From contig JAPKZO010000029.1 of NCBI GenBank assembly GCA_026393755.1, positions 80,490 through 144,489 on the forward strand: a stretch of 64,000 bases of DNA. The letters are read 5' to 3'. The translations under genes were made by a program, and so were the position numbers. Of this stretch, positions 1-64,000 are shown in pieces. Below the pieces are notes generated by a model that saw only the letters and a program-made list of their open reading frames with translations, was not told the DNA's origin and did no database searches. Origin of the DNA: Acidobacteriota bacterium (GTDB lineage: Bacteria > Acidobacteriota > Vicinamibacteria > Vicinamibacterales > JAKQTR01). Position 1 is the stretch's first letter, and every line of letters begins with the position of its first letter.

Positions 1-2
1 TG

Positions 3-1115
3 ATGGGGCTCGCCGGGGCTGATCCGGCCATCGCCTCCGGCGGCCAGGCCGCTGCCGTGGAGCCGTGCCGTGAGCCTCTTTCGGCGGTCTATCAGCGCGT
101 GTCGCCCAGCGTCGTCGCGATCTCGTCGTCCACCATCAACCCGTACGACATCGACCATCGTATCGAGCACGTGAGCGGATCGGGCGTCATCATCGACGCC
201 TCGGGCCTGATCCTCACCAACTCGCACGTGGTGTACGGACGGCAGTTGCTCACCGTCACCCTGGATGGCGGCGTCACCCTGCCTGCGCAGTTGGTCGGCG
301 CGGATCCTCAGTTTGACATCGCCCTGATCCGCATTCCCAAGCCCAACTCCGGCACGCTTCCCGTCACGGATCTGGCAGATTCAGAGCGCCTGCTGGTCGG
401 CGACGATGTGTACGCGATTGGCAACCCGCTGGGTCTCGAACAGACGCTGACGCGCGGAATCGTGTCGGCCGTGAATCGCATGTTGCCCGGATCGACCTGG
501 TCGCTGACCGAACCGCTCATCCAGACCGATGCCGCCATCAACCCCGGAAGTTCCGGTGGCCCACTCGTCGACCGTTGCGGCGCCCTGGTCGGAATCACGA
601 CGGCGAATCTGCCGGACGCTCAGAGCATCGGCTTCGCCGTGCCGGCCAATCTCATCAAGTCCGTCATTCCAAGTCTCCTGACCAACGGGCGAGTGATCAG
701 GCCGTGGTTCGGCGTCCAGGGGCAATTCGTCGTGCCGGTGCTCAAGGAACTGCTTCGCGTGCCATTGGTGGACGGGTTTCTCGTCGAAGTGGTCGAGCCT
801 GGCAGCCCGGCCGATCTGCAGGGACTGCATGGCGGCGAGTTCGAGTTGGTGATTACGGGACAGCCGCTCCTGCTGGGCGGTGACATCATTACCGTGGCGA
901 ATGGCATCCAACTCGACGAACCGCGGAAGCTCAGTCAGCTGCTGGGAACCCTCAAGGTGGGTTCGGCGCTCAGCCTGACCGTCGTCCGCGATGGAAAGCC
1001 ACGCCAGGTGGAATTGACGCTGGCCGAACGCCCACTGCTGCCTGGCGATATTTCCGCCAAGCGGACATCGGGGCCGGCCGGCCCATCACTGGTCCGATCG
1101 AGGCAGAAGTTCTAG
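3..1115 (+). CDS. HtrA/DegP-type trypsin-like serine protease with PDZ domain (5' end probably cut off)
   Basis: Periplasmic protein quality-control protease of the S1C (HtrA/DegP/DegQ) family. The catalytic triad is visible: His75 in LTNSHVV, Asp105 in FDIALIRI and Ser184 in NPGSSGGPL. The oxyanion region and the IGNPLG motif are also present. Residues about 238-348 form one C-terminal PDZ domain (VVEPGSPADLQGL, GGDIITVANG). There is no signal peptide; the ATG at base 3 starts with a short low-complexity stretch, so the true start and export signal are probably upstream of the window and this ATG may be internal. The stop codon lies in a CTAG shared with the stop of the convergent decarboxylase gene. 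The family call is secure; DegP, DegQ or DegS cannot be distinguished. Confidence 0.9.
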   Translation: MGLAGADPAIASGGQAAAVEPCREPLSAVYQRVSPSVVAISSSTINPYDIDHRIEHVSGSGVIIDASGLILTNSHVVYGRQLLTVTLDGGVTLPAQLVGADPQFDIALIRIPKPNSGTLPVTDLADSERLLVGDDVYAIGNPLGLEQTLTRGIVSAVNRMLPGSTWSLTEPLIQTDAAINPGSSGGPLVDRCGALVGITTANLPDAQSIGFAVPANLIKSVIPSLLTNGRVIRPWFGVQGQFVVPVLKELLRVPLVDGFLVEVVEPGSPADLQGLHGGEFELVITGQPLLLGGDIITVANGIQLDEPRKLSQLLGTLKVGSALSLTVVRDGKPRQVELTLAERPLLPGDISAKRTSGPAGPSLVRSRQKF

Positions 1116-2539
1116 CCACACAGCACGGCGGCTTCGGCGGCGATGTCCTCGACGCACGCGTCAATCTGCGCCTGGCGCGAGCGGAAACTGAGGACGCAGA
1201 CGCGCGCGAGATACCGGCCGTCGACAGAACATCCGGTGATCATCACGCGGCCCCGGACCGTGACGCGTTCCAGCAGCGCCCTGGTCGCGGCGTTCTCCTG
1301 CTCGAGTGAGGCGCCCGGCCACGAGAGATGGAACGCGAAGAGCGACAACTGCGGAGGCGCTACCATCACCACGCCGGGCAGGCGCGAGATGCGCTCGGCC
1401 GCCTGGACTGCGAGCGCCCGCTTCTCGGCAAGGGCCGCGCGGAACCGCTCGGCGCCATACAGTTTCAGGCAGAGCCACACCCTTAGTCCCGGGAATCCCC
1501 GCGACAACTCAGGCCCGTACTGGCTTGGGTCGTAGAACAGATCCGGGTCGGGCGTGCCGGGCAGATAGCCGGCCGATACGGCGTGTGCGCTGCGGAGCCA
1601 GGCGCCGTCGCGCACGAGGAGGGCGCCGATGCCGTAAGGCATGAACAGGCCCTTGTGCGGATCGAGCGTCAGCGAATCGGCCCGGGACAAGCCGCAGAGC
1701 AGCGGTCGAAGCGGCTCGCACATGTGGAAGAACGCGCCGTACGCCCCGTCGACGTGGTGCCACACGTGTTCGATGGCGCAGAGATCGGCAATTGCGTCGA
1801 GCGGGTCCACGGCCCCCGTATTCGTCGTGCCGGCCGAGGACGCCACCAGAAAGGGACGCAGGCCGCGCGCGCGGTCGTCCCGGATCGCGTGCTCGAGCGC
1901 GTCAATTCGCATGCGGAACGCGGCATCCACCGGGATCAGCCGAATCCGATCCGGCCTGATGCCAGCCAGCCGCGCCGCCTTCTCAATCGAGTGATGCGCG
2001 TGGGTGGACGTGTAAAGCACACCGCGCCGGATATCGTCACCAAGATCCCGTTCCCGCGCGCAGAGAATCGCGTTGAACCCCGCCATCGATCCGCCCGTCG
2101 TCAGCAGTCCTCGCGCGGTCTCCGGAAATCCCATCCACGCACGAAACCAGTCGAGCACGTTGGATTCGAGCTGGACCAGCACAGGCGCGGCAAGCCAGAC
2201 GCCGGTGTAGCGATTGGTCGCGGCACTGATGAAGTCGGCGAGCGCGGCCGGATACAGCCCGCCTCCCGGGATGAACGCCAGATAGCCCGGGCCCGGCGTG
2301 GTGAAGGACCGTGGAATCCAGTCGTTGAAGAGCGGGCCGAGCAGAGACCCCAAGTCGGATCCGTGTTCGGGCGCCGGTTCGCGCAGCGACAGACACAGGT
2401 CGGCCGCGTCCACGTTGCCACGTGACGGTTGTGAATGGAGGCTGGCCACGTGCGCCACGACGTGCGCAAGCGTCTCCTCGCCCATCTGCTGCATCTGCTC
2501 TGCGGTCAGCTCGAGGCTGGCCTGGTCTTCTATCGCCAT
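1112..2539 (-). CDS. Pyridoxal-phosphate-dependent decarboxylase (aromatic-L-amino-acid decarboxylase family)
   Basis: Group II PLP decarboxylase, related to aromatic amino acid, tyrosine and glutamate decarboxylases; it removes the alpha-carboxylate of an amino acid to give an amine. The PLP lysine is in LDPHKGLFMPYG (Lys296) and the cofactor-contacting Asp in HVDGAYGAFF (about residue 264). TTGGSMAGFNAI is the glycine/serine phosphate-binding stretch. The open frame runs further upstream, but the ATG at 2539 has an AGAGG ribosome site 7 bases away, giving 475 aa, the family length. The gene is monocistronic and convergent with the HtrA gene, overlapping it by four bases. Substrate cannot be read from sequence. 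Confidence 0.88.
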   Translation of the reverse strand: MAIEDQASLELTAEQMQQMGEETLAHVVAHVASLHSQPSRGNVDAADLCLSLREPAPEHGSDLGSLLGPLFNDWIPRSFTTPGPGYLAFIPGGGLYPAALADFISAATNRYTGVWLAAPVLVQLESNVLDWFRAWMGFPETARGLLTTGGSMAGFNAILCARERDLGDDIRRGVLYTSTHAHHSIEKAARLAGIRPDRIRLIPVDAAFRMRIDALEHAIRDDRARGLRPFLVASSAGTTNTGAVDPLDAIADLCAIEHVWHHVDGAYGAFFHMCEPLRPLLCGLSRADSLTLDPHKGLFMPYGIGALLVRDGAWLRSAHAVSAGYLPGTPDPDLFYDPSQYGPELSRGFPGLRVWLCLKLYGAERFRAALAEKRALAVQAAERISRLPGVVMVAPPQLSLFAFHLSWPGASLEQENAATRALLERVTVRGRVMITGCSVDGRYLARVCVLSFRSRQAQIDACVEDIAAEAAVLCG

Positions 2540-2862
2540 CTGCATGCCTCTTGGAATCCACCCAGTGTATCTGTGTAGGTGCATCGCCTTCCAGTTGTTC
2601 GGAAGTCCACCTGTTCCGCCGGGGTGCAATTCGTCGCGCCAGGGAGGGCACGGCATGCCGTGCCCCTACGGACACGCGAATCTCGTAGCCCCCCCGTGGT
2701 GGCTTCGGTGTGGGAACAGGAAGCGACCCGCCGGTATCGGATGCGTGTCGACCGGCTACAATGGAGTCTTGAGAGAGGGCTTCACGGCCTGGTGACGGCG
2801 GCCAGATCCGGGCGCCGGAACACGTGCTGAAACCGGTTGTTGTTACGGAAGGAGGCCCGCCG
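2540..2862. promoter_or_regulatory. Divergent intergenic region between the decarboxylase and metallo-beta-lactamase genes
   Basis: About 320 bases without a convincing gene. It holds the perfect 20-base palindrome at 2646-2665 and a TACAAT (2757-2762) that could be a -10 element for the rightward metallo-beta-lactamase gene, about 100 bases before its start; I see no convincing -35. The decarboxylase ribosome site is at the left edge and a GGAAGGAGG ribosome site at the right edge. The short frames here are not supported by coding features. Confidence 0.4.
2646..2665. repeat. Perfect 20-bp palindrome, REP-like
   Basis: GGGCACGGCATGCCGTGCCC is self-complementary over all 20 bases and is followed by CTACG. 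It would form a very stable hairpin in RNA or cruciform DNA. Its form resembles the palindromes of dispersed REP-type extragenic repeats. Only one copy is in the window, so the repeat status is inferred from form, not shown. It lies between divergent genes, where a transcription terminator role is unlikely. Confidence 0.55.
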
Positions 2863-3789
2863 ATGTCCCTGAATCGTCGTCAGTTCCTGACGTCCTCGTC
2901 GCTGGCGCTCGCCGCCTCGACGCTCAATGTCCGCCGGTTGTTTGCGCAAGCCACGCAAGCGGCGCCACAGACGGCGTTCACCGCCCTCCGCGGCACGGTG
3001 GGCTTCTTCACCGGCCAGGGCGGCACGATTGGTTACCACATCTCCAAGGACGGCGTGGTGGTCATCGATGCCCAGATGCCGGCCACCGCGAAGATCTGCC
3101 TTGATGGCATCAAAGAGCGCAGCGGCGGCAGGATCATCGATTACCTGGTCAACACCCATCACCACGGCGACCACACCGGCGGCAACCCCGTCTTCAGGCC
3201 GGCGGTGAAGAAGATCCTCGCGCACGTCAACGAGCCGAGACTGCAGCGCGAGGCCGCGGCGCGTGCCGCTGCGGCCAGGCCGGATGCGCCGGCGCCGGAG
3301 ATCGTCGTGGCCGATACGACCTACACGACGACGTGGCGCGAGACCGTCGGCGCCGACACGATGGCGCTCAAGTACTACGGACCGGCGCACACCAGCGGCG
3401 ATTCCGTCGTGACCTTCGAGAAGGCGAACGTCGTCCACATGGGCGATCTGGTCTTCAATCGGAGCCACCCGTACATCGACAAGCCCGCCGGCGCGTCGAT
3501 CGCCAGCTGGACGAAGATCCTTGATGTCGTTGCCGCCGATCACGCCGCCGACACTATCTACATCTTCGGCCACGCGAATCCGAAGTTCCAGGTAACCGGC
3601 AGCAAGGCGGACCTCGCCTACATGCGGGACTACCTGGGCGCCCTGCTCGAGTTCGTCCGAGGTGAGATCAAGGCCGGCAGGACGCGGGACGCGATCCTTG
3701 GGATTTCAGATCCGCTGAAGGGCTTCCCGGATCACGGCCCGCTGATCCCGCGCGTGCTGACCGCCGCATACGAGGAACTGGCTCAGTAA
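2863..3789 (+). CDS. Tat-exported metallo-beta-lactamase-fold hydrolase
   Basis: MBL-fold metallohydrolase. The zinc motif HxHxDH is in NTHHHGDHTGG (His99-His104, with His100 to Asp103), followed by GPAHTSGDSVV, HMGDLVFN (bridging Asp) and FGHANPKF (last His). The first 30 residues form a twin-arginine signal (MSLNRRQFLTSSSLALAAS), so the folded enzyme is probably exported by Tat. I chose the ATG at 2863 because it follows a strong GGAGG site and places the signal at the very N terminus; the frame also has an ATG 13 codons earlier. 308 aa. Related proteins include subclass B3-like lactamases and SoxH/quinoprotein relay-like hydrolases; substrate unknown. Its stop overlaps the convergent BNR gene by seven bases. 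Confidence 0.88.
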   Translation: MSLNRRQFLTSSSLALAASTLNVRRLFAQATQAAPQTAFTALRGTVGFFTGQGGTIGYHISKDGVVVIDAQMPATAKICLDGIKERSGGRIIDYLVNTHHHGDHTGGNPVFRPAVKKILAHVNEPRLQREAAARAAAARPDAPAPEIVVADTTYTTTWRETVGADTMALKYYGPAHTSGDSVVTFEKANVVHMGDLVFNRSHPYIDKPAGASIASWTKILDVVAADHAADTIYIFGHANPKFQVTGSKADLAYMRDYLGALLEFVRGEIKAGRTRDAILGISDPLKGFPDHGPLIPRVLTAAYEELAQ

Positions 3790-6701
3790 ACCTTGTCGAA
3801 CCAGACGTCCTCGAGGATGTTCGCCTTCCGCGTCATCGTCTTGCCGCCGGCGGTGACGCTGATGACGTACTCGCCGGCGTCGGCCGGAACGTTGCCGCCA
3901 AACGTCGCATAGGCCAGCGGAGTCTGTTGCCCGCCCCGCCCGCCACCGAGGCCGCCAGCGCCCGCCCCGCCGCCGCGCCCGCCACGGCCGCCGGCTGATG
4001 CGGTCACCCCTGGCGCCGTCGCCAGCGTTCCGCGCATATTCCATAGCACCTGGTTGATGCCAGCCGCATTCGGGCCTTTGGTTTCTGCCAGCACCCACGA
4101 ACCCTGCATCACCTTGACCACGACGTCACCCTGGGCCGGGCCCTTGAGGTAGTAGTTGATCAGGATGCCGTTCGGCGCGCTCTGTCCGGCGTAGTTGATC
4201 GACGCCGACACGTTCTCGCGACGCGTCACCCATTTCACTTTCGACGTCACGTCGAACAGGTAGAAGTCCTGGCCAAGGACCGCGCCACTCATCTCCTCGA
4301 GTGCCGAGATGTCGGTGATGAAGATTCCGCGGCCATGGGTGGCGACGATCAGTTCGTGCTCGCGCGGGTGGACCTGGAGATCGTGCACCGGCTGGGTCGG
4401 CATGCCGTTCTTGAGCTCCGTCCAGTTCTTGCCGCCGTCAAGGCTGACGTAGACACCCCAGTCCACGCCCACAAACAGCAGATTCGGGTTGTACGGATCC
4501 TCGCGAACGACGTTGACTGACCTGGCGGGCAGGTTGCCCGTGACCGATGCCCACGTGGCGCCGAAATCGGTCGTCTTGTAGAGAAAAGCTCTGAAATCGT
4601 CATTGCGGAGGCCGGTGTAGCTTACGTACGCCGTGCCCGGCGCATGCCGCGACGCGATGACGCGGCTCACGTAGTACCCGGGGTTGCCGGCGATCTTGTC
4701 GTTCAGCTTCGTCCAGTTCTTGCCGCCGTCCTTGCTCACCCACACGTTCCCATCGTCGGTGCCGACATAGAGCAGGTCACGCACGAGGGCGGATTCGTCG
4801 ATGGACGTGATGGTCTGGTACTGAATGTTGCCGTCGCCGCCCTTGCCGACTGCCGGGGGCGGGGGCACGATGAGCTTCGTCTTGTCGTTGTTCGAGAGAT
4901 CGGGGCTGACGACCGTCCAGGTGTCACCGCGGTTCGTGGATTTCAGCAGGACGTTCGCCCCGTGGTAGACCGTCGCCGGATCGTGCGGCGACAGCAGGAT
5001 CGGCGCCGTCCACGCGTAACGGAGCGTGTTGTCGGCGTAGCGGATGCCCTTCGACTCGCCCGTGTAGAGATCGACCCTCGAGATCGATCCCTGCTGTGAT
5101 TCGTTGTAGAGGAACCTGTTGTTCGCGTCGGTCACGTTGTACATACCGTCGCCGCCGCCCACCGTCTGCCAGTCCTCGAACACAATGCGGCCGCCGCTGC
5201 GCTTGGTGCTCGGCCCCCGGACCGAGCCGTTGTCCTGCAGGCCGCCGGCGACGTTGTAGGGCATCTGATAGTCGAATCCCACCTGGTAGAACTGCGCCAG
5301 CGGCAGTTCGTCCGGGTGATACCAGTTCTTGCCGCCGTCGTACGTGATGCCCATGCCGTGGTCGTACCCGAGCAGCATGTGGTTTGAGTTGGCCGGATCG
5401 ATCCACATCGCGTGGTTGTCGCCGCCAAACCGGAAGGGCGATGTCCACGTCTTGCCGCCGTCTTTCGATTCGAGCACGCCGACCGTCAGCACGTAGACAT
5501 GACCTGCGTCGTTCGGATCGACGCGGATCTGCATGTAGTAGTAGCCGGGACCGCCGCCGATTGACACGTTGGTGCCGGCGGCCGCGGCGGGTGCGGCCGC
5601 GCCCCCCCGGCCCTGCCGCGCAGGTTGCGGCGGCTGCTGGGCCTGGGCGTCGCCAGGAGCCTGGGCGACCGCGGTGGGCATCGCCCCGCGTCCGGACGCG
5701 AGCTTCTCGTTCACCTTCTTCCACGTCTTCCCGCCGTCATCCGAGCGGTACACCTCTTCGCCGATCATTCCGTCGCTCGACTTGCCCGCGCGCAGCTCGG
5801 CCAAACGGTCCGCATCCGACATGCCGGGCTTGTTGCCGTTCTCGATGTTCGCGTAAAGGATGAGGGGGTTCTTCTTGTAGATGTCGATGCCAATCCGGCC
5901 GAGCATGCCGCCCGGCAGCCCGCCCGCGAGCTTTGTCCACGTCTTGCCGGCATCCACCGTCTTGTAGATGCCGCCGCCGGGACCCGCGAGGTTGAACGTC
6001 CACGGCTTGCGCTCCTTGTCGTAGGTTGCCGCGTAGAGGATCCTGGAGTTGACCGGATCCATGGCGAGGTCAGCCGCACCGACCATCCGGCCGTCGGCCT
6101 TCACTTCGAGCGACCTGGTCCACGTCTTGCCGCCGTCGATCGTCTTGTAGACGCCGCGTTCGTCGTTCTGTGAATACAGGGCGCCAAGCGCCGCGACGTA
6201 CACGATGTTCGGGTCCTTCGGGTCGACGAGCACACGACCGATGTGCTGGGAGTTCTTGAGGCCCATGTTCACCCACGTCTTGCCGGCGTCAATCGACTTG
6301 TAGATGCCATCACCCCAGTAGGTGCTGCGCGATGACGTATGCTCGCCCGTGCCGACCCACACGATCTTTGGATCTGACGCGGAGACGGCGATGTCGCCAA
6401 TCGAGATCACCGCCTCGTTGTCGAAGATCGGTTCCCAACTCGTGCCGTTGTTGACCGATTTCCACAGGCCTCCCGACCCGGTGGCGGCGTAGATGGTCCA
6501 CGGTTCCTTTTCGGGAACGGCAAAGTCCACGAAGCGGCCGCTCTGCCGTGAAGGCCCGATGGAGCGGAACTTGAACGTCTTCGCGAGATCGGGAGAGAGC
6601 GCCTGGGCGCCGAGATCGATAGATACGACCGTCAGCAGCAGCGCCAGGACGCCGACCGCGGCGAGCAACCTGGCAAGAGGACGAGGACGACACATGCGCA
6701 T
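3783..6701 (-). CDS. Large secreted BNR/Asp-box (VPS10/sortilin-like) repeat protein
   Basis: A 972-aa exported beta-propeller protein of the type often annotated as 'glycosyl hydrolase' or 'exo-alpha-sialidase' in Acidobacteriota. It has an N-terminal signal peptide (hydrophobic core at about residues 10-28, ending near GAQA) and more than ten Asp-box motifs of the form SxDGGKTW spread over two propeller-like blocks, as in the VPS10 domain of sortilins. The C-terminal 150 residues look like a beta-sandwich with an RG/GG-rich loop; a second Gly/Ala/Arg-rich insert separates the propeller blocks. Sialidase catalytic residues are not evident, so a binding or structural role is as likely as hydrolysis. 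The start at 6701 has AAAGGAG 7 bases upstream; the frame stays open far upstream without coding signs. Divergent from the sigma factor gene. Confidence 0.85.
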   Translation of the reverse strand: MRMCRPRPLARLLAAVGVLALLLTVVSIDLGAQALSPDLAKTFKFRSIGPSRQSGRFVDFAVPEKEPWTIYAATGSGGLWKSVNNGTSWEPIFDNEAVISIGDIAVSASDPKIVWVGTGEHTSSRSTYWGDGIYKSIDAGKTWVNMGLKNSQHIGRVLVDPKDPNIVYVAALGALYSQNDERGVYKTIDGGKTWTRSLEVKADGRMVGAADLAMDPVNSRILYAATYDKERKPWTFNLAGPGGGIYKTVDAGKTWTKLAGGLPGGMLGRIGIDIYKKNPLILYANIENGNKPGMSDADRLAELRAGKSSDGMIGEEVYRSDDGGKTWKKVNEKLASGRGAMPTAVAQAPGDAQAQQPPQPARQGRGGAAAPAAAAGTNVSIGGGPGYYYMQIRVDPNDAGHVYVLTVGVLESKDGGKTWTSPFRFGGDNHAMWIDPANSNHMLLGYDHGMGITYDGGKNWYHPDELPLAQFYQVGFDYQMPYNVAGGLQDNGSVRGPSTKRSGGRIVFEDWQTVGGGDGMYNVTDANNRFLYNESQQGSISRVDLYTGESKGIRYADNTLRYAWTAPILLSPHDPATVYHGANVLLKSTNRGDTWTVVSPDLSNNDKTKLIVPPPPAVGKGGDGNIQYQTITSIDESALVRDLLYVGTDDGNVWVSKDGGKNWTKLNDKIAGNPGYYVSRVIASRHAPGTAYVSYTGLRNDDFRAFLYKTTDFGATWASVTGNLPARSVNVVREDPYNPNLLFVGVDWGVYVSLDGGKNWTELKNGMPTQPVHDLQVHPREHELIVATHGRGIFITDISALEEMSGAVLGQDFYLFDVTSKVKWVTRRENVSASINYAGQSAPNGILINYYLKGPAQGDVVVKVMQGSWVLAETKGPNAAGINQVLWNMRGTLATAPGVTASAGGRGGRGGGAGAGGLGGGRGGQQTPLAYATFGGNVPADAGEYVISVTAGGKTMTRKANILEDVWFDKVY

Positions 6702-6845
6702 ACGATCACTCCTTTGCGGGAACCAGACAGCCGACGGACACGTCGGGATGAATCGATGCAGGCAATCCGCCAAACAGTATCGAGGGGCAGCCGCTACGTC
6801 AATACTCAATCGGGACGCCGGCGGGGTGTAGGATGATCGCGGCGC
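6702..6845. promoter_or_regulatory. Divergent promoter region between BNR protein and sigma factor genes
   Basis: 144 bases carry the start signals of both divergent genes. On the plus strand TAGGAT (6829-6834) sits 11 bases before the sigma-factor ATG and could be a -10 element giving a very short leader. The leftward gene has AAAGGAG. A shared regulator, for example the sigma factor itself, is plausible but not shown. Confidence 0.35.
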
Positions 6846-7721
6846 ATGACGATGACGACCAGATCCACCCCGCCCGACGTTTCCATCGATACCGGAACGG
6901 TCCGGCGTCTGCACCAGATCGCGCAGGCGGACCGATGGGCGATCACCGAGCAGGAGTTTGCCGCATGTCTCTCCCGAAGCGCGTGTCAGCGCTTTCGAGG
7001 CTACTCTCCGTCGGCGCGTGAGGTCGAACAGTACCTCGAGTCGCTGAAACTCGAGGATCTGGCACTCGCCTGCGGCTGCGTCCGCGGCAACGCGGTCGCC
7101 TGGGAGCACTTCGTCGCCGAGTTTCGCCCTGTTCTCCTTCGTGCCGCCCGTCAGGTGGCTCCGCCGGACACGGCCCGCGAGCTGTCCGATTCCCTCTACG
7201 CCGACCTGTTTGGGATCCAGGAGCGCGACGGATCCCGCCGGTCGTTGTTCGAGTACTTTTATGGCCGAAGCTCGCTGGCCGGATGGCTGCGGGCGGTCCT
7301 CGCGCAGCGAATGGTCGATCATCATCGGGCCACGCGGCGTTTCGAACCGCTGCCCGAACGGGACGGGTTTGCGCAGCCGGCAGCCGATGTCCTTCCGCCA
7401 GACGTCGATCGGGCCCGCTACCAGCCAGTCGTCCGGGCGGCGCTGCTTGCGGCGCTGGCGGCCTTGGATGCGCGTGCCCGGCTGAGACTCTCGCTCTACT
7501 ACGCGCAGGAACTGACGATGGCCGCGGCTGGACGCCTGCTCCGTGAATCGGAAGCGACCGTGTCGCGCAAACTGGAACGGACGCGCCGTGACCTGCGGGC
7601 GGCCGTCGAACGGCGGCTCCGTGAAGTCGACCGGCTCTCAGACGCGCAGGTAGCCGCTTGCTTCGACTGCGCACGGACGGATCAGGCGTTCGATCTGGGG
7701 CAGGCGCTTCCGCCGGCATGA
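6846..7721 (+). CDS. RNA polymerase sigma factor, ECF-like
   Basis: 291-aa protein with the arrangement of an extracytoplasmic-function sigma factor. Residues about 78-155 resemble region 2 (helical, with WLRAVLAQRMVDHHR at its end) and residues about 195-260 a helix-turn-helix region 4 (LDARARLRLSLYYAQELTMAAAGRLLRESEATVSRKLERTRRDLR). It is longer than a typical ECF factor (about 190 aa) because of an extra N-terminal segment of about 75 residues. The next gene, 68 bases downstream on the same strand, is a zinc-finger anti-sigma factor, which supports the assignment. The start is the first ATG of two close candidates (6846, 6852); no clear ribosome site is present, only AGGA 12 bases upstream. 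Confidence 0.75.
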   Translation: MTMTTRSTPPDVSIDTGTVRRLHQIAQADRWAITEQEFAACLSRSACQRFRGYSPSAREVEQYLESLKLEDLALACGCVRGNAVAWEHFVAEFRPVLLRAARQVAPPDTARELSDSLYADLFGIQERDGSRRSLFEYFYGRSSLAGWLRAVLAQRMVDHHRATRRFEPLPERDGFAQPAADVLPPDVDRARYQPVVRAALLAALAALDARARLRLSLYYAQELTMAAAGRLLRESEATVSRKLERTRRDLRAAVERRLREVDRLSDAQVAACFDCARTDQAFDLGQALPPA

Positions 7722-7789
7722 CGCCTTCGTGTTGCGGAGCCGGTGCAAGAAATCGAGCTGGATTCGTTCTTCTAGAGGGGAGGCCACAC

Positions 7790-8848
7790 GTGAGCACGGA
7801 ACGTCAGCGGGATGCCGAGACGGACCGGCTGCTGCGCGCCACGCTGCAGCCGGGTGTGGATGCGGAGGCGTGCCCCGGTGCCGACATGCTTGCTGCATAC
7901 GCGGAGGGCTCGCTCTCGGCCAGCGAACGCGACAATCTCGATGTCCACTTTTCGGACTGCCACCGCTGCCAGGAAGCGCTGGCGTTCATCGCCCGTGCGT
8001 GGCCGGAACCCGCCGTCGCACAAGCGATGGCATCGAAACGCTGGTGGTCGCTGCCCATGCGGTGGCTCGTTCCCGTCTCGGTCGCGGCGATGGTCGTGAT
8101 GTACGTGGCCGTCCGTCCGGTGATTGCGCCGTACTTCCCCTCGAGCGTCCCGCCTTCGGGCGCAGACCAGTCTCCCGCCCCGGAGCACGTGATGGCGGAC
8201 ATCCGACTGCCGGAAGGCGGATCGATCAAGACGGAACCGGACGCCAGTAGGGAGTGGCGCGGCACTCCGCCACGAGAATCTGGAGCCGCGAGCGCGGATC
8301 GTGCGACAAGAGAGGTCGCGAGCGTGTCCGGACGTCGTGCGACCGCGGGAAACGAGGCACGCCTCGATGCGCCTCCGCCTGCGGGTCTCGCCGCGGCCCC
8401 GGCGGCGCTTCCGGCTCCCGTCCCGGCGGCCGCCCGTGCCGAGGCCGCAGGCGCGTCCCGACAGCAACTCGCGATGAAGGTGTCCGCCCCGGTGCTGCGA
8501 GATATCGCGTCTCCGGACGGTTCCGCCACATGGCGCATCGAGCCGGGTAATCGCGTTTTCCGGTCGACCGATCACGGGACGACGTGGCAGGCACAATCGA
8601 CCGGTGTGCTGGCGGATCTTCTTGCGGGCTCTGCGGCGTCTGCCACCGTCTGCTGGATTGTTGGCCGCAATGCCTCCGTCATCGTCACGACCGACGGCGC
8701 GCGATGGACGCCACGCCCATTTCCCGAGCGCGTCGATCTGGTCGCGGTGGAGGCTACTGACGGCCGCTCGGCGATCGTAACCGCGCGCGACGGCCGCCGC
8801 TTTGTCACCCTGGATGGCGGCATCACCTGGTCGGCAGGACGAAACTGA
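7790..8848 (+). CDS. Membrane anti-sigma factor (zf-HC2) with extracytoplasmic BNR/Ycf48-like domain
   Basis: Probable regulator of the preceding sigma factor. The cytoplasmic N-terminal part has the zinc anti-sigma motif HxxxCxxC (His53, Cys57, Cys60). One transmembrane helix follows (about residues 85-105, RWLVPVSVAAMVVMYVAV), then a long Ala/Pro-rich linker. Last comes a C-terminal domain of about 115 residues with two Asp-box-like turns (STDHGTTWQAQ and TLDGGITWSAG) as in Ycf48/HCF136-type propellers. I chose the GTG at 7790 because GAGGGGAGG lies 6 bases upstream and the zinc motif then sits near the N terminus; the frame extends upstream without sense. 352 aa. A BNR-type sensor on an anti-sigma factor next to a secreted BNR protein is notable. 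Confidence 0.78.
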   Translation: MSTERQRDAETDRLLRATLQPGVDAEACPGADMLAAYAEGSLSASERDNLDVHFSDCHRCQEALAFIARAWPEPAVAQAMASKRWWSLPMRWLVPVSVAAMVVMYVAVRPVIAPYFPSSVPPSGADQSPAPEHVMADIRLPEGGSIKTEPDASREWRGTPPRESGAASADRATREVASVSGRRATAGNEARLDAPPPAGLAAAPAALPAPVPAAARAEAAGASRQQLAMKVSAPVLRDIASPDGSATWRIEPGNRVFRSTDHGTTWQAQSTGVLADLLAGSAASATVCWIVGRNASVIVTTDGARWTPRPFPERVDLVAVEATDGRSAIVTARDGRRFVTLDGGITWSAGRN

Positions 8849-8934
8849 ATGGGAGTACGGTGTGGTGGAAATCCAGCCTGACAGCTTTCTGTTCTACACT
8901 ATCGACGAGACAGACCCCCGCGAGGTGATCAGAT

Positions 8935-10323
8935 ATGTTTGATGCGGCCATCTACCGTGAACGTCGCGCCCGGCTCGGGACAGGCGTTGGATCCGGACTC
9001 GTCCTGCTGCTGGGCAACGACGAGGTCGGGATGAACTACGCGGGTAACACGTACGCGTTCCGTCAGGACAGCACCTTTCTCTACTATTTCGCGGTGGACC
9101 AGCCGGGGCTGGCCGCGACGATCGACATCGACGAGGGGACAGAGACGGTGTTCGGCGACGACCTCACGGTGGCCGACATCGTCTGGAACGGCCCGCAGCC
9201 AACCATGGCCGATCATGCCAGGCCGGCCGGCATCTCGTCGGTTGCGCCGGCACGCGAGCTGGCGCCGCGCGTGGCGGCGGCCATCGGCCAGGGGCGCCGC
9301 ATTCACTTCCTGGCGCCGTATCGACCCGAGCACACGTTGAAACTGGCAGGGCTGCTCGGGCTCCACCCGTCGGCGGTGCGCGATTACCGATCGGCCGCAT
9401 TGCACAAGGCCATCGTGGCGCACCGCAGCTATAAGAGCGCGGCCGAAGTGGCCGACATCGATGCGGCGGTGAATGTGTCGCGCGAGATGTACCTGGCGGC
9501 GATGCCGGCTGCGCGCCCCGGGCGCTACGAGCGCGAGATCGTCGCCGAGATCGCGCGGATTGCGACGGCGCGAGGCTTTGCCTTCTCGTTCCCGCCGATC
9601 TGCTCGGTGCACGGCGAAACGCTCCACAATCCGTTCCACCTCAACAAACTGCAGGCCGGCGACGCGATGGTGCTGGATTCGGGCGTGGAGACGCCGAATC
9701 ACAACGCCAGCGACATCACGCGCACGATCCCGGTCGGCGGGGCCTTCACGTCGCGCCAGCGCGAGATCTACGAGATGGTGCTCCGGGTGCAGGTGAGCGC
9801 GATCAACGCCATCAAGCCAGGCGTGCCCTACAAGGACGTGCACCTGCTGGCCGCGCGCACGTTCGCGACCGATCTGAAGGCGGCCGGCCTGATGAAGGGT
9901 GATGTCGACGAAGCGGTGGCGGCCGGCGCGCACGCGCTGTTCTTCCCGCACGGCCTGGGCCACATGCTGGGCATGGACGTCCACGACATGGAGAATCTCG
10001 GCGAGCAGTTTGTCGGCTACGACGACAGTGTGGCGCGCAGCACGCAGTTTGGCCTGGGTTATCTGCGGCTCGCGCGGAAGCTCGAGCCGGGTTTCGTGCT
10101 GACCGTCGAGCCGGGACTCTATTTCATCCCGGCGCTGATTGATCAGTGGAAGGCCGCAAAGACGTGCGCCGCGTTCATCAACTACGACACCGTCGAGCAG
10201 TATCGCGACGCGCGCGGCTACCGCATCGAAGACGACGTCCTGGTGACGAAGGACGGACACAGAGTGCTCGGTTCGCCCATTCCCAAGACGGTGGAAGAAG
10301 TGCAGCACGCGTGTTCAGGGTAG
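8935..10323 (+). CDS. pepP: Xaa-Pro aminopeptidase (M24B, aminopeptidase P)
   Basis: Dinuclear metallopeptidase that removes N-terminal residues linked to proline. The five metal ligands are visible: Asp248 (VLDSG), Asp260 (NASDITRT), His343 (HGLGHMLG), Glu392 (TVEPGLYF) and a Glu near residue 436 (YRIEDDVLV). The N-terminal 170 residues form the creatinase/prolidase-like domain typical of aminopeptidase P. 462 aa, family length; no signal peptide, so cytoplasmic. An AGGTGA ribosome site lies 8-9 bases before the ATG and a TACACT (8895-8900) may be the -10 element. Only 10 bases separate it from the flavoprotein gene, suggesting an operon of three. Confidence 0.9.
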   Translation: MFDAAIYRERRARLGTGVGSGLVLLLGNDEVGMNYAGNTYAFRQDSTFLYYFAVDQPGLAATIDIDEGTETVFGDDLTVADIVWNGPQPTMADHARPAGISSVAPARELAPRVAAAIGQGRRIHFLAPYRPEHTLKLAGLLGLHPSAVRDYRSAALHKAIVAHRSYKSAAEVADIDAAVNVSREMYLAAMPAARPGRYEREIVAEIARIATARGFAFSFPPICSVHGETLHNPFHLNKLQAGDAMVLDSGVETPNHNASDITRTIPVGGAFTSRQREIYEMVLRVQVSAINAIKPGVPYKDVHLLAARTFATDLKAAGLMKGDVDEAVAAGAHALFFPHGLGHMLGMDVHDMENLGEQFVGYDDSVARSTQFGLGYLRLARKLEPGFVLTVEPGLYFIPALIDQWKAAKTCAAFINYDTVEQYRDARGYRIEDDVLVTKDGHRVLGSPIPKTVEEVQHACSG

Positions 10324-10333
10324 CTCGCGTCTG

Positions 10334-12694
10334 ATGCTCGCGACGTATCGCCGATGGCTGCACGCCCAATGGCCGGCCGGGACGGTTGAACCGCTGCCGC
10401 AATCCGGCCCGGGCGGAACCACCGCCATCCCAGGCGTTCGCATCATCGGCGATCTGGCCGGCACGCCGTTGCTCAAGCGTTCGGCGGCAGGCGGCGCGAG
10501 CGCGATCACATACATCCTGAGCGAGCCTGGCTTCAAGGCCTCCAGTGATCCCGGCGTGCTCGACGTCGCCATCGTAGGCGCCGGCGCAGCGGGCATCGCC
10601 GCGGCCATCGCGGCGCAGCGCGCCGGGCTCCGTTGTGCCGTGTACGACGCGACAAGAGCGTTTGCCACGATCGCCGACATTCCCGGGCGGATGGAGATTC
10701 ACGCCTACCCGACCGGCGGCGACCCGGAGAGCGCCCTCCTGATCACCGCATCCAAGAAGGCCGATCTGCTCGCCGAACTCGAACGCCAGCGCGTGGCCGC
10801 AGGCATCGAGCCGATCGTCTCGCGGATCGATCACATCGAACAGGCGGGCCACGAATGCCGGCTGCACCACGCCGACACGAGCGTGACGCGGGCGCAACGC
10901 GTCCTGGTGGCCATCGGTCGTCGCGGCATCCACCGGACACTGGATTGCCCCGGCGGACATCTGGACAAGGTCCAGACCCGCCTCTACGATCCGCAGGAAT
11001 TCGCCAGGAAGCAGGTGCTCGTCGTCGGAGGTGGCAATGCCGCCGTCGAGGCGGCCGTCGCGCTGGTCTCCTGCGGTGCCAAGGTCACGCTGAGTCATCG
11101 GCAGGCGGCGCTTTCGAAGCCGTCCCGGGAGAACCTCGACAAGCTCCGCGCGCTGGAGCGAGATCCATCCGCCGACGTACACATCGAGGCTCCGGTGTCA
11201 CCCTATGTGACGACGGCGACGATGAGGACCATGAAGAGCCCGGAGGGGCCGGGGTCCATTCAGATCCTGCCGGCGACCACTGTCGCCCGCATCGAACCCG
11301 CCACGGTCACGCTGCTCGATGCGGACCAGCGGCAGACGACCATCCCGAACCACGCCGTGTTCGCGATGATCGGCCGCGAGGGGCCGGCCGGGTTCTTCAG
11401 GCGTTCGCATCTGCCGCTGCGCGGCGATTGGGACGCGGTGACCTGGGCGTGGCTGGGACTGTCCCTGTTGTTGTGCTTCCTGGTCCTGCATTGGAAGGGC
11501 AGCTATCCCGAGTTCCCGTTCCAGCAGGTCGTGGCCAGGTACCAGGCCTTTCCCTACGACGTGCCTCGCATGATCGATGCGATCGGCGGCGCGATTGGCC
11601 AGCGGGCTGGTACCGAACCCCATCTGCTGTACACGATCAAGCTGGCGCTTGGCCGCCCATCGTTCTACTTCACGTTCGTCTATGCCCTGGTCGTCTCCAT
11701 CTTCGGCATTCGGCGCATCCGGCGCACGCGTACTCGCTACGTGCTGTGGCAGACGCTCTCGCTCATGTTCGTGCAGTGGTTTTTTCTCTGCCTGCTGCCC
11801 GAGATCCTCCTGCCGTGGGCTGGCCGCAACGGCTACTTCGAGCCCGGCGAGCGAATGCGGGTTCTAGCCGACGCTCTTTTCGAACGCCTTGACGGGTTCC
11901 GCGGGCATGAGCGGGCCTATTGGCGGGCGTACGGGCTCATCGTGCCGTTTCCGCTCAACGTGGCCAACGTCTTTGCCGATCGCCCGATGTGGCTCTGGGT
12001 CGAGATCTCGGCCCTGCAGTTGGCTGCCATCCTCCCGTTGATGGTGCGTCGATGGGGCAAGGGCGGGTATTGCGGGTGGATCTGTCCGTGGGGCGCCGTG
12101 GCCGAGACGGTGGGAGACCGGCAGCGCGAGAAGATGCCGCACGGGCCGCAGTGGAACCGGCTGAACATGCTGGGGCAGGGTGTGCTCGCCCTCTCCGTCG
12201 CGCTGCTGGGACTTCACCTGTGGGGCTGGGCCAACGGGGCGTCCTCGTGGGCGGCGATTGGCTTCGGCTGGTTCTACAACGCCGTCCCGTACCTCAACTA
12301 CGCCTGGCTGGTCGACGTCATGATGGCCGGCGTGTTCGGGCTGGGGCTGTGTTTCTTCCTGAGCGGCCGCGCCTTCTGCCGGTTTGCCTGCCCGCTTGGC
12401 GCACTGATGCACATCTACGCGCGCGGCACTCGCTTCCGGATCTTCCCCGACAAGGCCTTGTGCACGTCGTGCACCGAATGCACGCGGGTCTGCCACGCGG
12501 GGGTGGACGTGATGAACTTCGCGAACAAGGACCTTCCCGTGGTCGATCCCGAGTGTGTCCGCTGTTCCGCGTGCGTCGCCGAATGCCCGACTGGTGCGTT
12601 GACGCTCGGATTCCGGCGGCCGAGCGGCGAAGTGGTGCTCGACAAGATGGACGCGTCTCTGGTTCAGACGCGTGAAGCGCGTCTCGCGCCGTAG
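10334..12694 (+). CDS. Fusion of NAD(P)/FAD-dependent flavoprotein with NapH-like membrane 4Fe-4S polyferredoxin
   Basis: 786 aa. Residues about 75-350 form a thioredoxin-reductase-like pyridine nucleotide-disulfide oxidoreductase with two Rossmann glycine motifs (GAGAAG 82-87 for FAD, GGGNAA 232-237 for NAD(P)H). The rest is membrane-bound: several hydrophobic helices and two NapH/NosR-type cysteine signatures (CGWICPWGA and CRFACPLGA). Then come two classical 4Fe-4S ferredoxin motifs, C710-x2-C713-x2-C716-x3-C720 and C741-x2-C744-x2-C747-x3-C751, the last with CPTGA. It probably passes electrons between NAD(P)H and a membrane or periplasmic partner. No redox-active CxxC typical of thioredoxin reductase is seen in the flavoprotein part. 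The first 65 residues are of unknown role. The physiological partner cannot be read from the neighbours. Confidence 0.82.
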   Translation: MLATYRRWLHAQWPAGTVEPLPQSGPGGTTAIPGVRIIGDLAGTPLLKRSAAGGASAITYILSEPGFKASSDPGVLDVAIVGAGAAGIAAAIAAQRAGLRCAVYDATRAFATIADIPGRMEIHAYPTGGDPESALLITASKKADLLAELERQRVAAGIEPIVSRIDHIEQAGHECRLHHADTSVTRAQRVLVAIGRRGIHRTLDCPGGHLDKVQTRLYDPQEFARKQVLVVGGGNAAVEAAVALVSCGAKVTLSHRQAALSKPSRENLDKLRALERDPSADVHIEAPVSPYVTTATMRTMKSPEGPGSIQILPATTVARIEPATVTLLDADQRQTTIPNHAVFAMIGREGPAGFFRRSHLPLRGDWDAVTWAWLGLSLLLCFLVLHWKGSYPEFPFQQVVARYQAFPYDVPRMIDAIGGAIGQRAGTEPHLLYTIKLALGRPSFYFTFVYALVVSIFGIRRIRRTRTRYVLWQTLSLMFVQWFFLCLLPEILLPWAGRNGYFEPGERMRVLADALFERLDGFRGHERAYWRAYGLIVPFPLNVANVFADRPMWLWVEISALQLAAILPLMVRRWGKGGYCGWICPWGAVAETVGDRQREKMPHGPQWNRLNMLGQGVLALSVALLGLHLWGWANGASSWAAIGFGWFYNAVPYLNYAWLVDVMMAGVFGLGLCFFLSGRAFCRFACPLGALMHIYARGTRFRIFPDKALCTSCTECTRVCHAGVDVMNFANKDLPVVDPECVRCSACVAECPTGALTLGFRRPSGEVVLDKMDASLVQTREARLAP

Positions 12695-12703
12695 TTCACG
12701 CCC

Positions 12704-13969
12704 TTGCGCACCCTGCTGATTCCACTCGGCGTCGCGCTGGCCGCAACCATGGCGGTGGCGGCCCGACTTGATGTCCGCCGCGACACCGGGATCGTCCTGG
12801 TGCTGGCCGCGGTGGCGTCGGCCATCTACCTGTTCGCGATGTGGTTGATTTCGCGAGGCCGGGTGCCTGGCCGCGCGGGTCTCTGGGTGTGCCTCGCGCT
12901 GGCTGTACTGTGCCGCGCGCCCCTGGTCCCGGCCGATCCGACGCTGTCCGACGACATCTACCGGTATATCTGGGACGGCCGCGCCCAGGCCTTCGGCGTC
13001 AATCCCTACCAGGCCGTTCCGGCCGATCCGGCCCTTGATTTCCTGCACACCGACACCACGCGCAAGATGAATCACCCCGGGCAGCCGACGATGTATCCGC
13101 CGTTTGCGGAGTGGGTGTTTCGAGGCATCGCCGCGATTGACCAGTCGGTCATCGCGTTCAAGCTGACCTTCGTCCTGCTCGATCTGATCATCATCTTTCT
13201 GGTGATGCGATGGCTGGTGGCGTCCGGTCGAAGCGCGTGGCTCGTGCTGGTGTACGCGTGGAATCCGCTGGTCATTCTCGAAATCGCGGGGAGCGGCCAT
13301 CTGGATGTGGTGGGCGCCGCGCTGCTGATGGTGTCCTTTCTGGCGCTGTCGAATCGGATGGGATGGCTGGCGGCCATCGCGTTTGTGGCGGCGATCGAAT
13401 TGAAGTTCGTGCCGATCGTCCTCGCACCACTGTTCTGGAGGAGGATTCGTGTTCGGGACGCGGTGATCGCCGCGGGGTTCGGGCTGCTGCTGGCGCTGCC
13501 ATTCACGGGCGGCACGCTGACCGCGCCGATCGGGGCGTTGCCTGCCTACCTGGCGAAGTGGCGCTTCAACGGGCCGGTGTATGCGATGGCCCAGAGCGCG
13601 ATCGGCATGCGCGCCCTGGTGGCGCTGCCTCTGGTTGCGGGCCTGGTGGCGGCCGCGTGGTTCCGGTGGAGATCCAGAGAGCTCGCGCCATCGGCGTGGG
13701 CGTGGCCGATGGGTGTGGCATTGCTGCTGTCGCCGACCGTCTACCCGTGGTACCTCCTGTGGCTCTGCCCGTTTCTCGTCGAGCGAGCGACGGTTCCGCT
13801 GCTGATCTGGACGCAAACCTCGCTGCTGACGTACTTCGTGTGGCGCGTGTCGGCCTCGGGCGGAGGCTGGCAACTGCCCTGGTGGGTGTTGACGACGGAG
13901 TTCGGTGTGGTCGCGGCGGCCGGTGTCTGGTTGGTTGCGAGGCGGACTCCCACGAAAGCACTCTCATGA
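12704..13969 (+). CDS. Polytopic membrane glycosyltransferase-like protein (GT-C, GT87/DUF2029-like)
   Basis: 421 aa with about ten hydrophobic helices. The luminal/periplasmic loop after the second or third helix contains LSDDIYRYIWDGRAQAFGVNPYQ, typical of GT-C polyprenyl-phosphate-sugar dependent transferases with an acidic pair at the first loop. Such enzymes add mannose or related sugars to lipids or glycans at the membrane. It starts 9 bases after the preceding stop, so it is likely in the same transcript. The start used is a TTG that includes the first helix; no clear ribosome site is seen, and an ATG at 12749 is an alternative. Substrate unknown. Confidence 0.7.
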   Translation: MRTLLIPLGVALAATMAVAARLDVRRDTGIVLVLAAVASAIYLFAMWLISRGRVPGRAGLWVCLALAVLCRAPLVPADPTLSDDIYRYIWDGRAQAFGVNPYQAVPADPALDFLHTDTTRKMNHPGQPTMYPPFAEWVFRGIAAIDQSVIAFKLTFVLLDLIIIFLVMRWLVASGRSAWLVLVYAWNPLVILEIAGSGHLDVVGAALLMVSFLALSNRMGWLAAIAFVAAIELKFVPIVLAPLFWRRIRVRDAVIAAGFGLLLALPFTGGTLTAPIGALPAYLAKWRFNGPVYAMAQSAIGMRALVALPLVAGLVAAAWFRWRSRELAPSAWAWPMGVALLLSPTVYPWYLLWLCPFLVERATVPLLIWTQTSLLTYFVWRVSASGGGWQLPWWVLTTEFGVVAAAGVWLVARRTPTKALS

Positions 13970-13988
13970 CGATCTCAATGCGAGATCG
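13970..13988 (+). terminator. Possible hairpin just after the glycosyltransferase stop
   Basis: CGATCTC-AATGC-GAGATCG is a perfect 7-bp stem with a 5-base loop directly after the stop codon at 13969. No T-run follows, so as an intrinsic terminator it would be weak; it may instead stabilise the 3' end of the upstream message before the transketolase operon. Confidence 0.35.
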
Positions 13989-14087
13989 GTTGCCTCACGG
14001 GGGTGACGGACACTTGTTTCATTCGGTAAGATGAAGCCCACAGAAAGTGTCCAGGAGTGCATTTCCCGTGACCAGAGGAGAAGCAGC

Positions 14088-16157
14088 GTGATCGACGCGT
14101 CGGCCCAGCTCGAACAACTGGCCATCAACACCATCCGCACATTGTCGATGGACGCGATCCAGGCGGCGAACTCGGGTCATCCGGGCGCGCCGATGGGCAT
14201 GGCGCCGGTCGCGTACACGTTGTGGCAGCGCTTCCTGCGATTCGATCCGGATCAACCGCTCTGGCCCAATCGCGATCGTTTCGTGCTGTCGGCTGGCCAT
14301 GCCTCGATGCTGCTGTACTCGATGCTGCATCTGATCGGCGTGAAGGCGGTTGACGCCGACTCGCGCACAACCAGCGAACTCGCCGTCCCGCTCGACCAGA
14401 TCCAGCAGTTCCGCCAGTTGCACAGCCGGTGTCCCGGTCATCCCGAGTACGGGATCACGACCGGTGTCGAGACCACCACCGGGCCGCTCGGCCAGGGTGC
14501 CGCCACCAGCGTGGGGATGGCCATGGCGAGCCGCTGGATGGGCCAGCACTTCAACCGTCCCGGCTACGACCTGTTCAACTTCGACGTCTTCGCACTGGTT
14601 GGCGACGGCTGCATGATGGAAGGGCTCTCGAGCGAGGCGGCGTCGCTCGCCGCGCACCTGAAACTCGACAACCTCTGCTGGATTTACGACAGCAACCACA
14701 TCACGATTGAAGGATCAACCACGCTCGCCTTTTCTGAGGACGTCGGCGCACGGTTCGCGGCCTATGGATGGAACGTCGTGCGCGTTCCGGATGCCAACGA
14801 TCTCGCCCGACTGGATGACGCCTTCTCGACATTTCGGGCCACCACAGACCGGCCAACGCTCGTCATCGTCTCGAGCGTGATCGGGTACGGCGCGCCGCAC
14901 AAGCAGGGCACCAGAGAGGCGCACGGCGAACCGCTCGGAGCGGAGGAAGTCCGCCTCACGAAGCAGAACTACGGATGGCCCGAAGCCGCGCAGTTCCTCG
15001 TGCCGGACCAGGTGCGCGAGCACTTCGCGGCCGGCATCGGTCGTCGCGGCCGGCAATTGAGCGAGCAGTGGACGGCGCGTCTCGACGCTTACGCGCGCGA
15101 ATACCCCGAGCAGGCCGATCATCTGCAGCGGATGCAACGCCGGGAGCTGCCGGAAGCGTGGGACGCGGGATTGCCGACGTTCCCGGCCGACGCCAAGGGC
15201 ATGGCTGGGCGGGAAGCCTCGGCGAAAGTGTTGAATGCGATTGCCGCGCGGGTGCCGTGGATCATGGGCGGTTCGGCCGACCTGACGCCCTCGACGAAGA
15301 CACGGCTCGTGATGCCAGGCGCCAGTGATTTCGCCGCTGGCGCGTACGAAGGCCGGAACGTGCACTTTGGCATCCGCGAACACGCGATGGGCGCGATTCT
15401 GAACGGTCTCTGCCTGTGCGGCGTGCGGCCGTACGGGTCGGGCTTCTTCATTTTCAGCGACTACGGGCGGCCGTCGCTGCGCCTGGCCGCATTGATGGCG
15501 TTGCCGGTCATCTACGTGTTTACGCATGATTCGATCGGCGTCGGCGAGGATGGGCCGACGCACCAGCCCGTCGAGCAGCTGCCGTCACTGCGCGCGATGC
15601 CCGGCCTGATCACGCTGCGGCCGGCCGACGCCAACGAAGTGCTCGAAGCGTGGCGCCTGATCATGCCGCTCACGCACGAACCGGTGGCGCTGCTGCTGAC
15701 GCGGCAGGCGCTGCCGACCTTTGATCGGACCCGGTGCGCGCCGGCCTCGGGGGTCGCCAGGGGCGCCTACGTGCTGGCCGATGCGGCCGACGGTTCGCCG
15801 GACGTGCTGCTGCTTGCGAGCGGCAGCGAGGTGGCGCTGTGCCTCGACGCCCGCGAGCAGTTGCTCACATCGGGCATCAAGGCCCGCGTCGTCAGCATGC
15901 CGTCGTGGGACCTCTTTGAGAAGCAGGATCGGGCCTATCGCGACAGCGTCCTGCCGCCGGCGGTGGACGCCCGCGTGGCTGTCGAAGCCGCGACCACGCT
16001 CGGATGGGATCGCTACATCGGCCAGCGCGGCGCTGTTATCGGGATGAAGACGTTTGGCGCGTCGGCGCCCCTCAAGGTCGTCATGAAACACTTCGGCTTC
16101 ACGTCCGAACATGTCGCGGAGGTGGCCAGAACCGTGCTGGGAGGACAACTCGCATGA
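14088..16157 (+). CDS. tkt: Transketolase
   Basis: Thiamine-diphosphate enzyme of the non-oxidative pentose phosphate pathway, transferring two-carbon ketol units between sugar phosphates. The N-terminal signature [12 protein letters not shown] and the ThDP-binding GDGCMMEG...SNHITIEG region (Gly-Asp-Gly start, Asn end) are seen, as are the central Glu of the [11 protein letters not shown] motif and [15 protein letters not shown] prefer the GTG at 14088, which has AGGAG 7 bases upstream and gives 689 aa; an in-frame ATG at 14031 would add 19 unlikely residues. The stop codon overlaps the transaldolase start (ATGA), so tkt, tal and pgi are translationally coupled. Confidence 0.93.
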
Positions 16158-17299
16158 ATCGGTTGCAGGCACTCGGGCAATACGGGCAGTCGGTCTGGCT
16201 CGACTACATCCGCCGGCAGATCATCGAGAACGGTGAACTGCGCCGCATGGTCGACGAAGACGGCGTGGCTGGCGTGACGTCGAACCCCGCCATCTTCGAA
16301 AAAGCAATCGCGGGCAGCACCGACTACACCGATGCGCTCGCGAGGCATGTCGCGGCAGGCGTCATCGGCCCCAAGCCGCTCTATGAGGCGCTGGCGATTG
16401 CCGACATCCAGGACGCCGCCGATATCCTGCGCCCGGTCTACGAGCGCACCAACGGTCGCGACGGGTTCGTCAGCCTGGAGGTGTCGCCGACGCTGGCCGC
16501 CGACACGCCGGGCACGCTCGATGAAGCGCGCCGGTTATGGAAGGCGGTCGGCCGCGACAACCTGATGGTCAAGGTGCCTGCCACCCCCGAAGGCATCCCT
16601 GCGATCCGGCAACTCATCAGCGACGGCATCAACATTAACGTGACGCTGCTGTTTGCGGTCGAGATGTACGAGAAGGTGGCCGAGGCGTACATCGCCGGGC
16701 TGGACGCACGTGCGGCTGCCGGCGGCGATCTGAGCCGCGTGGCCAGCGTGGCCAGCTTCTTCGTGAGCCGGATCGACAGCGTCATCGATGCCAGGCTCGC
16801 CGAAAAGGCCGCCGCCTCGACCAACGCCGACGAGCGGGACCGTCTCGCGAAGCTGGCCGGCAAGGCGGCGATTGCCAGCGCGCGACTCGCGTATCATCGC
16901 TACCTGCAGGCGTTCCGCACACCGCACTGGCAGGCGCTCGCCGGACGGGGCGCCCGGACCCAGCGACTGCTCTGGGCCAGCACCAGCACCAAGAACCCGG
17001 CCTACCGCGACGTGATCTACGTCGAGGAACTGATCGGCGCCGATACCGTCAACACGATTCCGCCGGCCACACTCGAGGCCTTCCGCAATCATGGTGAGGT
17101 TCGCGCCAGCCTCGAGGACTCGCCGGAAGATGCCGCGGCTGCGCTCCGAAGGATCGAAGCCGGCGGCATTTCGATCCGCGAGGTGACCGCGCATCTGCTC
17201 GCCGACGGTGTGACGCAGTTCGCCGTGGCATTCAGCCGCCTGCTTGACGCGGTGGCCGCCAAGAGCGCGGCCGTGCCGCAACGGGCTGGTGGGCGGTGA
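16154..17299 (+). CDS. tal: Transaldolase
   Basis: Class I aldolase transferring dihydroxyacetone units between sugar phosphates. The Schiff-base lysine is in [12 protein letters not shown] (Lys140). [11 protein letters not shown] and [12 protein letters not shown] are the conserved substrate-phosphate and structural motifs. The 381-aa length and the C-terminal helices match the transaldolase subfamily found as the N-terminal half of bifunctional transaldolase/glucose-6-phosphate isomerase proteins. The ATG at 16154 overlaps the transketolase stop as ATGA, and GGAGGA lies upstream. The stop overlaps the GTG start of pgi. The longer open frame upstream is only a shadow of transketolase. Confidence 0.93.
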
Positions 17300-19014
17300 T
17301 CCGATCGGTTGCGGGATCGCTTGGCGAGGCGATAGATGAGGCGCTGGCTGCCTGGCAGGCCTCCGACAGCACGACCCGCTTGTGGGCGCGCGACGCGTCG
17401 TTGTGGAGTCATGCCGACGAATCCCGCTGGCTTGGCTGGCTGTCGATTGTCGGCGATCAGATCGCGCAACTCGCCGTCTTGAGGGCGCTGGCAGAAGATG
17501 TGAGGCAGGCGGGATTCTCGCACGCGCTCCTGGTCGGGATGGGCGGATCGAGCCTGTGCCCGGAAGTGCTGCGGATGACGTTTGGCCGCGTCAGCGGGGC
17601 CCCGGACCTCCACGTGATCGACTCGACCGATCCCGGGCAAATCGCGGCCGTCGCGTCGAGCGTCGATCTGGCGAATACGATCGTCATCGTATCGAGCAAG
17701 TCTGGCAGCACGCTCGAGCCGAACATCCTGCTCGAGTACTTCTACGACCGTGTGCAACAACGGGTCGGGAGCCGCGAGGTCGGCCGGCGCTTCATCGCCA
17801 TCACCGATCCCGGGTCGTCGCTCGAAACCCTCGCGACCAGCCGCCATTTCCGGCACATCTTCCACGGCGCGCCGAGTATCGGCGGCCGCTATTCGGCGCT
17901 CTCCGCTTTCGGCATGGTGCCCGCCGCCATCATGGGCATCGATGTCGCCCGGTTCCTCGATCGCGCGGCGCAGATGGTGCATGCGTGTTCCGCGGGTGTG
18001 CCGGCTTCCGCCAACCCGGGCGTGCTGCTGGGCGTGACGCTCGGCGTGCTGGCCCGCCACGGCAAGGACAAGCTCACCATTCTGGCATCGCCGGGAATCT
18101 GCGACCTTGGTGCCTGGCTGGAGCAACTGGTGGCGGAATCGACGGGCAAGAACGGGATGGGAATCATCCCGGTCGATCTCGAAACCCCCGGGATGCCGGG
18201 CCAGTATCGAGACGATCGCATGTTTGTGTATCTGCGTCTTGCGACGGCTCCGGATGTGTACCAGGACGTGTCGGTGGCGGCCATCGAGCAGGCCGGCCAC
18301 GCCGTCGTGCGAATCTCGGTCGCGGACGAGTACTCACTGGGGCAGGAGTTCTTTCGCTGGGAGATCGCGACCGCTGTGGCGGGCGCGCTGCTTGGCATCA
18401 ACCCGTTCGATCAGCCCGATGTCGAGGCCAGCAAGATCGCCACAAAGCGGTTGACGGAGGCGTACGAGGCGGCGGGTTCATTGCCTCCCGAAACACCGAT
18501 CCTCGCCGATGGCCCGCTGATGTTCTTCGCGGACGATCGGAACGCCGCCGAGTTGAAGGCGCTGGTCGGCGCCAACCGATCGGCCGAGGCGTACCTCCGC
18601 GCTCATTTTGGCCGCGCTGGCAACGGCGACTACGCGGCGCTTGTCGCCTACGTTCCGATGAACACCGCCAACCAGACGCTGCTCCAGGCGACCCGGCATC
18701 TGGTTCGCGATCGCCGCCGGGTGGCCACCTGCCTCGGGTTCGGCCCGCGTTTTCTCCACTCGACTGGCCAGGTCTACAAGGGCGGGCCCAACAGCGGCGT
18801 CTTCCTGCAGGTGACATGCGACGACGTGCTCGACCTGCCGGTGCCAGGGCGCAGGTACACGTTCGGCGTGGTGAAAGCGGCACAGGCGCGGGGCGACTTC
18901 CAGGTGCTCGCCGAGCGTGGCCGCCGCGCACTGCGCGTGCACCTCGGTCCGGATGTGGCGGCAGGGTTGACGGCGTTGCGCGACGCCGTGGCCGCGGCGG
19001 TGGAACAGGCGTAA
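17296..19014 (+). CDS. pgi: Glucose-6-phosphate isomerase (of the tal-pgi fusion type, here a separate gene)
   Basis: Interconverts glucose-6-phosphate and fructose-6-phosphate. Sugar-isomerase phosphate-binding motifs are visible: [15 protein letters not shown] and [14 protein letters not shown]. Later conserved stretches are [11 protein letters not shown] and the C-terminal [11 protein letters not shown]. The 572-aa protein ends in about 60 residues typical of bifunctional Tal-Pgi proteins, not of stand-alone Pgi. It starts with GTG at 17296, overlapping the transaldolase stop as GTGA. This supports a split fusion or an ancestral unfused arrangement. The 3' end lies 5 bases from the convergent S9 peptidase stop. 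Confidence 0.92.
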
Positions 19015-19019
19015 CGGCG

Positions 19020-21062
19020 CTACTTGGCCGGCTTCAAGTACTTGTCGTACCAGGCCAGGAACCGCTGCAGCCGGTCGCGCTGGTAGCTCGGCACCGTCAA
19101 TCCGTGGAACTGGCCGGGATAGACCACCAATTGCGTGTCCACCCCCAGGCTCTTGAGCGCCTCGTACATCTGCTCGCCGCCGATGATCGGCACGTTGAAG
19201 TCCTTCTGGCCGCCCAGAAACAACGTCGGCGTCTTGATCCGATCGGCCTGGAAGAACGGATACGAGATCTTGATCCACAGATCGCGGCTCTTCCAGGGCG
19301 GGCCAATCTCGCGCTCGTACTGCACGATGTACTGGTCGCTGCCATACATCGAGAGCTGGAGCGCGCTGCCTGCCCCGCTGACGGCCGCCTTGAATCGGGG
19401 ATCGGTCGCGATCGAGTAATCCGTCAGGATGCCGCCGTAGCTCCATCCCCCGATGCCCAGCCGTTCGGGATCCGCCACGCCCGCGGCGATCGCCTGATCA
19501 ACGGCCCCCAGCAGATCGACCACTTCCTTGTTGCCCCAGTCGCCGAAGATGGCTTTCTGATACGTGCCTCCGCGCCCGTTGCTGCCCCGGTAGTTGACAG
19601 AGAGGACCACGTACCCGTTGGCGGCGAAGAACTCCCGGTCAAAACTGAACTGATGCTCGTCCTGCCCGTTCGGGCCGCCGTGGATGTAGAGCACCATCGG
19701 GTACTTCTGGCCGGCCGTGTACGACGCCGGCTTTACCATCAGGCCGTTGACGACGGTGCCGTCCTTGCTCTTCGACGTGAAGTCCTCGGTGGTGGCCAAC
19801 TGCAACTGGGCGAGCAGCGCGTCGTTCTGGTGAGTCAGTTTGCGGAACGCTCCGTTCTCGAACGCGCACACTTCCCCGAATTCGGTGGCGGTGCCCGTCA
19901 CCAGCGTCAGCGCGCCGTCGCTGCCGCGCGAGAGATTCGACACGGTGCGGCGGCCAGACGTCAGCTTCTCGACCGCACCGCCAGCCGTGGTCGTCCGGCC
20001 GATGTACGTGACGCGATCATCGGCCACCTCGAACAGCAGCGCCTTGCCATCGGCCGTCCAGACCAGCGGATCAGCCACCGGCCGGTCGAGGGCCGTGGTC
20101 AACAATCTGACCGCGCCGCCCGCCGCCGGGGCAATCGCGAGCACCTCCTGCTGGTAGGCGGAGTACTTCGCTTCGTCGCCCTGCAGAAACGCGATCCACT
20201 GGCCATCCGGACTCCAGGCGGGACGTCCTCCGTTGGTTCCCACGAACGTCGAGAGCTTCTTCGGTTCGGCGCCCGGGCGGGCGTCGACGACAAAGATGTC
20301 GGAATTCTCGTTGCGATCGGCGTCGGGATCGCGACGGCCCACAAACGCGAGTCGCGTGCCATCTGGCGACCACGCCGGCGAGCTGTCGTCCACGTTGCCC
20401 TTGGTGATCTGCTCCGCTTTCTTCGTCGCGACGTCGAAGATCCAGATGTGCGAGTACAGCTTCTTGAGATACCCCTCGATGTCCTGCTTGAAGTGGTACC
20501 GGTCGATGACGATGGGGGGCTCGGTCTTGCGCTTCCAGCCTTCCATCTTCTCCGGCTCATCGGTCGGGTCGATGTCGCTGGCGACGAACACGATCTTCTT
20601 GCCGTCGGGCGACCAGGAATAGTCGCTGACGCCCCCCTTGATGTCGGTCAGTTTCTGCGCCTCACCACCAGTCCTGTCGAGCAGCCAGATCTGCGCGCCC
20701 AGCTTCTTTTCGTCCTCCGTGCCGCGACTCGTGAGAAACGACAGGTAACGGCCATCGGGGCTCCAGCGCGGCGCACTCTCGCGGCTGTCCGCGGTGAACG
20801 TCATTTGCAGCTGCTGGGTGCCGTCCCAGCTCACCATCCAGATGTCGGAGTCGCGCTTGTCCTTCTCGACGTCGGTGGTCCCGACGGTGTAGGCCACCCA
20901 CTTCCCGTCGGGCGACCGTTGCGGATCGCCGACCGGCCTGATCTTGTGCAGGTCATCGAGTGTGATGGCGCGTTTGGCCGGCTGGGCCGACGCCAGCGTT
21001 GCGACCAGCACGACAACGAGAGACGCGAGGAGGGTGGTGCGGAACACACGGATTCGGCGCAT
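19020..21062 (-). CDS. Exported S9 family peptidase (acylaminoacyl-peptidase/oligopeptidase-like)
   Basis: 680-aa serine peptidase with a signal peptide (hydrophobic core about residues 9-24, cleavage near ASAQ). The N-terminal half is a WD40/TolB-like beta-propeller with repeated SPDGK/WSPDG blades; the C-terminal half is an alpha/beta hydrolase. The triad is Ser541 (GGWSYGG), Asp621 (GGQKDFNVP) and His653 (GQFHGLT). It probably degrades oligopeptides in the periplasm. CTGGAG lies 7 bases before the ATG. It starts 31 bases after the stop of another S9 peptidase gene on the same strand, so the two are likely cotranscribed. Confidence 0.92.
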   Translation of the reverse strand: MRRIRVFRTTLLASLVVVLVATLASAQPAKRAITLDDLHKIRPVGDPQRSPDGKWVAYTVGTTDVEKDKRDSDIWMVSWDGTQQLQMTFTADSRESAPRWSPDGRYLSFLTSRGTEDEKKLGAQIWLLDRTGGEAQKLTDIKGGVSDYSWSPDGKKIVFVASDIDPTDEPEKMEGWKRKTEPPIVIDRYHFKQDIEGYLKKLYSHIWIFDVATKKAEQITKGNVDDSSPAWSPDGTRLAFVGRRDPDADRNENSDIFVVDARPGAEPKKLSTFVGTNGGRPAWSPDGQWIAFLQGDEAKYSAYQQEVLAIAPAAGGAVRLLTTALDRPVADPLVWTADGKALLFEVADDRVTYIGRTTTAGGAVEKLTSGRRTVSNLSRGSDGALTLVTGTATEFGEVCAFENGAFRKLTHQNDALLAQLQLATTEDFTSKSKDGTVVNGLMVKPASYTAGQKYPMVLYIHGGPNGQDEHQFSFDREFFAANGYVVLSVNYRGSNGRGGTYQKAIFGDWGNKEVVDLLGAVDQAIAAGVADPERLGIGGWSYGGILTDYSIATDPRFKAAVSGAGSALQLSMYGSDQYIVQYEREIGPPWKSRDLWIKISYPFFQADRIKTPTLFLGGQKDFNVPIIGGEQMYEALKSLGVDTQLVVYPGQFHGLTVPSYQRDRLQRFLAWYDKYLKPAK

Positions 21063-21093
21063 GATGTGACTCCAGAAATTGGACGAGCCTATT

Positions 21094-23493
21094 CTACTGC
21101 CCGCGCCCGCCCGACGGCGCTGGCTGCATCAGGAACTCCTTCGGCGGTTCCGCGCCGAGCAGCCACTTGACGAAGTAATCCCAGCGCCGGCGCATCATGT
21201 ACGGCGCCTGATCGCCGTATCCATGCGGCTGATTCGGCAGCACCAGCAGGTCGAAATCCTTATTGGCCTTGATGAGCGCCTCGACCACCAGCATGGTGTT
21301 GGACGGCGGGACGTTGTTGTCCATCATCCCGTGCGCGAGCAGCAGCTTGCCCTTGAGGTTCTTCGCCAGCGTCTGGTTGGCCTCGGCCGCGTAGTTGTCT
21401 GTGCCGTCGGCGTTCTTCACCAGCAGACCCTGGTACCGCTCGCCCCAGTCGTCTTCGTAGTTCCGCTGGTCGTGATTGCCCGACTCCGAGATGCCCACCT
21501 TGAAAAAGTCCGGATAGCGGAACATCGCGTCGGCCGCGATGAAGCCGCCTCCAGAGTGGCCCCACATGCCGGCCCGGTCGAGGTCAATCCAGGGGAATCT
21601 GCGGGCCAGATCCTTCATACCCGCCACCTGGTCCGGCAGCGTGTTGTCGCGGCCCATCGCCCCGTAGTACGCGTCGTGGAACGACTTGGACCGGTTTGGC
21701 GTGCCGCGGCCGTCGATCGTGACGACGATGAAGCCGAGTTCGGCGAGGGCCTGCCGGTCGCCTCTGGCGGCCGAGAACGTGCGTGAGCCCGTGCTGCCCG
21801 ATTGAGGGCCCGGGTACGCGTTGTTGACGACGGCGTACTTCTTCGAAGGATCAAAGCTGGTCGGCCGGAAGAGCAGCCCGTAGATGTCCGTCTTGCCGTC
21901 GGCCGCCTTCATCGTAATCGGCGTCGGCGGCTTCCAGCCCGTGGCGAGCAGTTTCGAGATGTCAGCCCGCTCGAGCGGCATCACCAGTTTGCCGTCGCCG
22001 TCCCGCAGCGTGACCACCGGCGGAACATCCGGCTTCGAGTACGTGTCGATGAAGAAGCGGCCTGACGGCGACAACTGCGCCGTGTGGTCGCCATCGTCGG
22101 GTGACAAGGACACGACATTCTTGCCGTCCATTCCGATGCGGTAGGCGTGCCGGAAATACGGATCCTGGCCTTTCTCGCGCCCGAGCGCCGTGAACCAGAT
22201 GGTCCGCGTCTTCTCGTCTACCCGTGCAATCTCTGTCACCGGGCCCTCGCCGCTGGTGATCTGGCTCTTGAGCTTCCCGCTTGCCAGGTCGTAGAGATAG
22301 AGCTGTCCCCAGTCGTCGCGCTGCGATGACCAGATCACTTCGTTGGTCGTCCACAGGACCTGCCAGCCGGCGATTGATTCGAAGTGCGTGGGCACCGTCT
22401 CGTCGAACACCGTACGCACCGCACCCGTGGCGGCGTCGGCGAGACGGACGGTTGCCTGCTTGTGATCGCGCGACGTGGACGCGAACGCCAGTTGTGCGGC
22501 GTCCGGGCTCCACTTCATGTCGTTGAGGCTGAAATTGTCGCCGAGCGTCGCGCGGTGGTAGTCGGGCGGCATCTGGAGACGCGTGACGCGCGCGGCGTCG
22601 ACGTCGATGATGACGCGCTGCAGCATGGCCACCGCCTTGTCGCCGGGCAGCGGGTACTTCCAGGCCTTGAGCGTGGGATGGCCGACCCTGGTGTCGACCA
22701 GGTACATGTCGCCGACCTCGCGTTCGTCCTGCTGGTATGTCGCGACCTTCTTCGAATCCGGCGACCAGAGCGCGATCGCGCGATCGCTTCCGGCCCACCC
22801 CGCGTTGTCGGTGGCGTACCCGAAGTTCTTCGCGCCATCGGTGGTGAGCGGTTTCTCCTGATTCGTGGCGATCTCGCGCACCCAGAGATTCCAGTCGCGG
22901 ACGAAGACCGCGCGCTTGCCGTCCGGCGATGTCACGCCAGCGGCGGCGTCACCCCGGCCACCCCGGCCGCCCTGTCCCCCCCGCCCGCGCCCGCCCGCGC
23001 CGCGTCCGCCAATCGCATCGCCTGTGGCGACGCACTTCGCCCCGGCCACGTCGCACGACCATCGGCGCTTTGCCGCGTCGAATGACACCATCTTCGTGTC
23101 CGCCGAGAGTTCGATCGACTGAAACGGCAGCTCACGCGCCGTGGCCGTGATGCCCGCCGCCGCCGACAGTGTGGCCGCGAGCTTCGCGTGATCGAACGCC
23201 GGCCCGCGCGTGCGCCTGACCGGATCGACGAGGACGAACTCCGTCCCATCGGCGGTGACGCTGCGGTAGGAGAAGCGTTCATCCGGCAGCCAGGCGGGAG
23301 TCACGGAACCGCCGACGACCAGTCCCGACACGCCCGGTCCGAGGAATTTCTCGGCCCGTGCGTAATCGGCGGCCGTGACGGCTGCCGGCGCGTAGTTCGC
23401 GCGATCTTGCGCAACAACGGCAATCAGAGACGCGACAGTGACGAGCAGAATGACGAGCGTTGGAACCGGCAATCGACTGGCGCGGCGTACCAT
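21094..23493 (-). CDS. Exported dipeptidyl-peptidase IV-like S9 peptidase
   Basis: 799 aa with an N-terminal signal or anchor helix (about residues 10-28, VPTLVILLVTVASLIAVVAQ). A DPPIV-type N-terminal propeller follows, then a hydrolase domain with Ser647 (WGHSGGG), Asp725 (HGMMDNNVP) and His757 (NQPHGYG). The family cleaves dipeptides after proline or alanine. A Gly/Arg-rich insertion (about residues 155-180, repeated RGG/GGRG) interrupts the propeller and is low complexity. The start at 23493 has AGGAGG 6 bases upstream, and a 12-bp palindrome lies just before that. It is the first gene of the two-gene S9 operon. Confidence 0.92.
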   Translation of the reverse strand: MVRRASRLPVPTLVILLVTVASLIAVVAQDRANYAPAAVTAADYARAEKFLGPGVSGLVVGGSVTPAWLPDERFSYRSVTADGTEFVLVDPVRRTRGPAFDHAKLAATLSAAAGITATARELPFQSIELSADTKMVSFDAAKRRWSCDVAGAKCVATGDAIGGRGAGGRGRGGQGGRGGRGDAAAGVTSPDGKRAVFVRDWNLWVREIATNQEKPLTTDGAKNFGYATDNAGWAGSDRAIALWSPDSKKVATYQQDEREVGDMYLVDTRVGHPTLKAWKYPLPGDKAVAMLQRVIIDVDAARVTRLQMPPDYHRATLGDNFSLNDMKWSPDAAQLAFASTSRDHKQATVRLADAATGAVRTVFDETVPTHFESIAGWQVLWTTNEVIWSSQRDDWGQLYLYDLASGKLKSQITSGEGPVTEIARVDEKTRTIWFTALGREKGQDPYFRHAYRIGMDGKNVVSLSPDDGDHTAQLSPSGRFFIDTYSKPDVPPVVTLRDGDGKLVMPLERADISKLLATGWKPPTPITMKAADGKTDIYGLLFRPTSFDPSKKYAVVNNAYPGPQSGSTGSRTFSAARGDRQALAELGFIVVTIDGRGTPNRSKSFHDAYYGAMGRDNTLPDQVAGMKDLARRFPWIDLDRAGMWGHSGGGFIAADAMFRYPDFFKVGISESGNHDQRNYEDDWGERYQGLLVKNADGTDNYAAEANQTLAKNLKGKLLLAHGMMDNNVPPSNTMLVVEALIKANKDFDLLVLPNQPHGYGDQAPYMMRRRWDYFVKWLLGAEPPKEFLMQPAPSGGRGQ

Positions 23494-23511
23494 CGGAATC
23501 CTCCTGATGTT

Positions 23512-23523
23512 GGCGGATCCGCC
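23512..23523. promoter_or_regulatory. 12-bp palindrome in the leader of the S9 peptidase operon
   Basis: GGCGGATCCGCC is a perfect palindrome about 20 bases before the DPPIV start and just before its ribosome site. It could be an operator or a leader hairpin affecting translation. In the same 168-base gap, on the minus strand, a TATCAT further upstream resembles a -10 element. No function can be shown from sequence alone. Confidence 0.3.
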
Positions 23524-23661
23524 TCAGTATGCGAACAAGGCGGACGCGCCCATGATACAAGGCCACGCTCGAAAGACAAGCGTCCCGGGCCGGAATAGAC
23601 GCGTCGATCCACCGCCACTCGATTGGCGCGCCAAAGAGAAGCCGGGTCGTGTCCGGAGGGG

Positions 23662-24135
23662 CTACCTGGAGAAGTCAAACAGGCTGGGCGCCCAGTAGAC
23701 TGCCCCGAAACGAATCGCGCGGCAGACGGTTCCCACCGTCAGGAACGCGACGAGCGGAAGCCGCAGCGTGCCCGCCATCAGGCTCACGCCGTAGAACGGC
23801 GGAAACCCGGTGACGGCACTGACCGCCACGATAGTCATGCCGCTCGCCGGGTGCTTCACGAACGCGTCCGCCGCCTTGGATGTCGCACTGCTCCGAATCC
23901 ACTTCACCTTCAGCGCGCCTCGGCCGACCTGGTACAAGATGAACTTCGCCAGCATCTGCCCCGCCGTCGTCAAGGCCACGATGGCGACCGGAGACGCCTT
24001 GGTCAGCGTCGCTACGGCCAGCAGGTACAGCTCGATGTTGATAACGAAGGGGATGAGCCCGCTCACGAGCGCGATCAGGAACGTGGCGGCCCACAACGCG
24101 GTGGTGCCCAGAGCAGGAAGATCCGCGAAGCTCAC
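23662..24135 (-). CDS. Small VTT/SNARE-associated (YqaA-like) membrane protein
   Basis: 157 aa with about four hydrophobic segments. Central features are an amphipathic loop, a basic K-V-K-W-I-R stretch and SAVTGFPPFYGVSLMAGTLRLP. This resembles the VTT (DedA/YqaA) fold with its two re-entrant loops and the conserved FPP/GxxxAG region. Family members act in lipid scrambling or transport. I chose the GTG at 24135, with AAAGG 8 bases upstream; the frame extends to 24273 through Ser/Arg-rich nonsense. It is the last gene of a five-gene minus-strand operon, 28 bases after the DUF457-like gene. Confidence 0.65.
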   Translation of the reverse strand: MSFADLPALGTTALWAATFLIALVSGLIPFVINIELYLLAVATLTKASPVAIVALTTAGQMLAKFILYQVGRGALKVKWIRSSATSKAADAFVKHPASGMTIVAVSAVTGFPPFYGVSLMAGTLRLPLVAFLTVGTVCRAIRFGAVYWAPSLFDFSR

Positions 24136-24163
24136 GGTGTTGGCCTTTCGCCCGGCTCGTGTA

Positions 24164-24667
24164 TCATCCGAGCGGCCACACCCCGAGTTGGTACAATCGG
24201 ACCGCGAACACGACGAACATCCCGCCCTCAGTGATCCACGTCCACGCCTGCTCGTAGGTGCTCTTGAAGGCAAACCACCCGGAGTGGCCGGTGTCCGCCC
24301 ACAGATACAGCGAGAACTTTCTTCGGCTGAACGGCAGCAGCAGCGGGAGCCCGACGCTGCTGCCGAGGTCGGCGGCGAAGTGCAGCAGCAGGCTGACGAC
24401 GGCCAGCAGCGCCCACGAGGCGTTGATCGGCCAGAGCGCCAGCCCCACCACTGCGGCGAACAGCAGCGAGTGGGAATACGTGCAGTGGAAACGGTCCGGC
24501 GCCCACTTCAGCTTGATGGGGATGATGTCGAGGTTGGGAAGAAAATGCGTGACAAACACCACCCCGATCGCCTCCCACCCATGGATGGTCGGGCCGCCCG
24601 CCGCTGCGGTCATCTGGGGCGCGAACGAGGCGATCGTGCCAGCAAGTGCGGCGTGACCGGCCTGCAC
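24164..24667 (-). CDS. YdjM/DUF457-like membrane-bound metal-dependent hydrolase family protein
   Basis: 167 aa with about four hydrophobic segments. The start MQAGHAALAG, the acidic LPNLDIIP, the YSHSLLF histidine motif and the LLLHFAADL stretch fit the YdjM/DUF457 family of inner-membrane proteins with putative metal ligands; no reaction is established. The GTG start at 24667 is preceded by GGAAGG and shares one base with the TAG stop of the upstream small gene (TAGTG), so translation is coupled. Part of the minus-strand operon that begins with the GMC oxidoreductase. Confidence 0.7.
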   Translation of the reverse strand: MQAGHAALAGTIASFAPQMTAAAGGPTIHGWEAIGVVFVTHFLPNLDIIPIKLKWAPDRFHCTYSHSLLFAAVVGLALWPINASWALLAVVSLLLHFAADLGSSVGLPLLLPFSRRKFSLYLWADTGHSGWFAFKSTYEQAWTWITEGGMFVVFAVRLYQLGVWPLG

Positions 24668-24990
24668 TATGTCATCCTTCCTTTCCGCGTCGTGTGCGTT
24701 ACGTGCGTCACGTGCGTCGTGCGTGAGGCGCGGGCCGCCGCGGCACTTGCGTCCGTGCCGTCCTTCGGCGCATAGAAGTCGATCTTCATGTACTCCGCCC
24801 TGGCCCGTTTCGACGCGGGGTCGCTCAACATCGAAAGACCGAGCGCCGGCAGGTACGACAGCGCGTAGAACAGCACCGACTGGGCCAGGGTCAGCGGCCG
24901 AGCGGGCATCTCGACGATCGCGATCACGGTGGACCCGATCACGGCCGCGTAGAGGAAGGCAAGATACGGCGTTCGGCGGTAATCAAACAT
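24667..24990 (-). CDS. Small membrane protein of unknown function with Thr-His repeat tail
   Basis: 107 aa that I do not recognise. It has two hydrophobic helices (about residues 9-28 and 35-56) followed by a polar C-terminal half. The tail contains a THVTHVTHTT stretch encoded by a 9-bp tandem repeat. The ATG at 24990 lies six bases after the Gfo/Idh/MocA stop, and the TAG stop shares a base with the next GTG start, so it sits inside an operon and is likely expressed. The repeat region may be prone to slippage. Confidence 0.6.
   Translation of the reverse strand: MFDYRRTPYLAFLYAAVIGSTVIAIVEMPARPLTLAQSVLFYALSYLPALGLSMLSDPASKRARAEYMKIDFYAPKDGTDASAAAARASRTTHVTHVTHTTRKGRMT
24693..24719. repeat. 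9-bp tandem repeat, three units
   Basis: Three near-identical 9-base units of the form CGTGCGT(C/T)A in plus orientation lie inside the small membrane protein gene, encoding Thr-His-Val triplets on the minus strand. Because 9 is a multiple of three, unit gain or loss would keep the frame. Confidence 0.6.
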
Positions 24991-24996
24991 AGGGGC

Positions 24997-25980
24997 CTAC
25001 CCGGGAGCCACGCCGGCGGATCGATACGCTTCTTCGATGACTTCGATATCGCGCCTCGCCCGGGCCAGCGTCATGCGCGGCTCTGTTCGCGCCCGCCACG
25101 CCCGCAGGAAGTCGGCAAACATTCCCGTGTAGCCTAACATGTCACCGAGATTCGGGAATCGAATGCGCCACCGGTGGCCTGAGGTCGCGAGAAACAGCCC
25201 GTTCGACTCGAACACGATGCTCCCCTCGCGCCCGTAGATACGCGACACCCGAAGCCCCTTGAGCGGGGATGCGACCTCCCAGGAGTACGACAGCACGCCG
25301 ACAGGCCCCTCGTCGTACTCAATCAGCAGCGCCATGCTGCGCTCGAGGCCCGCCGCCGCCCCCGGCCGCGCCGCTTTGACGCTGCGGATCGTGAAGCCAA
25401 GTGCGCCGGCAAAATTAATCCAATGGATCCCGCCCTCGAACAGCGCCCCGCCCCCGGCCTCGCGCGGATCATCCCGCCAGGTCTCCGCGCGTTGCCGCTT
25501 CACCGCGTTCAGGTTGATAAAGAGCGGTTCGCCGATAATCCCAGCGCCAAGTGTGTCGCGCACGGCTGCCAGGATCGGTTTGTAAAAGTAGTTCTCCGCG
25601 ATGTAGACAAATCGGCTCCGCGCCTCGCACGCCTTCTGAATGGCGCCGAAGTCCGACGAGCGAAGAACCGGCGGCTTCTCGAGGATGACATCCTTGCCGG
25701 CGTCGATCGCCGCCAGCGTCCACTCGAGATGGCTGCCCGGGGGCGTCACCACCGCAATCACATCCACATCGGGACTCGCCAACGCCTCGCCGTAACTGCC
25801 AAACACCGGGGCCCCGCCATGCTTCTCCGCCAACGCCCTGGCCTTATCGATCGTCCGGCTGGCGTACGAACACGTCACGCCAGGGCGCAAGCGGCGCAAC
25901 GTGCGGCTGTGCGCGTCGGCCACGCGACCGCAGCCGAGGAAACACAGCCGCATCGGTCGATCGGCGCCGATATCGCTCAT
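24997..25980 (-). CDS. Gfo/Idh/MocA family NAD(P)-dependent oxidoreductase
   Basis: 327 aa. The N-terminal Rossmann fold starts MRLCFLGCGRVADAHSRTL, followed by VVTPPGSHLEWTLAAIDAGKDVILEKPP with the conserved EKP lysine. The C-terminal GFO/IDH/MocA domain contains GGGALFEGGIHWIN, with the His that is usually catalytic. These enzymes oxidise or epimerise sugars, cyclitols or their derivatives. The ATG at 25980 overlaps the stop of the GMC oxidoreductase gene (ATGA); the frame extends further upstream without coding sense. Two oxidoreductases in tight coupling suggest consecutive steps on one substrate, which is inference. Confidence 0.85.
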   Translation of the reverse strand: MSDIGADRPMRLCFLGCGRVADAHSRTLRRLRPGVTCSYASRTIDKARALAEKHGGAPVFGSYGEALASPDVDVIAVVTPPGSHLEWTLAAIDAGKDVILEKPPVLRSSDFGAIQKACEARSRFVYIAENYFYKPILAAVRDTLGAGIIGEPLFINLNAVKRQRAETWRDDPREAGGGALFEGGIHWINFAGALGFTIRSVKAARPGAAAGLERSMALLIEYDEGPVGVLSYSWEVASPLKGLRVSRIYGREGSIVFESNGLFLATSGHRWRIRFPNLGDMLGYTGMFADFLRAWRARTEPRMTLARARRDIEVIEEAYRSAGVAPG

Positions 25981-27521
25981 GCCGACGCTTTCGTCACAAG
26001 ATGATCGGCCGCCCTGAGGGCCGTGGCCGCAATCGTCAGGCTCGGGTTCACGGCTCCGGAGGTCGGCATCGCACTGCCGTCGACCACGAGGAGGTTGTCC
26101 AGTCCTCGATAGCGGCACCAGCCGTCCAACGGCGCGGTGGCCGAATTGGCGCCCATGCGCACGGTGCCCAGTGCATGGGAAAAAGTCCTCACATCCAGCG
26201 TGTAGAACGACCACGCCCCGAACCGTCTCAGGATGCGCTTTGCCCGGCCGACGAGCATGCGACGTCGCTCCTCGTCTCGCAAACTGTAAGCGTGGCGAAT
26301 CTCAAGGCGCGGGAGGCCGATCGCATCCGTCTCGGTCCAGTCAATGGATACGCGGTTCTCGACGTGCGGCTCATCTTCTACCATCACGAGCGCACTGACG
26401 AGATGTTCGACGAACCCTCCGAGTGGAACCCCGGCAAGAATGCGGGGCCCATGCGATTCCACCAGAATCTTGGGTGGCGGGGAGAGTTGCTGAATGCTGC
26501 CAATCCGTTCAGATCGACGGCCGCGAGTCGTTGGATCACCGCGGTAGTAATCGAAAACGGCGAGCTGCTTGTGAAACACCTTCTCGGGATCTGGACGATC
26601 GTTGCAGAAGCCAAACACCATCCCCGAGCAGTGGCGCATCAGGTAGGCTCCGACGGCATGGCCCGCTGGGGACACGCGCTCGAGCCCGGACGCGAGAAGC
26701 AGATGAGGAGAGGCCAGGGCCCCCGCAGCGAGGATGATGTGCCGGGCATTGAAGGAGACGGCTTCCCTCCGCGTCCGGTCCCAGGCCCGAACCTCCGAGA
26801 TGCGCGATCCCGTCGCGACGAGCTGGGTGACAACGGTATTTGTCCGCAGGTCGAGGCCCTGCGCCTCGAGCGGGCCAATGACCGCGACGCCGGTATCGTT
26901 CTTGGCTTTGATGGCACACGCATAGGTGTCGCAGGCTCGACACCCGTCACAGGGCTTCCGTCCATTGTTCCTGGTGAAATTGATCGCGAGGGGCAGCGGA
27001 AACGGATGCAGGCCCAGGTCGCGCGCGGCATCCCGGAATCGCTCGGATACCCGAGCCAGGGGTGCCGGTGCGTAGGGATACGGGTCGCGCCGGGGCGGGC
27101 GGGTTGGATCCTCGCTGTCGTCGCCGGCGACTCCGAGGATGCGCTCGGCCTCGCCGTAGTAGGGCTCGAGTTCGTCGTACCGGAAGGGCCAGGCCGCACC
27201 CGAATCGCCGGCGATCTCTGCGCTCGGAGCGAAGTCTTCTTCGCGAAACCTCAACGACACCCCGCCGTAGAAGACCGATGGTCCTCCCACGCAAAACACG
27301 CTGCCGATCTGCGGTTCCCAGCCGCTGTCCCCGCATCTGTAGGCGCTCTCTCTCGAGTACTGGGGCGTGAACGGCATGCTCGCGGCCGGGTCCCGATTGT
27401 CAGGCCCGCGGGGCACCCAGTCCCCGCGCTCGAGCATCAGGACACGCCATCCCGCCCGGACCAGGCGGTGCGCGGCCATTGCACCTCCAAAACCGCTCCC
27501 GATGACGAGGGCGTCGTACAT
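25977..27521 (-). CDS. GMC-type FAD oxidoreductase
   Basis: 514 aa flavoenzyme of the glucose-methanol-choline family. The dinucleotide motif GSGFGG is at residues 8-13 (MYDALVIGSGFGGAMAAHRL). The active-site C terminus is the family's HALGTVRMG...VVDGSAMPTSGAVNPSLTI. A cysteine group (KPCDGCRACDTYACAIKAK) resembles the one in GMC dehydrogenases with membrane electron acceptors. It likely oxidises an alcohol or sugar hydroxyl. The ATG at 27521 was chosen over the upstream frame start because the FAD motif then begins at the N terminus and GGAG precedes it. First gene of the five-gene operon; its stop overlaps the Gfo/Idh/MocA start. Confidence 0.87.
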   Translation of the reverse strand: MYDALVIGSGFGGAMAAHRLVRAGWRVLMLERGDWVPRGPDNRDPAASMPFTPQYSRESAYRCGDSGWEPQIGSVFCVGGPSVFYGGVSLRFREEDFAPSAEIAGDSGAAWPFRYDELEPYYGEAERILGVAGDDSEDPTRPPRRDPYPYAPAPLARVSERFRDAARDLGLHPFPLPLAINFTRNNGRKPCDGCRACDTYACAIKAKNDTGVAVIGPLEAQGLDLRTNTVVTQLVATGSRISEVRAWDRTRREAVSFNARHIILAAGALASPHLLLASGLERVSPAGHAVGAYLMRHCSGMVFGFCNDRPDPEKVFHKQLAVFDYYRGDPTTRGRRSERIGSIQQLSPPPKILVESHGPRILAGVPLGGFVEHLVSALVMVEDEPHVENRVSIDWTETDAIGLPRLEIRHAYSLRDEERRRMLVGRAKRILRRFGAWSFYTLDVRTFSHALGTVRMGANSATAPLDGWCRYRGLDNLLVVDGSAMPTSGAVNPSLTIAATALRAADHLVTKASA

Positions 27522-27772
27522 GCCACTCCACAGTATTGCGACGACATTGACCGGAACCGAAGCGAGAACCAAGTGCCGGCTTGGCGACGACGGAACGCGT
27601 CGCCGCCGCCGGTATTATGCGTTTGAGCAGGCGTCGAGTAAAGCGGACAGCCTGACCGCGCCGCCCTGGTACCGCTCCGCATTGACGGAAGGAACAAGAG
27701 CCCCGCTGGCGTATGCTGTCTGGCGGAGGCCGTCTCACTTACGCCGGTCCTGGCCTCAGAGCACTGTCTTCC
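27522..27772. promoter_or_regulatory. Divergent intergenic region between GMC operon and ygfK
   Basis: About 250 bases with no supported gene; it must hold promoters for both directions. TTGACG (27682-27687) and TATGCT (27712-27717) look promoter-like for the rightward gene, but their 24-base spacing is too long for a standard sigma-70 site, so I do not call a promoter. Confidence 0.3.
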
Positions 27773-30700
27773 ATGTCCGATGTCATGCGAATCCAGCCGT
27801 TTGCGACGCAACTCGCCCGGATTCTCATGGAATACGAGCGCCACGGCTCGATCTTCGACATCCCCGAATCAATGTTCTACACGCCGGCGCCGAATGCGCC
27901 ATTTGCGGTGCCGGATCTGTTCGGCCGCCACCTCGCGACACCAGTGGGACCCTCGGCCGGGCCGCACACCCAACTCAGCCAGAACATCATCTCGGCCTTC
28001 CTCTGCGGCGGCCGATTCATGGAGTTGAAGACGGTTCAGGTGCGGGACCAGCTGACGATCCCTCGTCCCTGCATCGACATGACCGACGAGGGCTACAACG
28101 TCGAGTGGTCCCAGGAGCTCACCCTCGATCAATCGGCACACGAGTACATCGTTGCCTGGGCCATCGTACACATCCTGCCCCGGCTGCTCGGATGGGACCG
28201 CCAGTCGAGCAGTCCGTCTGGCGGTCCTGGTGTCATCTTCGACATGAGCGTCGGCTACAACTTCGAAGGCATCACCAGCCCCCGCATGACGCACTTCCTG
28301 GATGTGATGGCTGACGCGTCCGGCCAGATCGGCCAGATCACTGATTGTCTGCGTCGCCAGTTCCCACGATTCTCCGATATCGAGATTCCCGCCCGCATTG
28401 TCAGCAGCGTCACCCTCTCGACGATGCACGGCTGCCCGCCGGACGAGATCGAGCGCATTGCCCTCTACCTGCTGGACCAACGGAACCTCCACACCGTCGT
28501 CAAGCTCAATCCCACCCTGCTCGGCCGCGACGAGGTGCGTGACATCGTCAACGGCCAGCTGGGCTTTATCGAGATCGAGATTCCCGACGCCGTGTTCGAC
28601 CACGATCTGCACTACGACGGGGCCGTTGGCCTGATTGCCAGGCTCAAGCGCGCAGGAACGGAACGAGGCCTGACCTTCGGCGTCAAGTTGAGCAACACGC
28701 TGGCCACGCGCAACCACACCGGGCGGTTGCCAGGCGACGAAGTGTACATGTCCGGTCGGTCACTCTATCCGGTGACGATGAAGCTGTTCGACCGGTTGCT
28801 CCATGCGTTCAACGGCGAACTGCACGTTTCTTACTCGGCGGGCGTCGATGCGCTCAATGTCGCCACCGTTCTGTCGTGCGGTGCGCTGCCGGTGACCGGG
28901 TGTACCGATCTGCTGAAGCCGGGAGGCTATGCACGCCTCACCGACTGGCTGGCGCACGCCGGCACGGCGATGAACGCCGCCGGGGCGACCAGTGTCGCAG
29001 ATTACTCGCAGGATCGGTTGTCCAACGTCGGCCGCGCCGCCACCGAGGCGCTCTCGAATCCGCGGTACAAGAAGAACGCGTTTCCACACGGCCTGCCGAA
29101 GGTGGCATCAGGCCTGGGGCTATGGGATTGCGTCGTCGCTCCGTGCGTCGAAGCGTGCGCCGTGGAGCAGGATGTGCCCGAGTACGCGTGGCTCATTGCG
29201 CAGGGCGATTACGACCGGGCGCTCGAGGTCATCCTGGCCCGCAATCCGCTGCCTGGGGTCACCGGCTACGTGTGCACGAGGGTGTGCGAGACGCGGTGCA
29301 CCCGTAACGACTACGACGAGACCGTCGCGATCCGCGCGTTGAAGCGAATCGCCGAAGAACGCGGGCACGCGGAGTATGTGTCAAGGTTGGCGGCGCCGAC
29401 CGGACGGCGAGTTGCGATTATCGGGAGCGGCCCGTCCGGTCTCGCCGCAGCCGCATTTCTCGCGCTCAATGGCGTGCAGGCGACGATCTTCGAATCGAAG
29501 GGTGTCGCCGGCGGAATGTTGCGCATGGTTCCGCCATTCCGCCTGCCGTCGGAGATCATTGAGCGGGACATCGGCCGGATCATCGCGCTCGGCGTGACGA
29601 TCGCGCTCAACACGAGAATCAGCGGCCCCCCGGAGGAGTTGCTCGCGCGAGGGTTCGACGCGGTCTACCTTGCCGCAGGGTTTCAGCGCGATGCGCCGCT
29701 GGACGTGCCCGGGGTCGATGGCGCTGGTGTCATTCCCGCCCTGGCCATGCTCGAACGTGCGCGGCGCGGGCAGGCTGTGGCGATAGGGAAGCGCCCCGTC
29801 ATCATCGGCGGCGGCGACACGGCGATGGACGCCGCGCGCACGGCGCAGCGACTTGTCGGCAGTCCGGTCACGATTTTGTATCGCCGCACGCGCCCGGAGA
29901 TGCCCGCTGCCCCCGAGGAACTCGACGGCGCGCTCGAAGAAGGCAATCGCCTCGAGGAACTGGTGGCCCCGGTGGAGATCCTCCGCGATGGCGCCAGCGT
30001 CATCGGCGTCCGGTGCGTGCGCAACGAGCTCGGCGAGTCCGGGGCCGACGGGAGGCGGAACCCCAAGGCCATTCCCGGGAGCGAGTTTGTTGTGCCGTGC
30101 GACACGGTCATCGTGGCCGTTGGCCAGCGTCCCGAGTTGACGTTTCTCGATGGAAGCCAGGTGACGCGCCACGCGAAAGGCGGCGTGGTGGTTGACCACG
30201 CGACGCGGTGTGCCGGTCCGGACCGGGTGTACGCCGGCGGCGACATGGTCGTTGAACCCGGCAGCATCATCACGGCGTGCGCGGACGGACGTAAAGCGGC
30301 CGAGTCGATCTGCGACCGCCTGGGCGTGCCATTTGCGCAGCCGTCTTCGCGGCCCTTGCGTCTTTCGGCGCAGGACATCATCGACGTCAAGGCCGTGAGG
30401 GCGCAGAGGATTCATCAATTCAAGCCGAATCTGACGCCGGCGGCCGAGCGCGTGAGCTTCACCCTGGTCGAATCCACGATCGCCGCTGCCGCCGCGCGCC
30501 GTGAGGCGTTGCGCTGTGTGCAGTGCGCCGCGTTGTGCGACAAGTGCGTCGAGGTCTGCCCGAACCGGTCGAACTACACCTTCGCGATGCGTCCGGTGCG
30601 CTGGACACTACCCGTCGTTGGCGCCGACGGCGGGCGGCTGGTTGTGACGGGTTCTGAGGAGTTCATCATCATGCAGGATCGCCAGATCCTGCACGTCGAT

Positions 30701-31066
30701 GATTTCTGCAACGAGTGCGACAACTGCCAGACGTTCTGTGTGCATCACGGCCGGCCCTACGCCGACAAGCCGCGTCTGTTCCTCGATGCCGGCGTCTTTG
30801 CGGCCGAAAGCAGCAATGCGTTCCACATCGACGGCGACGCGATTCGGCGTCGTGAGAGCGGGCGCGAGAGTTCCCTCCTGGTTGGCAACGACACCTTCAT
30901 GTTCGAGGATGCCCGTTTGGAGGTCGTCTTGTCGAGAGACTGGCGGATTCGGAGCATGATCGCGAAGGTGCCGTTTGAGGGCACCTGCTCATTCCGATCT
31001 GCGGCCGAGATGGCTGTGCTCTACGAAGGCGTCGGCGCAGCGTTGCCGTTTCTGCTGATCCGGTAG
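27773..31066 (+). CDS. ygfK: YgfK-like iron-sulfur flavoprotein (putative selenate reductase subunit)
   Basis: 1097 aa, close in layout to E. coli YgfK (about 1030 aa). The N-terminal 430 residues are a dihydroorotate-dehydrogenase-like barrel (TPVGPSAGPHTQLSQNI, GGRFMELKTVQ, STMHGCPPDEIE). The GltD-like cysteine segment follows (CVEACAVEQDVPEYAWL...CTRVCETRCTRNDYDE), then FAD and NAD(P)H Rossmann motifs (IIGSGPSGLAA, IIGGGDTAMDAA). The C terminus has two further cysteine clusters (CVQCAALCDKCVEVCPNR and CNECDNCQTFC). In enterobacteria the gene belongs to a purine-catabolism/selenate locus. Here none of those partners (ssnA, xdh, hydA) is present, so the role is open. The ATG at 27773 aligns with the E. 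coli start; no strong ribosome site is seen. Confidence 0.9.
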   Translation: MSDVMRIQPFATQLARILMEYERHGSIFDIPESMFYTPAPNAPFAVPDLFGRHLATPVGPSAGPHTQLSQNIISAFLCGGRFMELKTVQVRDQLTIPRPCIDMTDEGYNVEWSQELTLDQSAHEYIVAWAIVHILPRLLGWDRQSSSPSGGPGVIFDMSVGYNFEGITSPRMTHFLDVMADASGQIGQITDCLRRQFPRFSDIEIPARIVSSVTLSTMHGCPPDEIERIALYLLDQRNLHTVVKLNPTLLGRDEVRDIVNGQLGFIEIEIPDAVFDHDLHYDGAVGLIARLKRAGTERGLTFGVKLSNTLATRNHTGRLPGDEVYMSGRSLYPVTMKLFDRLLHAFNGELHVSYSAGVDALNVATVLSCGALPVTGCTDLLKPGGYARLTDWLAHAGTAMNAAGATSVADYSQDRLSNVGRAATEALSNPRYKKNAFPHGLPKVASGLGLWDCVVAPCVEACAVEQDVPEYAWLIAQGDYDRALEVILARNPLPGVTGYVCTRVCETRCTRNDYDETVAIRALKRIAEERGHAEYVSRLAAPTGRRVAIIGSGPSGLAAAAFLALNGVQATIFESKGVAGGMLRMVPPFRLPSEIIERDIGRIIALGVTIALNTRISGPPEELLARGFDAVYLAAGFQRDAPLDVPGVDGAGVIPALAMLERARRGQAVAIGKRPVIIGGGDTAMDAARTAQRLVGSPVTILYRRTRPEMPAAPEELDGALEEGNRLEELVAPVEILRDGASVIGVRCVRNELGESGADGRRNPKAIPGSEFVVPCDTVIVAVGQRPELTFLDGSQVTRHAKGGVVVDHATRCAGPDRVYAGGDMVVEPGSIITACADGRKAAESICDRLGVPFAQPSSRPLRLSAQDIIDVKAVRAQRIHQFKPNLTPAAERVSFTLVESTIAAAAARREALRCVQCAALCDKCVEVCPNRSNYTFAMRPVRWTLPVVGADGGRLVVTGSEEFIIMQDRQILHVDDFCNECDNCQTFCVHHGRPYADKPRLFLDAGVFAAESSNAFHIDGDAIRRRESGRESSLLVGNDTFMFEDARLEVVLSRDWRIRSMIAKVPFEGTCSFRSAAEMAVLYEGVGAALPFLLIR

Positions 31067-31118
31067 ACGCTTTCGTGAATCGAAGGGTTAGAATCGCAGC
31101 GATCGATCGACAAGGCTT

Positions 31119-32675
31119 GTGTGTGTGGTGACAACCAACGCGATCTTCGCACTCGGTGGACGGTTCCGTGAGGTGTGGCACCTCGCTGCCGGCGTCGCTG
31201 CGCTCGTGCTCGTGACGCTCATCTACCGTGGGCTGGTCGGTATTTCCAACCCGACCGTCGTTGCTTTTTCGTACCTGCTCATAATTCTGCTGCTGGCCGC
31301 CGCCTCGACGCTGCGTGTGGCCGTGGCGGCTTCAGTGCTGGCCGTCCTGGCGGTCAACTTCTACTTTCTGCCGCCGGTCGGCACCTTCACCATCGCGGAC
31401 CCGCAGAACTGGGTCGCACTGCTTGCCTTCCTGGCGGTCAGTTTCGTGGCGAGCCGGCTTTCGCTCGTCGCGCGGCAGCGCGCCGATGATGCCACTGAGC
31501 GCCGTGACGAGCTGAATCGGCTCTTCGACCTGAGCCGGGACATCCTGCTGACCACCGAGAGCCGTGATGCCGTCGATGATCTTGCCAGGTACATGACGCG
31601 CCGGTTCAGCCTCGATTACGTCTGTATATGTCTGCCTGGCCCCGAAGCATGGCACCTGCACGAATCCGGGTCCGGCGTCATCCTCGATCGACACGAACTG
31701 GACCTGGCGCTCGCGACTGCGCGCGGAGCGCTGGAGTTCGATGCGCAGACGCGAACCTACGGCGGGCACCGCCGCGTCGTCACCGACACTGGGGTGGAAG
31801 CGCTGCTGGTGCCGCTTCGCCTGGGCACTCGCGCAGTCGGCCTGCTGGCAACGGCAGGACGCCAGGTCGACCCCGGCACACTGGACGCGATTGCCGGTCT
31901 GGCGGCGATCGCTATCGAGCGCGTGAAGTTCCTGGAGGAACGGCAGGCGGCCGAACGCGTCCGGCATGGCGCCGAGTTGAAATCGGCGCTGCTGGCGTCG
32001 CTTGGCCACGACTTGAGAACCCCGCTTACGGCCATCGGGGTCGCGGCCAACAACCTGCGAGCGTCGTGGTTGACCGAGACGCAGCGCGTCGAACAACTAG
32101 ATATCGTGGTGTCGGAAGTCGAACGGCTGAATCGCCTGTTCCAGAACATCGTCGACATGGCCCGCATCGATACCGGTGGCGTGGATGCCGAGCTGGAGTG
32201 GGTGCATCCGTCAGAGGTCGTCGACGCGGCGGTTCAACAGGCGCAGCGCGCGGTGCAGGATCATCAATTGGTGATTGACGCGGAGACCACGAAGGTGGTG
32301 CAGGTCGATCCCAGGCTGACCGCCGCGGCCCTCGCGCATCTCCTGGAGAATGCGGGACAGTACGCACCGGCGGGGACAGCGATCGCGGTCATCGCTCAGG
32401 TCGATGACGAGGGGCTGACACTAGCCGTCAGAGATCGGGGACCCGGCATCAGCGCGCAGGATCTGCCGCGCCTGTTTGAGCGGTTCTACAGGGGGGCCAG
32501 CGCTCGCAGGCTCGCATTCGGCACAGGGATGGGGCTGGCCATCACCCGGGGATTGCTTGCCGCGCAGGGCGGCCGCGTGTGGGCCGAGAATATGCCCGGT
32601 GGTGGTGCGTGCTTTACCATGCATGTCCCGACGGCAAGCCGCATCCGGCCGGCTCCGGGCACGGAATCGCCATGA
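31119..32675 (+). CDS. kdpD: Sensor histidine kinase equal to the C-terminal half of KdpD
   Basis: 518 aa. Residues about 21-110 hold the four transmembrane helices of the KdpD/DUF4118 domain (including VNFYFLPPVGTFTIADPQNW), 130-275 a GAF domain, and 285-350 HisKA with the phospho-acceptor His297 in SLGHDLRTPLTA. The ATP-binding domain follows (N box HLLENAGQYAP, DRGPGIS, GTGMGLAI). The N-terminal KdpD ATPase and Usp domains of full-length KdpD (about 890 aa) are missing and are encoded separately at 38422-39561. The start is one of several consecutive GTGs (31119, 31125, 31128); AAGG is best spaced for 31125. The stop overlaps kdpE as ATGA. Confidence 0.9.
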   Translation: MCVVTTNAIFALGGRFREVWHLAAGVAALVLVTLIYRGLVGISNPTVVAFSYLLIILLLAAASTLRVAVAASVLAVLAVNFYFLPPVGTFTIADPQNWVALLAFLAVSFVASRLSLVARQRADDATERRDELNRLFDLSRDILLTTESRDAVDDLARYMTRRFSLDYVCICLPGPEAWHLHESGSGVILDRHELDLALATARGALEFDAQTRTYGGHRRVVTDTGVEALLVPLRLGTRAVGLLATAGRQVDPGTLDAIAGLAAIAIERVKFLEERQAAERVRHGAELKSALLASLGHDLRTPLTAIGVAANNLRASWLTETQRVEQLDIVVSEVERLNRLFQNIVDMARIDTGGVDAELEWVHPSEVVDAAVQQAQRAVQDHQLVIDAETTKVVQVDPRLTAAALAHLLENAGQYAPAGTAIAVIAQVDDEGLTLAVRDRGPGISAQDLPRLFERFYRGASARRLAFGTGMGLAITRGLLAAQGGRVWAENMPGGGACFTMHVPTASRIRPAPGTESP

Positions 32676-33370
32676 CACGCCAGGCACGCATCCTGCTCGT
32701 CGATGATGAGGTATCCATCCAGCGAACAATGACACCACTGCTGCGCTCGCGCGGCTACGACGTGGAGGTGGCGGGGACTGGACGGGACGCGCTTGCGTCG
32801 ATCGAGCGGGAACAGCCGGACCTCATCGTGCTGGACCTCGGCTTGCCCGACATCGACGGTCTTGACGTCTGCCGCCGCGTGCGGGAGCGATGGGACATTC
32901 CGATTCTCGTGCTGTCGGCCAGGGGCGCAGAAAAAGACAAGGTCGTCGCGCTCGACGAGGGAGCCGACGACTACGTGACAAAGCCGTTTGGCCCCGACGA
33001 ACTGCTGGCCCGCGTGAGGGCCGCGCTGCGCCGCAGGCTCGCAGGCGACCAGCCCGATTCAGGTCAACTGCAGCGGGGCGATCTCGTCATTGACTTCGAC
33101 CGGCGACGCGTCACCCGGGGCGACACCGAGGTCAGGCTGACGCCGAAGGAATTCGAGTTGCTCGCCATCATGGCGCGCCATGCCGGCCAGGTGCTGACGC
33201 ACCGCGTGATCCTGAAGAGCATCTGGGGACCCCACAGCGTCGATCAACCGGAACACCTGCGGGTGCTGATGGGGCAGTTGCGCAAGAAGATCGAACCCGA
33301 CCCTGCCCGCCCGCGATACCTCGTCACCGAGCCGTGGGTCGGCTATCGATTTGCGGCCGACATCGAGTGA
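32672..33370 (+). CDS. kdpE: Response regulator KdpE (OmpR family)
   Basis: 232 aa. The receiver domain has the acidic pair Asp11-Asp12, phospho-acceptor Asp55 (VLDLGLPD), Ser/Thr near 83 and Lys105 (VTKPFGPDEL). The C-terminal winged helix-turn-helix is OmpR/PhoB type (LTPKEFELLAIMARHAGQVLTHRVILKSIWG, then HLRVLMGQLRKKIE). It is coupled to the histidine kinase gene by an ATGA overlap. It should activate the kdp operon; the likely target repeats are at 38344-38384. Its stop is 44 bases from the convergent end of kdpC. Confidence 0.92.
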   Translation: MTRQARILLVDDEVSIQRTMTPLLRSRGYDVEVAGTGRDALASIEREQPDLIVLDLGLPDIDGLDVCRRVRERWDIPILVLSARGAEKDKVVALDEGADDYVTKPFGPDELLARVRAALRRRLAGDQPDSGQLQRGDLVIDFDRRRVTRGDTEVRLTPKEFELLAIMARHAGQVLTHRVILKSIWGPHSVDQPEHLRVLMGQLRKKIEPDPARPRYLVTEPWVGYRFAADIE

Positions 33371-33414
33371 AGCCGGCGCCCCGGAGTCACGGCGCACCTG
33401 GCGATCGACCTCGA

Positions 33415-33999
33415 CTATTTCCGCATCGGGTACCGCGCATCCAGCGCGAGGTTCAGCAGCAGCACATTCACACGGGCCTCTCCGAGCACGCCGAGATCTC
33501 GCTCCTCCGTGTGTTCCGCGACGACGCGCCTGACCACGGACTCTGGAATCCCACGTTCTCGCGCGACCCGCGCCATCTGGAATTCGGCCGCCGCCGGCGA
33601 GATGTGCGGGTCGAGGCCGGATCCTGAGGCGGTCACCAGGTCTATCGGAACCGGCTTCGTCTGGTCCTTACGACGAGCGGCCGCGACGCCGGCGGCGACG
33701 CGGTCAACCAGCGCCCTGTTCGTGGGGCCGAAGTTCGAACCGCCGGACGCGGTTGGGTCGTATCCGGCCGATCCAGCGGCCGACGGCCGCGATCTGAAGT
33801 ACCCGGCGGAGGAGAACGGCTGGCCGATCAGCCTGGACCCGACAATTCTGCCTTCGCGGTACACCAGTTGCCCGTTGGCTTTGTCCGAAAACAGAGCCTG
33901 CGCGATTGCCGTCACGACGAGTGGGTAGCCGAGTCCGAGCACGACGGCCATGACAGCCGTCATCAAGAGGGCCACTATCGTGTTCTTCCAGACGTTCAT
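33415..33999 (-). CDS. kdpC: Potassium-transporting ATPase subunit C
   Basis: Small assembly and ATP-affinity subunit of the high-affinity KdpFABC potassium pump. One N-terminal membrane helix (about residues 8-30) is followed by a periplasmic domain with the KdpC motifs GRIVGSRLIGQPF, YFRSRPSAAG and ASGSGLDPHISP; the C terminus ends LALDARYP. The ATG at 33999 gives 194 aa, the family length. A GTG at 34026 that shares one base with the kdpB stop (TAGTG) is an alternative and would add 9 residues. Last gene of the kdp operon. Confidence 0.92.
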   Translation of the reverse strand: MNVWKNTIVALLMTAVMAVVLGLGYPLVVTAIAQALFSDKANGQLVYREGRIVGSRLIGQPFSSAGYFRSRPSAAGSAGYDPTASGGSNFGPTNRALVDRVAAGVAAARRKDQTKPVPIDLVTASGSGLDPHISPAAAEFQMARVARERGIPESVVRRVVAEHTEERDLGVLGEARVNVLLLNLALDARYPMRK

Positions 34000-34025
34000 G
34001 ACGAATCGCTCGCTTTCCTGCGCCA

Positions 34026-36062
34026 CTACGCGAGACGCAGCGCCGTGATGATGACGTCGATGATCTTGATGCCCGCAAACGGCACGACCAGCCCGCCAGC
34101 TCCGTAGATCAGCAGGTTCCGACGCAACAGCCGTTCGGCGCTCATCGGTCTGTACTGGACGCCTCTCAAGGCCAGCGGCACGAGCGCCACGATGATGACG
34201 GCGTTGAAGATCACGGCCGACAGGATCGCCGATTCCGGGGTGTGGAGCCGCATGACGTTCAATGTCATCAGGACCGGGAACGTGACCGCAAACATCGCCG
34301 GGATGATCGCGAAGTACTTCGCGACGTCGTTCGCGATCGAAAAGGTCGTCAGCGCCCCGCGCGTCATCAGCAACTGCTTGCCGATTTCGACGATGTCGAT
34401 GAGCTTCGTCGGGTTCGAGTCGAGGTCCACCATATTGCCGGCCTCTTTGGCGGCCTGCGTCCCCGTATTCATGGCGACCGCGACGTCGGCCTGAGCGAGT
34501 GCCGGGGCGTCATTCGTGCCATCGCCGGTCATAGCGACCAGCTTGCCCTCCTGCTGCTCCCGCCTGATCAGGCGCAGTTTGTCCTCCGGTGTGGCCTGCG
34601 CCAGAAAGTCGTCAACGCCGGCCTCGCTGGCAATCGACGCTGCGGTCAGCGGGTTATCGCCGGTGATCATCACCGTCCTGATGCCCATCGCACGAAGCTG
34701 GGCGAAGCGATCGCGGATGCCGCCCTTGACGATGTCCTTGAGGTGGATGACGCCAAGGGCGCGGCCGCCATCGGCCACGACCAGCGGCGTCCCGCCCGAT
34801 CGGGCGATCCGGGCGATCAGCGGATCCAGATCGGGAGGAACGATGCCGCCGTGTTCAATCACGAAGCGCTGCACGGCGTCTGCGGCACCTTTGCGGATCC
34901 GTCGCCCGTCGGTGTCGACGCCGGACATTCGAGTCAGGGCACTGAATGCGACGAACGCCACGCGCGGAGTGACCTCACGGCCACGGAGGCCGTACTTGGT
35001 CTTGGCCAGGATGACGATAGACCGGCCCTCGGGGGTCTCGTCAGGCAGCGACGAGATCTGCGCCGCGCTGGCGAGTTCCTGTTCCGTGACACCGCTCAGC
35101 GGGACAAACTCCGTGGCTTCGCGGTTGCCAAGCGTGATCGTTCCGGTCTTGTCGAGCAGCAGCGTATGGATGTCACCGGCGGCTTCGACGGCTCGACCGG
35201 ACATGGCCAGGACATTGCGCTGCACCAGCCGGTCCATGCCGGCAATCCCAATCGCCGACAACAAGCCGCCAATCGTCGTAGGGATCAGACACACCAGCAG
35301 CGACACCAGCACGAAGACCGACTGCGGGGATCCGGAGTAAATGGCCATCGGCTGAAGCGCCACAACCGCCAGCAGAAAGATGATCGTCAAGCCCGCCAGC
35401 AGGATGTTCAGCGCGATCTCGTTTGGCGTCTTGCGGCGCGCCGCGCCCTCAACCAGCGCGATCATGCGATCCAGAAACGTCTCGCCCGGGTTCGATGTGA
35501 TCCGGATCGTGATCGAATCCGACAGCACTTTCGTGCCCCCCGTGACCGCCGATCGATCGCCTCCCGATTCGCGAATGACGGGTGCGGACTCTCCCGTGAT
35601 CGCCGATTCATCCACCGACGCCACGCCTTCGACGACCTCGCCGTCGCCCGGAATGAACTCCCCCGCTGCGACGATGACCACGTCGTCTCTTCGTAGCATC
35701 GCTGCCGAAACCGTCTCGGTCGTCCCGTCGGCGCGGCAGCGCCGGGCCACGGTCTCGGTCCTGGCTTTCCGGAGTGTGGCGGCCTGGGCCTTTCCGCGTC
35801 CCTCGGCCATCGCCTCGGCAAAGTTGGCGAAGAGCACCGTCAGCCACAGCCAGCACGTGATCTGCACCTCAAAACCGATGTGGCCGGCGCCCGTTGTCAT
35901 GTGCCACGCCAGCTCTGCCGTTGTCAGAACGCAGCCGATCTCGACGACGAACATCACCGGATTGCGCATCATCAGACGGGGGTCGAGCTTGCGCAGCGCG
36001 CCCGGGAGCGCCGTGCCGACGATGCCGGCATCCCAGATGGCGGACGAATGACGAACAGCCAC
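34026..36062 (-). CDS. kdpB: Potassium-transporting ATPase subunit B (P-type ATPase)
   Basis: 678-aa catalytic subunit that hydrolyses ATP. The phosphorylation site Asp304 is in [12 protein letters not shown], with the actuator motif [12 protein letters not shown], the hinge [10 protein letters not shown] and the KdpB-specific [19 protein letters not shown]. Starts with GTG at 36062, with AGGGG 7 bases upstream and 9 bases after the kdpA stop; the stop shares a base with a possible GTG of kdpC. Length equals that of E. coli KdpB. Confidence 0.95.
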
Positions 36063-36071
36063 AACAGACCC

Positions 36072-37847
36072 CTAGTACACGCGGCCTTGACCCATCATCA
36101 AGTGCTCGACGATTGGGCCAAGGCTCAGCGCCGGAAAGAACGTCAGAGCCCCCACAATCACGACGACGCTGACCAGCAGCACGGTGAACAGCGGCGTCGT
36201 CACGGGGAAAGTCCCTGGCGACGGGGGAACCCGTTTCTTTCGGCCCAGGCTCCCGGCGACCGCGAGCGTTGGAATCACGACCAGAAACCGACCGACGAGC
36301 GTGGCCAGGCCGATGGCCACGTTGTACCACCGGGTGTTGACCGACAGACCCGCAAACGCCGACCCGTTATTACCGGTCCCGGAGACAAACGCATACAGGA
36401 TCTGAGTCAGACCGTGGGGGCCGGGATTGCTGATGCTGGATGTGCCGAACGACGATGAGACCACCGAGATGCCGGCCAGCACGAGAATCGTCAAAGGGAA
36501 GATCAGCACCGCCAGCATGGCCATCTGCACGTCGTACGCCTGGATCTTCTTGCCCATGTACTCTGGTGTGCGTCCGACCATCAGGCCGGCGATGAACACT
36601 GCCAGAATCACGAAGATCAGCATTCCGTACAGGCCCGAGCCGACGCCGCCAAAGATCACTTCACCAAGCATGATGTTGACCAGAGGCACCATGCCGCCAA
36701 GGGGCGTGAACGAGTCGTGCGCGCCGTTGGCGGCTCCGCAACTGGCATCAGTGGTAACGGTCGCGAAGAGCGCCGAGGCGGGAATACCGAACCGGACCTC
36801 CTTGCCCTCCATGTTGCCGCCCGGAGACGTCGCGCTCGCGGCCTGATCGGTGCCCGTCAGCAGCGGATTGCCCCGCGCCTCTGCCCAGTACGTCGTGGTG
36901 ACGCCAGCGAGAAAAAGAAACGCCATGGCCGCCCACACCGCCCATCCGTGTCTTCGCGAGCCCGTCATCTCACCCAGCATGTAGACCAGAGCCGCGGAGA
37001 TAGCGAAAATCGCGAACATCTCGAGGAAGTTGGTCAGGGGTGTCGGGTTTTCGAATGGATGCGCGCTGTTGGCGTTGAAGAAGCCGCCCCCGTTGGTGCC
37101 GAGTTCCTTGATCGCTTCCTGCGATGCCACGGGCCCCTGGGCGATGAGTTGTTCGTTGACAATCCGTGTCGTGATCCTGCCATTTGCGTCTGTGGTCGTA
37201 ACACGTTGCGGGTCAACCAGTGTCGCCCTGTCGTAGGGCCGCAGATTCTGCACGACTCCCTGCGACACCAGCAGCAGAGCGCCGACCAGGCACAGCGGCA
37301 GCAGCACCCAGAGCGTCGCTCTCGTGAAGTCCACCCAGAAGTTGCCGAGAGCGTCGCGTTCTCGTCTGGAGACACCCCGAATGAAGGCCACGGCCAGCGC
37401 GATGCCAGTGCCGGCAGACACAAAGTTCTGAAATGACAGCCCGGCCATCTGCGTGAGATAGCTCATGGTGCTCTCGCCGCTGTAGGCCTGCCAGTTCGTG
37501 TTCGTGGTGAACGAGGCCGCCGTGTTGAACGCGAGGTCTTCAGGCACCGCCGCGAACGCCTGGGGATTCCAGGGCAGCCATTGCTGCACGCGCAGCAGGA
37601 CGTAGAGCAGGACCATCGACACCATGCTGAACAGCAGCATGGCGGCGCCATATTCGGTCCATCGCATCTCGCGCAATTCGTCGACGCGCGTCAGCCAGTA
37701 CAGCCCCCGTTCGACGGGCCGCATGAGGCGATCGAGGAAAGTCCGCTGTCGCTCGAACACGCGCACCAGATACAGGCTAAGCGGCTTGGTGACAGCCAGC
37801 ACGGCCGCCATGAATAGAAGGATCTGCGCCCAACCATTGAGGGTCAT
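36072..37847 (-). CDS. kdpA: Potassium-transporting ATPase subunit A (potassium channel-like)
   Basis: 591-aa, ten-helix K+-selective subunit related to the SKT/Trk channels. Selectivity-filter loops are visible: SFTTNTNWQAYSGE, GTNGGGFFNANSAHPFENP, GCGAANGAHD-like third loop (here CGAANGAHDSF) and GTGNNGSAFAG. The start at 37847 has GGAGAAG 8 bases upstream, inside the end of kdpF, and lies only 2 bases after the kdpF stop, indicating coupling. Slightly longer than E. coli KdpA (557 aa). Confidence 0.95.
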   Translation of the reverse strand: MTLNGWAQILLFMAAVLAVTKPLSLYLVRVFERQRTFLDRLMRPVERGLYWLTRVDELREMRWTEYGAAMLLFSMVSMVLLYVLLRVQQWLPWNPQAFAAVPEDLAFNTAASFTTNTNWQAYSGESTMSYLTQMAGLSFQNFVSAGTGIALAVAFIRGVSRRERDALGNFWVDFTRATLWVLLPLCLVGALLLVSQGVVQNLRPYDRATLVDPQRVTTTDANGRITTRIVNEQLIAQGPVASQEAIKELGTNGGGFFNANSAHPFENPTPLTNFLEMFAIFAISAALVYMLGEMTGSRRHGWAVWAAMAFLFLAGVTTTYWAEARGNPLLTGTDQAASATSPGGNMEGKEVRFGIPASALFATVTTDASCGAANGAHDSFTPLGGMVPLVNIMLGEVIFGGVGSGLYGMLIFVILAVFIAGLMVGRTPEYMGKKIQAYDVQMAMLAVLIFPLTILVLAGISVVSSSFGTSSISNPGPHGLTQILYAFVSGTGNNGSAFAGLSVNTRWYNVAIGLATLVGRFLVVIPTLAVAGSLGRKKRVPPSPGTFPVTTPLFTVLLVSVVVIVGALTFFPALSLGPIVEHLMMGQGRVY

Positions 37848-37849
37848 CG

Positions 37850-37939
37850 TCAGAACTTCTCCGGGGCGAGCAGGGCGACGACGAGGTACACGAGCACGGC
37901 GACCGATACCGCGAGCGGAATCACGTATTCGGCGGGCAT
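37850..37939 (-). CDS. kdpF: KdpF, small stabilising subunit of the Kdp pump
   Basis: 29-aa single-helix peptide (MPAEYVIPLAVSVAVLVYLV, then VALLAPEKF). The C-terminal LLxPExF is the hallmark of KdpF, which stabilises KdpFABC in the membrane. GAGG lies just upstream; the stop is 2 bases before kdpA. Confidence 0.9.
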   Translation of the reverse strand: MPAEYVIPLAVSVAVLVYLVVALLAPEKF

Positions 37940-37949
37940 GCCTCGTTCC

Positions 37950-38036
37950 TCACTTCAGTCGGTCGCAGCCAATGATGCAGGCGGCAGCGACGGCGAAGAA
38001 CACGACGGTGATGCCGAGATAAACCGCATCGAACAT
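37950..38036 (-). CDS. 28-aa membrane peptide upstream of kdpF
   Basis: A 28-codon frame, MFDAVYLGITVVFFAVAAAC then IIGCDRLK. It is one hydrophobic helix ending in a Cys-Asp-Arg-Leu motif, placed 10 bases before the kdpF start and 13 bases after the 86-aa gene. Spacing, hydrophobicity and codon pattern suggest a real small subunit or regulator of the Kdp pump. I recall similar helix-GCDRL peptides next to kdpF in other genomes, but I cannot check that here. The ribosome site is weak (AAGG, 11 bases). Confidence 0.6.
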   Translation of the reverse strand: MFDAVYLGITVVFFAVAAACIIGCDRLK

Positions 38037-38049
38037 GGTCAGCCAGCCT

Positions 38050-38310
38050 TCACTCGTGTCGGTACATCAGGTTCTCGAAGATCCGGCCGACCTGTGCCAG
38101 AGAGGCTGGGATCCCCCGCCGCCCGGGATTAGCCGGTCGGGATCCGTTTACTCCGGGCATCACCACTGACTCGCCGGCGATCAGATGCCGGAGGGCTAGC
38201 AGGCCGACGATGGCCTGGTCGATTGTGGCGAGCATTTCGTGGCGGGATCCGCGAAGGGTCTGCGCCGGGAGAACGAATGAGTCGATGTCGGGAGTGCTCT
38301 CACGCTTCAT
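38050..38310 (-). CDS. Small soluble protein at the head of the kdp operon
   Basis: 86 aa that I do not recognise. It is mainly helical (MLATIDQAIVGLLALRHLIAG) with a Pro/Gly/Arg-rich loop and no membrane segment. The ATG at 38310 has GAGG 6 bases upstream; a frame start at 38346 would run into the putative promoter. It precedes the 28-aa peptide by 13 bases and probably shares its transcript. A role in Kdp regulation is inferred only from position. Confidence 0.55.
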   Translation of the reverse strand: MKRESTPDIDSFVLPAQTLRGSRHEMLATIDQAIVGLLALRHLIAGESVVMPGVNGSRPANPGRRGIPASLAQVGRIFENLMYRHE

Positions 38311-38343
38311 GGCTGCCTCTCTACCCAACAATAGAAAAACGGA

Positions 38344-38384
38344 CATGAAGATGCGCTAAAAGGTCCATAAAGATTCCGTAAAGA
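38344..38384. promoter_or_regulatory. Candidate KdpE operator: four 11-bp phased direct repeats
   Basis: Read on the minus strand, four half-sites start exactly 11 bases apart: TTTACG, TTTATG, TTTAGC, TTCATG (plus-strand positions 38377, 38366, 38355, 38344), with 5-base spacers. Two TTTAxx hexamers separated by 5 bases is the form of the E. coli KdpE site (TTTATA-N5-TTTACA), and 11-bp direct repeats are usual for OmpR-family regulators. The block lies between the kdp operon and the KdpD-N gene, 34 bases from the first and 37 from the second, so it could control both. Confidence 0.65.
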
Positions 38385-38409
38385 ACACGGCCCCGTTGGC
38401 GCTCCCCCC

Positions 38410-38415
38410 TACAAT
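38410..38415 (+). promoter_or_regulatory. Putative -10 element of a leaderless kdpD-N transcript
   Basis: TACAAT ends 6 bases before the ATG at 38422. With the usual 6-7 base distance from -10 to start point, transcription would begin at or next to the ATG. No ribosome site is present. No good -35 is seen; activation by KdpE bound at 38344-38384 is possible. Confidence 0.45.
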
Positions 38416-38421
38416 GAGACG

Positions 38422-39561
38422 ATGCCGGACGAGACACCTGATGCCGTCGCGGACCGGATGCTCGCGCGGATCCACGATCGCGAGCACGCCCGTCTGCGCG
38501 TCTACATCGGCGCAGCGCCAGGTGTGGGCAAGACGTACCTGATGCTGCGCGACGCCCAACTCCTCAAAGACCGGGGCCTGGATGTCGTCATCGGGTTTGT
38601 CGAGACCTACGACCGAGCCGATACGGACGCCCAGGTGGGGACGCTCGAGATCGTGCCGCGCCGGCGTATTCCGTATCGGGGCGTCGTGGTAGAGGACATG
38701 GACCTCGATGCCGTGCTGGCCAGGCGCCCGGCTGTCGCGCTGGTGGACGAACTGGCCCACTCCAATGTGCCCGGCTGCCGCAACCAGAAGCGGTACGAGG
38801 ACGTCCTCGAGCTGCTTTCCGCCGGGATCCACGTCTTGACGGCGGTCAACATCCAGCACCTTGAGACCCTCAACGACACGGTCGCCAGGATGACCGGCGT
38901 GAGGGTTCGTGAGACGGTGCCCGACACGCTGCTGGCGCGTGCGGATGAAGTTGTCAACGTCGATGTGAGCGGCGAGGAATTGCGTAACCGGCTCAGACAG
39001 GGGAAGATCTACAGGCCAGACAAAATCGAGCAGGCGCTCGGAAGCTTTTTCCGGAAAGGCAATCTGTCCGCGCTGCGAGAACTCGCCCTGCGGGTCGTGG
39101 CCGACGAAGTCGGCGCTCAGGCGGCGTCCTATAGGCAACGCGAGGGTCTCGAGCCGGCTCTGATCCCCGAACGCGTGATGGTCTGCATGAGCTCGAACAC
39201 CGAGGCCACGCGCGTGCTTCGCATAGGAGCCAGGATTGCCGGGCGTCTCGGCGCCCATTGGTACGCCGTCTACGTCGAGACCCCGAAAGAGCGGGTCGAT
39301 CGAATAGCCCCGAAGGATCGGGAAGCCCTGTCGAAGAACACGGCGCTGGCCGAAGCGCTGGGCGGCACCGTCGTACGCGTCAGGGCCCAGCGGCCCGCCG
39401 ACGGCCTGATATCGTTTGCGCGCCGCGAGGGCATCACACACGTCGTGTTCGGTCAGAGTCTGCGATCGAGATGGGAAATCCTGATGCACGGTTCGGTCAT
39501 CGATCGCTTCCTGGCAGAGGTGCCCGACGCAACGGTCCAGGTTGTGCCCGTGAACGCCTGA
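38422..39561 (+). CDS. kdpD: KdpD N-terminal half: KdpD sensor ATPase domain plus Usp domain
   Basis: 379 aa. Residues 20-230 are the KdpD domain with Walker A GAAPGVGKTY (30-39), VVIGFVETYDR and the Walker B-like VALVDELAHSN. The block HVLTAVNIQHLETLND is typical of KdpD. Residues about 245-378 are a universal-stress-protein-like domain (VMVCMSSNTEATRVLRIGARIAG...THVVFGQSLRSRWE). The protein stops exactly where the transmembrane part of full-length KdpD would start; that part is the kinase at 31119. Usp domains of KdpD are known to bind c-di-AMP in some Gram-positives; whether this one does is unknown. Probably leaderless. The transporter gene follows after 60 bases on the same strand. Confidence 0.92.
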   Translation: MPDETPDAVADRMLARIHDREHARLRVYIGAAPGVGKTYLMLRDAQLLKDRGLDVVIGFVETYDRADTDAQVGTLEIVPRRRIPYRGVVVEDMDLDAVLARRPAVALVDELAHSNVPGCRNQKRYEDVLELLSAGIHVLTAVNIQHLETLNDTVARMTGVRVRETVPDTLLARADEVVNVDVSGEELRNRLRQGKIYRPDKIEQALGSFFRKGNLSALRELALRVVADEVGAQAASYRQREGLEPALIPERVMVCMSSNTEATRVLRIGARIAGRLGAHWYAVYVETPKERVDRIAPKDREALSKNTALAEALGGTVVRVRAQRPADGLISFARREGITHVVFGQSLRSRWEILMHGSVIDRFLAEVPDATVQVVPVNA

Positions 39562-39579
39562 CACACGGGGCATGAGAAC

Positions 39580-39591
39580 GCCAGCGCTGGC
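39580..39591. promoter_or_regulatory. 12-bp palindrome before the first APC transporter gene
   Basis: GCCAGCGCTGGC is a perfect palindrome in the 60-base gap between kdpD-N and the transporter gene. It could form a short hairpin in a shared transcript. No T-run follows, so it is not called a terminator. Confidence 0.25.
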
Positions 39592-39621
39592 CGCGGCGGC
39601 TGACAAGTCGAGGATTGACTG

Positions 39622-41892
39622 ATGAAGGTGAACGAAGCGCTCCCCCGATCACAACCCACACAGGTCGTGGTCGCCACCACGGTCCTGCTGTCGTTCTTCT
39701 CGTTCTGGCGCGCAGCCGCCATCGTGCTCGGCGACCTCGGGTCGTCGGCCTTCTACGCCGGCGGCATCGCCGAACAGGCCGTAGGCAGGGCCGCCCCCTG
39801 GTTCATCCTGGGCGTCATGTCGTTTGCGTGGGTCGTGCGGGCCATCTACATCGAGAGCTCGGTGATGTTCGTCCGCGGCGGCGTGTACCGCGTCGTCAAG
39901 GAGGCCATGGGCGGCACCATGGCCAAACTCTCGGTGTCGGCGCTGTTGTTCGACTACGTGCTGACGGGGCCGATCAGTGCCGTGTCCGCCGGCCTGTATC
40001 TGATGGGTTTGGCCGGAGAGGTGCTGGCCCGCTTCGGCATTGCCCTGCCCATTCCAAGGGACAACCTGGCGGCGGTGTTTGCGGTGCTGGTCATCATCTA
40101 CTTCTGGTGGCGCAACACACAGGGCCTGCACGAGTCGAGCTCGGACGCGTTGCACATCATGTACATCACGACCGTCATGGTCGTGATCCTGCTCGGCTGG
40201 TCGATCGTCACATTGCTGATGCGAGGCGGTTCGATGCCGCCGCTGCCCGTGTCGGAGAACTTCCATTTCACCGATGATGCGCTCGGGTGGCTGAAAGACA
40301 CGCGATTCCCGGCAATCACGGCCATTGCCCTCATCATCGGCTTCGGCCACTCCTTCCTCGCGATGAGCGGGTATGAGTCGCTCGCCCAGGTCTACCGGGA
40401 AATCGAGTCGCCCAAACCGCTCAACCTGCGGCGCACGGGCGTCGTCGTGTTCGTCTACGCGCTCGTGTTCACCGGATCGGTCAGCTTCCTCGCCGCCGCG
40501 CTGATTCCCGACGCTGTGCGCCCGCAGTTCTACGACAACCTGATTTCGGGCATCGCGATGCACCTGGTCGGGCCGCTCAGCCTCCGGCTGCTGTTCCAGG
40601 CCTTCGTCGTGGTTGTCGGCGTGTTGATGCTCGCCAGCGCCGTCAACACCGCCATCGTCGGCTCGAACGCGGTGCTCAACCGGGTGTCGGAAGACGGCGT
40701 CCTGCCGGAGTGGTTTCGCCAGCCGCACAAGCGGTACGGCACCACGCACCGGTTTCTCAACCTGATTGTCGGGCTCCAGTTGCTGACCGTGTTGCTGAGC
40801 GGCGGGCACATCTACATCCTCGGCGAGGCGTACGCGTTCGGCGTGATCTGGAGTTTTGCGTTCAAGGCGCTGGCGGTGCTGGTGCTGCGTTTCAGATCGC
40901 CCGGCGAGCGCGAGTGGCGAGTGCCGCTCAACCTGAAGGTCGGGTCCGTCGAACTGCCGATTGGGCTGGCCGCGATTACCATGGCGCTCTTTTCGGTGGC
41001 AGTCGTCAACCTGTTCACCAAGCAGGTCGCGACGATCTCGGGATCGATCTTCACGCTGCTGGTGTACGGCGCGTTCGTGTGGTCGGAGCGGGTCACCGCG
41101 AGAAAGCGTGCCGCGCAGGCGCTGCACGGGCATCCGCTGGACCAGTTCCAGTTGCTCCCGGCGCCAGATGTGGGGCTGGCGGAAGTGGCTGCGCGGGCCG
41201 GCAACGTGCTCGTGCCCGTGCGCGATCCCAATACACTGGCGCACCTGAAATGGGTGTTGAATCACACCGACACAGACAAGCGCGACATCGTCGTGATGAC
41301 AGCGCGCCTGCTGCAGGGCCCCGATACCGGGTACCGCGATCTGGCCCTCGCGCGCCTCTTCGCCGATTACGAGCAGACGCTGTTTACGAAGGTCGTGGCC
41401 GTGGCCGAACGCGAGGGCCGTCCGGTGAAGCTGCTGGTCGTGCCATCGACCAACGCCAGCGATGCGATTGCACAAACAGCCGTGCGGCTGCAGTCCACCG
41501 AGATCGTCGTCGGCGAGTCGGCAAAGATCTCCGGGGCCCAGATGGCGCTGATGCTCGGCGAGGCATGGGACCGGATCGACAAGGACAGGGACTTTCGATC
41601 GCGGCTGGTCGTCTGCCAGCGAAGCGGCGCGCTCGAGATGTACCAACTCGGTTTGCACGTCCCGCCGCTCACGCCCGAAGATCTCGAACTGATTCACAAG
41701 CTGTGGCTTGACGCGGTGGCGAAGCTGGGCCTGCAGGTGCACCACCGGGATGTCGTGCGCACGGCGATCGAGGAACTGGCCGGCGACCTGTCGGCCGGCG
41801 CTCGCGATCGGGCGGTGGACCTGATCGCCCGCAACCTCGGACGTACGACCGAGCCAGCAGACCGACGACAGAATCCACCGGGTCCGGTTTAG
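39622..41892 (+). CDS. APC-superfamily transporter with C-terminal Usp-like domain (copy 1)
   Basis: 756 aa. Residues about 15-490 form a 12-helix APC-type permease. The first helix has GDLGSSAFYAGG, the glycine-rich substrate-binding break, followed by FVRGGVYRVVKEAMGGTMAK. Residues about 515-690 form a soluble alpha/beta domain like a Usp fold (VLVPVRDPNTLAHLKWVL...IVVMTARLLQG...KLLVVPSTNASDAI...EIVVGESAKI). The domain order resembles that of KimA/YdaO-type potassium importers, a different APC branch. GAGG lies 8 bases before the ATG. It follows the KdpD-N gene and is followed by a second, highly similar copy. The transported substrate may be an amino acid or K+; only the neighbourhood favours K+. 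Confidence 0.85.
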   Translation: MKVNEALPRSQPTQVVVATTVLLSFFSFWRAAAIVLGDLGSSAFYAGGIAEQAVGRAAPWFILGVMSFAWVVRAIYIESSVMFVRGGVYRVVKEAMGGTMAKLSVSALLFDYVLTGPISAVSAGLYLMGLAGEVLARFGIALPIPRDNLAAVFAVLVIIYFWWRNTQGLHESSSDALHIMYITTVMVVILLGWSIVTLLMRGGSMPPLPVSENFHFTDDALGWLKDTRFPAITAIALIIGFGHSFLAMSGYESLAQVYREIESPKPLNLRRTGVVVFVYALVFTGSVSFLAAALIPDAVRPQFYDNLISGIAMHLVGPLSLRLLFQAFVVVVGVLMLASAVNTAIVGSNAVLNRVSEDGVLPEWFRQPHKRYGTTHRFLNLIVGLQLLTVLLSGGHIYILGEAYAFGVIWSFAFKALAVLVLRFRSPGEREWRVPLNLKVGSVELPIGLAAITMALFSVAVVNLFTKQVATISGSIFTLLVYGAFVWSERVTARKRAAQALHGHPLDQFQLLPAPDVGLAEVAARAGNVLVPVRDPNTLAHLKWVLNHTDTDKRDIVVMTARLLQGPDTGYRDLALARLFADYEQTLFTKVVAVAEREGRPVKLLVVPSTNASDAIAQTAVRLQSTEIVVGESAKISGAQMALMLGEAWDRIDKDRDFRSRLVVCQRSGALEMYQLGLHVPPLTPEDLELIHKLWLDAVAKLGLQVHHRDVVRTAIEELAGDLSAGARDRAVDLIARNLGRTTEPADRRQNPPGPV

Positions 41893-41925
41893 GTTACCTC
41901 CGCCCGTCTCTTCGGGAAAGACTGT

Positions 41926-41931
41926 TAGAAT
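41926..41931 (+). promoter_or_regulatory. Putative extended -10 element of a leaderless transcript for APC copy 2
   Basis: TAGAAT preceded by TGT (extended -10 form TGnTAGAAT) ends 7 bases before the ATG at 41939. No ribosome site lies in between, so initiation at the ATG is predicted. This gives the second copy its own promoter in the 46-base gap. Confidence 0.5.
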
Positions 41932-41938
41932 CGCCGGG

Positions 41939-44206
41939 ATGGCGTCCGCGTCGAGCCCGTCCCGAATTCAGCCCACCCGTGTCGTCGTCGCGACGACGGC
42001 CCTGCTCTCGTTCATCTCCTTGTGGCGCGCCGCGGCGATCGTGCTGGGCGACCTGGGGTCGTCGGCCTTCTACGCCGGCGGTATCGCGGAGCAGGCGGTC
42101 GGGAGAGCGGCGCCGTGGTTTGTCCTCGGCGTGATGCTGTTCTCCTACTGCGTTCGGGCGATCTACCTCGAAAGCTCGATCATGTTCGTCCGTGGCGGCG
42201 TGTACCGCGTCGTCAAGGAAGCCATGGGCGGCACCATGGCCAAGCTGTCCGTCTCGGCGCTGTTGTTTGACTACGTCCTCACGGGTCCGATCAGCGCCGT
42301 GTCGGCCGGCCTTTACATGATCGGCCTGGCGGGTGAAGTGCTCGCCTGGTTCGGCGTGGCCTTGCCGCTCCCCAAGGACATGCTCGCGGCCGGGTTCGCG
42401 ATGCTGGTGATCCTGTACTTCTGGTGGCGCAATACCCACGGCCTCCACGAGTCGAGCGGCGACGCGCTCAGGATCATTCAGATCACGACGGTGATGGTCG
42501 TCATCCTGCTGTTCTGGTCGGTCGTCACCTTGTTCATGCGCGGCGGCCACCTGCCGCCGCCGCTCGTTCAGGAGCACTTCAGATTCACCGACGATGCGCT
42601 TGGGTGGCTGAAAGACACACGGTTTCCCGCCATTACCGCTGTGGCACTGCTCATCGGCTTCGGGCACTCGTTTCTCGCGATGAGCGGCTATGAGTCGCTG
42701 GCCCAGGTGTACCGGGAGATCGAATCGCCGAAAGCCCTGAATCTTCGCAAGGCCGCGCTGGTGGTGTTCGTCTACAGCGTCGTCCTCACCGTGTCAGTCA
42801 GCTTCCTCGCGACCGCGCTGATTCCGGATGAGGTCCGGCCGCAGTACTACGACAACATGATCTCCGGCATCGCGATGCACCTGGTCGGGCCTCACAGCCT
42901 GCGATTGCTCTTCCAGGCATTCGTCGTGATCGTCGGATTCCTGATTCTCGCGGGCGGCGTCAACACGTCCATCGTCGGATCGAACGCGGTCCTGAACCGC
43001 GTGTCGGAAGACGGCGTGCTGCCCCAGTGGTTCCGGCACCCGCATCAGCGGTACGGCACGACGCACCGATTTCTCAACCTCATTCTCTGTCTGCAGTTGC
43101 TTACCGTCGTCCTGAGCGGCGGGCACATCTACATCCTGGGCGAAGCGTACGCGTTCGGCGTCATCTGGAGCTTCACGCTGCAGGCGGTGGCGCTGGTCGT
43201 CCTGCGATATACATCCCCGGGTGCGCGCGAGTGGCGGGTGCCGATCAATCTCAAGATCGGATCGATCGAGTTGCCGATCGGTCTGACCGCGATCACGATG
43301 GGGCTGTTTTCCGTCGCCATGGTCAATCTGTTCACCAAGCGGGTTGCGACCATCTCCGGAATCGCCTTCACGCTCGTGCTGTACGTAGCGTTCGTGGTGT
43401 CGGAGCGGGCGACCGCCAGGCGGCGCGCGGGTGAGGATCACAAGCTCGATCAGTTCCAGTTGCAGCCGTCAGCGGATGTGAGTCGGGAGGATCTGGCCGT
43501 GCGGCCCGGCAGCGTCCTGGTCCCGGTGCGCGATCCGAACACGCTGACGCACTTGAAGTGGGTGATAAACGGCCCCGACAACGCCGCGCGCGACATCGTC
43601 GTGATGACCGTGCGGCTGCTGCAGGGCCCCAACACCGGGTACCGCGACTTCGACAGCGCGCGGCTGTTCAAGGATTACGAGCAGACGCTGTTCACCAAGG
43701 TGGTGGCCATTGCCGAGCGCGAAGGCCGTCCGGTCAAACTGCTCGTGGTGCCGTCCACCAATGCCGGCGACGCGATCATCCAGACCGCAGCGCGTCTCCA
43801 GTCCACGGAAATCGTGGTGGGCGAGTCGGGCAAGTTCAATGCCGCACAACTCGCGCAGATGGTGGGGGAGTCGTGGGACCGCGTCGAGAAAGACAAGAAC
43901 TTCAGGGCCCGGCTGGTCGTCTGCAGGCGCGATCGTTCGATTGAGACGTTTCAGCTGGGTCCACACGCGCCGCCGCTCACTCCGGAGGATGTCGAACTGA
44001 TCCACACATTGTGGCTGGATGCGGTGGCCAAGTACGGCCTGGACGTCCACCACCGGGACGTCGTGCGAACCGCGCTGGAGGATCTCGCCGGCGACATGTC
44101 CGGCGCGGCGCGCGAACGGGCGATGACGCTGGTGGGGCAGTACCTGGCCGGCCGGGCTGGCCCGCCGCCCGCGGAGAACCAGATCGAGCCGCCGCCGCGC
44201 ATATGA
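41939..44206 (+). CDS. APC-superfamily transporter with C-terminal Usp-like domain (copy 2)
   Basis: 755 aa and collinear with the preceding gene over its whole length. Most residues are identical in the membrane part (for example LFDYVLTGPISAVSAGLY and RVSEDGVLPxWFR), with more changes in the cytoplasmic Usp-like half. It is therefore a tandem duplication. The substrate-site motif GDLGSSAFYAGG is unchanged, but helix 2 differs (MLFSYCVRAIYLESSIM against MSFAWVVRAIYIESSVM). A leaderless promoter is predicted. The TGA stop overlaps the ATG of recD2, which couples an unrelated helicase gene to it. Confidence 0.85.
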   Translation: MASASSPSRIQPTRVVVATTALLSFISLWRAAAIVLGDLGSSAFYAGGIAEQAVGRAAPWFVLGVMLFSYCVRAIYLESSIMFVRGGVYRVVKEAMGGTMAKLSVSALLFDYVLTGPISAVSAGLYMIGLAGEVLAWFGVALPLPKDMLAAGFAMLVILYFWWRNTHGLHESSGDALRIIQITTVMVVILLFWSVVTLFMRGGHLPPPLVQEHFRFTDDALGWLKDTRFPAITAVALLIGFGHSFLAMSGYESLAQVYREIESPKALNLRKAALVVFVYSVVLTVSVSFLATALIPDEVRPQYYDNMISGIAMHLVGPHSLRLLFQAFVVIVGFLILAGGVNTSIVGSNAVLNRVSEDGVLPQWFRHPHQRYGTTHRFLNLILCLQLLTVVLSGGHIYILGEAYAFGVIWSFTLQAVALVVLRYTSPGAREWRVPINLKIGSIELPIGLTAITMGLFSVAMVNLFTKRVATISGIAFTLVLYVAFVVSERATARRRAGEDHKLDQFQLQPSADVSREDLAVRPGSVLVPVRDPNTLTHLKWVINGPDNAARDIVVMTVRLLQGPNTGYRDFDSARLFKDYEQTLFTKVVAIAEREGRPVKLLVVPSTNAGDAIIQTAARLQSTEIVVGESGKFNAAQLAQMVGESWDRVEKDKNFRARLVVCRRDRSIETFQLGPHAPPLTPEDVELIHTLWLDAVAKYGLDVHHRDVVRTALEDLAGDMSGAARERAMTLVGQYLAGRAGPPPAENQIEPPPRI

Positions 44207-46437
44207 CGAACGCACCGCATCGCGGCCGCCTCCCGTTCGGCTCTCAACGCCGTAGCACGCCCCGCGACACCCAGGGGCTCGACCCAACCAGCGTGGCCGG
44301 CACGGTCGAGCGCGTCACATTCCACAATCCGGACAACGGCTTCTGCGTGATTCGAATTGCGGTGCCCGGCCGGCGTGAGCCGCTGACGGTGGTCGGCCAC
44401 GTCGCGTCGATATCCGCGGGTGAGGAGATTCGCGCCGTCGGCGAATGGACCAACGACCTGATGCACGGCCTGCAGTTCAAGGCCGCCTCGCTGCACACCG
44501 CGCCGCCGACCAGCCTCGACGGCATCGAGCGCTATCTCGGGTCGGGGATGATCCGGGGCGTTGGCCCGCACTTCGCCAGGCGGCTCGTCGAGACGTTTGG
44601 CGCGCGCGTGTTCGACGTCATCGACGGGCAGCCGCACAGACTGAGGGACGTGGCGGGCATCGGGCCCGCCCGCGCGGCGCAGATCATCGACGCGTGGTCA
44701 GGGCAGAAGATCATCCGCGACATCATGGTGTTCCTCTACGCGAATGGCGTGGGCACCTCGCGCGCCGTCCGGATCTACAAGACGTACGGCGCCGACGCGA
44801 TTGCGCGCATCACGGAGAATCCCTACAGGCTGGCGCGAGAGATCCGCGGCATCGGATTCCTGACCGCCGACGCGCTGGCGCGGAAGCTCGGCATCGAACC
44901 CACCGCCATGATCCGCGTTCGCGCCGGCATCAGCCACGCGCTGGCGCAGGCGCTCGACGAGAGCCAGTGCGGCCTGCCGCGCGAAGATCTCCTGGCGCGC
45001 GCGGGGAAACTGCTCGAGGTGCCGGCCGAACTCGTGCAGCAGGCGCTCGAGGCCGAACTGGCCGAGGGCACCGTTGTGGCCGACACCGCCGAAGGCCGCG
45101 ACTGTGTCTTTCTCGCGTGGCTGCACACGCTCGAACGCCAGATCGCCGGCAGATTGCGAATGCTGGCCGCGCAGCGTCCAGCCTGGCCGGCCATCGACAC
45201 GACCAAAGCGCTCGACTGGGTGGAGAAGCGACTCAGCCTGACGCTTGCCGATCGTCAGCGCGAGGCCGTCGCTCAGGCCGTCAACACCAACATCCTCGTT
45301 GTCACAGGCGGGCCAGGGGTGGGCAAGACAACCATCGTACGGGCCATGGTCGAGATCCTGAAAGCGAAGCGCCTGAACGTGGCACTCTGCGCACCAACCG
45401 GGCGCGCCGCCAAACGCCTGACCGAGGTGACCGGGGTCGAAGCCCGGACCATCCACCGCATGCTCGAGGTCAATCCGGCCAATGGCCAGTTCCGCCGGGG
45501 ACCTCAGAGCCCCGTGGCCTGCGACGTGATGGTCGTGGACGAAACCTCGATGGTGGACGTGCCGCTGATGCACGCGCTCGTGCGGGCCCTGCCGGATCGG
45601 GCCTCGCTGGTGCTGGTCGGCGACATCGATCAGTTGCCGTCCGTCGGCCCGGGCAACGTGCTCGGCGACATCATCGGATCGGGCGCCGTCCCGGTCGTTC
45701 GCCTTGACGAGGTCTTTCGCCAGGCGGCCCAGAGCCGCATCATCGTCAACGCCCATCGCGTCAACCACGGCGAGATGCCCGAACTGGACAACAGTCCCGA
45801 GAGCGCGTCCGATTTCTATTTCGTGGAGGCGGAGACGCCCGAAGACTGCGCGGCCAGGATCATTCACATCGTATCCGAGCGCATCCCGCAACGATTCGGC
45901 CTGCACCCCGTCCGCGACGTTCAGGTCCTCTGCCCGATGAACCGGGGCGCGTGCGGCGCCCGATCGCTCAACCTGGAACTGCAGCGCGTGCTCAACCCCG
46001 CCCGGGGCGTCACGGTGGAACGCTTCGGATCGACCTTTGCGGTGGGCGACAAGGTGATGCAGATCGAGAACGACTACGACAAGGATGTCTATAACGGCGA
46101 CATCGGGTTCGTGCACGCGATTGACGAAGCCACCAGCGACCTGACGATTGATTTCGACGGCAGACGTGTCGTCTACACGACCGCCGATCTCGACCAGATC
46201 GTGCTCGCCTACGCCACCACCGTCCACAAGGCACAGGGCTGCGAGTACCCGGCGGTCGTGATGCCGGTTTCGACACAGCACTATCCGTTGTTGCAGCGAA
46301 ACCTGATCTACACCGGGCTCACGCGAGGGAAGAAGCTGGTGGTGCTGGTCGGCCAGCGCAAGGCGCTGGCCATTGCCGTGAAGGGCACACGGACGGTAAA
46401 GCGCTGGTCGAAGCTGCGCGACTGGCTGGTGACGTGA
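44203..46437 (+). CDS. recD2: RecD2-like SF1B DNA helicase
   Basis: 744 aa 5'-3' helicase. The N terminus has an OB-like barrel and helix-hairpin-helix segments (IRGVGPHFARRLVETFG, VAGIGPARAAQIIDAW) typical of RecD2. Walker A is GGPGVGKTT (369-377), motif II is VMVVDETSMVD, motif III is LVGDIDQLPSVGPG, and the C-terminal motif VI region is TVHKAQGCEYPAVV...LIYTGLTRGKKLV. RecD2 acts without RecBC in repair and replication-fork processing. The ATG at 44203 overlaps the stop of the transporter gene (ATGA), which sets the start; the frame upstream is a shadow. Confidence 0.93.
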   Translation: MTNAPHRGRLPFGSQRRSTPRDTQGLDPTSVAGTVERVTFHNPDNGFCVIRIAVPGRREPLTVVGHVASISAGEEIRAVGEWTNDLMHGLQFKAASLHTAPPTSLDGIERYLGSGMIRGVGPHFARRLVETFGARVFDVIDGQPHRLRDVAGIGPARAAQIIDAWSGQKIIRDIMVFLYANGVGTSRAVRIYKTYGADAIARITENPYRLAREIRGIGFLTADALARKLGIEPTAMIRVRAGISHALAQALDESQCGLPREDLLARAGKLLEVPAELVQQALEAELAEGTVVADTAEGRDCVFLAWLHTLERQIAGRLRMLAAQRPAWPAIDTTKALDWVEKRLSLTLADRQREAVAQAVNTNILVVTGGPGVGKTTIVRAMVEILKAKRLNVALCAPTGRAAKRLTEVTGVEARTIHRMLEVNPANGQFRRGPQSPVACDVMVVDETSMVDVPLMHALVRALPDRASLVLVGDIDQLPSVGPGNVLGDIIGSGAVPVVRLDEVFRQAAQSRIIVNAHRVNHGEMPELDNSPESASDFYFVEAETPEDCAARIIHIVSERIPQRFGLHPVRDVQVLCPMNRGACGARSLNLELQRVLNPARGVTVERFGSTFAVGDKVMQIENDYDKDVYNGDIGFVHAIDEATSDLTIDFDGRRVVYTTADLDQIVLAYATTVHKAQGCEYPAVVMPVSTQHYPLLQRNLIYTGLTRGKKLVVLVGQRKALAIAVKGTRTVKRWSKLRDWLVT

Positions 46438-46543
46438 ATCCGGACATGGTGCGACGCCTGAATGTCGCGCCTGCGCGGGGTGGATCCCGGGTACTATGGC
46501 GCAACGACATGGGCGAACATCCCGGCGTTCCGATCGAGGACAG

Positions 46544-47542
46544 ATGACACGAAGATTCCTGACAGTGGTCGCGTGCATCGCGGCTGCCGCAGCGTGCGGC
46601 GGCAAGACCCAGTCGCCCGTCTCGCCATCACCGACCGGCGGCCCGGCCGCAGGCTGCGCGCGGACATCGATCGGCCAGACGCCCCTGAACGATCTCGCCG
46701 GCGGCACCTACAAGGGTGAACGAGGCGGTCTCTACCCCGGGGGCACGAACGCACGAACGGGTTCCCACGAGGCCGAAGGGCTGGCCCGGGCCCGGGCCAT
46801 CGTGCCCGTGACGGCCGCGGGCGCGCCGGATGGCCGCGGTCGCTATGCCCTGGTTTCGATCGGGATGTCCAACACGACGATGGAGTTCAGCGCATTCAAG
46901 CAACACGCAGACTCGGACCCCTCGAAAGACCCTCATCTCGCCATCGTCGATGGCGCACAGGGCGGACAGACCGCCGTCCTGTGGTCCTCGCCGGCGTGCT
47001 CGTGCTGGGCCACGCTCGACGCGCGGCTGGCCGCCGCCGGCATCAGCGCAAAGCAGGTGAGCGTGGTCTGGCTCAAGGAAGCCGACGCGAATCCGATGAG
47101 TGGATGGCCGATCTACGCGCAGACACTCAAGAACGAGATGGCGCAGATGTTGAGCCTGCTGGCGGCGCGGTTTCCGAGGCTCCGCATGGTGTACCTGTCC
47201 AGCCGGATTTATGCGGGGTACGCCACCTCGGCGCTCAACCCCGAACCGTACGCGTTCGAGAGCGCGTTCTCCGTTCGATGGCTGATCGAAGATCAGATGC
47301 AGGGCGGCGGCGGACTGGCCTATGGGCCGGGCGACAACACCATCCCGTGGCTGGGGTGGGGGCCGTACCTCTGGGCGGATGGAATCACACCGCGCAGCGA
47401 CGGCCTCTCGTGGACCTGTTCGGACCTCTCGTCGAGCGATGGTACGCACCCGAGCGCATCAGGCCAGCAGAAAGTGGCGCAGATGCTGCTCACGTTCTTT
47501 CAGACCGACTTGACAGCGCGCGCGTGGTATCTCGTGCGATAA
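46544..47542 (+). CDS. Lipoprotein with SGNH-hydrolase-like features
   Basis: 332 aa. The start at 46544 gives MTRRFLTVVACIAAAAACGG, a signal peptide whose lipobox ends at Cys18 (AAAC). The mature part resembles the SGNH/GDSL esterase fold. SIGMSNTTMEF fits block I with the nucleophile Ser, and SSSDGTHPSASGQQKVAQ fits block V with the DxxH pair. The Asn and Gly blocks are less clear. It may deacetylate or de-esterify a glycan at the outer membrane or cell surface. AGGA lies 4 bases before the ATG and TACTAT (46492-46497) may be a -10. It ends 17 bases before the BshA-like gene, so the two may be cotranscribed. Confidence 0.65.
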   Translation: MTRRFLTVVACIAAAAACGGKTQSPVSPSPTGGPAAGCARTSIGQTPLNDLAGGTYKGERGGLYPGGTNARTGSHEAEGLARARAIVPVTAAGAPDGRGRYALVSIGMSNTTMEFSAFKQHADSDPSKDPHLAIVDGAQGGQTAVLWSSPACSCWATLDARLAAAGISAKQVSVVWLKEADANPMSGWPIYAQTLKNEMAQMLSLLAARFPRLRMVYLSSRIYAGYATSALNPEPYAFESAFSVRWLIEDQMQGGGGLAYGPGDNTIPWLGWGPYLWADGITPRSDGLSWTCSDLSSSDGTHPSASGQQKVAQMLLTFFQTDLTARAWYLVR

Positions 47543-47559
47543 AGGCTGCTGAGGCACCC

Positions 47560-48693
47560 ATGAGAATCGGCATCATCTGTTACGCGTCGGTCGGCGGCAG
47601 TGGTGTCGTCGCCACCGAACTCGGCCACGCCCTTGCGACCATCGGCCACGAAGTGCACCTGGTCAGCAGCGAAAAGCCGTTCCGCTGGCGGCCGGACGTG
47701 CCGGGCCTCTCGTTCGAGCGTGTCGAGGTGCCGAGTTATCCGCTGTTCCACGAACCGCAGTACCTCCTCGCGCTCACGAACACACTGGTCCGCGTCTCGC
47801 GCGAACGAAATCTCGACATCCTGCACGCGCACTACGCGGTGCCGCACGCGACGGCGGCGTATCTGGCGCATCAGGTGGCACAAGCGGAGATGGGATCCAA
47901 GGCGCCGCGCACGGTCACGACGCTGCACGGCACGGACATTACACTGGTTGGCAGCGATCCATCGTTTGCCAGCGTCGTCGCGTTCTCAATCGAACAGTCG
48001 CACGGCGTGACCGCGGTGTCCGAGAGCCTGAGGCAGGACACGATTCGCACGCTCGGCATCAAACAGGACATTCGCGTCATCCCCAACTTCCTCGATTGCC
48101 AGCTCTACCGCATGACGCCGAATCCGGAATTGCGCGCGAGTCTGCTGAAGAACGCCAGTGCCGTGGTGATGCATGTCTCGAACTTCCGCCCGGTCAAACG
48201 CGTCGACCGAGTGCTGGACGTGTTCGTCCGAATCCGTGAGTGCGTGAACGCCCGCCTCATAATGGTCGGCAACGGTCCCGATCGCGCCGAACTCGAACGG
48301 TCGATCGAGAACCAGGGACTCTCCGAGGTGGTCGAGTTTCTGGGCGAACGGCACGATCTGGTCTCACTGCTGTCTGCGGCGGATCTCTTCCTGCTGCCGT
48401 CGGCCCAGGAGAGCTTCGGCATGGCCGCCATGGAGGCGATGGCGTGCCGGACGCCTGTCGTCGCCTCACGCGTGGGCGGCGTCCCCGAAGTGATCGAGGA
48501 CGGCGTCACCGGCTTCCTGTGTGACGCTGACGACACGGAGGGGATGGCGGAACGGGCCGTCGCGCTTCTGACCGACCCTGCGCTGCACGAACGTATCGGC
48601 GTCGCCGGCTCGATTGTCGTCCACACGAAGTTCTGCGAAGCCGCGATCGTCCCGGAGTACGAGGCGTTCTATCGCGAGGTGCTCGAGCGCTGA
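47560..48693 (+). CDS. bshA: BshA-like GT4 glycosyltransferase (N-acetyl-alpha-D-glucosaminyl L-malate synthase)
   Basis: 377 aa retaining GT-B transferase. It closely follows Bacillus BshA: MRIGIICYASVGGSGVVATELGHALA at the N terminus, HAHYAVPHATAAYLA, TTLHGTDITLVGSDPS, SVAFSIEQSHGVTAVSESL-like region and the UDP-sugar motif LPSAQESFGMAAMEAMA. BshA makes the first intermediate of bacillithiol from UDP-GlcNAc and L-malate. BshB and BshC are not in the window; the next gene is a different kind of amidohydrolase. GAGG lies 5 bases before the ATG. The frame open upstream is a shadow of the lipoprotein gene. Confidence 0.85.
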   Translation: MRIGIICYASVGGSGVVATELGHALATIGHEVHLVSSEKPFRWRPDVPGLSFERVEVPSYPLFHEPQYLLALTNTLVRVSRERNLDILHAHYAVPHATAAYLAHQVAQAEMGSKAPRTVTTLHGTDITLVGSDPSFASVVAFSIEQSHGVTAVSESLRQDTIRTLGIKQDIRVIPNFLDCQLYRMTPNPELRASLLKNASAVVMHVSNFRPVKRVDRVLDVFVRIRECVNARLIMVGNGPDRAELERSIENQGLSEVVEFLGERHDLVSLLSAADLFLLPSAQESFGMAAMEAMACRTPVVASRVGGVPEVIEDGVTGFLCDADDTEGMAERAVALLTDPALHERIGVAGSIVVHTKFCEAAIVPEYEAFYREVLER

Positions 48694-48893
48694 GTCGGGA
48701 CACCAGGTCAGTTCCTGCAGAATGGCCGCACGGGCAAGATTTTCAAGGCCGAGTTGCGCGAGCCGTTCTGGAAGGGCCAGCACAAGCGCGCGCACGAGAG
48801 AGCGAGGACAATGCCGATCGGCGCCGGACGAGGCGCGATACAATGCCGTCGCGCGCGTGGGTGGGAGCCACGCCCGCTGCCAGGAGGAGACGC

Positions 48894-50597
48894 ATGTCCG
48901 AGGGCCTCGCCGATCGCGGCCGTAGACGCCTGCTCGAACTCGCCGGCACCGCCGCCGCCGCCTGCGCGCTGCGGCCCGTTTCGGTGCTTGCTCTGTCGCC
49001 GTTCGACCTGATCCTGCGGGGAGGCCAGGTGCTCGACGGCACGGGATTGCCGGCGTTTCAGGCCGATATCGGCATTGTCGGCCAGCGGATTGCCGCCATC
49101 GGCGCCATCTCGCCCGACCAGGGGCGGCGCGTGATCGATGTGACCGGGTTGCACGTGTGCCCGGGCTTCATCGACATCCACACACATTCGGACGGCGACA
49201 TCTTCGTCTATCCGACTGCCGACAGCCGGATCCGGCAGGGCATCACCACCGAGTTGACCGGCAACTGTGGCGGATCGGCTGCGCCGCTTGGCGGAAAGGA
49301 CGTGGAAGAGGATCGGCAGTCCTACCGCCAGCAGGGCATCAACGCCACATGGTCGGGCGTGGGGTCGTACCTGGACGCGCTCGACAAGGCAGGGGTATCC
49401 GTCAACCACGCACTGCTGGTCGGCCAGGGCACGCTCCGCACCAACGCGATTGGCAACATCGACAGGAAGTTGTCGGCCGACGAACTGGCCGCGGTCATCC
49501 GCGCGGTCGAGGAAGCGATGGAGCAGGGCGCGTTCGGGCTGTCGACCGGCCTCGAATACACGCCCGGACGCTACACGCCGACCGACGAGATCGTGGCGAT
49601 GGCGCGGGTCGTCGGACGCATGGGCGGGATGTACGCCTCCCACATCAGAAACGAGCAGGCCGCGCTGCTCGAAGCCGTTGACGAAGCGATTGTCATCGGT
49701 CGCGAAAGCGGGGCCAGGGTGCAGGTGTCGCACCTCAAGGCCTCGGGCCGCGTGAACTGGAGCAAGCAGCAGGGCGCGCTCGATCTGATCGCCTCGGCGC
49801 GGCGGGACGGCGTCAATGTGCTGGCTGATGCCTACCCGTACACGGCGTATTCGACCACGCTGACGATTGTGCTCTCGGCCGAGGCGCGCGAAGGAGGGAC
49901 CAGCGACCTGATGGCCCGCCTGAAGGATCCCGTCTGGCGTGTGCGCATGCAGCGCGAGGTCGAAGAACTGATGGCCCAGGAGTTGGGCGACTACGCGCTT
50001 ATTGTCATCGCCCGCGTGAAGTCGACCGCCAACCGCGCGCTCATCGGGAAGAACATGGCCGAGATCGCCGCCGCCTGGGGCATCAAGCCTGTCGAGGCCG
50101 TGCTGCGGCTGATCGAAGAAGAGGAAGGGTCGGTGTCGATCATCGGCCACGGCATGAGCGAAGACAACGTGGAACTGGTGCTGGGCCATCCGCTCGTCAT
50201 GGTGGGATCGGACGGATCGTCGATGGCCCCGGTGGGACGCGCGGCCGAAGCCCGACCGCACCCGCGGTCGTACGGCGCATTCGCGCGTGTGCTCGCCTAC
50301 TACGTTCGCGAACGGCACACGCTGTCGCTCGCGCAGGCCGTGCGCAAGATGACCAGCATGCCGGCCGATCAGATTGGCCTGGTCGATCGCGGCCGTGTTG
50401 CCCGCGGGAAGCAGGCGGACCTCGTCGTGTTCGATCCCGCGACGGTGAAGGACGAAGCCACCTTCGAGCGGCCGCAGCAGTACGCGACCGGCATTCCCCA
50501 CGTGATCGTCAACGGCACCCTCGTCGTCGAGAACAACCGCCACACTGGCGCCAAGCCAGGGCGCGCCATTCGCCGCGGATCGGTCGGCCAGCCATGA
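48894..50597 (+). CDS. N-acyl-D-amino-acid deacylase / D-aminoacylase (exported amidohydrolase)
   Basis: 567 aa amidohydrolase-superfamily enzyme. Metal-site motifs are GFIDIHTHSDGD (HxH), the D-aminoacylase cysteine TGNCGGS, the ligand His in VSHLKASG and the catalytic Asp in GSDGSSMAP, with ARPHPRSYGAF. The C terminus has the small beta-sandwich (GRVARGKQADLVVFD). The N terminus (residues 8-32, with three arginines and a hydrophobic Ala-rich stretch) looks like a Tat-type signal. The ATG at 48894 follows AGGAGG by 6 bases; the frame extends upstream through a likely leader with TACAAT (48837-48842). It may cleave N-acyl-D-amino acids from peptidoglycan or peptides. Confidence 0.88.
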   Translation: MSEGLADRGRRRLLELAGTAAAACALRPVSVLALSPFDLILRGGQVLDGTGLPAFQADIGIVGQRIAAIGAISPDQGRRVIDVTGLHVCPGFIDIHTHSDGDIFVYPTADSRIRQGITTELTGNCGGSAAPLGGKDVEEDRQSYRQQGINATWSGVGSYLDALDKAGVSVNHALLVGQGTLRTNAIGNIDRKLSADELAAVIRAVEEAMEQGAFGLSTGLEYTPGRYTPTDEIVAMARVVGRMGGMYASHIRNEQAALLEAVDEAIVIGRESGARVQVSHLKASGRVNWSKQQGALDLIASARRDGVNVLADAYPYTAYSTTLTIVLSAEAREGGTSDLMARLKDPVWRVRMQREVEELMAQELGDYALIVIARVKSTANRALIGKNMAEIAAAWGIKPVEAVLRLIEEEEGSVSIIGHGMSEDNVELVLGHPLVMVGSDGSSMAPVGRAAEARPHPRSYGAFARVLAYYVRERHTLSLAQAVRKMTSMPADQIGLVDRGRVARGKQADLVVFDPATVKDEATFERPQQYATGIPHVIVNGTLVVENNRHTGAKPGRAIRRGSVGQP

Positions 50598-50700
50598 ACG
50601 GCGGCTGCTGTTTTCGTCAGGCTGCAGTATCGAGGCTCGCGAGACGCGTCGGTTGTCTGCGCGTGTGTCGAGTCGACGAGGCGATTTGATGGGAGGGTCT

Positions 50701-51756
50701 ATGGATGCACAGGATGTCGTGTTGGCCGTGGTTGGTTTCGCAGCCCTGACCGCGATCCTGATCTTCGTCATTTACCGGCGGAAGCAATCGAGCTGGACCG
50801 GAGAGGTGATCGATAAGGACCATGGGGTTTCCATGAAGCCAGTGACTCACACCATCGCGTTCTTCGTCCTTCTCGTCGCGGTTGCGGGCAGCTCGGTCGG
50901 ACTCACGTCGCAGGGCGCCAAAACTCCAGCCCCGAAGTTCGACGGGAACGTCGCCGACATCGTTTGGGGCGGTCGCATCGAATCGGTGACCGGCGTCGCA
51001 CCGCCCGATCTCGGACCCGCCAATTCGCTGATTACCGAGAACGACGCGTGGTTCCGGACGGTGGGCGCACCGGGCCCCAAGGACATCGTCGTGTCCTTCT
51101 TCAAGCGCGAACCGGCGCTGGTGGGTTCGGTCGTCGTGGTGGGTCTCGGCGGCGCTCGAAGCGTTGCCGACGTCGAGATCTGGACGTCGGCCACCAGCGC
51201 GGAGACCGGCTTCATCAAAACGGCAACCGGAACGGTACCGCTCGATCCCAGACCCAACTCGTCGCCCGAGAACACGTTCCGGTTCAACCCGGTCGAGGTG
51301 CGGTATGTGAAGATCCGGCTCATCCGTAACCATGAAGCGCTGGAAAGGAATCGCGGCGACATCCAACTGCGGTGCATACGGGTCATCGAAGCACAGGCAT
51401 CCGGGTATACCCCTTCGCTGACCAGGCATCCCGAAATCGCGGCACCCGTTTTCGTCGCCGAAGGCGCGGCCGCGGCAAGCGGGCAGCCGGTGCCACCGAT
51501 GGGTTGCAGTCCGACAGCGATGCCGATGCAGCCAGGCACGGGCGAGAGCCGAAAGGTCATCCTGGTCGTCGGCAACTACCTCGCCACCGTCGGGGCCTGG
51601 TTGCCAGCGGCGATCACGGCGAAGCGGTTGCCCGCGAAATACACGTCGAGCCGCGAGGAATTGGGCATCTTCGGCCGGGTCGAAACCACGGTCCTGGCGG
51701 CCAAGCACCTGCAACCGTGGATGCTTGCCGATCACGACACGGTGGTCATGGAGTAG
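50701..51756 (+). CDS. Unknown exported protein with discoidin-like region
   Basis: 351 aa, not recognised. The first helix (about residues 6-28, VVLAVVGFAALTAILIFVIYRRK) is followed by a second hydrophobic segment (about 48-68, TIAFFVLLVAVAGSSVG), then by soluble beta-rich sequence. Residues about 130-225 (VADVEIWTSATSAETGF...VRYVKIRLIRNHEALERN) look like an F5/8 type C/discoidin carbohydrate-binding sandwich. GGGAGGG lies just before the ATG at 50701. An ATG at 50833 directly before the second hydrophobic segment is an alternative start that would give a plain signal peptide. It heads a group of four exported or membrane genes on the same strand. Confidence 0.55.
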   Translation: MDAQDVVLAVVGFAALTAILIFVIYRRKQSSWTGEVIDKDHGVSMKPVTHTIAFFVLLVAVAGSSVGLTSQGAKTPAPKFDGNVADIVWGGRIESVTGVAPPDLGPANSLITENDAWFRTVGAPGPKDIVVSFFKREPALVGSVVVVGLGGARSVADVEIWTSATSAETGFIKTATGTVPLDPRPNSSPENTFRFNPVEVRYVKIRLIRNHEALERNRGDIQLRCIRVIEAQASGYTPSLTRHPEIAAPVFVAEGAAAASGQPVPPMGCSPTAMPMQPGTGESRKVILVVGNYLATVGAWLPAAITAKRLPAKYTSSREELGIFGRVETTVLAAKHLQPWMLADHDTVVME

Positions 51757-51943
51757 CCGCCTTCGCCTTCTTCGCCTCGACGCACCGCGGCAGCACTGGT
51801 CGAGGTCGCGACGGCAGTCGCAGGGAAGCGATAGGCCGTGAGACGGGCATCGGGTGGCGACAGCAAAGTCGCGTAGCGGCCGATGGAACGGGCGTCGAGT
51901 CGGGGTTCGTCCCTGCCCGGCGCGAGGGATCGAGGAGCCAGCC

Positions 51944-54900
51944 ATGGAAGACACGCCGAGAACTGGAGTCAGCGTCGAACAGCCATCATCCCCGCGGCGG
52001 CCTGCCGCAATCGGATTGGCGCTCCTGGCGATCGCGGTACAGGTCGCGCTCGTAGACGCCGCCATTGAGACGTTCCGCGGCGGTTCACCCATTCGCTGGT
52101 GGGTCGCGCTGCCCGTGATCGTGTTCGTGGCGCTGAGCGCCTGGCTCTGGAGGCCGGGTGGCTCGGCGGCCAGGCGATGGGGCTGGTCCGGCGCGGCCCC
52201 GTGGTCGATTGGTGGACTGCTGGTGCTGCTGGCCGTGACCGCGTGGCTGCCGGAGGGGCAGGTCAACGGCGTGCGGATGGCGCTACAGCCGACGTCCACG
52301 GTGCTGACGGCAGCGATCGCGCTGGCCGTGATGCTCGCGGCGTATGTGCTCGCGCGCGGGCTCGACTTCCTCCCCAATACCGCAGCGCTTGTCGCTCGCG
52401 GCGTCGCAATCCTCCTGGCGATTTACGCGCTGGCGGCTCTGGGCGTGGCCATCAGGGACCATGCGACCTTCGCATCGCTGTTCCAGGGCGGAGCGGTCTG
52501 GCAGAGACTGCCGCGCTGGCTGCAGGGGACATTCCTCGGCGCACTCGGCCTGTTGCCGCTCGCGATCCTCGCGCAGATCGCGCGATTCGCCGAAACACTG
52601 CGCCGCAAGGCGCCGGTGCGCCTGCTCGTCCACCAGACGACGGCGCTCGTGATGGCCCTGGTGATGGCGGCCTCTGGGCTCGTCGTGCCAGGAATGAGGG
52701 CGACGACAACGGGCGCGGCGACGACAACGGGCGCGGCGACGGCAACGGGCACGGCGACCATGACCAAGTCGGCTGGCGGGCCGCCACCGATGATCGGTCC
52801 CGCCACCGCCGCCGAGTTCGAGCGGTCAGGCAAGGAGCTGTTCGGCCAGAAGGACCCCGTCGCCGTTGGCGAAGAGTTCGTCCGCGCGGCCGAACGCGAG
52901 CTGAGCCGGCCCGGCGTCGATCCTTCCGACGTTGGCGCTCGTGCAGTCGCGCTCGGCCGCGACACCGCAAAGATCTTCGAGTTCCTCCGCGACCAGGTCG
53001 CCCTCGAGCCGTACACCGGCGTCCTTCGCGGCGCGCGGGGGACACTCGCCGCCGCGGCCGGGAACGCGCTCGACCGCGCCCTGCTGGCGCAGGCGCTGCT
53101 CGATGCCAGCGGCGTCGAATCCCGGGTCGTGGCGGGCAAGCTCACCAGCGCCCAGGCCGACGGCCTGCTGGCCCGCTACCTCACGGCCGGGCCCGCCGGG
53201 AGCATCCTCAGCGGCAGCAACGGCAAGCCATCGGCCGCGTCGCTCGACGCCGCCGCGCGCGACGTCGCCGCCAAGGCGGGGGTGCCGCCCGAAGCAGTCG
53301 CCGCGGCCCTGCGCCGCTCGGGGCAGCGTTCCGAGGCCTTCTGGTGGAAGGCCGACGAGCAGCGGGCCGCCAGCCTCGAGTTCCTCACCAGCCAACTGCG
53401 CAAGGGCGGCGTGAGGGCACCGGGAGACGGCCAAGCCGCGCTCACGATGCTCCGCGACCGATTGAAGGAACACTACTGGGTCCAGGCGAAGGGCCCAAGC
53501 GGTGCCTGGACGGAATTCGACCCGAGCTTCCCCGACTCCCGTCCCGGCGCGTCCTTCGCGTCCGACCCGATCGTCCTGCCGAAGATCCCGGCCGACCGCT
53601 TCCACAGGTTCGAACTGCAACTCGTCTACCGGACCCAGTCGGGCAGCAAGCCCAAGCCGGAAGTCCTCATAAAACGAGAACTGGCGTCCGCCGACGCCCT
53701 GTTCGTGCCCCTGGAGCTTCGAATCCAGCCGGGCGAAGCGATCGCCGACAGCAAGGCTCTGCGGGCGATGGATGCACGCCAGCGAGCCGACACGCTCCGG
53801 AAGATCAAGCGGTTCCAAGTCCTGCTACGCGCGGGAGCCAGCGTGTCTGGAGGGCGTGGATTCGACCTCGAGGGCCACACGTTCGACGCATCGGCGGGGC
53901 CGTCGAGCGGATCCGCGCAGGGCCTGATGGGCGGCATGCTCGGGTTCGGCGCCGAGCCCGAACCGGCCAGTTTCCTCGACCTCCAGATCGTTGTCCGCTT
54001 GAGCGGGCCCGGCCGCGTGACGATGACGCAGACACGCACGATCGTTCGCGCGGCCGATACCAAGTCGCCGACCTTCGCGCCGCCGATCGGCGAATGGCAG
54101 ATGCTGATCCAGCCCCAATGGATCTCGCCGGACTTGGCGGGCTTCCAGATCCTGAACTACCTGACCGCCCTGACCAAGGGCGTGACCGCCGCGATGAAGG
54201 CCCGGAAGGGCCTGGGGGCAGTCACACTGCCGGCCCCCATCCCGCAGCAACTGCTGCAGTTCGCCCTGCTCCGGCAGAACGCCACGGCGGGCATCCTGGC
54301 CGGGCAGCCTGGCCTGCGGGCGTTCGTCGGCAGTCCGATGCTCACGATCGCGGGCCATCGGCTCGCCGAGCTGCGCCCAGACGAAGGGATCATCGCCGCC
54401 GAGCGCACGATCGACATCGTCGAGAACGCGGCCCGGTTCGTGACGAAGGACCCGCAATCGCAGGCCCCCTTCGATGCGGCCCTCGGCCAGGGCGTCGCCG
54501 ATTGCACACTCGAGCAGCGTCTCCTGGAGGACGCGTTCCCCGAGTCGGCGACAACCTCCGGCTTGACCATCTTCGACCGTGCGAGGCTCGAGGGGCGCCA
54601 GGCGGTGCTGGCCCGTGCACAGGACACCGACGCGCTGCGGGCGGCTGGCCTGGCCGACACGGACATGGAGTGGATCGGCGCCAACGAGTCGCCGCAGGCG
54701 CGCCTTCTCGTCGCGAAGGCGGCGCAGGGCCCGGCGGCCTGGTGGAGCGTCCGGCCGGACGGCACGGCGGTGCTGCGCGTCAGCGGCGGCCAGGGACAGG
54801 CCCTCACGGAACACCAGCAACTGGTGACCGTGAAGGTCCTGGCCTTCCTCATCTGCGCGGTGGAAAGTATCGGCGCCGTCCACGAGTTCGACACAATAGC

Positions 54901-55054
54901 GAGCAAGGTCAAGCTGGTGTGGTGCGCCATGGCGACCGGAGTGAGCGCCGGAGTGCTATCACTGGGTATGCACGCGGCATCGTGGGTCCTCCTTGCCTTG
55001 GAAGGCGTGGTGCTACTCGCATCGCAGGCCGCCGAGACCTACGGTGAAGAGTGA
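51944..55054 (+). CDS. Large membrane protein with degenerate transglutaminase-like domain
   Basis: 1036 aa. The N-terminal 250 residues have about six hydrophobic helices, then a Thr/Ala/Gly linker made of an 18-bp tandem repeat. Residues about 340-530 resemble a transglutaminase-like core: KIFEFLRDQVALEPYTGVLR, GNALDRALLAQALLDASGVESRVVAG, then HYWVQ (His510) and WTEFDPSFPD (Asp526). Where active enzymes have Cys in the GDCxDKA pattern, this protein has Ala375 (GNALDRA), so the thiol nucleophile is missing and catalysis is unlikely. About 500 further residues of unknown type end with a membrane helix pair. GAGGAG precedes the ATG at 51944. The stop overlaps the next gene as GTGA. Confidence 0.65.
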   Translation: MEDTPRTGVSVEQPSSPRRPAAIGLALLAIAVQVALVDAAIETFRGGSPIRWWVALPVIVFVALSAWLWRPGGSAARRWGWSGAAPWSIGGLLVLLAVTAWLPEGQVNGVRMALQPTSTVLTAAIALAVMLAAYVLARGLDFLPNTAALVARGVAILLAIYALAALGVAIRDHATFASLFQGGAVWQRLPRWLQGTFLGALGLLPLAILAQIARFAETLRRKAPVRLLVHQTTALVMALVMAASGLVVPGMRATTTGAATTTGAATATGTATMTKSAGGPPPMIGPATAAEFERSGKELFGQKDPVAVGEEFVRAAERELSRPGVDPSDVGARAVALGRDTAKIFEFLRDQVALEPYTGVLRGARGTLAAAAGNALDRALLAQALLDASGVESRVVAGKLTSAQADGLLARYLTAGPAGSILSGSNGKPSAASLDAAARDVAAKAGVPPEAVAAALRRSGQRSEAFWWKADEQRAASLEFLTSQLRKGGVRAPGDGQAALTMLRDRLKEHYWVQAKGPSGAWTEFDPSFPDSRPGASFASDPIVLPKIPADRFHRFELQLVYRTQSGSKPKPEVLIKRELASADALFVPLELRIQPGEAIADSKALRAMDARQRADTLRKIKRFQVLLRAGASVSGGRGFDLEGHTFDASAGPSSGSAQGLMGGMLGFGAEPEPASFLDLQIVVRLSGPGRVTMTQTRTIVRAADTKSPTFAPPIGEWQMLIQPQWISPDLAGFQILNYLTALTKGVTAAMKARKGLGAVTLPAPIPQQLLQFALLRQNATAGILAGQPGLRAFVGSPMLTIAGHRLAELRPDEGIIAAERTIDIVENAARFVTKDPQSQAPFDAALGQGVADCTLEQRLLEDAFPESATTSGLTIFDRARLEGRQAVLARAQDTDALRAAGLADTDMEWIGANESPQARLLVAKAAQGPAAWWSVRPDGTAVLRVSGGQGQALTEHQQLVTVKVLAFLICAVESIGAVHEFDTIASKVKLVWCAMATGVSAGVLSLGMHAASWVLLALEGVVLLASQAAETYGEE
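52703..52756. repeat. 18-bp tandem repeat, three units
   Basis: Units ACGACAACGGGCGCGGCG at 52703, 52721 and 52739, the last with two changes. They encode a six-residue Thr/Gly/Ala linker (TTTGAA-like) between the membrane part and the soluble part of the large protein. Length variation would keep the frame. Confidence 0.75.
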
Positions 55055-56001
55055 GAGTGAGGACGCACCCGAGTACCCACCGGGCCTGCCGAACCGCCGC
55101 GCATCTGGTCCTGTCCGGCGTGCTCGCGGCGGGCGTGGCCTGCGGCCGAGGGGATGTCGTGCTCCTTCTCACCGCCGACGCCGACGGCACTATCCGCGCG
55201 TGCGCGAGCTGCTCCGCGGGTGGCGGCCTCGGCGACATCTCGAGGAGGGCGACTGCCATCGCCGACCTCCGGCGCGCGAGTCACTCGCTGCTGCTGGTCG
55301 ACGCCGGCAACGCCCTGATAGGAGTCGACAGTCTGGGTTCCAGCGGCAGGGTGATCGTCGCCGCGTACAACGCCATGGGCTACGATGCGCTCAACCTGTC
55401 GTATCGCGACTTTCGCCTCGGGAAGGCTCAGACACTCGCGGCGCTCAAGAATGCGACTTTTGCGGTGCTCTCGGCGACCTTGATCGACGATGCCTCAGGT
55501 CGGTTGCTGGCCAAGCCCTTCGTCGTCGTTTCCCGCGGCGGCCGGCGCATCGCCATCGTCGGAGCCACGGAGGTCCCCACCGGCGTGGCGGACTTGCCGC
55601 ACATCAGGTCGCAACTGGCGGGCGTACGGGTGCGACCGCTGCTTGAAGCGCTGGCCGAGTGGCTGCCGCGTGCGAAGTCGGAGTCCGACCAGATCGTCCT
55701 TCTCTATCACGGCACCGCGGCCGGTCTCGATGCGATTCGCCAGCGACACCCAGGCCAGTTCGCCGCGATTCTCGTGGGCGGCCTCCGGCCCGATGATCTT
55801 CCCGCGCGTCTCATGCCACCGCTGGTCGGCACGAGCGAGCACGGCAAGCAGATCGCTGAGATCACGTTGGCGGCTGACGGGAGAGCCGCGGTGTCGCAGA
55901 TCGATATCGGCGCTGCGTTCGCCCCTGACCAGGGCATCCAGGATCTGGTCAGGTCGTTCCTGCCAGAACCCGCAGGCGAGCGCAAAGAGGCCCGCAGATG
56001 A
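55051..56001 (+). CDS. UshA-like (5'-nucleotidase/metallophosphoesterase-fold) exported protein with degenerate metal motifs
   Basis: 316 aa. Signal-like N terminus (about residues 16-31, ending GVACG, a poor lipobox). The sequence order follows UDP-sugar hydrolase/5'-nucleotidase N-terminal domains, with a CxxC insertion (CASCSAGGGLGDISRRATAI) as in UshA-like selenoprotein relatives. LLLVDAGNALIG stands where LDxGD is usual, AYNAMGYDALNLSYRDFRLG where GNHEFDYG is usual, and TSEHGKQIAEITL near the end. The DxH, GD and GNHE metal positions are mostly changed (DAD, GN, LSYRD), so activity is doubtful. Starts with GTG at 55051, overlapping the upstream stop (GTGA), so it is coupled to the transglutaminase-like gene. 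Confidence 0.55.
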   Translation: MRVRTHPSTHRACRTAAHLVLSGVLAAGVACGRGDVVLLLTADADGTIRACASCSAGGGLGDISRRATAIADLRRASHSLLLVDAGNALIGVDSLGSSGRVIVAAYNAMGYDALNLSYRDFRLGKAQTLAALKNATFAVLSATLIDDASGRLLAKPFVVVSRGGRRIAIVGATEVPTGVADLPHIRSQLAGVRVRPLLEALAEWLPRAKSESDQIVLLYHGTAAGLDAIRQRHPGQFAAILVGGLRPDDLPARLMPPLVGTSEHGKQIAEITLAADGRAAVSQIDIGAAFAPDQGIQDLVRSFLPEPAGERKEARR

Positions 56002-56089
56002 AGCCCCGTGCAGAGGATCATCAACGCGGATGACAAGTTCGCATTCGACTGTCGATCGGCGTGACCGCGTGACAGGAGGGGCTTGACCC

Positions 56090-57691
56090 ATGAAGAAGTT
56101 CATCATCGCCGTTCTCTGCCTTGTCGTTCTGGCTGGCGCGGGATTCGCTGCGTACCGGCTCGGCCTGCTTGATCGATTCACCGGGACGACGAGGTCCGGG
56201 GAATCGCCGGCAACCGTCGCGACACCAGGCTCACCGACGCCCGGTGATCCCGCCGCGAAAAGTTCACCTTCGGCAACCGGCGCCCAACCAGCTTCCGCTG
56301 TGAGCGATACCGCGCCCGCCTCCGTAGCGAGCGATGCCGCCGAGGCTGCCGCTGCAACGCCCATTCCCCCCGGCCTGGTCGCCACCGCCCAGGTCGGGCA
56401 GTCAATCGCGAACAAGGCGATCGAGGTGCGCGTGACCAACCACCGGACGGCCGCCTCAATCGGCCGCCAGTCCGCAGCCGCGGGCCGGGAGTTCGTCATC
56501 GTCGATACTGCGTGGAAGAGCCTGATCCCGCCTCAGAAGGTGAACCAGAAGAGAGCCTCTGACCGCACGGCCGGCATGGGCAGCCTCGGCTTCGGCGGCG
56601 GCGCCACCGCGCAGGACAAGGCCGCCGACGAGGCGAACACGACGATCGAACAGGTGCCGTTTGCCGTTGGCCCGATGACCAAGCACGTGTGGCTCGTTGC
56701 GGATGGACGGTACACAGAAGGGATCTCCGTCGACGCGACACAAGAGATCGACGGACACCTGCCGACTGGCACCCTCACTATCCCGGGTTTCGAACAGGTG
56801 GTCAGCGGCTCCGTCGCCTTCGAGGTGCCGGCAAACGCGCAATCCCTGGCGCTGCTGTTTCTCGACTCGATCAACGGCCACCTGCTGCTGACGATCAAGG
56901 GCGCGCCGCCGGTGCTGGCCAGCAGCCTCGGCGGGTCGAGTCGCGCGAACACACTCGTGGACCTGGCGCTGGCGGGCGTGTCCTGGGCGGACGCGCCACC
57001 ATCGGCGGCCGGGATGCGCACGCTCATCGTCGGACTCCGGGGCATCAGCCGGCAGAATGCCATAGTCGACGTGCCGTTCGGCGGGTATGCGTTTCTGCAG
57101 ACCGAGCAGGGCTGCCTCGCCGAACCAGACCAGAGAGCCACAGGCTTGACCCGGCAACTCGCGCCGATCGGCCGGTTCCTGCCGTTCGTGCCGAGCGAAG
57201 GCCAGCTCGCGTTCTTGGTTCCGGCGGACACGAAGGCGGCGGCGCTGCTCGTGCGACTCCGGCAGGGCGGTCCGATCGACCTCGCCGTGATGGGCGCCGT
57301 CAAGCCGGCCTGGCCGTCACCCGAGGCGACGATCACGGACGGCGACGTGCTGCGTGTACTGAAACTGCCCGGCACCGCGGTGCCTCCCGGGCTGCCGGCG
57401 GCGCGGTCTGGCAGCGAGCGCATCGCCCTCGACCTGGTCGTCGAGAACCTCCGGTCTGGCGCCGGGATTGACCTGCAGCTCAATCAGCAATTCCGCCTGG
57501 TGGGACCCGACGACAAGCGGTACACGCCTTCGTCTGACAGCGCGCACGCGCCGTGTCGCATGACAGGCAACGTGGTGCCGGCTGGCAGCTCCCGGCGCTT
57601 CACGCTGGTCTTCGACGTGCCGCCCGGCGAGCCGCTGCAGTTCGAGTACCGCGGGTTCAACGTGAAGAGCGAACTCGTCAAGGTGAGGTGA
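56090..57691 (+). CDS. Unknown exported/anchored protein with DUF4352-like beta-sandwich domains
   Basis: 533 aa, not recognised. One N-terminal helix (about residues 4-24) is followed by a Ser/Thr/Ala/Pro-rich linker to residue 95, then beta-rich sequence. Two segments resemble telokin-like DUF4352 sandwiches: about 98-270 (GREFVIVDTAWKSL...SGSVAFEVPANAQSLALLFLD) and about 445-533 (RIALDLVVENLRSG...RRFTLVFDVPPGEPLQFEYRG). A third similar unit may lie between them. GGAGG lies about 11 bases before the ATG. It follows the UshA-like gene by 88 bases and ends the cluster of exported proteins. Confidence 0.55.
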   Translation: MKKFIIAVLCLVVLAGAGFAAYRLGLLDRFTGTTRSGESPATVATPGSPTPGDPAAKSSPSATGAQPASAVSDTAPASVASDAAEAAAATPIPPGLVATAQVGQSIANKAIEVRVTNHRTAASIGRQSAAAGREFVIVDTAWKSLIPPQKVNQKRASDRTAGMGSLGFGGGATAQDKAADEANTTIEQVPFAVGPMTKHVWLVADGRYTEGISVDATQEIDGHLPTGTLTIPGFEQVVSGSVAFEVPANAQSLALLFLDSINGHLLLTIKGAPPVLASSLGGSSRANTLVDLALAGVSWADAPPSAAGMRTLIVGLRGISRQNAIVDVPFGGYAFLQTEQGCLAEPDQRATGLTRQLAPIGRFLPFVPSEGQLAFLVPADTKAAALLVRLRQGGPIDLAVMGAVKPAWPSPEATITDGDVLRVLKLPGTAVPPGLPAARSGSERIALDLVVENLRSGAGIDLQLNQQFRLVGPDDKRYTPSSDSAHAPCRMTGNVVPAGSSRRFTLVFDVPPGEPLQFEYRGFNVKSELVKVR

Positions 57692-57708
57692 CTCGCCGCC
57701 CGGAAGCG

Positions 57709-57873
57709 ATGGCGAAGACGCGGAAGAAACTCAAAGTCATTCCTCGACGGCACCGATGGCCGCCATGTCCGGCGGCGCGGCTGACGCCGTCTGTTTGCCT
57801 GGCGCGACTGTCAGGCGGCGTCGTGCTGTATGAACTGCTCCGCCGGTACCGGCTGCTGCCGACGCCTCGCTGA
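57709..57873 (+). CDS. Possible small basic protein (doubtful)
   Basis: 54-aa frame starting MAKTRKKLKVIPRRHRWPPC. It is very basic, with GGAAG only 2 bases before the ATG, 17 bases after the preceding stop. Its last codons lie in the first copy of a 30-bp direct repeat (57851-57880). Length and composition do not separate it from chance; listed because of position only. Confidence 0.25.
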   Translation: MAKTRKKLKVIPRRHRWPPCPAARLTPSVCLARLSGGVVLYELLRRYRLLPTPR

Positions 57874-57923
57874 GCGGCCCAATCCCTGGCACAGGCTGCT
57901 GCCGACGCCTCGCTGAGCGGCCC
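57851..57923. repeat. 30-bp perfect direct repeat (two copies, 43-base period)
   Basis: The same 30 bases (beginning GGCTGCTGCCGACGCCTCGC) occur at 57851-57880 and 57894-57923, separated by 13 unique bases. The repeat does not extend on either side. It lies in the 279-base gap between the DUF4352-like gene and the 100-aa gene, where nothing else is supported except the doubtful 54-aa frame. It looks like a recent slippage or duplication event, or a double binding site. Confidence 0.8.
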
Positions 57924-57957
57924 GTCTCGCCAGGGCGGTCACCCCAGACATCTGGAG

Positions 57958-57963
57958 TATCAT
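57958..57963 (+). promoter_or_regulatory. Putative -10 element of a leaderless transcript for the 100-aa gene
   Basis: TATCAT ends exactly 7 bases before the ATG at 57971. The only GGAG lies 5' of it, too far from the ATG for a ribosome site. Transcription would start at or near the ATG. Confidence 0.45.
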
Positions 57964-57970
57964 CGACTCC

Positions 57971-58273
57971 ATGGAAGACGGATCGCCCAGAACCGCCTAC
58001 GATCTCGCGATGGAGCGGCTTCGCAAGAAGGACGCCGACGCCGGTATCGAACACGTCACGCTGACCGACACGCAGAAGGCGGCCATCGCCGAGGCCCGGA
58101 ATTTCTGCGAAGCCAAGCTCGCCGAGCGCGAAGTGCTTCACCAGTCCACCGTGCGACGGACCCCGGACCCGGAAGCCCTCAAGCTCATCGAAGAGAATTA
58201 CCACCGCGACCGTGAGCGCTTTATCTCCGACCGCGACGCGAAGATCGCCAGGATCCGACGCGGCGACACCTGA
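57971..58273 (+). CDS. Conserved-looking small protein of unknown function
   Basis: 100 aa, soluble, highly charged and helical (AYDLAMERLRKKDADAG, QKAAIAEARNFCEAKLAERE, LIEENYHRDRERFISDRDAK). It contains one Cys and no membrane segment. Codon use is like that of real genes in the window. The stop is two bases before the ATG of the GT-C protein, so the two are probably cotranscribed. The function cannot be named; a coiled-coil or nucleic-acid/regulatory helper protein is possible. Confidence 0.7.
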   Translation: MEDGSPRTAYDLAMERLRKKDADAGIEHVTLTDTQKAAIAEARNFCEAKLAEREVLHQSTVRRTPDPEALKLIEENYHRDRERFISDRDAKIARIRRGDT

Positions 58274-58275
58274 GC

Positions 58276-60534
58276 ATGGCGCGAGAGATCGTCAGGATCG
58301 CGCAACGCGGCTCGGCGTTCCGGCGCCCTCGTCGTCTGGCCGCGTTCGCCGAAGCGCACGAATGGGTGATCGTTTCCGGAATGATGCTGGCGTTGTCGAT
58401 CGCGACGACGTGGCCGCTCGTTCGCGACGCGAGGAAAGCGCTGCCCTCGGATCTGGGCGACCCGCTGCTGAACACGTTCATCCTGGCGTGGGATGCGGAT
58501 CGCATCCTCCACGGCCTCGCCGGACTGTGGAACGCGCCGTTCTTCTTCCCGCTCCAGGACACGCTGGCGCTCTCCGAGCATCTGCTGGGCATCGCGCTCT
58601 TCACGGCGCCGCTGCAGTGGCTGACGCGCAATCCGGTGCTCGTCTACAACGCCGCGTTTCTCGGTTCGTACGTGCTGGCCGGCACCGGCATGTACTTCCT
58701 GGCGCGCCTGCTGTGGGGACGCCGGGATGCGGCCGCCATCGGCGCGCTCGCGTTTGCGTTTGCTCCGTACCGCGCGGTGCAGGCCTCCCATCTGCAGGTG
58801 TTGATGTCGGGCTGGATGCCGATCAGTCTGTGGGGGCTTCACACGTACTTCAGAACCGGATCGCGGGGCGCGCTGGCCGTGGCGACCACCGCTTTCGTCG
58901 TGCTGGGCTTGTCCAATGGCTACTTCCTGTACTTCTTCGCGCTTCCGGTCGCGGTGCTTGCCGCCGCTGAACTCGCGCGGCGCGCTGTGTCCGGCCCAGA
59001 CAGAACGACCACGCCCCTTGCCCGATCCGTCTCCGACCTCGCCATCGCCCTGATCGCCGTCGTCGTCGTCTTCGCGCCGATCGCGGCCGCTTACCTCCGT
59101 GCGCAGTCCACGCTTGGCCTGCACCGGAGCCTGGGGGAGTTGCGCGAGTTCAGCGCGACGACGGCCGACTATCTCAAGATTCCGCCGGCGCTCTGGCTGT
59201 GGACCAGTCGGCTGGCGAGCGGCACAGCTGAACACAGCCTGTTTCCGGGAGTGTTCACCGTGGGGCTCGCTGTGATCGCGCTCTCGTGGCTCCGTCGATC
59301 GCCGGCCGCATCCGCCACGGCCGGCGACGAGAGCGGCAGGCGGTTTCTGGTGATCGTCTACGTCGTTGTGTGCGCCATCGCCGCGTGGCTGACGCTGGGG
59401 CCATTTGCGCCCGGACCGTATCGGGCACTGATTGATCTCATGCCCGGGTTCGGCGTCCTTCGTGTGCCCGCCCGCTTCATGGTCATCGTTGCGCTCGCCC
59501 TTGCCGTACTCGCGTCGGCCGGCGCGGCGTGGATTCTGCAGCGGCTGTCCAGAAGGGCGGCGTTCTGTGTGGCGGGGCTGGTGTCGTGCGCGATTGTGCT
59601 CGAGGGTTACAGTGGCCCGCTACGCATGAAACGATTTGATCCGAGCCAGCCCGGCCGGCAGCGGATCAACGCGTGGCTCGAGAGCGGCCAGCCGGGCGGC
59701 GTGCTCGAGTTGCCCATTTCCGCCGACGACCCGGTTGCGATCACCCTGCCGTATCAGTTCAACACGCTCCTTCACGGTCATCCCATCGTCAATGGCTACT
59801 CCGGCCATGGATCGGTGCTGCAGAACCTGCTGGGCGGTCCGGGGTCGCCGCTGAATGGCACCGATGCGGACATCGAGGCGACGATTGTCGGATTGCGATC
59901 AATCGGTGTCCGGTACGTCGTCCTCAACGAGGCTCTTATCGCGCGCTACGGGCAGCCGTCGAGTCCAGACCCGGGCCAGTTCGTCAGGACGCTTTCGCAG
60001 GCGAGCGGCCAGGTGGTCGACACGCGCCACGAGAACAACACCTGGGCGTGGCAGCTTGCTGCGGCACCCGCGCTCGCGCCCGTCGCCTTCGCGAACCTGT
60101 CGCGGGTGACCGCCGACACGTTCAAGGCGTCGGCGTCGTCTGAGCCGAGTGACATCCGGTTCGCCTTCGACAACAGCCTGGTGACGCATTGGTCGACCAT
60201 CGCGGGGCAGACCGGCAGCGAGTGGATACGGATCGCCTTTGATCGTGATCGCGACATCGGTTGTCTCGAGTTCGATATGGGACGCGACCACGCCGGAGAG
60301 TACCCGCGTGACGTCGTGATCGAGACCGTGGCCGCCGACGGAAGTCGGCGGAACGTATTTGCCGGGTCGGTCGTGACCCGGCTTATCGAAGGCATCGGAC
60401 GGGACGGCCGTTCGTCGAGGGCGCGGATCGAATTGCCGGCGAACCGGGCGCGCGGGTTGTGGATCCGGCAGACCGGTCGCGAGAGCGGGGCCCCGTGGAC
60501 GATCGCCGAACTGACAGTCTGGCAGCGTCACTGA
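58276..60534 (+). CDS. Membrane glycosyltransferase-like protein (GT-C/YfhO-like) with C-terminal discoidin-like domain
   Basis: 752 aa. About 11-12 hydrophobic helices occupy residues 30-450. The first loop contains DLGDPLLNTFILAWDADRI, the acidic loop of GT-C transferases, and later FGVLRVPARFMV. Residues about 475-600 are a soluble periplasmic part (GGVLELPIS...LPYQFNTLLHGHPIVNGYSG), as in mannosyl or glycosyl transferases of the DUF2079/YfhO type. Residues about 615-750 form a discoidin/F5-8C-like sandwich (ASASSEPSDIRFAFDNSLVTHWST...WIRIAFDRDRDIG). The ATG lies two bases after the preceding stop. Likely role: sugar transfer from a polyprenyl carrier at the outer face of the inner membrane; acceptor unknown. 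Confidence 0.72.
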   Translation: MAREIVRIAQRGSAFRRPRRLAAFAEAHEWVIVSGMMLALSIATTWPLVRDARKALPSDLGDPLLNTFILAWDADRILHGLAGLWNAPFFFPLQDTLALSEHLLGIALFTAPLQWLTRNPVLVYNAAFLGSYVLAGTGMYFLARLLWGRRDAAAIGALAFAFAPYRAVQASHLQVLMSGWMPISLWGLHTYFRTGSRGALAVATTAFVVLGLSNGYFLYFFALPVAVLAAAELARRAVSGPDRTTTPLARSVSDLAIALIAVVVVFAPIAAAYLRAQSTLGLHRSLGELREFSATTADYLKIPPALWLWTSRLASGTAEHSLFPGVFTVGLAVIALSWLRRSPAASATAGDESGRRFLVIVYVVVCAIAAWLTLGPFAPGPYRALIDLMPGFGVLRVPARFMVIVALALAVLASAGAAWILQRLSRRAAFCVAGLVSCAIVLEGYSGPLRMKRFDPSQPGRQRINAWLESGQPGGVLELPISADDPVAITLPYQFNTLLHGHPIVNGYSGHGSVLQNLLGGPGSPLNGTDADIEATIVGLRSIGVRYVVLNEALIARYGQPSSPDPGQFVRTLSQASGQVVDTRHENNTWAWQLAAAPALAPVAFANLSRVTADTFKASASSEPSDIRFAFDNSLVTHWSTIAGQTGSEWIRIAFDRDRDIGCLEFDMGRDHAGEYPRDVVIETVAADGSRRNVFAGSVVTRLIEGIGRDGRSSRARIELPANRARGLWIRQTGRESGAPWTIAELTVWQRH

Positions 60535-60558
60535 AGATGTGATCGGGTGGAACGCCTG

Positions 60559-61968
60559 CTACCGCGGGGCGAGCACCGTCACCAGCAGCAGGACGAGCGG
60601 GAACACCACCAGCGCGACCAGGTACGTGTAGCCCATGATGTCGCGGGCCTTCAGACCCAGCAGCGCCAGCGTGGGCAGCATCCAGAACGGCTGAACCAGG
60701 TTGGCGAGCGCTTCGCCGAGATCATAGGTCACCACCATCCAGCCATCCGGCACGCCAAGCACCCGCGCCGACTGCAGGACGTACGGAGCTTCGATGACCC
60801 ATTTGGATCCACCAGACGGTACGAAGATGCCCAGCAGCGCGGAGTAGCTGACGATCATGGCCGGATAGAGCGTGGTTGTCGCGAAGTGCACGAACAGGCC
60901 GGCGATCGCCGCCGACAGCGCCGTGCCCGTCATGATGCCGAAGATGCCTCCATAGAACGGAAACTGCAGCAGCACCCCCCAGGTTGCTGGCGTGGCCTCC
61001 TTTACCGCGCGGATCATCGAGGCGGGCGTCCGATGCAGGATCGCCCCCGTCGTCAGCAACAGGAGATTCACCGTGTTCAAGTCGAGCGCGTTGAGCATGT
61101 CCGAGGCCGTCGCGCTCTTTACGACAATCGATCGCACGAGATAGAGCGCCCCGAGCGCGACGAACGGGACCATCAGCCACGGGCTCTGCTCGAGCCGTTC
61201 GCCCGGGCCGGACGGTAGAGGCAGGTCCGGCGACGTCGGGGATCCGAGGTCGATGCCGAGATCCGCGGCTGAGCGTCCGCGTCCTTCTCCCGGTGCATAC
61301 AGCCACGCCACCGTGCAGACCACCAGCATCTCGATAGCCACCGCCACGAGGCTTTGCCATCTGAAGATCGTCTCGGTCAGCGGGATTGGCCCGCCGACGA
61401 TCTCGGCCAGCCTGGCCGGCATCGACGATGCCCGTGCCATCTGCAGAGCGGCGGATCCGCTCAGGCCCTGCGCCCACACCGTTCCGAGTCCCAGAAACGC
61501 GCTGGCGCCCAGCGCGCGGTAGTCGGCGGCAGGCACTCGCCGGGCGACCTCGCGGGCGAGGATCGCGCTGACAATCAGGCTGAAGCCCCAGTTGAGGAGC
61601 GAACTGCTCATGGCCACCAGGGCCACCAGCAGGACGGCACCCTTTGCGCTTCGCGGCTTGCCCGCCATCCACGTGATCATGCGGAAGATCGGCGGCGCCG
61701 ACGCGAGCGTATAACCGCCCACGATGATCATCGCCATCTGGAGCGTGAACGGGATCAGCGACCAGAAGCCATCACCCCAGCTGTCTATGAGGCGCCCCGG
61801 GGCGTCGCGGACGGCCGGGTCTACGGCGAACGCCGCGACAGTGACCAACGCCGTCGCGGCCAGCGCAAAGACGTAGGCGTCTGGCATCCACGCTTCGGCC
61901 AGTGCCGTCGCTCGCGCGGCGAAGCGTTCGAACAGGTTGCCGTCGGATCGAGTAGTCATCTCCCGCAT
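60559..61968 (-). CDS. atoE: AtoE-type short-chain fatty acid transporter
   Basis: 469 aa, about 12 helices. The N terminus FAARATALAEAWMPDAYVFALAATAL, the block MVVGGYTLAS-like (here MIIVGGYTLAS) and SSLLNWGFSLIV fit the AtoE family, as do LNTVNLLLLTTGAILHRTP and the C-terminal FVPSGGSKWVIEAPYV. AtoE carries short-chain fatty acids such as acetoacetate or butyrate. The ATG at 61968 was used; the second ATG at 61959 has its GGGAG too close. The frame extends to 62175 through non-coding sequence. No ato degradation genes are in the window. Convergent with the GT-C gene, with 24 bases between stops. Confidence 0.88.
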   Translation of the reverse strand: MREMTTRSDGNLFERFAARATALAEAWMPDAYVFALAATALVTVAAFAVDPAVRDAPGRLIDSWGDGFWSLIPFTLQMAMIIVGGYTLASAPPIFRMITWMAGKPRSAKGAVLLVALVAMSSSLLNWGFSLIVSAILAREVARRVPAADYRALGASAFLGLGTVWAQGLSGSAALQMARASSMPARLAEIVGGPIPLTETIFRWQSLVAVAIEMLVVCTVAWLYAPGEGRGRSAADLGIDLGSPTSPDLPLPSGPGERLEQSPWLMVPFVALGALYLVRSIVVKSATASDMLNALDLNTVNLLLLTTGAILHRTPASMIRAVKEATPATWGVLLQFPFYGGIFGIMTGTALSAAIAGLFVHFATTTLYPAMIVSYSALLGIFVPSGGSKWVIEAPYVLQSARVLGVPDGWMVVTYDLGEALANLVQPFWMLPTLALLGLKARDIMGYTYLVALVVFPLVLLLVTVLAPR

Positions 61969-62205
61969 CACCCGGACTGGCGACCGGCATTCTACCCGAG
62001 ACACGAGCAAGGCGGCGAGCGGCCCCGCCCAAACGGCCCCGCCCGAGTTGCGACACCCACGCCGACTTCGGGACTGGGCGACTGGCGTCGGAAGCAGGAT
62101 AATGTGGCACAGATGCGCTGCGCGCCCAGCAGATTCCCGCAGCCGAACACGATCTGGATGGACCAGGATGACCAATCAAGGAACGCCGACGCATCTGCAT
62201 CCATC
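61969..62205. promoter_or_regulatory. Divergent intergenic region between atoE and the sulfatase-like gene
   Basis: About 237 bases with start regions of both genes. GATAAT (62098-62103) could be a -10 for the rightward gene, about 100 bases upstream of its ATG, without a clear -35. No other element is recognised; short frames here have no coding support. Confidence 0.3.
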
Positions 62206-64000
62206 ATGACGAGACGCGTGCTCATCGGCGTCGCCATCGCCATCGGCCTCATGTCGGCCGGGTGTGCCGGCGCGGCCCCTGGGAAGCCGGCCCCGTTCAC
62301 CAAGCCCGTGAGCGTCCTCCTCATCAGTGTCGACACGCTCAGGGCGGATCGGGTGGGCGGTTCGCTCACTCCCGCCATTAACTCTATCGCCGCGCGGGGA
62401 GCGAGCTTCGCGATGGCGCGCACGACCGTGCCGCTGACGCTTCCCGCTCACACCAGTCTGATGACCGGCCTGCTGCCGCCGACTCACGGCGTCCGGTTGA
62501 ACAGTGTCCACCGGTTCGACCAGTCACGCCCGACGCTGGCCCGATTGTTTCGGGATGCCGGCCGCGACACGGCGGCGGTGGTCGGCGCATTTGTCCTCGA
62601 CCGCCAATTCGGACTGGCGGACGGGTTCACCACGTATGACGATCTGATTCCGCGATCGCCCGACGCACCACTGAAACTCGACGCCGAGCGCCCGGCCTCG
62701 GTCGTCGCGGACCTGGCCCTCAAGTGGATCTCCGCCCACACGGCCGCTCGCCTCGATCGGCCGTTCTTCCTGTGGGTCCACTTTTACGATCCGCACGCGC
62801 CGTACGAGCCCCCTGCCGACGCGCTGGCGCGGGCAGGCGGCAACGCGTATGACGGCGAAGTGACGAATGTGGACGCACACATCGGGCGTCTGCTGTCCGC
62901 GATCTGTGAATCGGGCGACGAGGCGAACACGCTGATTGTCGTCGTTGGCGACCACGGCGAGAGTCTTGGTGAACACGGTGAGCGCACACACGGCATGCTC
63001 CTCTACGACGGAGCGCTCCGCATCCCGCTCGTGATGGCGGGCCCAGGCGTTCCGACCGGCATCGTGCAGCAACCGGTCAGCCTCGTCGACATCGCGCCGA
63101 CCGTGCTGCGGCTGGCTCGCACCCCGGTGCCAGCCGGGATGGACGGGAAGGATCTGTTCGGCGGGCCTGGCCAGACACACGAGATCTACGCAGAGACGCA
63201 GTACCCCGAGGTTGCGGGCTGGTCGCCGCTCGCAGCGCTCGTTGATGAGCGATGGAAGCTGATTGCGGCTGGTGGGTCCAGCGCAGAACTGTACGATCTC
63301 GCGCTCGACGGGGGAGAGCGGGAGAACGTGGCGGCGAGCCAGTCCGGTCGCGTCGCCGCGGTGCGTGCCCGCGTGACCGCCATCAGGAGCGCCGCGACGC
63401 GGTCGACGTCAGCCGCTCCGGGCGCCGAGGCTCTGCAGCGATTGCGCGCGCTTGGTTACGTGTCGAGCGGGCCGGCAGATGCGGCCCCATCGAACAACGC
63501 ACCCAACCCGTCTGCGCGCATTACGTCGTGGGTCGCCCTGGAGGACGCGCTGGCGCTGCTCGGCACGGCGCGTTCCGCGCAGGCCGTGGCCGTGCTGGCC
63601 AGGTTGGTCGCCCGTGAGCCCGGCGCCCCGGTGTTCGTGTCGACCTACGCTCGCGCACTCTCGGAATCCGGCCGACACCTCGAAGCGCTTGCGACCTATC
63701 GCCGGGCGGTGGCGAACTGGCCAAACGACAGCATGATGTTTCACGACCTGGCCGTGGCGGCCGGTCAGGCGGGCCGCTCCGACGAGGCCATCCGCGCCGA
63801 ACGCGCCGCGATCGCAGTCGATGCACGCAATGCCGCGGCTCACAACGGCCTCGGGCTGCTGCTCATCGAGCGTGGACAGTTCGCCGCCGCGCGGGCCGCA
63901 TTCGAACAGGCCAGCCAGATCGACGCTGCGAGCGTGGAGTACCTCACGAACCTGGGCAACGCGCGCCGTGCACAAGGCGATGTCGGCGGGGCCGAAGCGG
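62206..64000 (+). CDS. Sulfatase/alkaline-phosphatase-fold lipoprotein with C-terminal TPRs (3' end outside window)
   Basis: At least 598 aa, running off the window end. The start MTRRVLIGVAIAIGLMSAGC gives a lipoprotein signal (lipobox Cys20). Residues about 38-360 are the sulfatase fold: LISVDTLRADRVG (metal Asp), TVPLTLPAHTSLMTGLLPPTHGV, WVHFYDPHAPYEPP, VVVGDHGESLGEHGE (metal Asp-His). The nucleophile position is a Thr in PLTLPAH and no CxPxR formylglycine site is present, so it is better seen as a phosphatase/phosphoethanolamine-transferase relative than a true sulfatase. From about residue 440 tetratricopeptide repeats follow (ARALSESGRHLEALATYRRAV, LAVAAGQAGRSDEAIRAER, LGLLLIERGQFAAARAAFEQA). 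No clear ribosome site precedes the ATG. Confidence 0.8.
   Translation, partial: MTRRVLIGVAIAIGLMSAGCAGAAPGKPAPFTKPVSVLLISVDTLRADRVGGSLTPAINSIAARGASFAMARTTVPLTLPAHTSLMTGLLPPTHGVRLNSVHRFDQSRPTLARLFRDAGRDTAAVVGAFVLDRQFGLADGFTTYDDLIPRSPDAPLKLDAERPASVVADLALKWISAHTAARLDRPFFLWVHFYDPHAPYEPPADALARAGGNAYDGEVTNVDAHIGRLLSAICESGDEANTLIVVVGDHGESLGEHGERTHGMLLYDGALRIPLVMAGPGVPTGIVQQPVSLVDIAPTVLRLARTPVPAGMDGKDLFGGPGQTHEIYAETQYPEVAGWSPLAALVDERWKLIAAGGSSAELYDLALDGGERENVAASQSGRVAAVRARVTAIRSAATRSTSAAPGAEALQRLRALGYVSSGPADAAPSNNAPNPSARITSWVALEDALALLGTARSAQAVAVLARLVAREPGAPVFVSTYARALSESGRHLEALATYRRAVANWPNDSMMFHDLAVAAGQAGRSDEAIRAERAAIAVDARNAAAHNGLGLLLIERGQFAAARAAFEQASQIDAASVEYLTNLGNARRAQGDVGGAEA

Follow-up and report, generated by a model that had tools for sequence, protein, structure and literature searches.

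Membrane transglutaminases of the TgpA type are multi-transmembrane proteins with an extracytoplasmic transglutaminase-like domain, and they are linked with vWA proteins in MoxR-vWA or Bat operons. In Rhs and other polymorphic toxins, inactive transglutaminase domains have been proposed to bind peptides at the cell surface (Zhang et al. 2012, PMC3482391). The 5'-nucleotidases UshA and CD73 have relatives among the UshA-like (seleno)proteins, for which the NCBIfam models NF041198 and NF049981 are given with the motifs CxU and CxxU, respectively (PMC13188914). We found no description of the role of these UshA-like selenoproteins in the open literature.

Here we compare these systems with a locus of four genes, termed A to D, in a 64,000-nucleotide stretch of DNA (the window) from contig C29 of a 4.4-Mb draft genome of an Acidobacteriota bacterium. 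Its features are as follows:

50701-51756, forward strand: gene A, 351 amino acids; an internal ATG at 50835 is the start matched in relatives
about 51016-51330, forward strand: discoidin-like domain of A, located after the N-terminal hydrophobic segments and followed by the beginning of a central domain
51757-51943, forward strand: gap between A and B; relatives have the remainder of A and an extra gene here
51944-55054, forward strand: gene B, 1036 amino acids
about 51995-52705, forward strand: N-terminal multi-transmembrane region of B
about 52919-53623, forward strand: predicted periplasmic pseudo-transglutaminase of B, followed by a domain without assignment
53060-53080, forward strand: motif GNALDRA of B (residues 373-379), with Ala375 at the column of the catalytic Cys
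53471-53521, forward strand: His510 and Asp526 of B, kept from the transglutaminase triad
about 54815-55033, forward strand: C-terminal transmembrane segment(s) of B
55051-56001, forward strand: gene C, 316 amino acids, GTG start, 4-nt overlap with B
55201-55212, forward strand: CASC motif of C (Cys51 and Cys54), aligned with the CGU of UshA-like selenoproteins
56090-57691, forward strand: gene D, 533 amino acids
N-terminus of D, forward strand: signal anchor 'MKK...AYRLGLLDR', apparently uncleaved
about 56378-56917 and 56939-57301, forward strand: two related beta-type repeats of D
about 57401-57655, forward strand: C-terminal DUF4352 domain of D

The initial annotation of this DNA had described four co-directional genes with export or membrane signals, and the open reading frames, the codon-position GC and the N-terminal hydrophobic segments all agree with that description. 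Third-position GC is 0.79-0.86 in A, B, C and D, similar to the neighbouring genes and as in real genes. According to hydropathy, A has one or two segments at its N-terminus, B about 6-7 and C and D one each, and the C-terminus of B has 1-2 more. The translational coupling of two genes, also claimed earlier, is probable for B and C given their overlap: the start of C lies within the final codons of B, the shared sequence being GTGA. Spacing is wider between A and B (187 nt) and between C and D (88 nt). No sigma-70-type promoter was found at the locus, so the operon structure of A to D is drawn from spacing alone. A phage-defence island was rejected because PADLOC matched no anti-phage defence model at the locus. 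Further downstream (58276-60534) lies a gene for a polytopic 752-aa protein with a discoidin-like C-terminal stretch (PF00754, E 1.3e-4, below the cut-off), in keeping with A upstream.

The four proteins were sought in 162 genomes of the order, and D also in a sample of 396 genomes from the phylum. Homologue searches were made within Acidobacteriota, apart from a scan of genome contigs from bacteria and archaea with a 6-row alignment, which yielded 7 loci and reaches close relatives only. B with its transglutaminase-like domain is present in 10 of the 162 genomes, and its N-terminal membrane module alone in six more. Large A occurs in the same 10 genomes, in nine of them at E < 1e-50 and in the tenth (G090) as an A-like gene that adjoins B on the same contig; the Fisher p value for this 10/10 co-occurrence is 4e-16, with kinship ignored, generic vWA-only matches (ORFs of 316-656 aa) left out of the A count and the boundary between large A and generic vWA proteins chosen after the hits were seen. 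D is found in 5/162 genomes, always with the A-B system (p 3e-7), and in 3/396 genomes of the phylum sample (that of the window and two others), each time beside A and/or B. Apart from one short fragment pair (G053 C44), every D adjoins A and/or B. Three of the 162 genomes have the close form of C, in each case beside a B-type gene; most A-B-D clusters are without it. Gene orders in the related clusters are:

L035: A-x-B-y-D
L034: A-x-B-D
L049: A-x-B-D, with B of a different type
L038 with L006/L171: A-B-LemA-DUF3137, assembled from two genomes
L047: redoxin-A-B; the gene immediately upstream of A encodes a two-domain protein of the AhpC/TSA-redoxin type
L039: B-A
L036: B-C
L044: B-C, with a short-anchored B
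L163: A-D
L089: D-A-B, outside the order (other class)
L090: D-B-A, outside the order (other class)

In one genome (G043) the parts of the system are dispersed. Conserved synteny had been named beforehand as support for a system, and it is observed far outside the genus, including the D-A-B and D-B-A orders of distant Acidobacteriota. B was not found in the same-genus genome or in the three same-family genomes searched; the system is therefore patchy and dispensable, such absences being uncertain since draft genomes may lack genes. The proteins of the window are 72-75% (D) and 55-56% (B) identical to their relatives. A and D of L049 are 62-72% identical to those of L034 and L035 against only 25-31% for B. 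It thus seems that one B type was swapped for another while the frame stayed stable.

Although A was described before as a discoidin-like protein, that domain is only part of the picture. A match is seen, but at 16.5 bits against discoidin F5/8 type C (PF00754; Pfam cut-off 28.2) it stays below the cut-off, as do the relatives of A, and a PDB profile search with A gave one weak vWA match only. What had been overlooked is that A of the window is truncated and that its relatives are large proteins bearing a vWA domain. Within the order these measure 850-1050 aa, outside it up to 1709 aa; they consist of an N-terminal anchor or signal, the discoidin-like domain, a central domain (in most), an Ig-like stretch, the vWA domain and a carboxypeptidase-regulatory-like end. 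All eight relatives examined for vWA motifs have DxSGS and GETP, and all but L165 have TDG as well; eight Cys columns are conserved. Aligned with a relative of 864 residues, the window protein reaches only position 307 and thus lacks about 550 residues: the rest of the central domain, the Ig-like stretch, the vWA domain with its metal-site motif (DxSxS, T, D) and the carboxypeptidase-regulatory-like end. A tblastn search of the 187-nt gap before B gave nothing that could convincingly be taken for a remnant of the lost portion, and the extra gene that relatives have at this place is absent too. Either a genuine truncation or an error of the draft assembly could account for the stop. Contig C18 of the same genome encodes a full-length A-type vWA protein of 910 aa (L162:8918-11650), without B or D adjoining. 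Presumably this protein complements the truncated copy, or the latter serves as a discoidin-only subunit. At the other end (50701-50834) the frame of A opens with an additional transmembrane segment and 'RRKQSSWTGEVIDKDHG', upstream of the start common to relatives; a fusion with a small upstream gene is possible.

B scores 19.2 bits against Transglut_core (PF01841; Pfam cut-off 23), and its relative in L035 exceeds the cut-off with 31.8 bits. Active transglutaminases of this family have a Cys-His-Asp triad, of which B lacks the Cys. We aligned 19 homologues, covering both distant clusters and three shorter proteins of other families. None has Cys at the catalytic column, which holds Ser 12 times, Ala six times and Thr once. 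In window numbering, all 19 share N374, D377, W512 and D526, and 18 keep H510, the B of L044 being without the His. As Cys is missing throughout, its loss is, judged by this alignment, ancestral, and the flanking residues are constrained. Together with the retained His, Asp and N-x-x-D this makes B a member of an old non-classical family and not a decaying enzyme. The dead transglutaminase-like site of the initial annotation therefore stands as regards the absent Cys, but it should not be called degraded, the state being ancestral and conserved in the 19 homologues. As for the binding role proposed with it, family-wide loss of the Cys with the surrounding residues kept, as well as the published inactive transglutaminases (PMC3482391), supports a putative non-catalytic function in binding a peptide or partner.

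Proteins resembling parts of B also occur in other settings. Three loci (L091, L092 and L093) from other Acidobacteriota families encode proteins of about 750 aa that make up another conserved family with a Cys-less transglutaminase motif, without A or D adjoining. In the genome of the window and in G034, a stand-alone B-type N-terminal multi-transmembrane module of about 240 aa (L043:8590-9312 and L050:7471-8217) adjoins genes for a ZnuA-type protein and an ABC-3 permease. Given these neighbours, the N-terminal module may be linked to metal transport.

D was correctly termed DUF4352-like, since it scores 40.2 bits against PF11611 (Pfam cut-off 25.9). Its two repeats are alike (hhalign probability 92%), and no likeness of either to the DUF4352 part of the protein was detectable; PDB profile searches with B and D gave no match. 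N-terminal anchors resembling 'MKK...AYRxGW' are common to the A, short B-type and D proteins of the clusters, and their recurrence would fit a shared placement of these proteins at the inner membrane, facing the periplasm.

C has no Pfam match. Against the UshA-like (seleno)protein model NF041198 it scores 82.7 bits and its close orthologues 85 and 92 bits, far under the cut-off (275, NCBIfam), partly since the C-terminal half of the larger model is missing from C. A profile of three close C proteins matched the N-domains of CD73, UshA and SoxB in the PDB (E 7e-14 for CD73 and UshA). The ligands of the dinuclear metal site of UshA and 5'-nucleotidases are replaced (TNDxH by TADxx, DAGD by DAGN, GNHE by xSYR), whereas they are kept in those other UshA-like genes from the order that could be aligned. 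These observations bear out the earlier description of an UshA-like protein with lost metal ligands, and an active UshA enzyme was rejected on account of this loss. C does have a CxxC at the CGU position after strand 1, and Cys51 and Cys54 are invariant among the three close C proteins. It is thus likely, as far as its sequence tells, that C is a Cys-based relative of the UshA-like selenoproteins with a thiol role. The scaffold role suggested before is less likely than a redox role because the invariant CxxC takes the place where related proteins have Cys-x-selenocysteine. Many UshA-like selenoproteins of the phylum have an in-frame TGA; such proteins, with the TGA in the CGU motif, were seen in several Acidobacteriota outside the order (L176-L187).

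Overall, we assign a probability of about 0.5 to the reading that the locus belongs to a conserved envelope system and has been partly eroded. The core of this system would be formed by full-length A, a protein of the adhesion type, together with B and D, acting as a non-catalytic membrane-anchored complex. The three proteins would be held at the periplasmic side of the inner membrane. There A would bind a partner protein or glycan through its vWA metal site and its discoidin domain, the pseudo-transglutaminase groove of B would hold a peptide segment, and D could serve as a beta-sandwich spacer or co-receptor. C would be an optional thiol-redox accessory that keeps the eight Cys of A-type proteins, or the Cys of a client, in the right state. 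Envelope maturation, adhesion and surface display would all be compatible with such a complex. A counterpoint is that A of the window lacks the very vWA domain on which the model relies.

The conservation seen in B exceeds the needs of a pure binding fold, and it might be argued that the protein is still an enzyme. His, Asp, Asn374 and Asp377, with Ser at the nucleophile column in most homologues, would then form a different site, for instance that of a serine-type or acid-base hydrolase or of a glycan-modifying enzyme of the envelope. The invariance of N374, D377 and D526, the near-invariance of H510 and the 12 Ser among 19 sequences favour this, but B of the window has Ala at the nucleophile column, others have Thr or Ala, the His is missing in L044 and the fold context agrees with the published inactive transglutaminases. 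We consider such an enzyme unlikely. Alternatively, the locus may be a redox or maturation module in which C passes electrons or makes disulfides in secreted proteins, A, B and D being its substrates or platform. Whereas the CxxC at the CxU position, the eight conserved Cys of A and the redoxin protein upstream of A in L047 fit in with this, C is restricted to three loci, most A-B-D clusters do without it and no redox gene is constant, which makes the module distinctly unlikely.

Erosion could also have gone further, leaving a decaying remnant of a lost system without present function in this lineage. B, C and D are nonetheless intact long frames with normal codon-position GC and high identity to their relatives, and another contig of the genome encodes a full-length A. 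Even with A truncated, the extra gene between A and B missing and no B homologue in the same-genus genome, we hold complete decay to be still less probable. That the four are unrelated envelope genes and neighbours by chance is hardly credible: the patchy distribution and the spacing of 88 and 187 nt would allow it, but the exact co-occurrence and the repeated adjacency over families and classes argue strongly against it.

Returning to the preferred reading, a partly eroded envelope system, we tentatively suggest, as a possibility rather than an expectation, that it represents an undescribed class of envelope machine across distant Acidobacteriota, in which a vWA protein, a pseudo-transglutaminase, a DUF4352 protein and a Cys-based redox partner come together and two enzyme folds have been repurposed jointly. 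It would provide a defined portable gene set (A, B and D, with C, coiled-coil, LemA and DUF3137 as optional members) that can be used as one unit. The locus had been called undescribed before. This holds for the combination, as the open literature yielded no paper on A, B and D together or on DUF4352 with transglutaminase, and only unrelated staphylococcal matches for DUF4352 with von Willebrand; it does not hold for the component parts, which are of known kinds.

Compared with TgpA and Bat systems, the likeness lies in a multi-transmembrane protein with a transglutaminase-like domain and a vWA partner. B differs from TgpA in having no TgpA_N, no DUF4129 and no catalytic Cys. Since none of the window genes scanned (48843-60534) matched TgpA_N, DUF4129, MoxR or DUF58, a Bat/TgpA operon was rejected. 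D shares its C-terminal domain with other DUF4352 proteins (PF11611), but carries two more repeats, related to each other, and belongs to a separate family whose occurrence follows that of the system.

The inactive transglutaminases of Rhs toxins resemble B in the lost catalytic residue and in the position of the domain behind a signal or transmembrane segment. Unlike them, B lacks both RHS repeats and a toxin domain (no RHS match was found in B or the cluster relatives scanned), and it combines multi-transmembrane anchors with a long C-terminal region without assignment and with vWA and DUF4352 neighbours. Two giant YD-repeat (Rhs-like) proteins of the phylum (L188:3195-13949 and L189:1842-13085) carry a Cys-less motif near the N-terminus; the pattern G-N-x-x-D-[RKQ] is common to B and these two proteins, where it reads GNDVDQ. 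Inactive transglutaminases would with B extend beyond Rhs toxins. C, finally, has the metallophosphoesterase-like N-domain of UshA and CD73, but neither their metal ligands nor their C-terminal nucleotidase domain. With the UshA-like (seleno)proteins of NF041198 and NF049981 it shares the fold family, the Cys motif after strand 1 and the loss of GNHE (PMC13188914), whereas it differs from NF041198 in its much lower score, in consisting of the N-domain only and in having CxxC for CGU. The UshA-like selenoproteins would thereby gain a small relative that uses Cys and whose gene neighbours are fixed.
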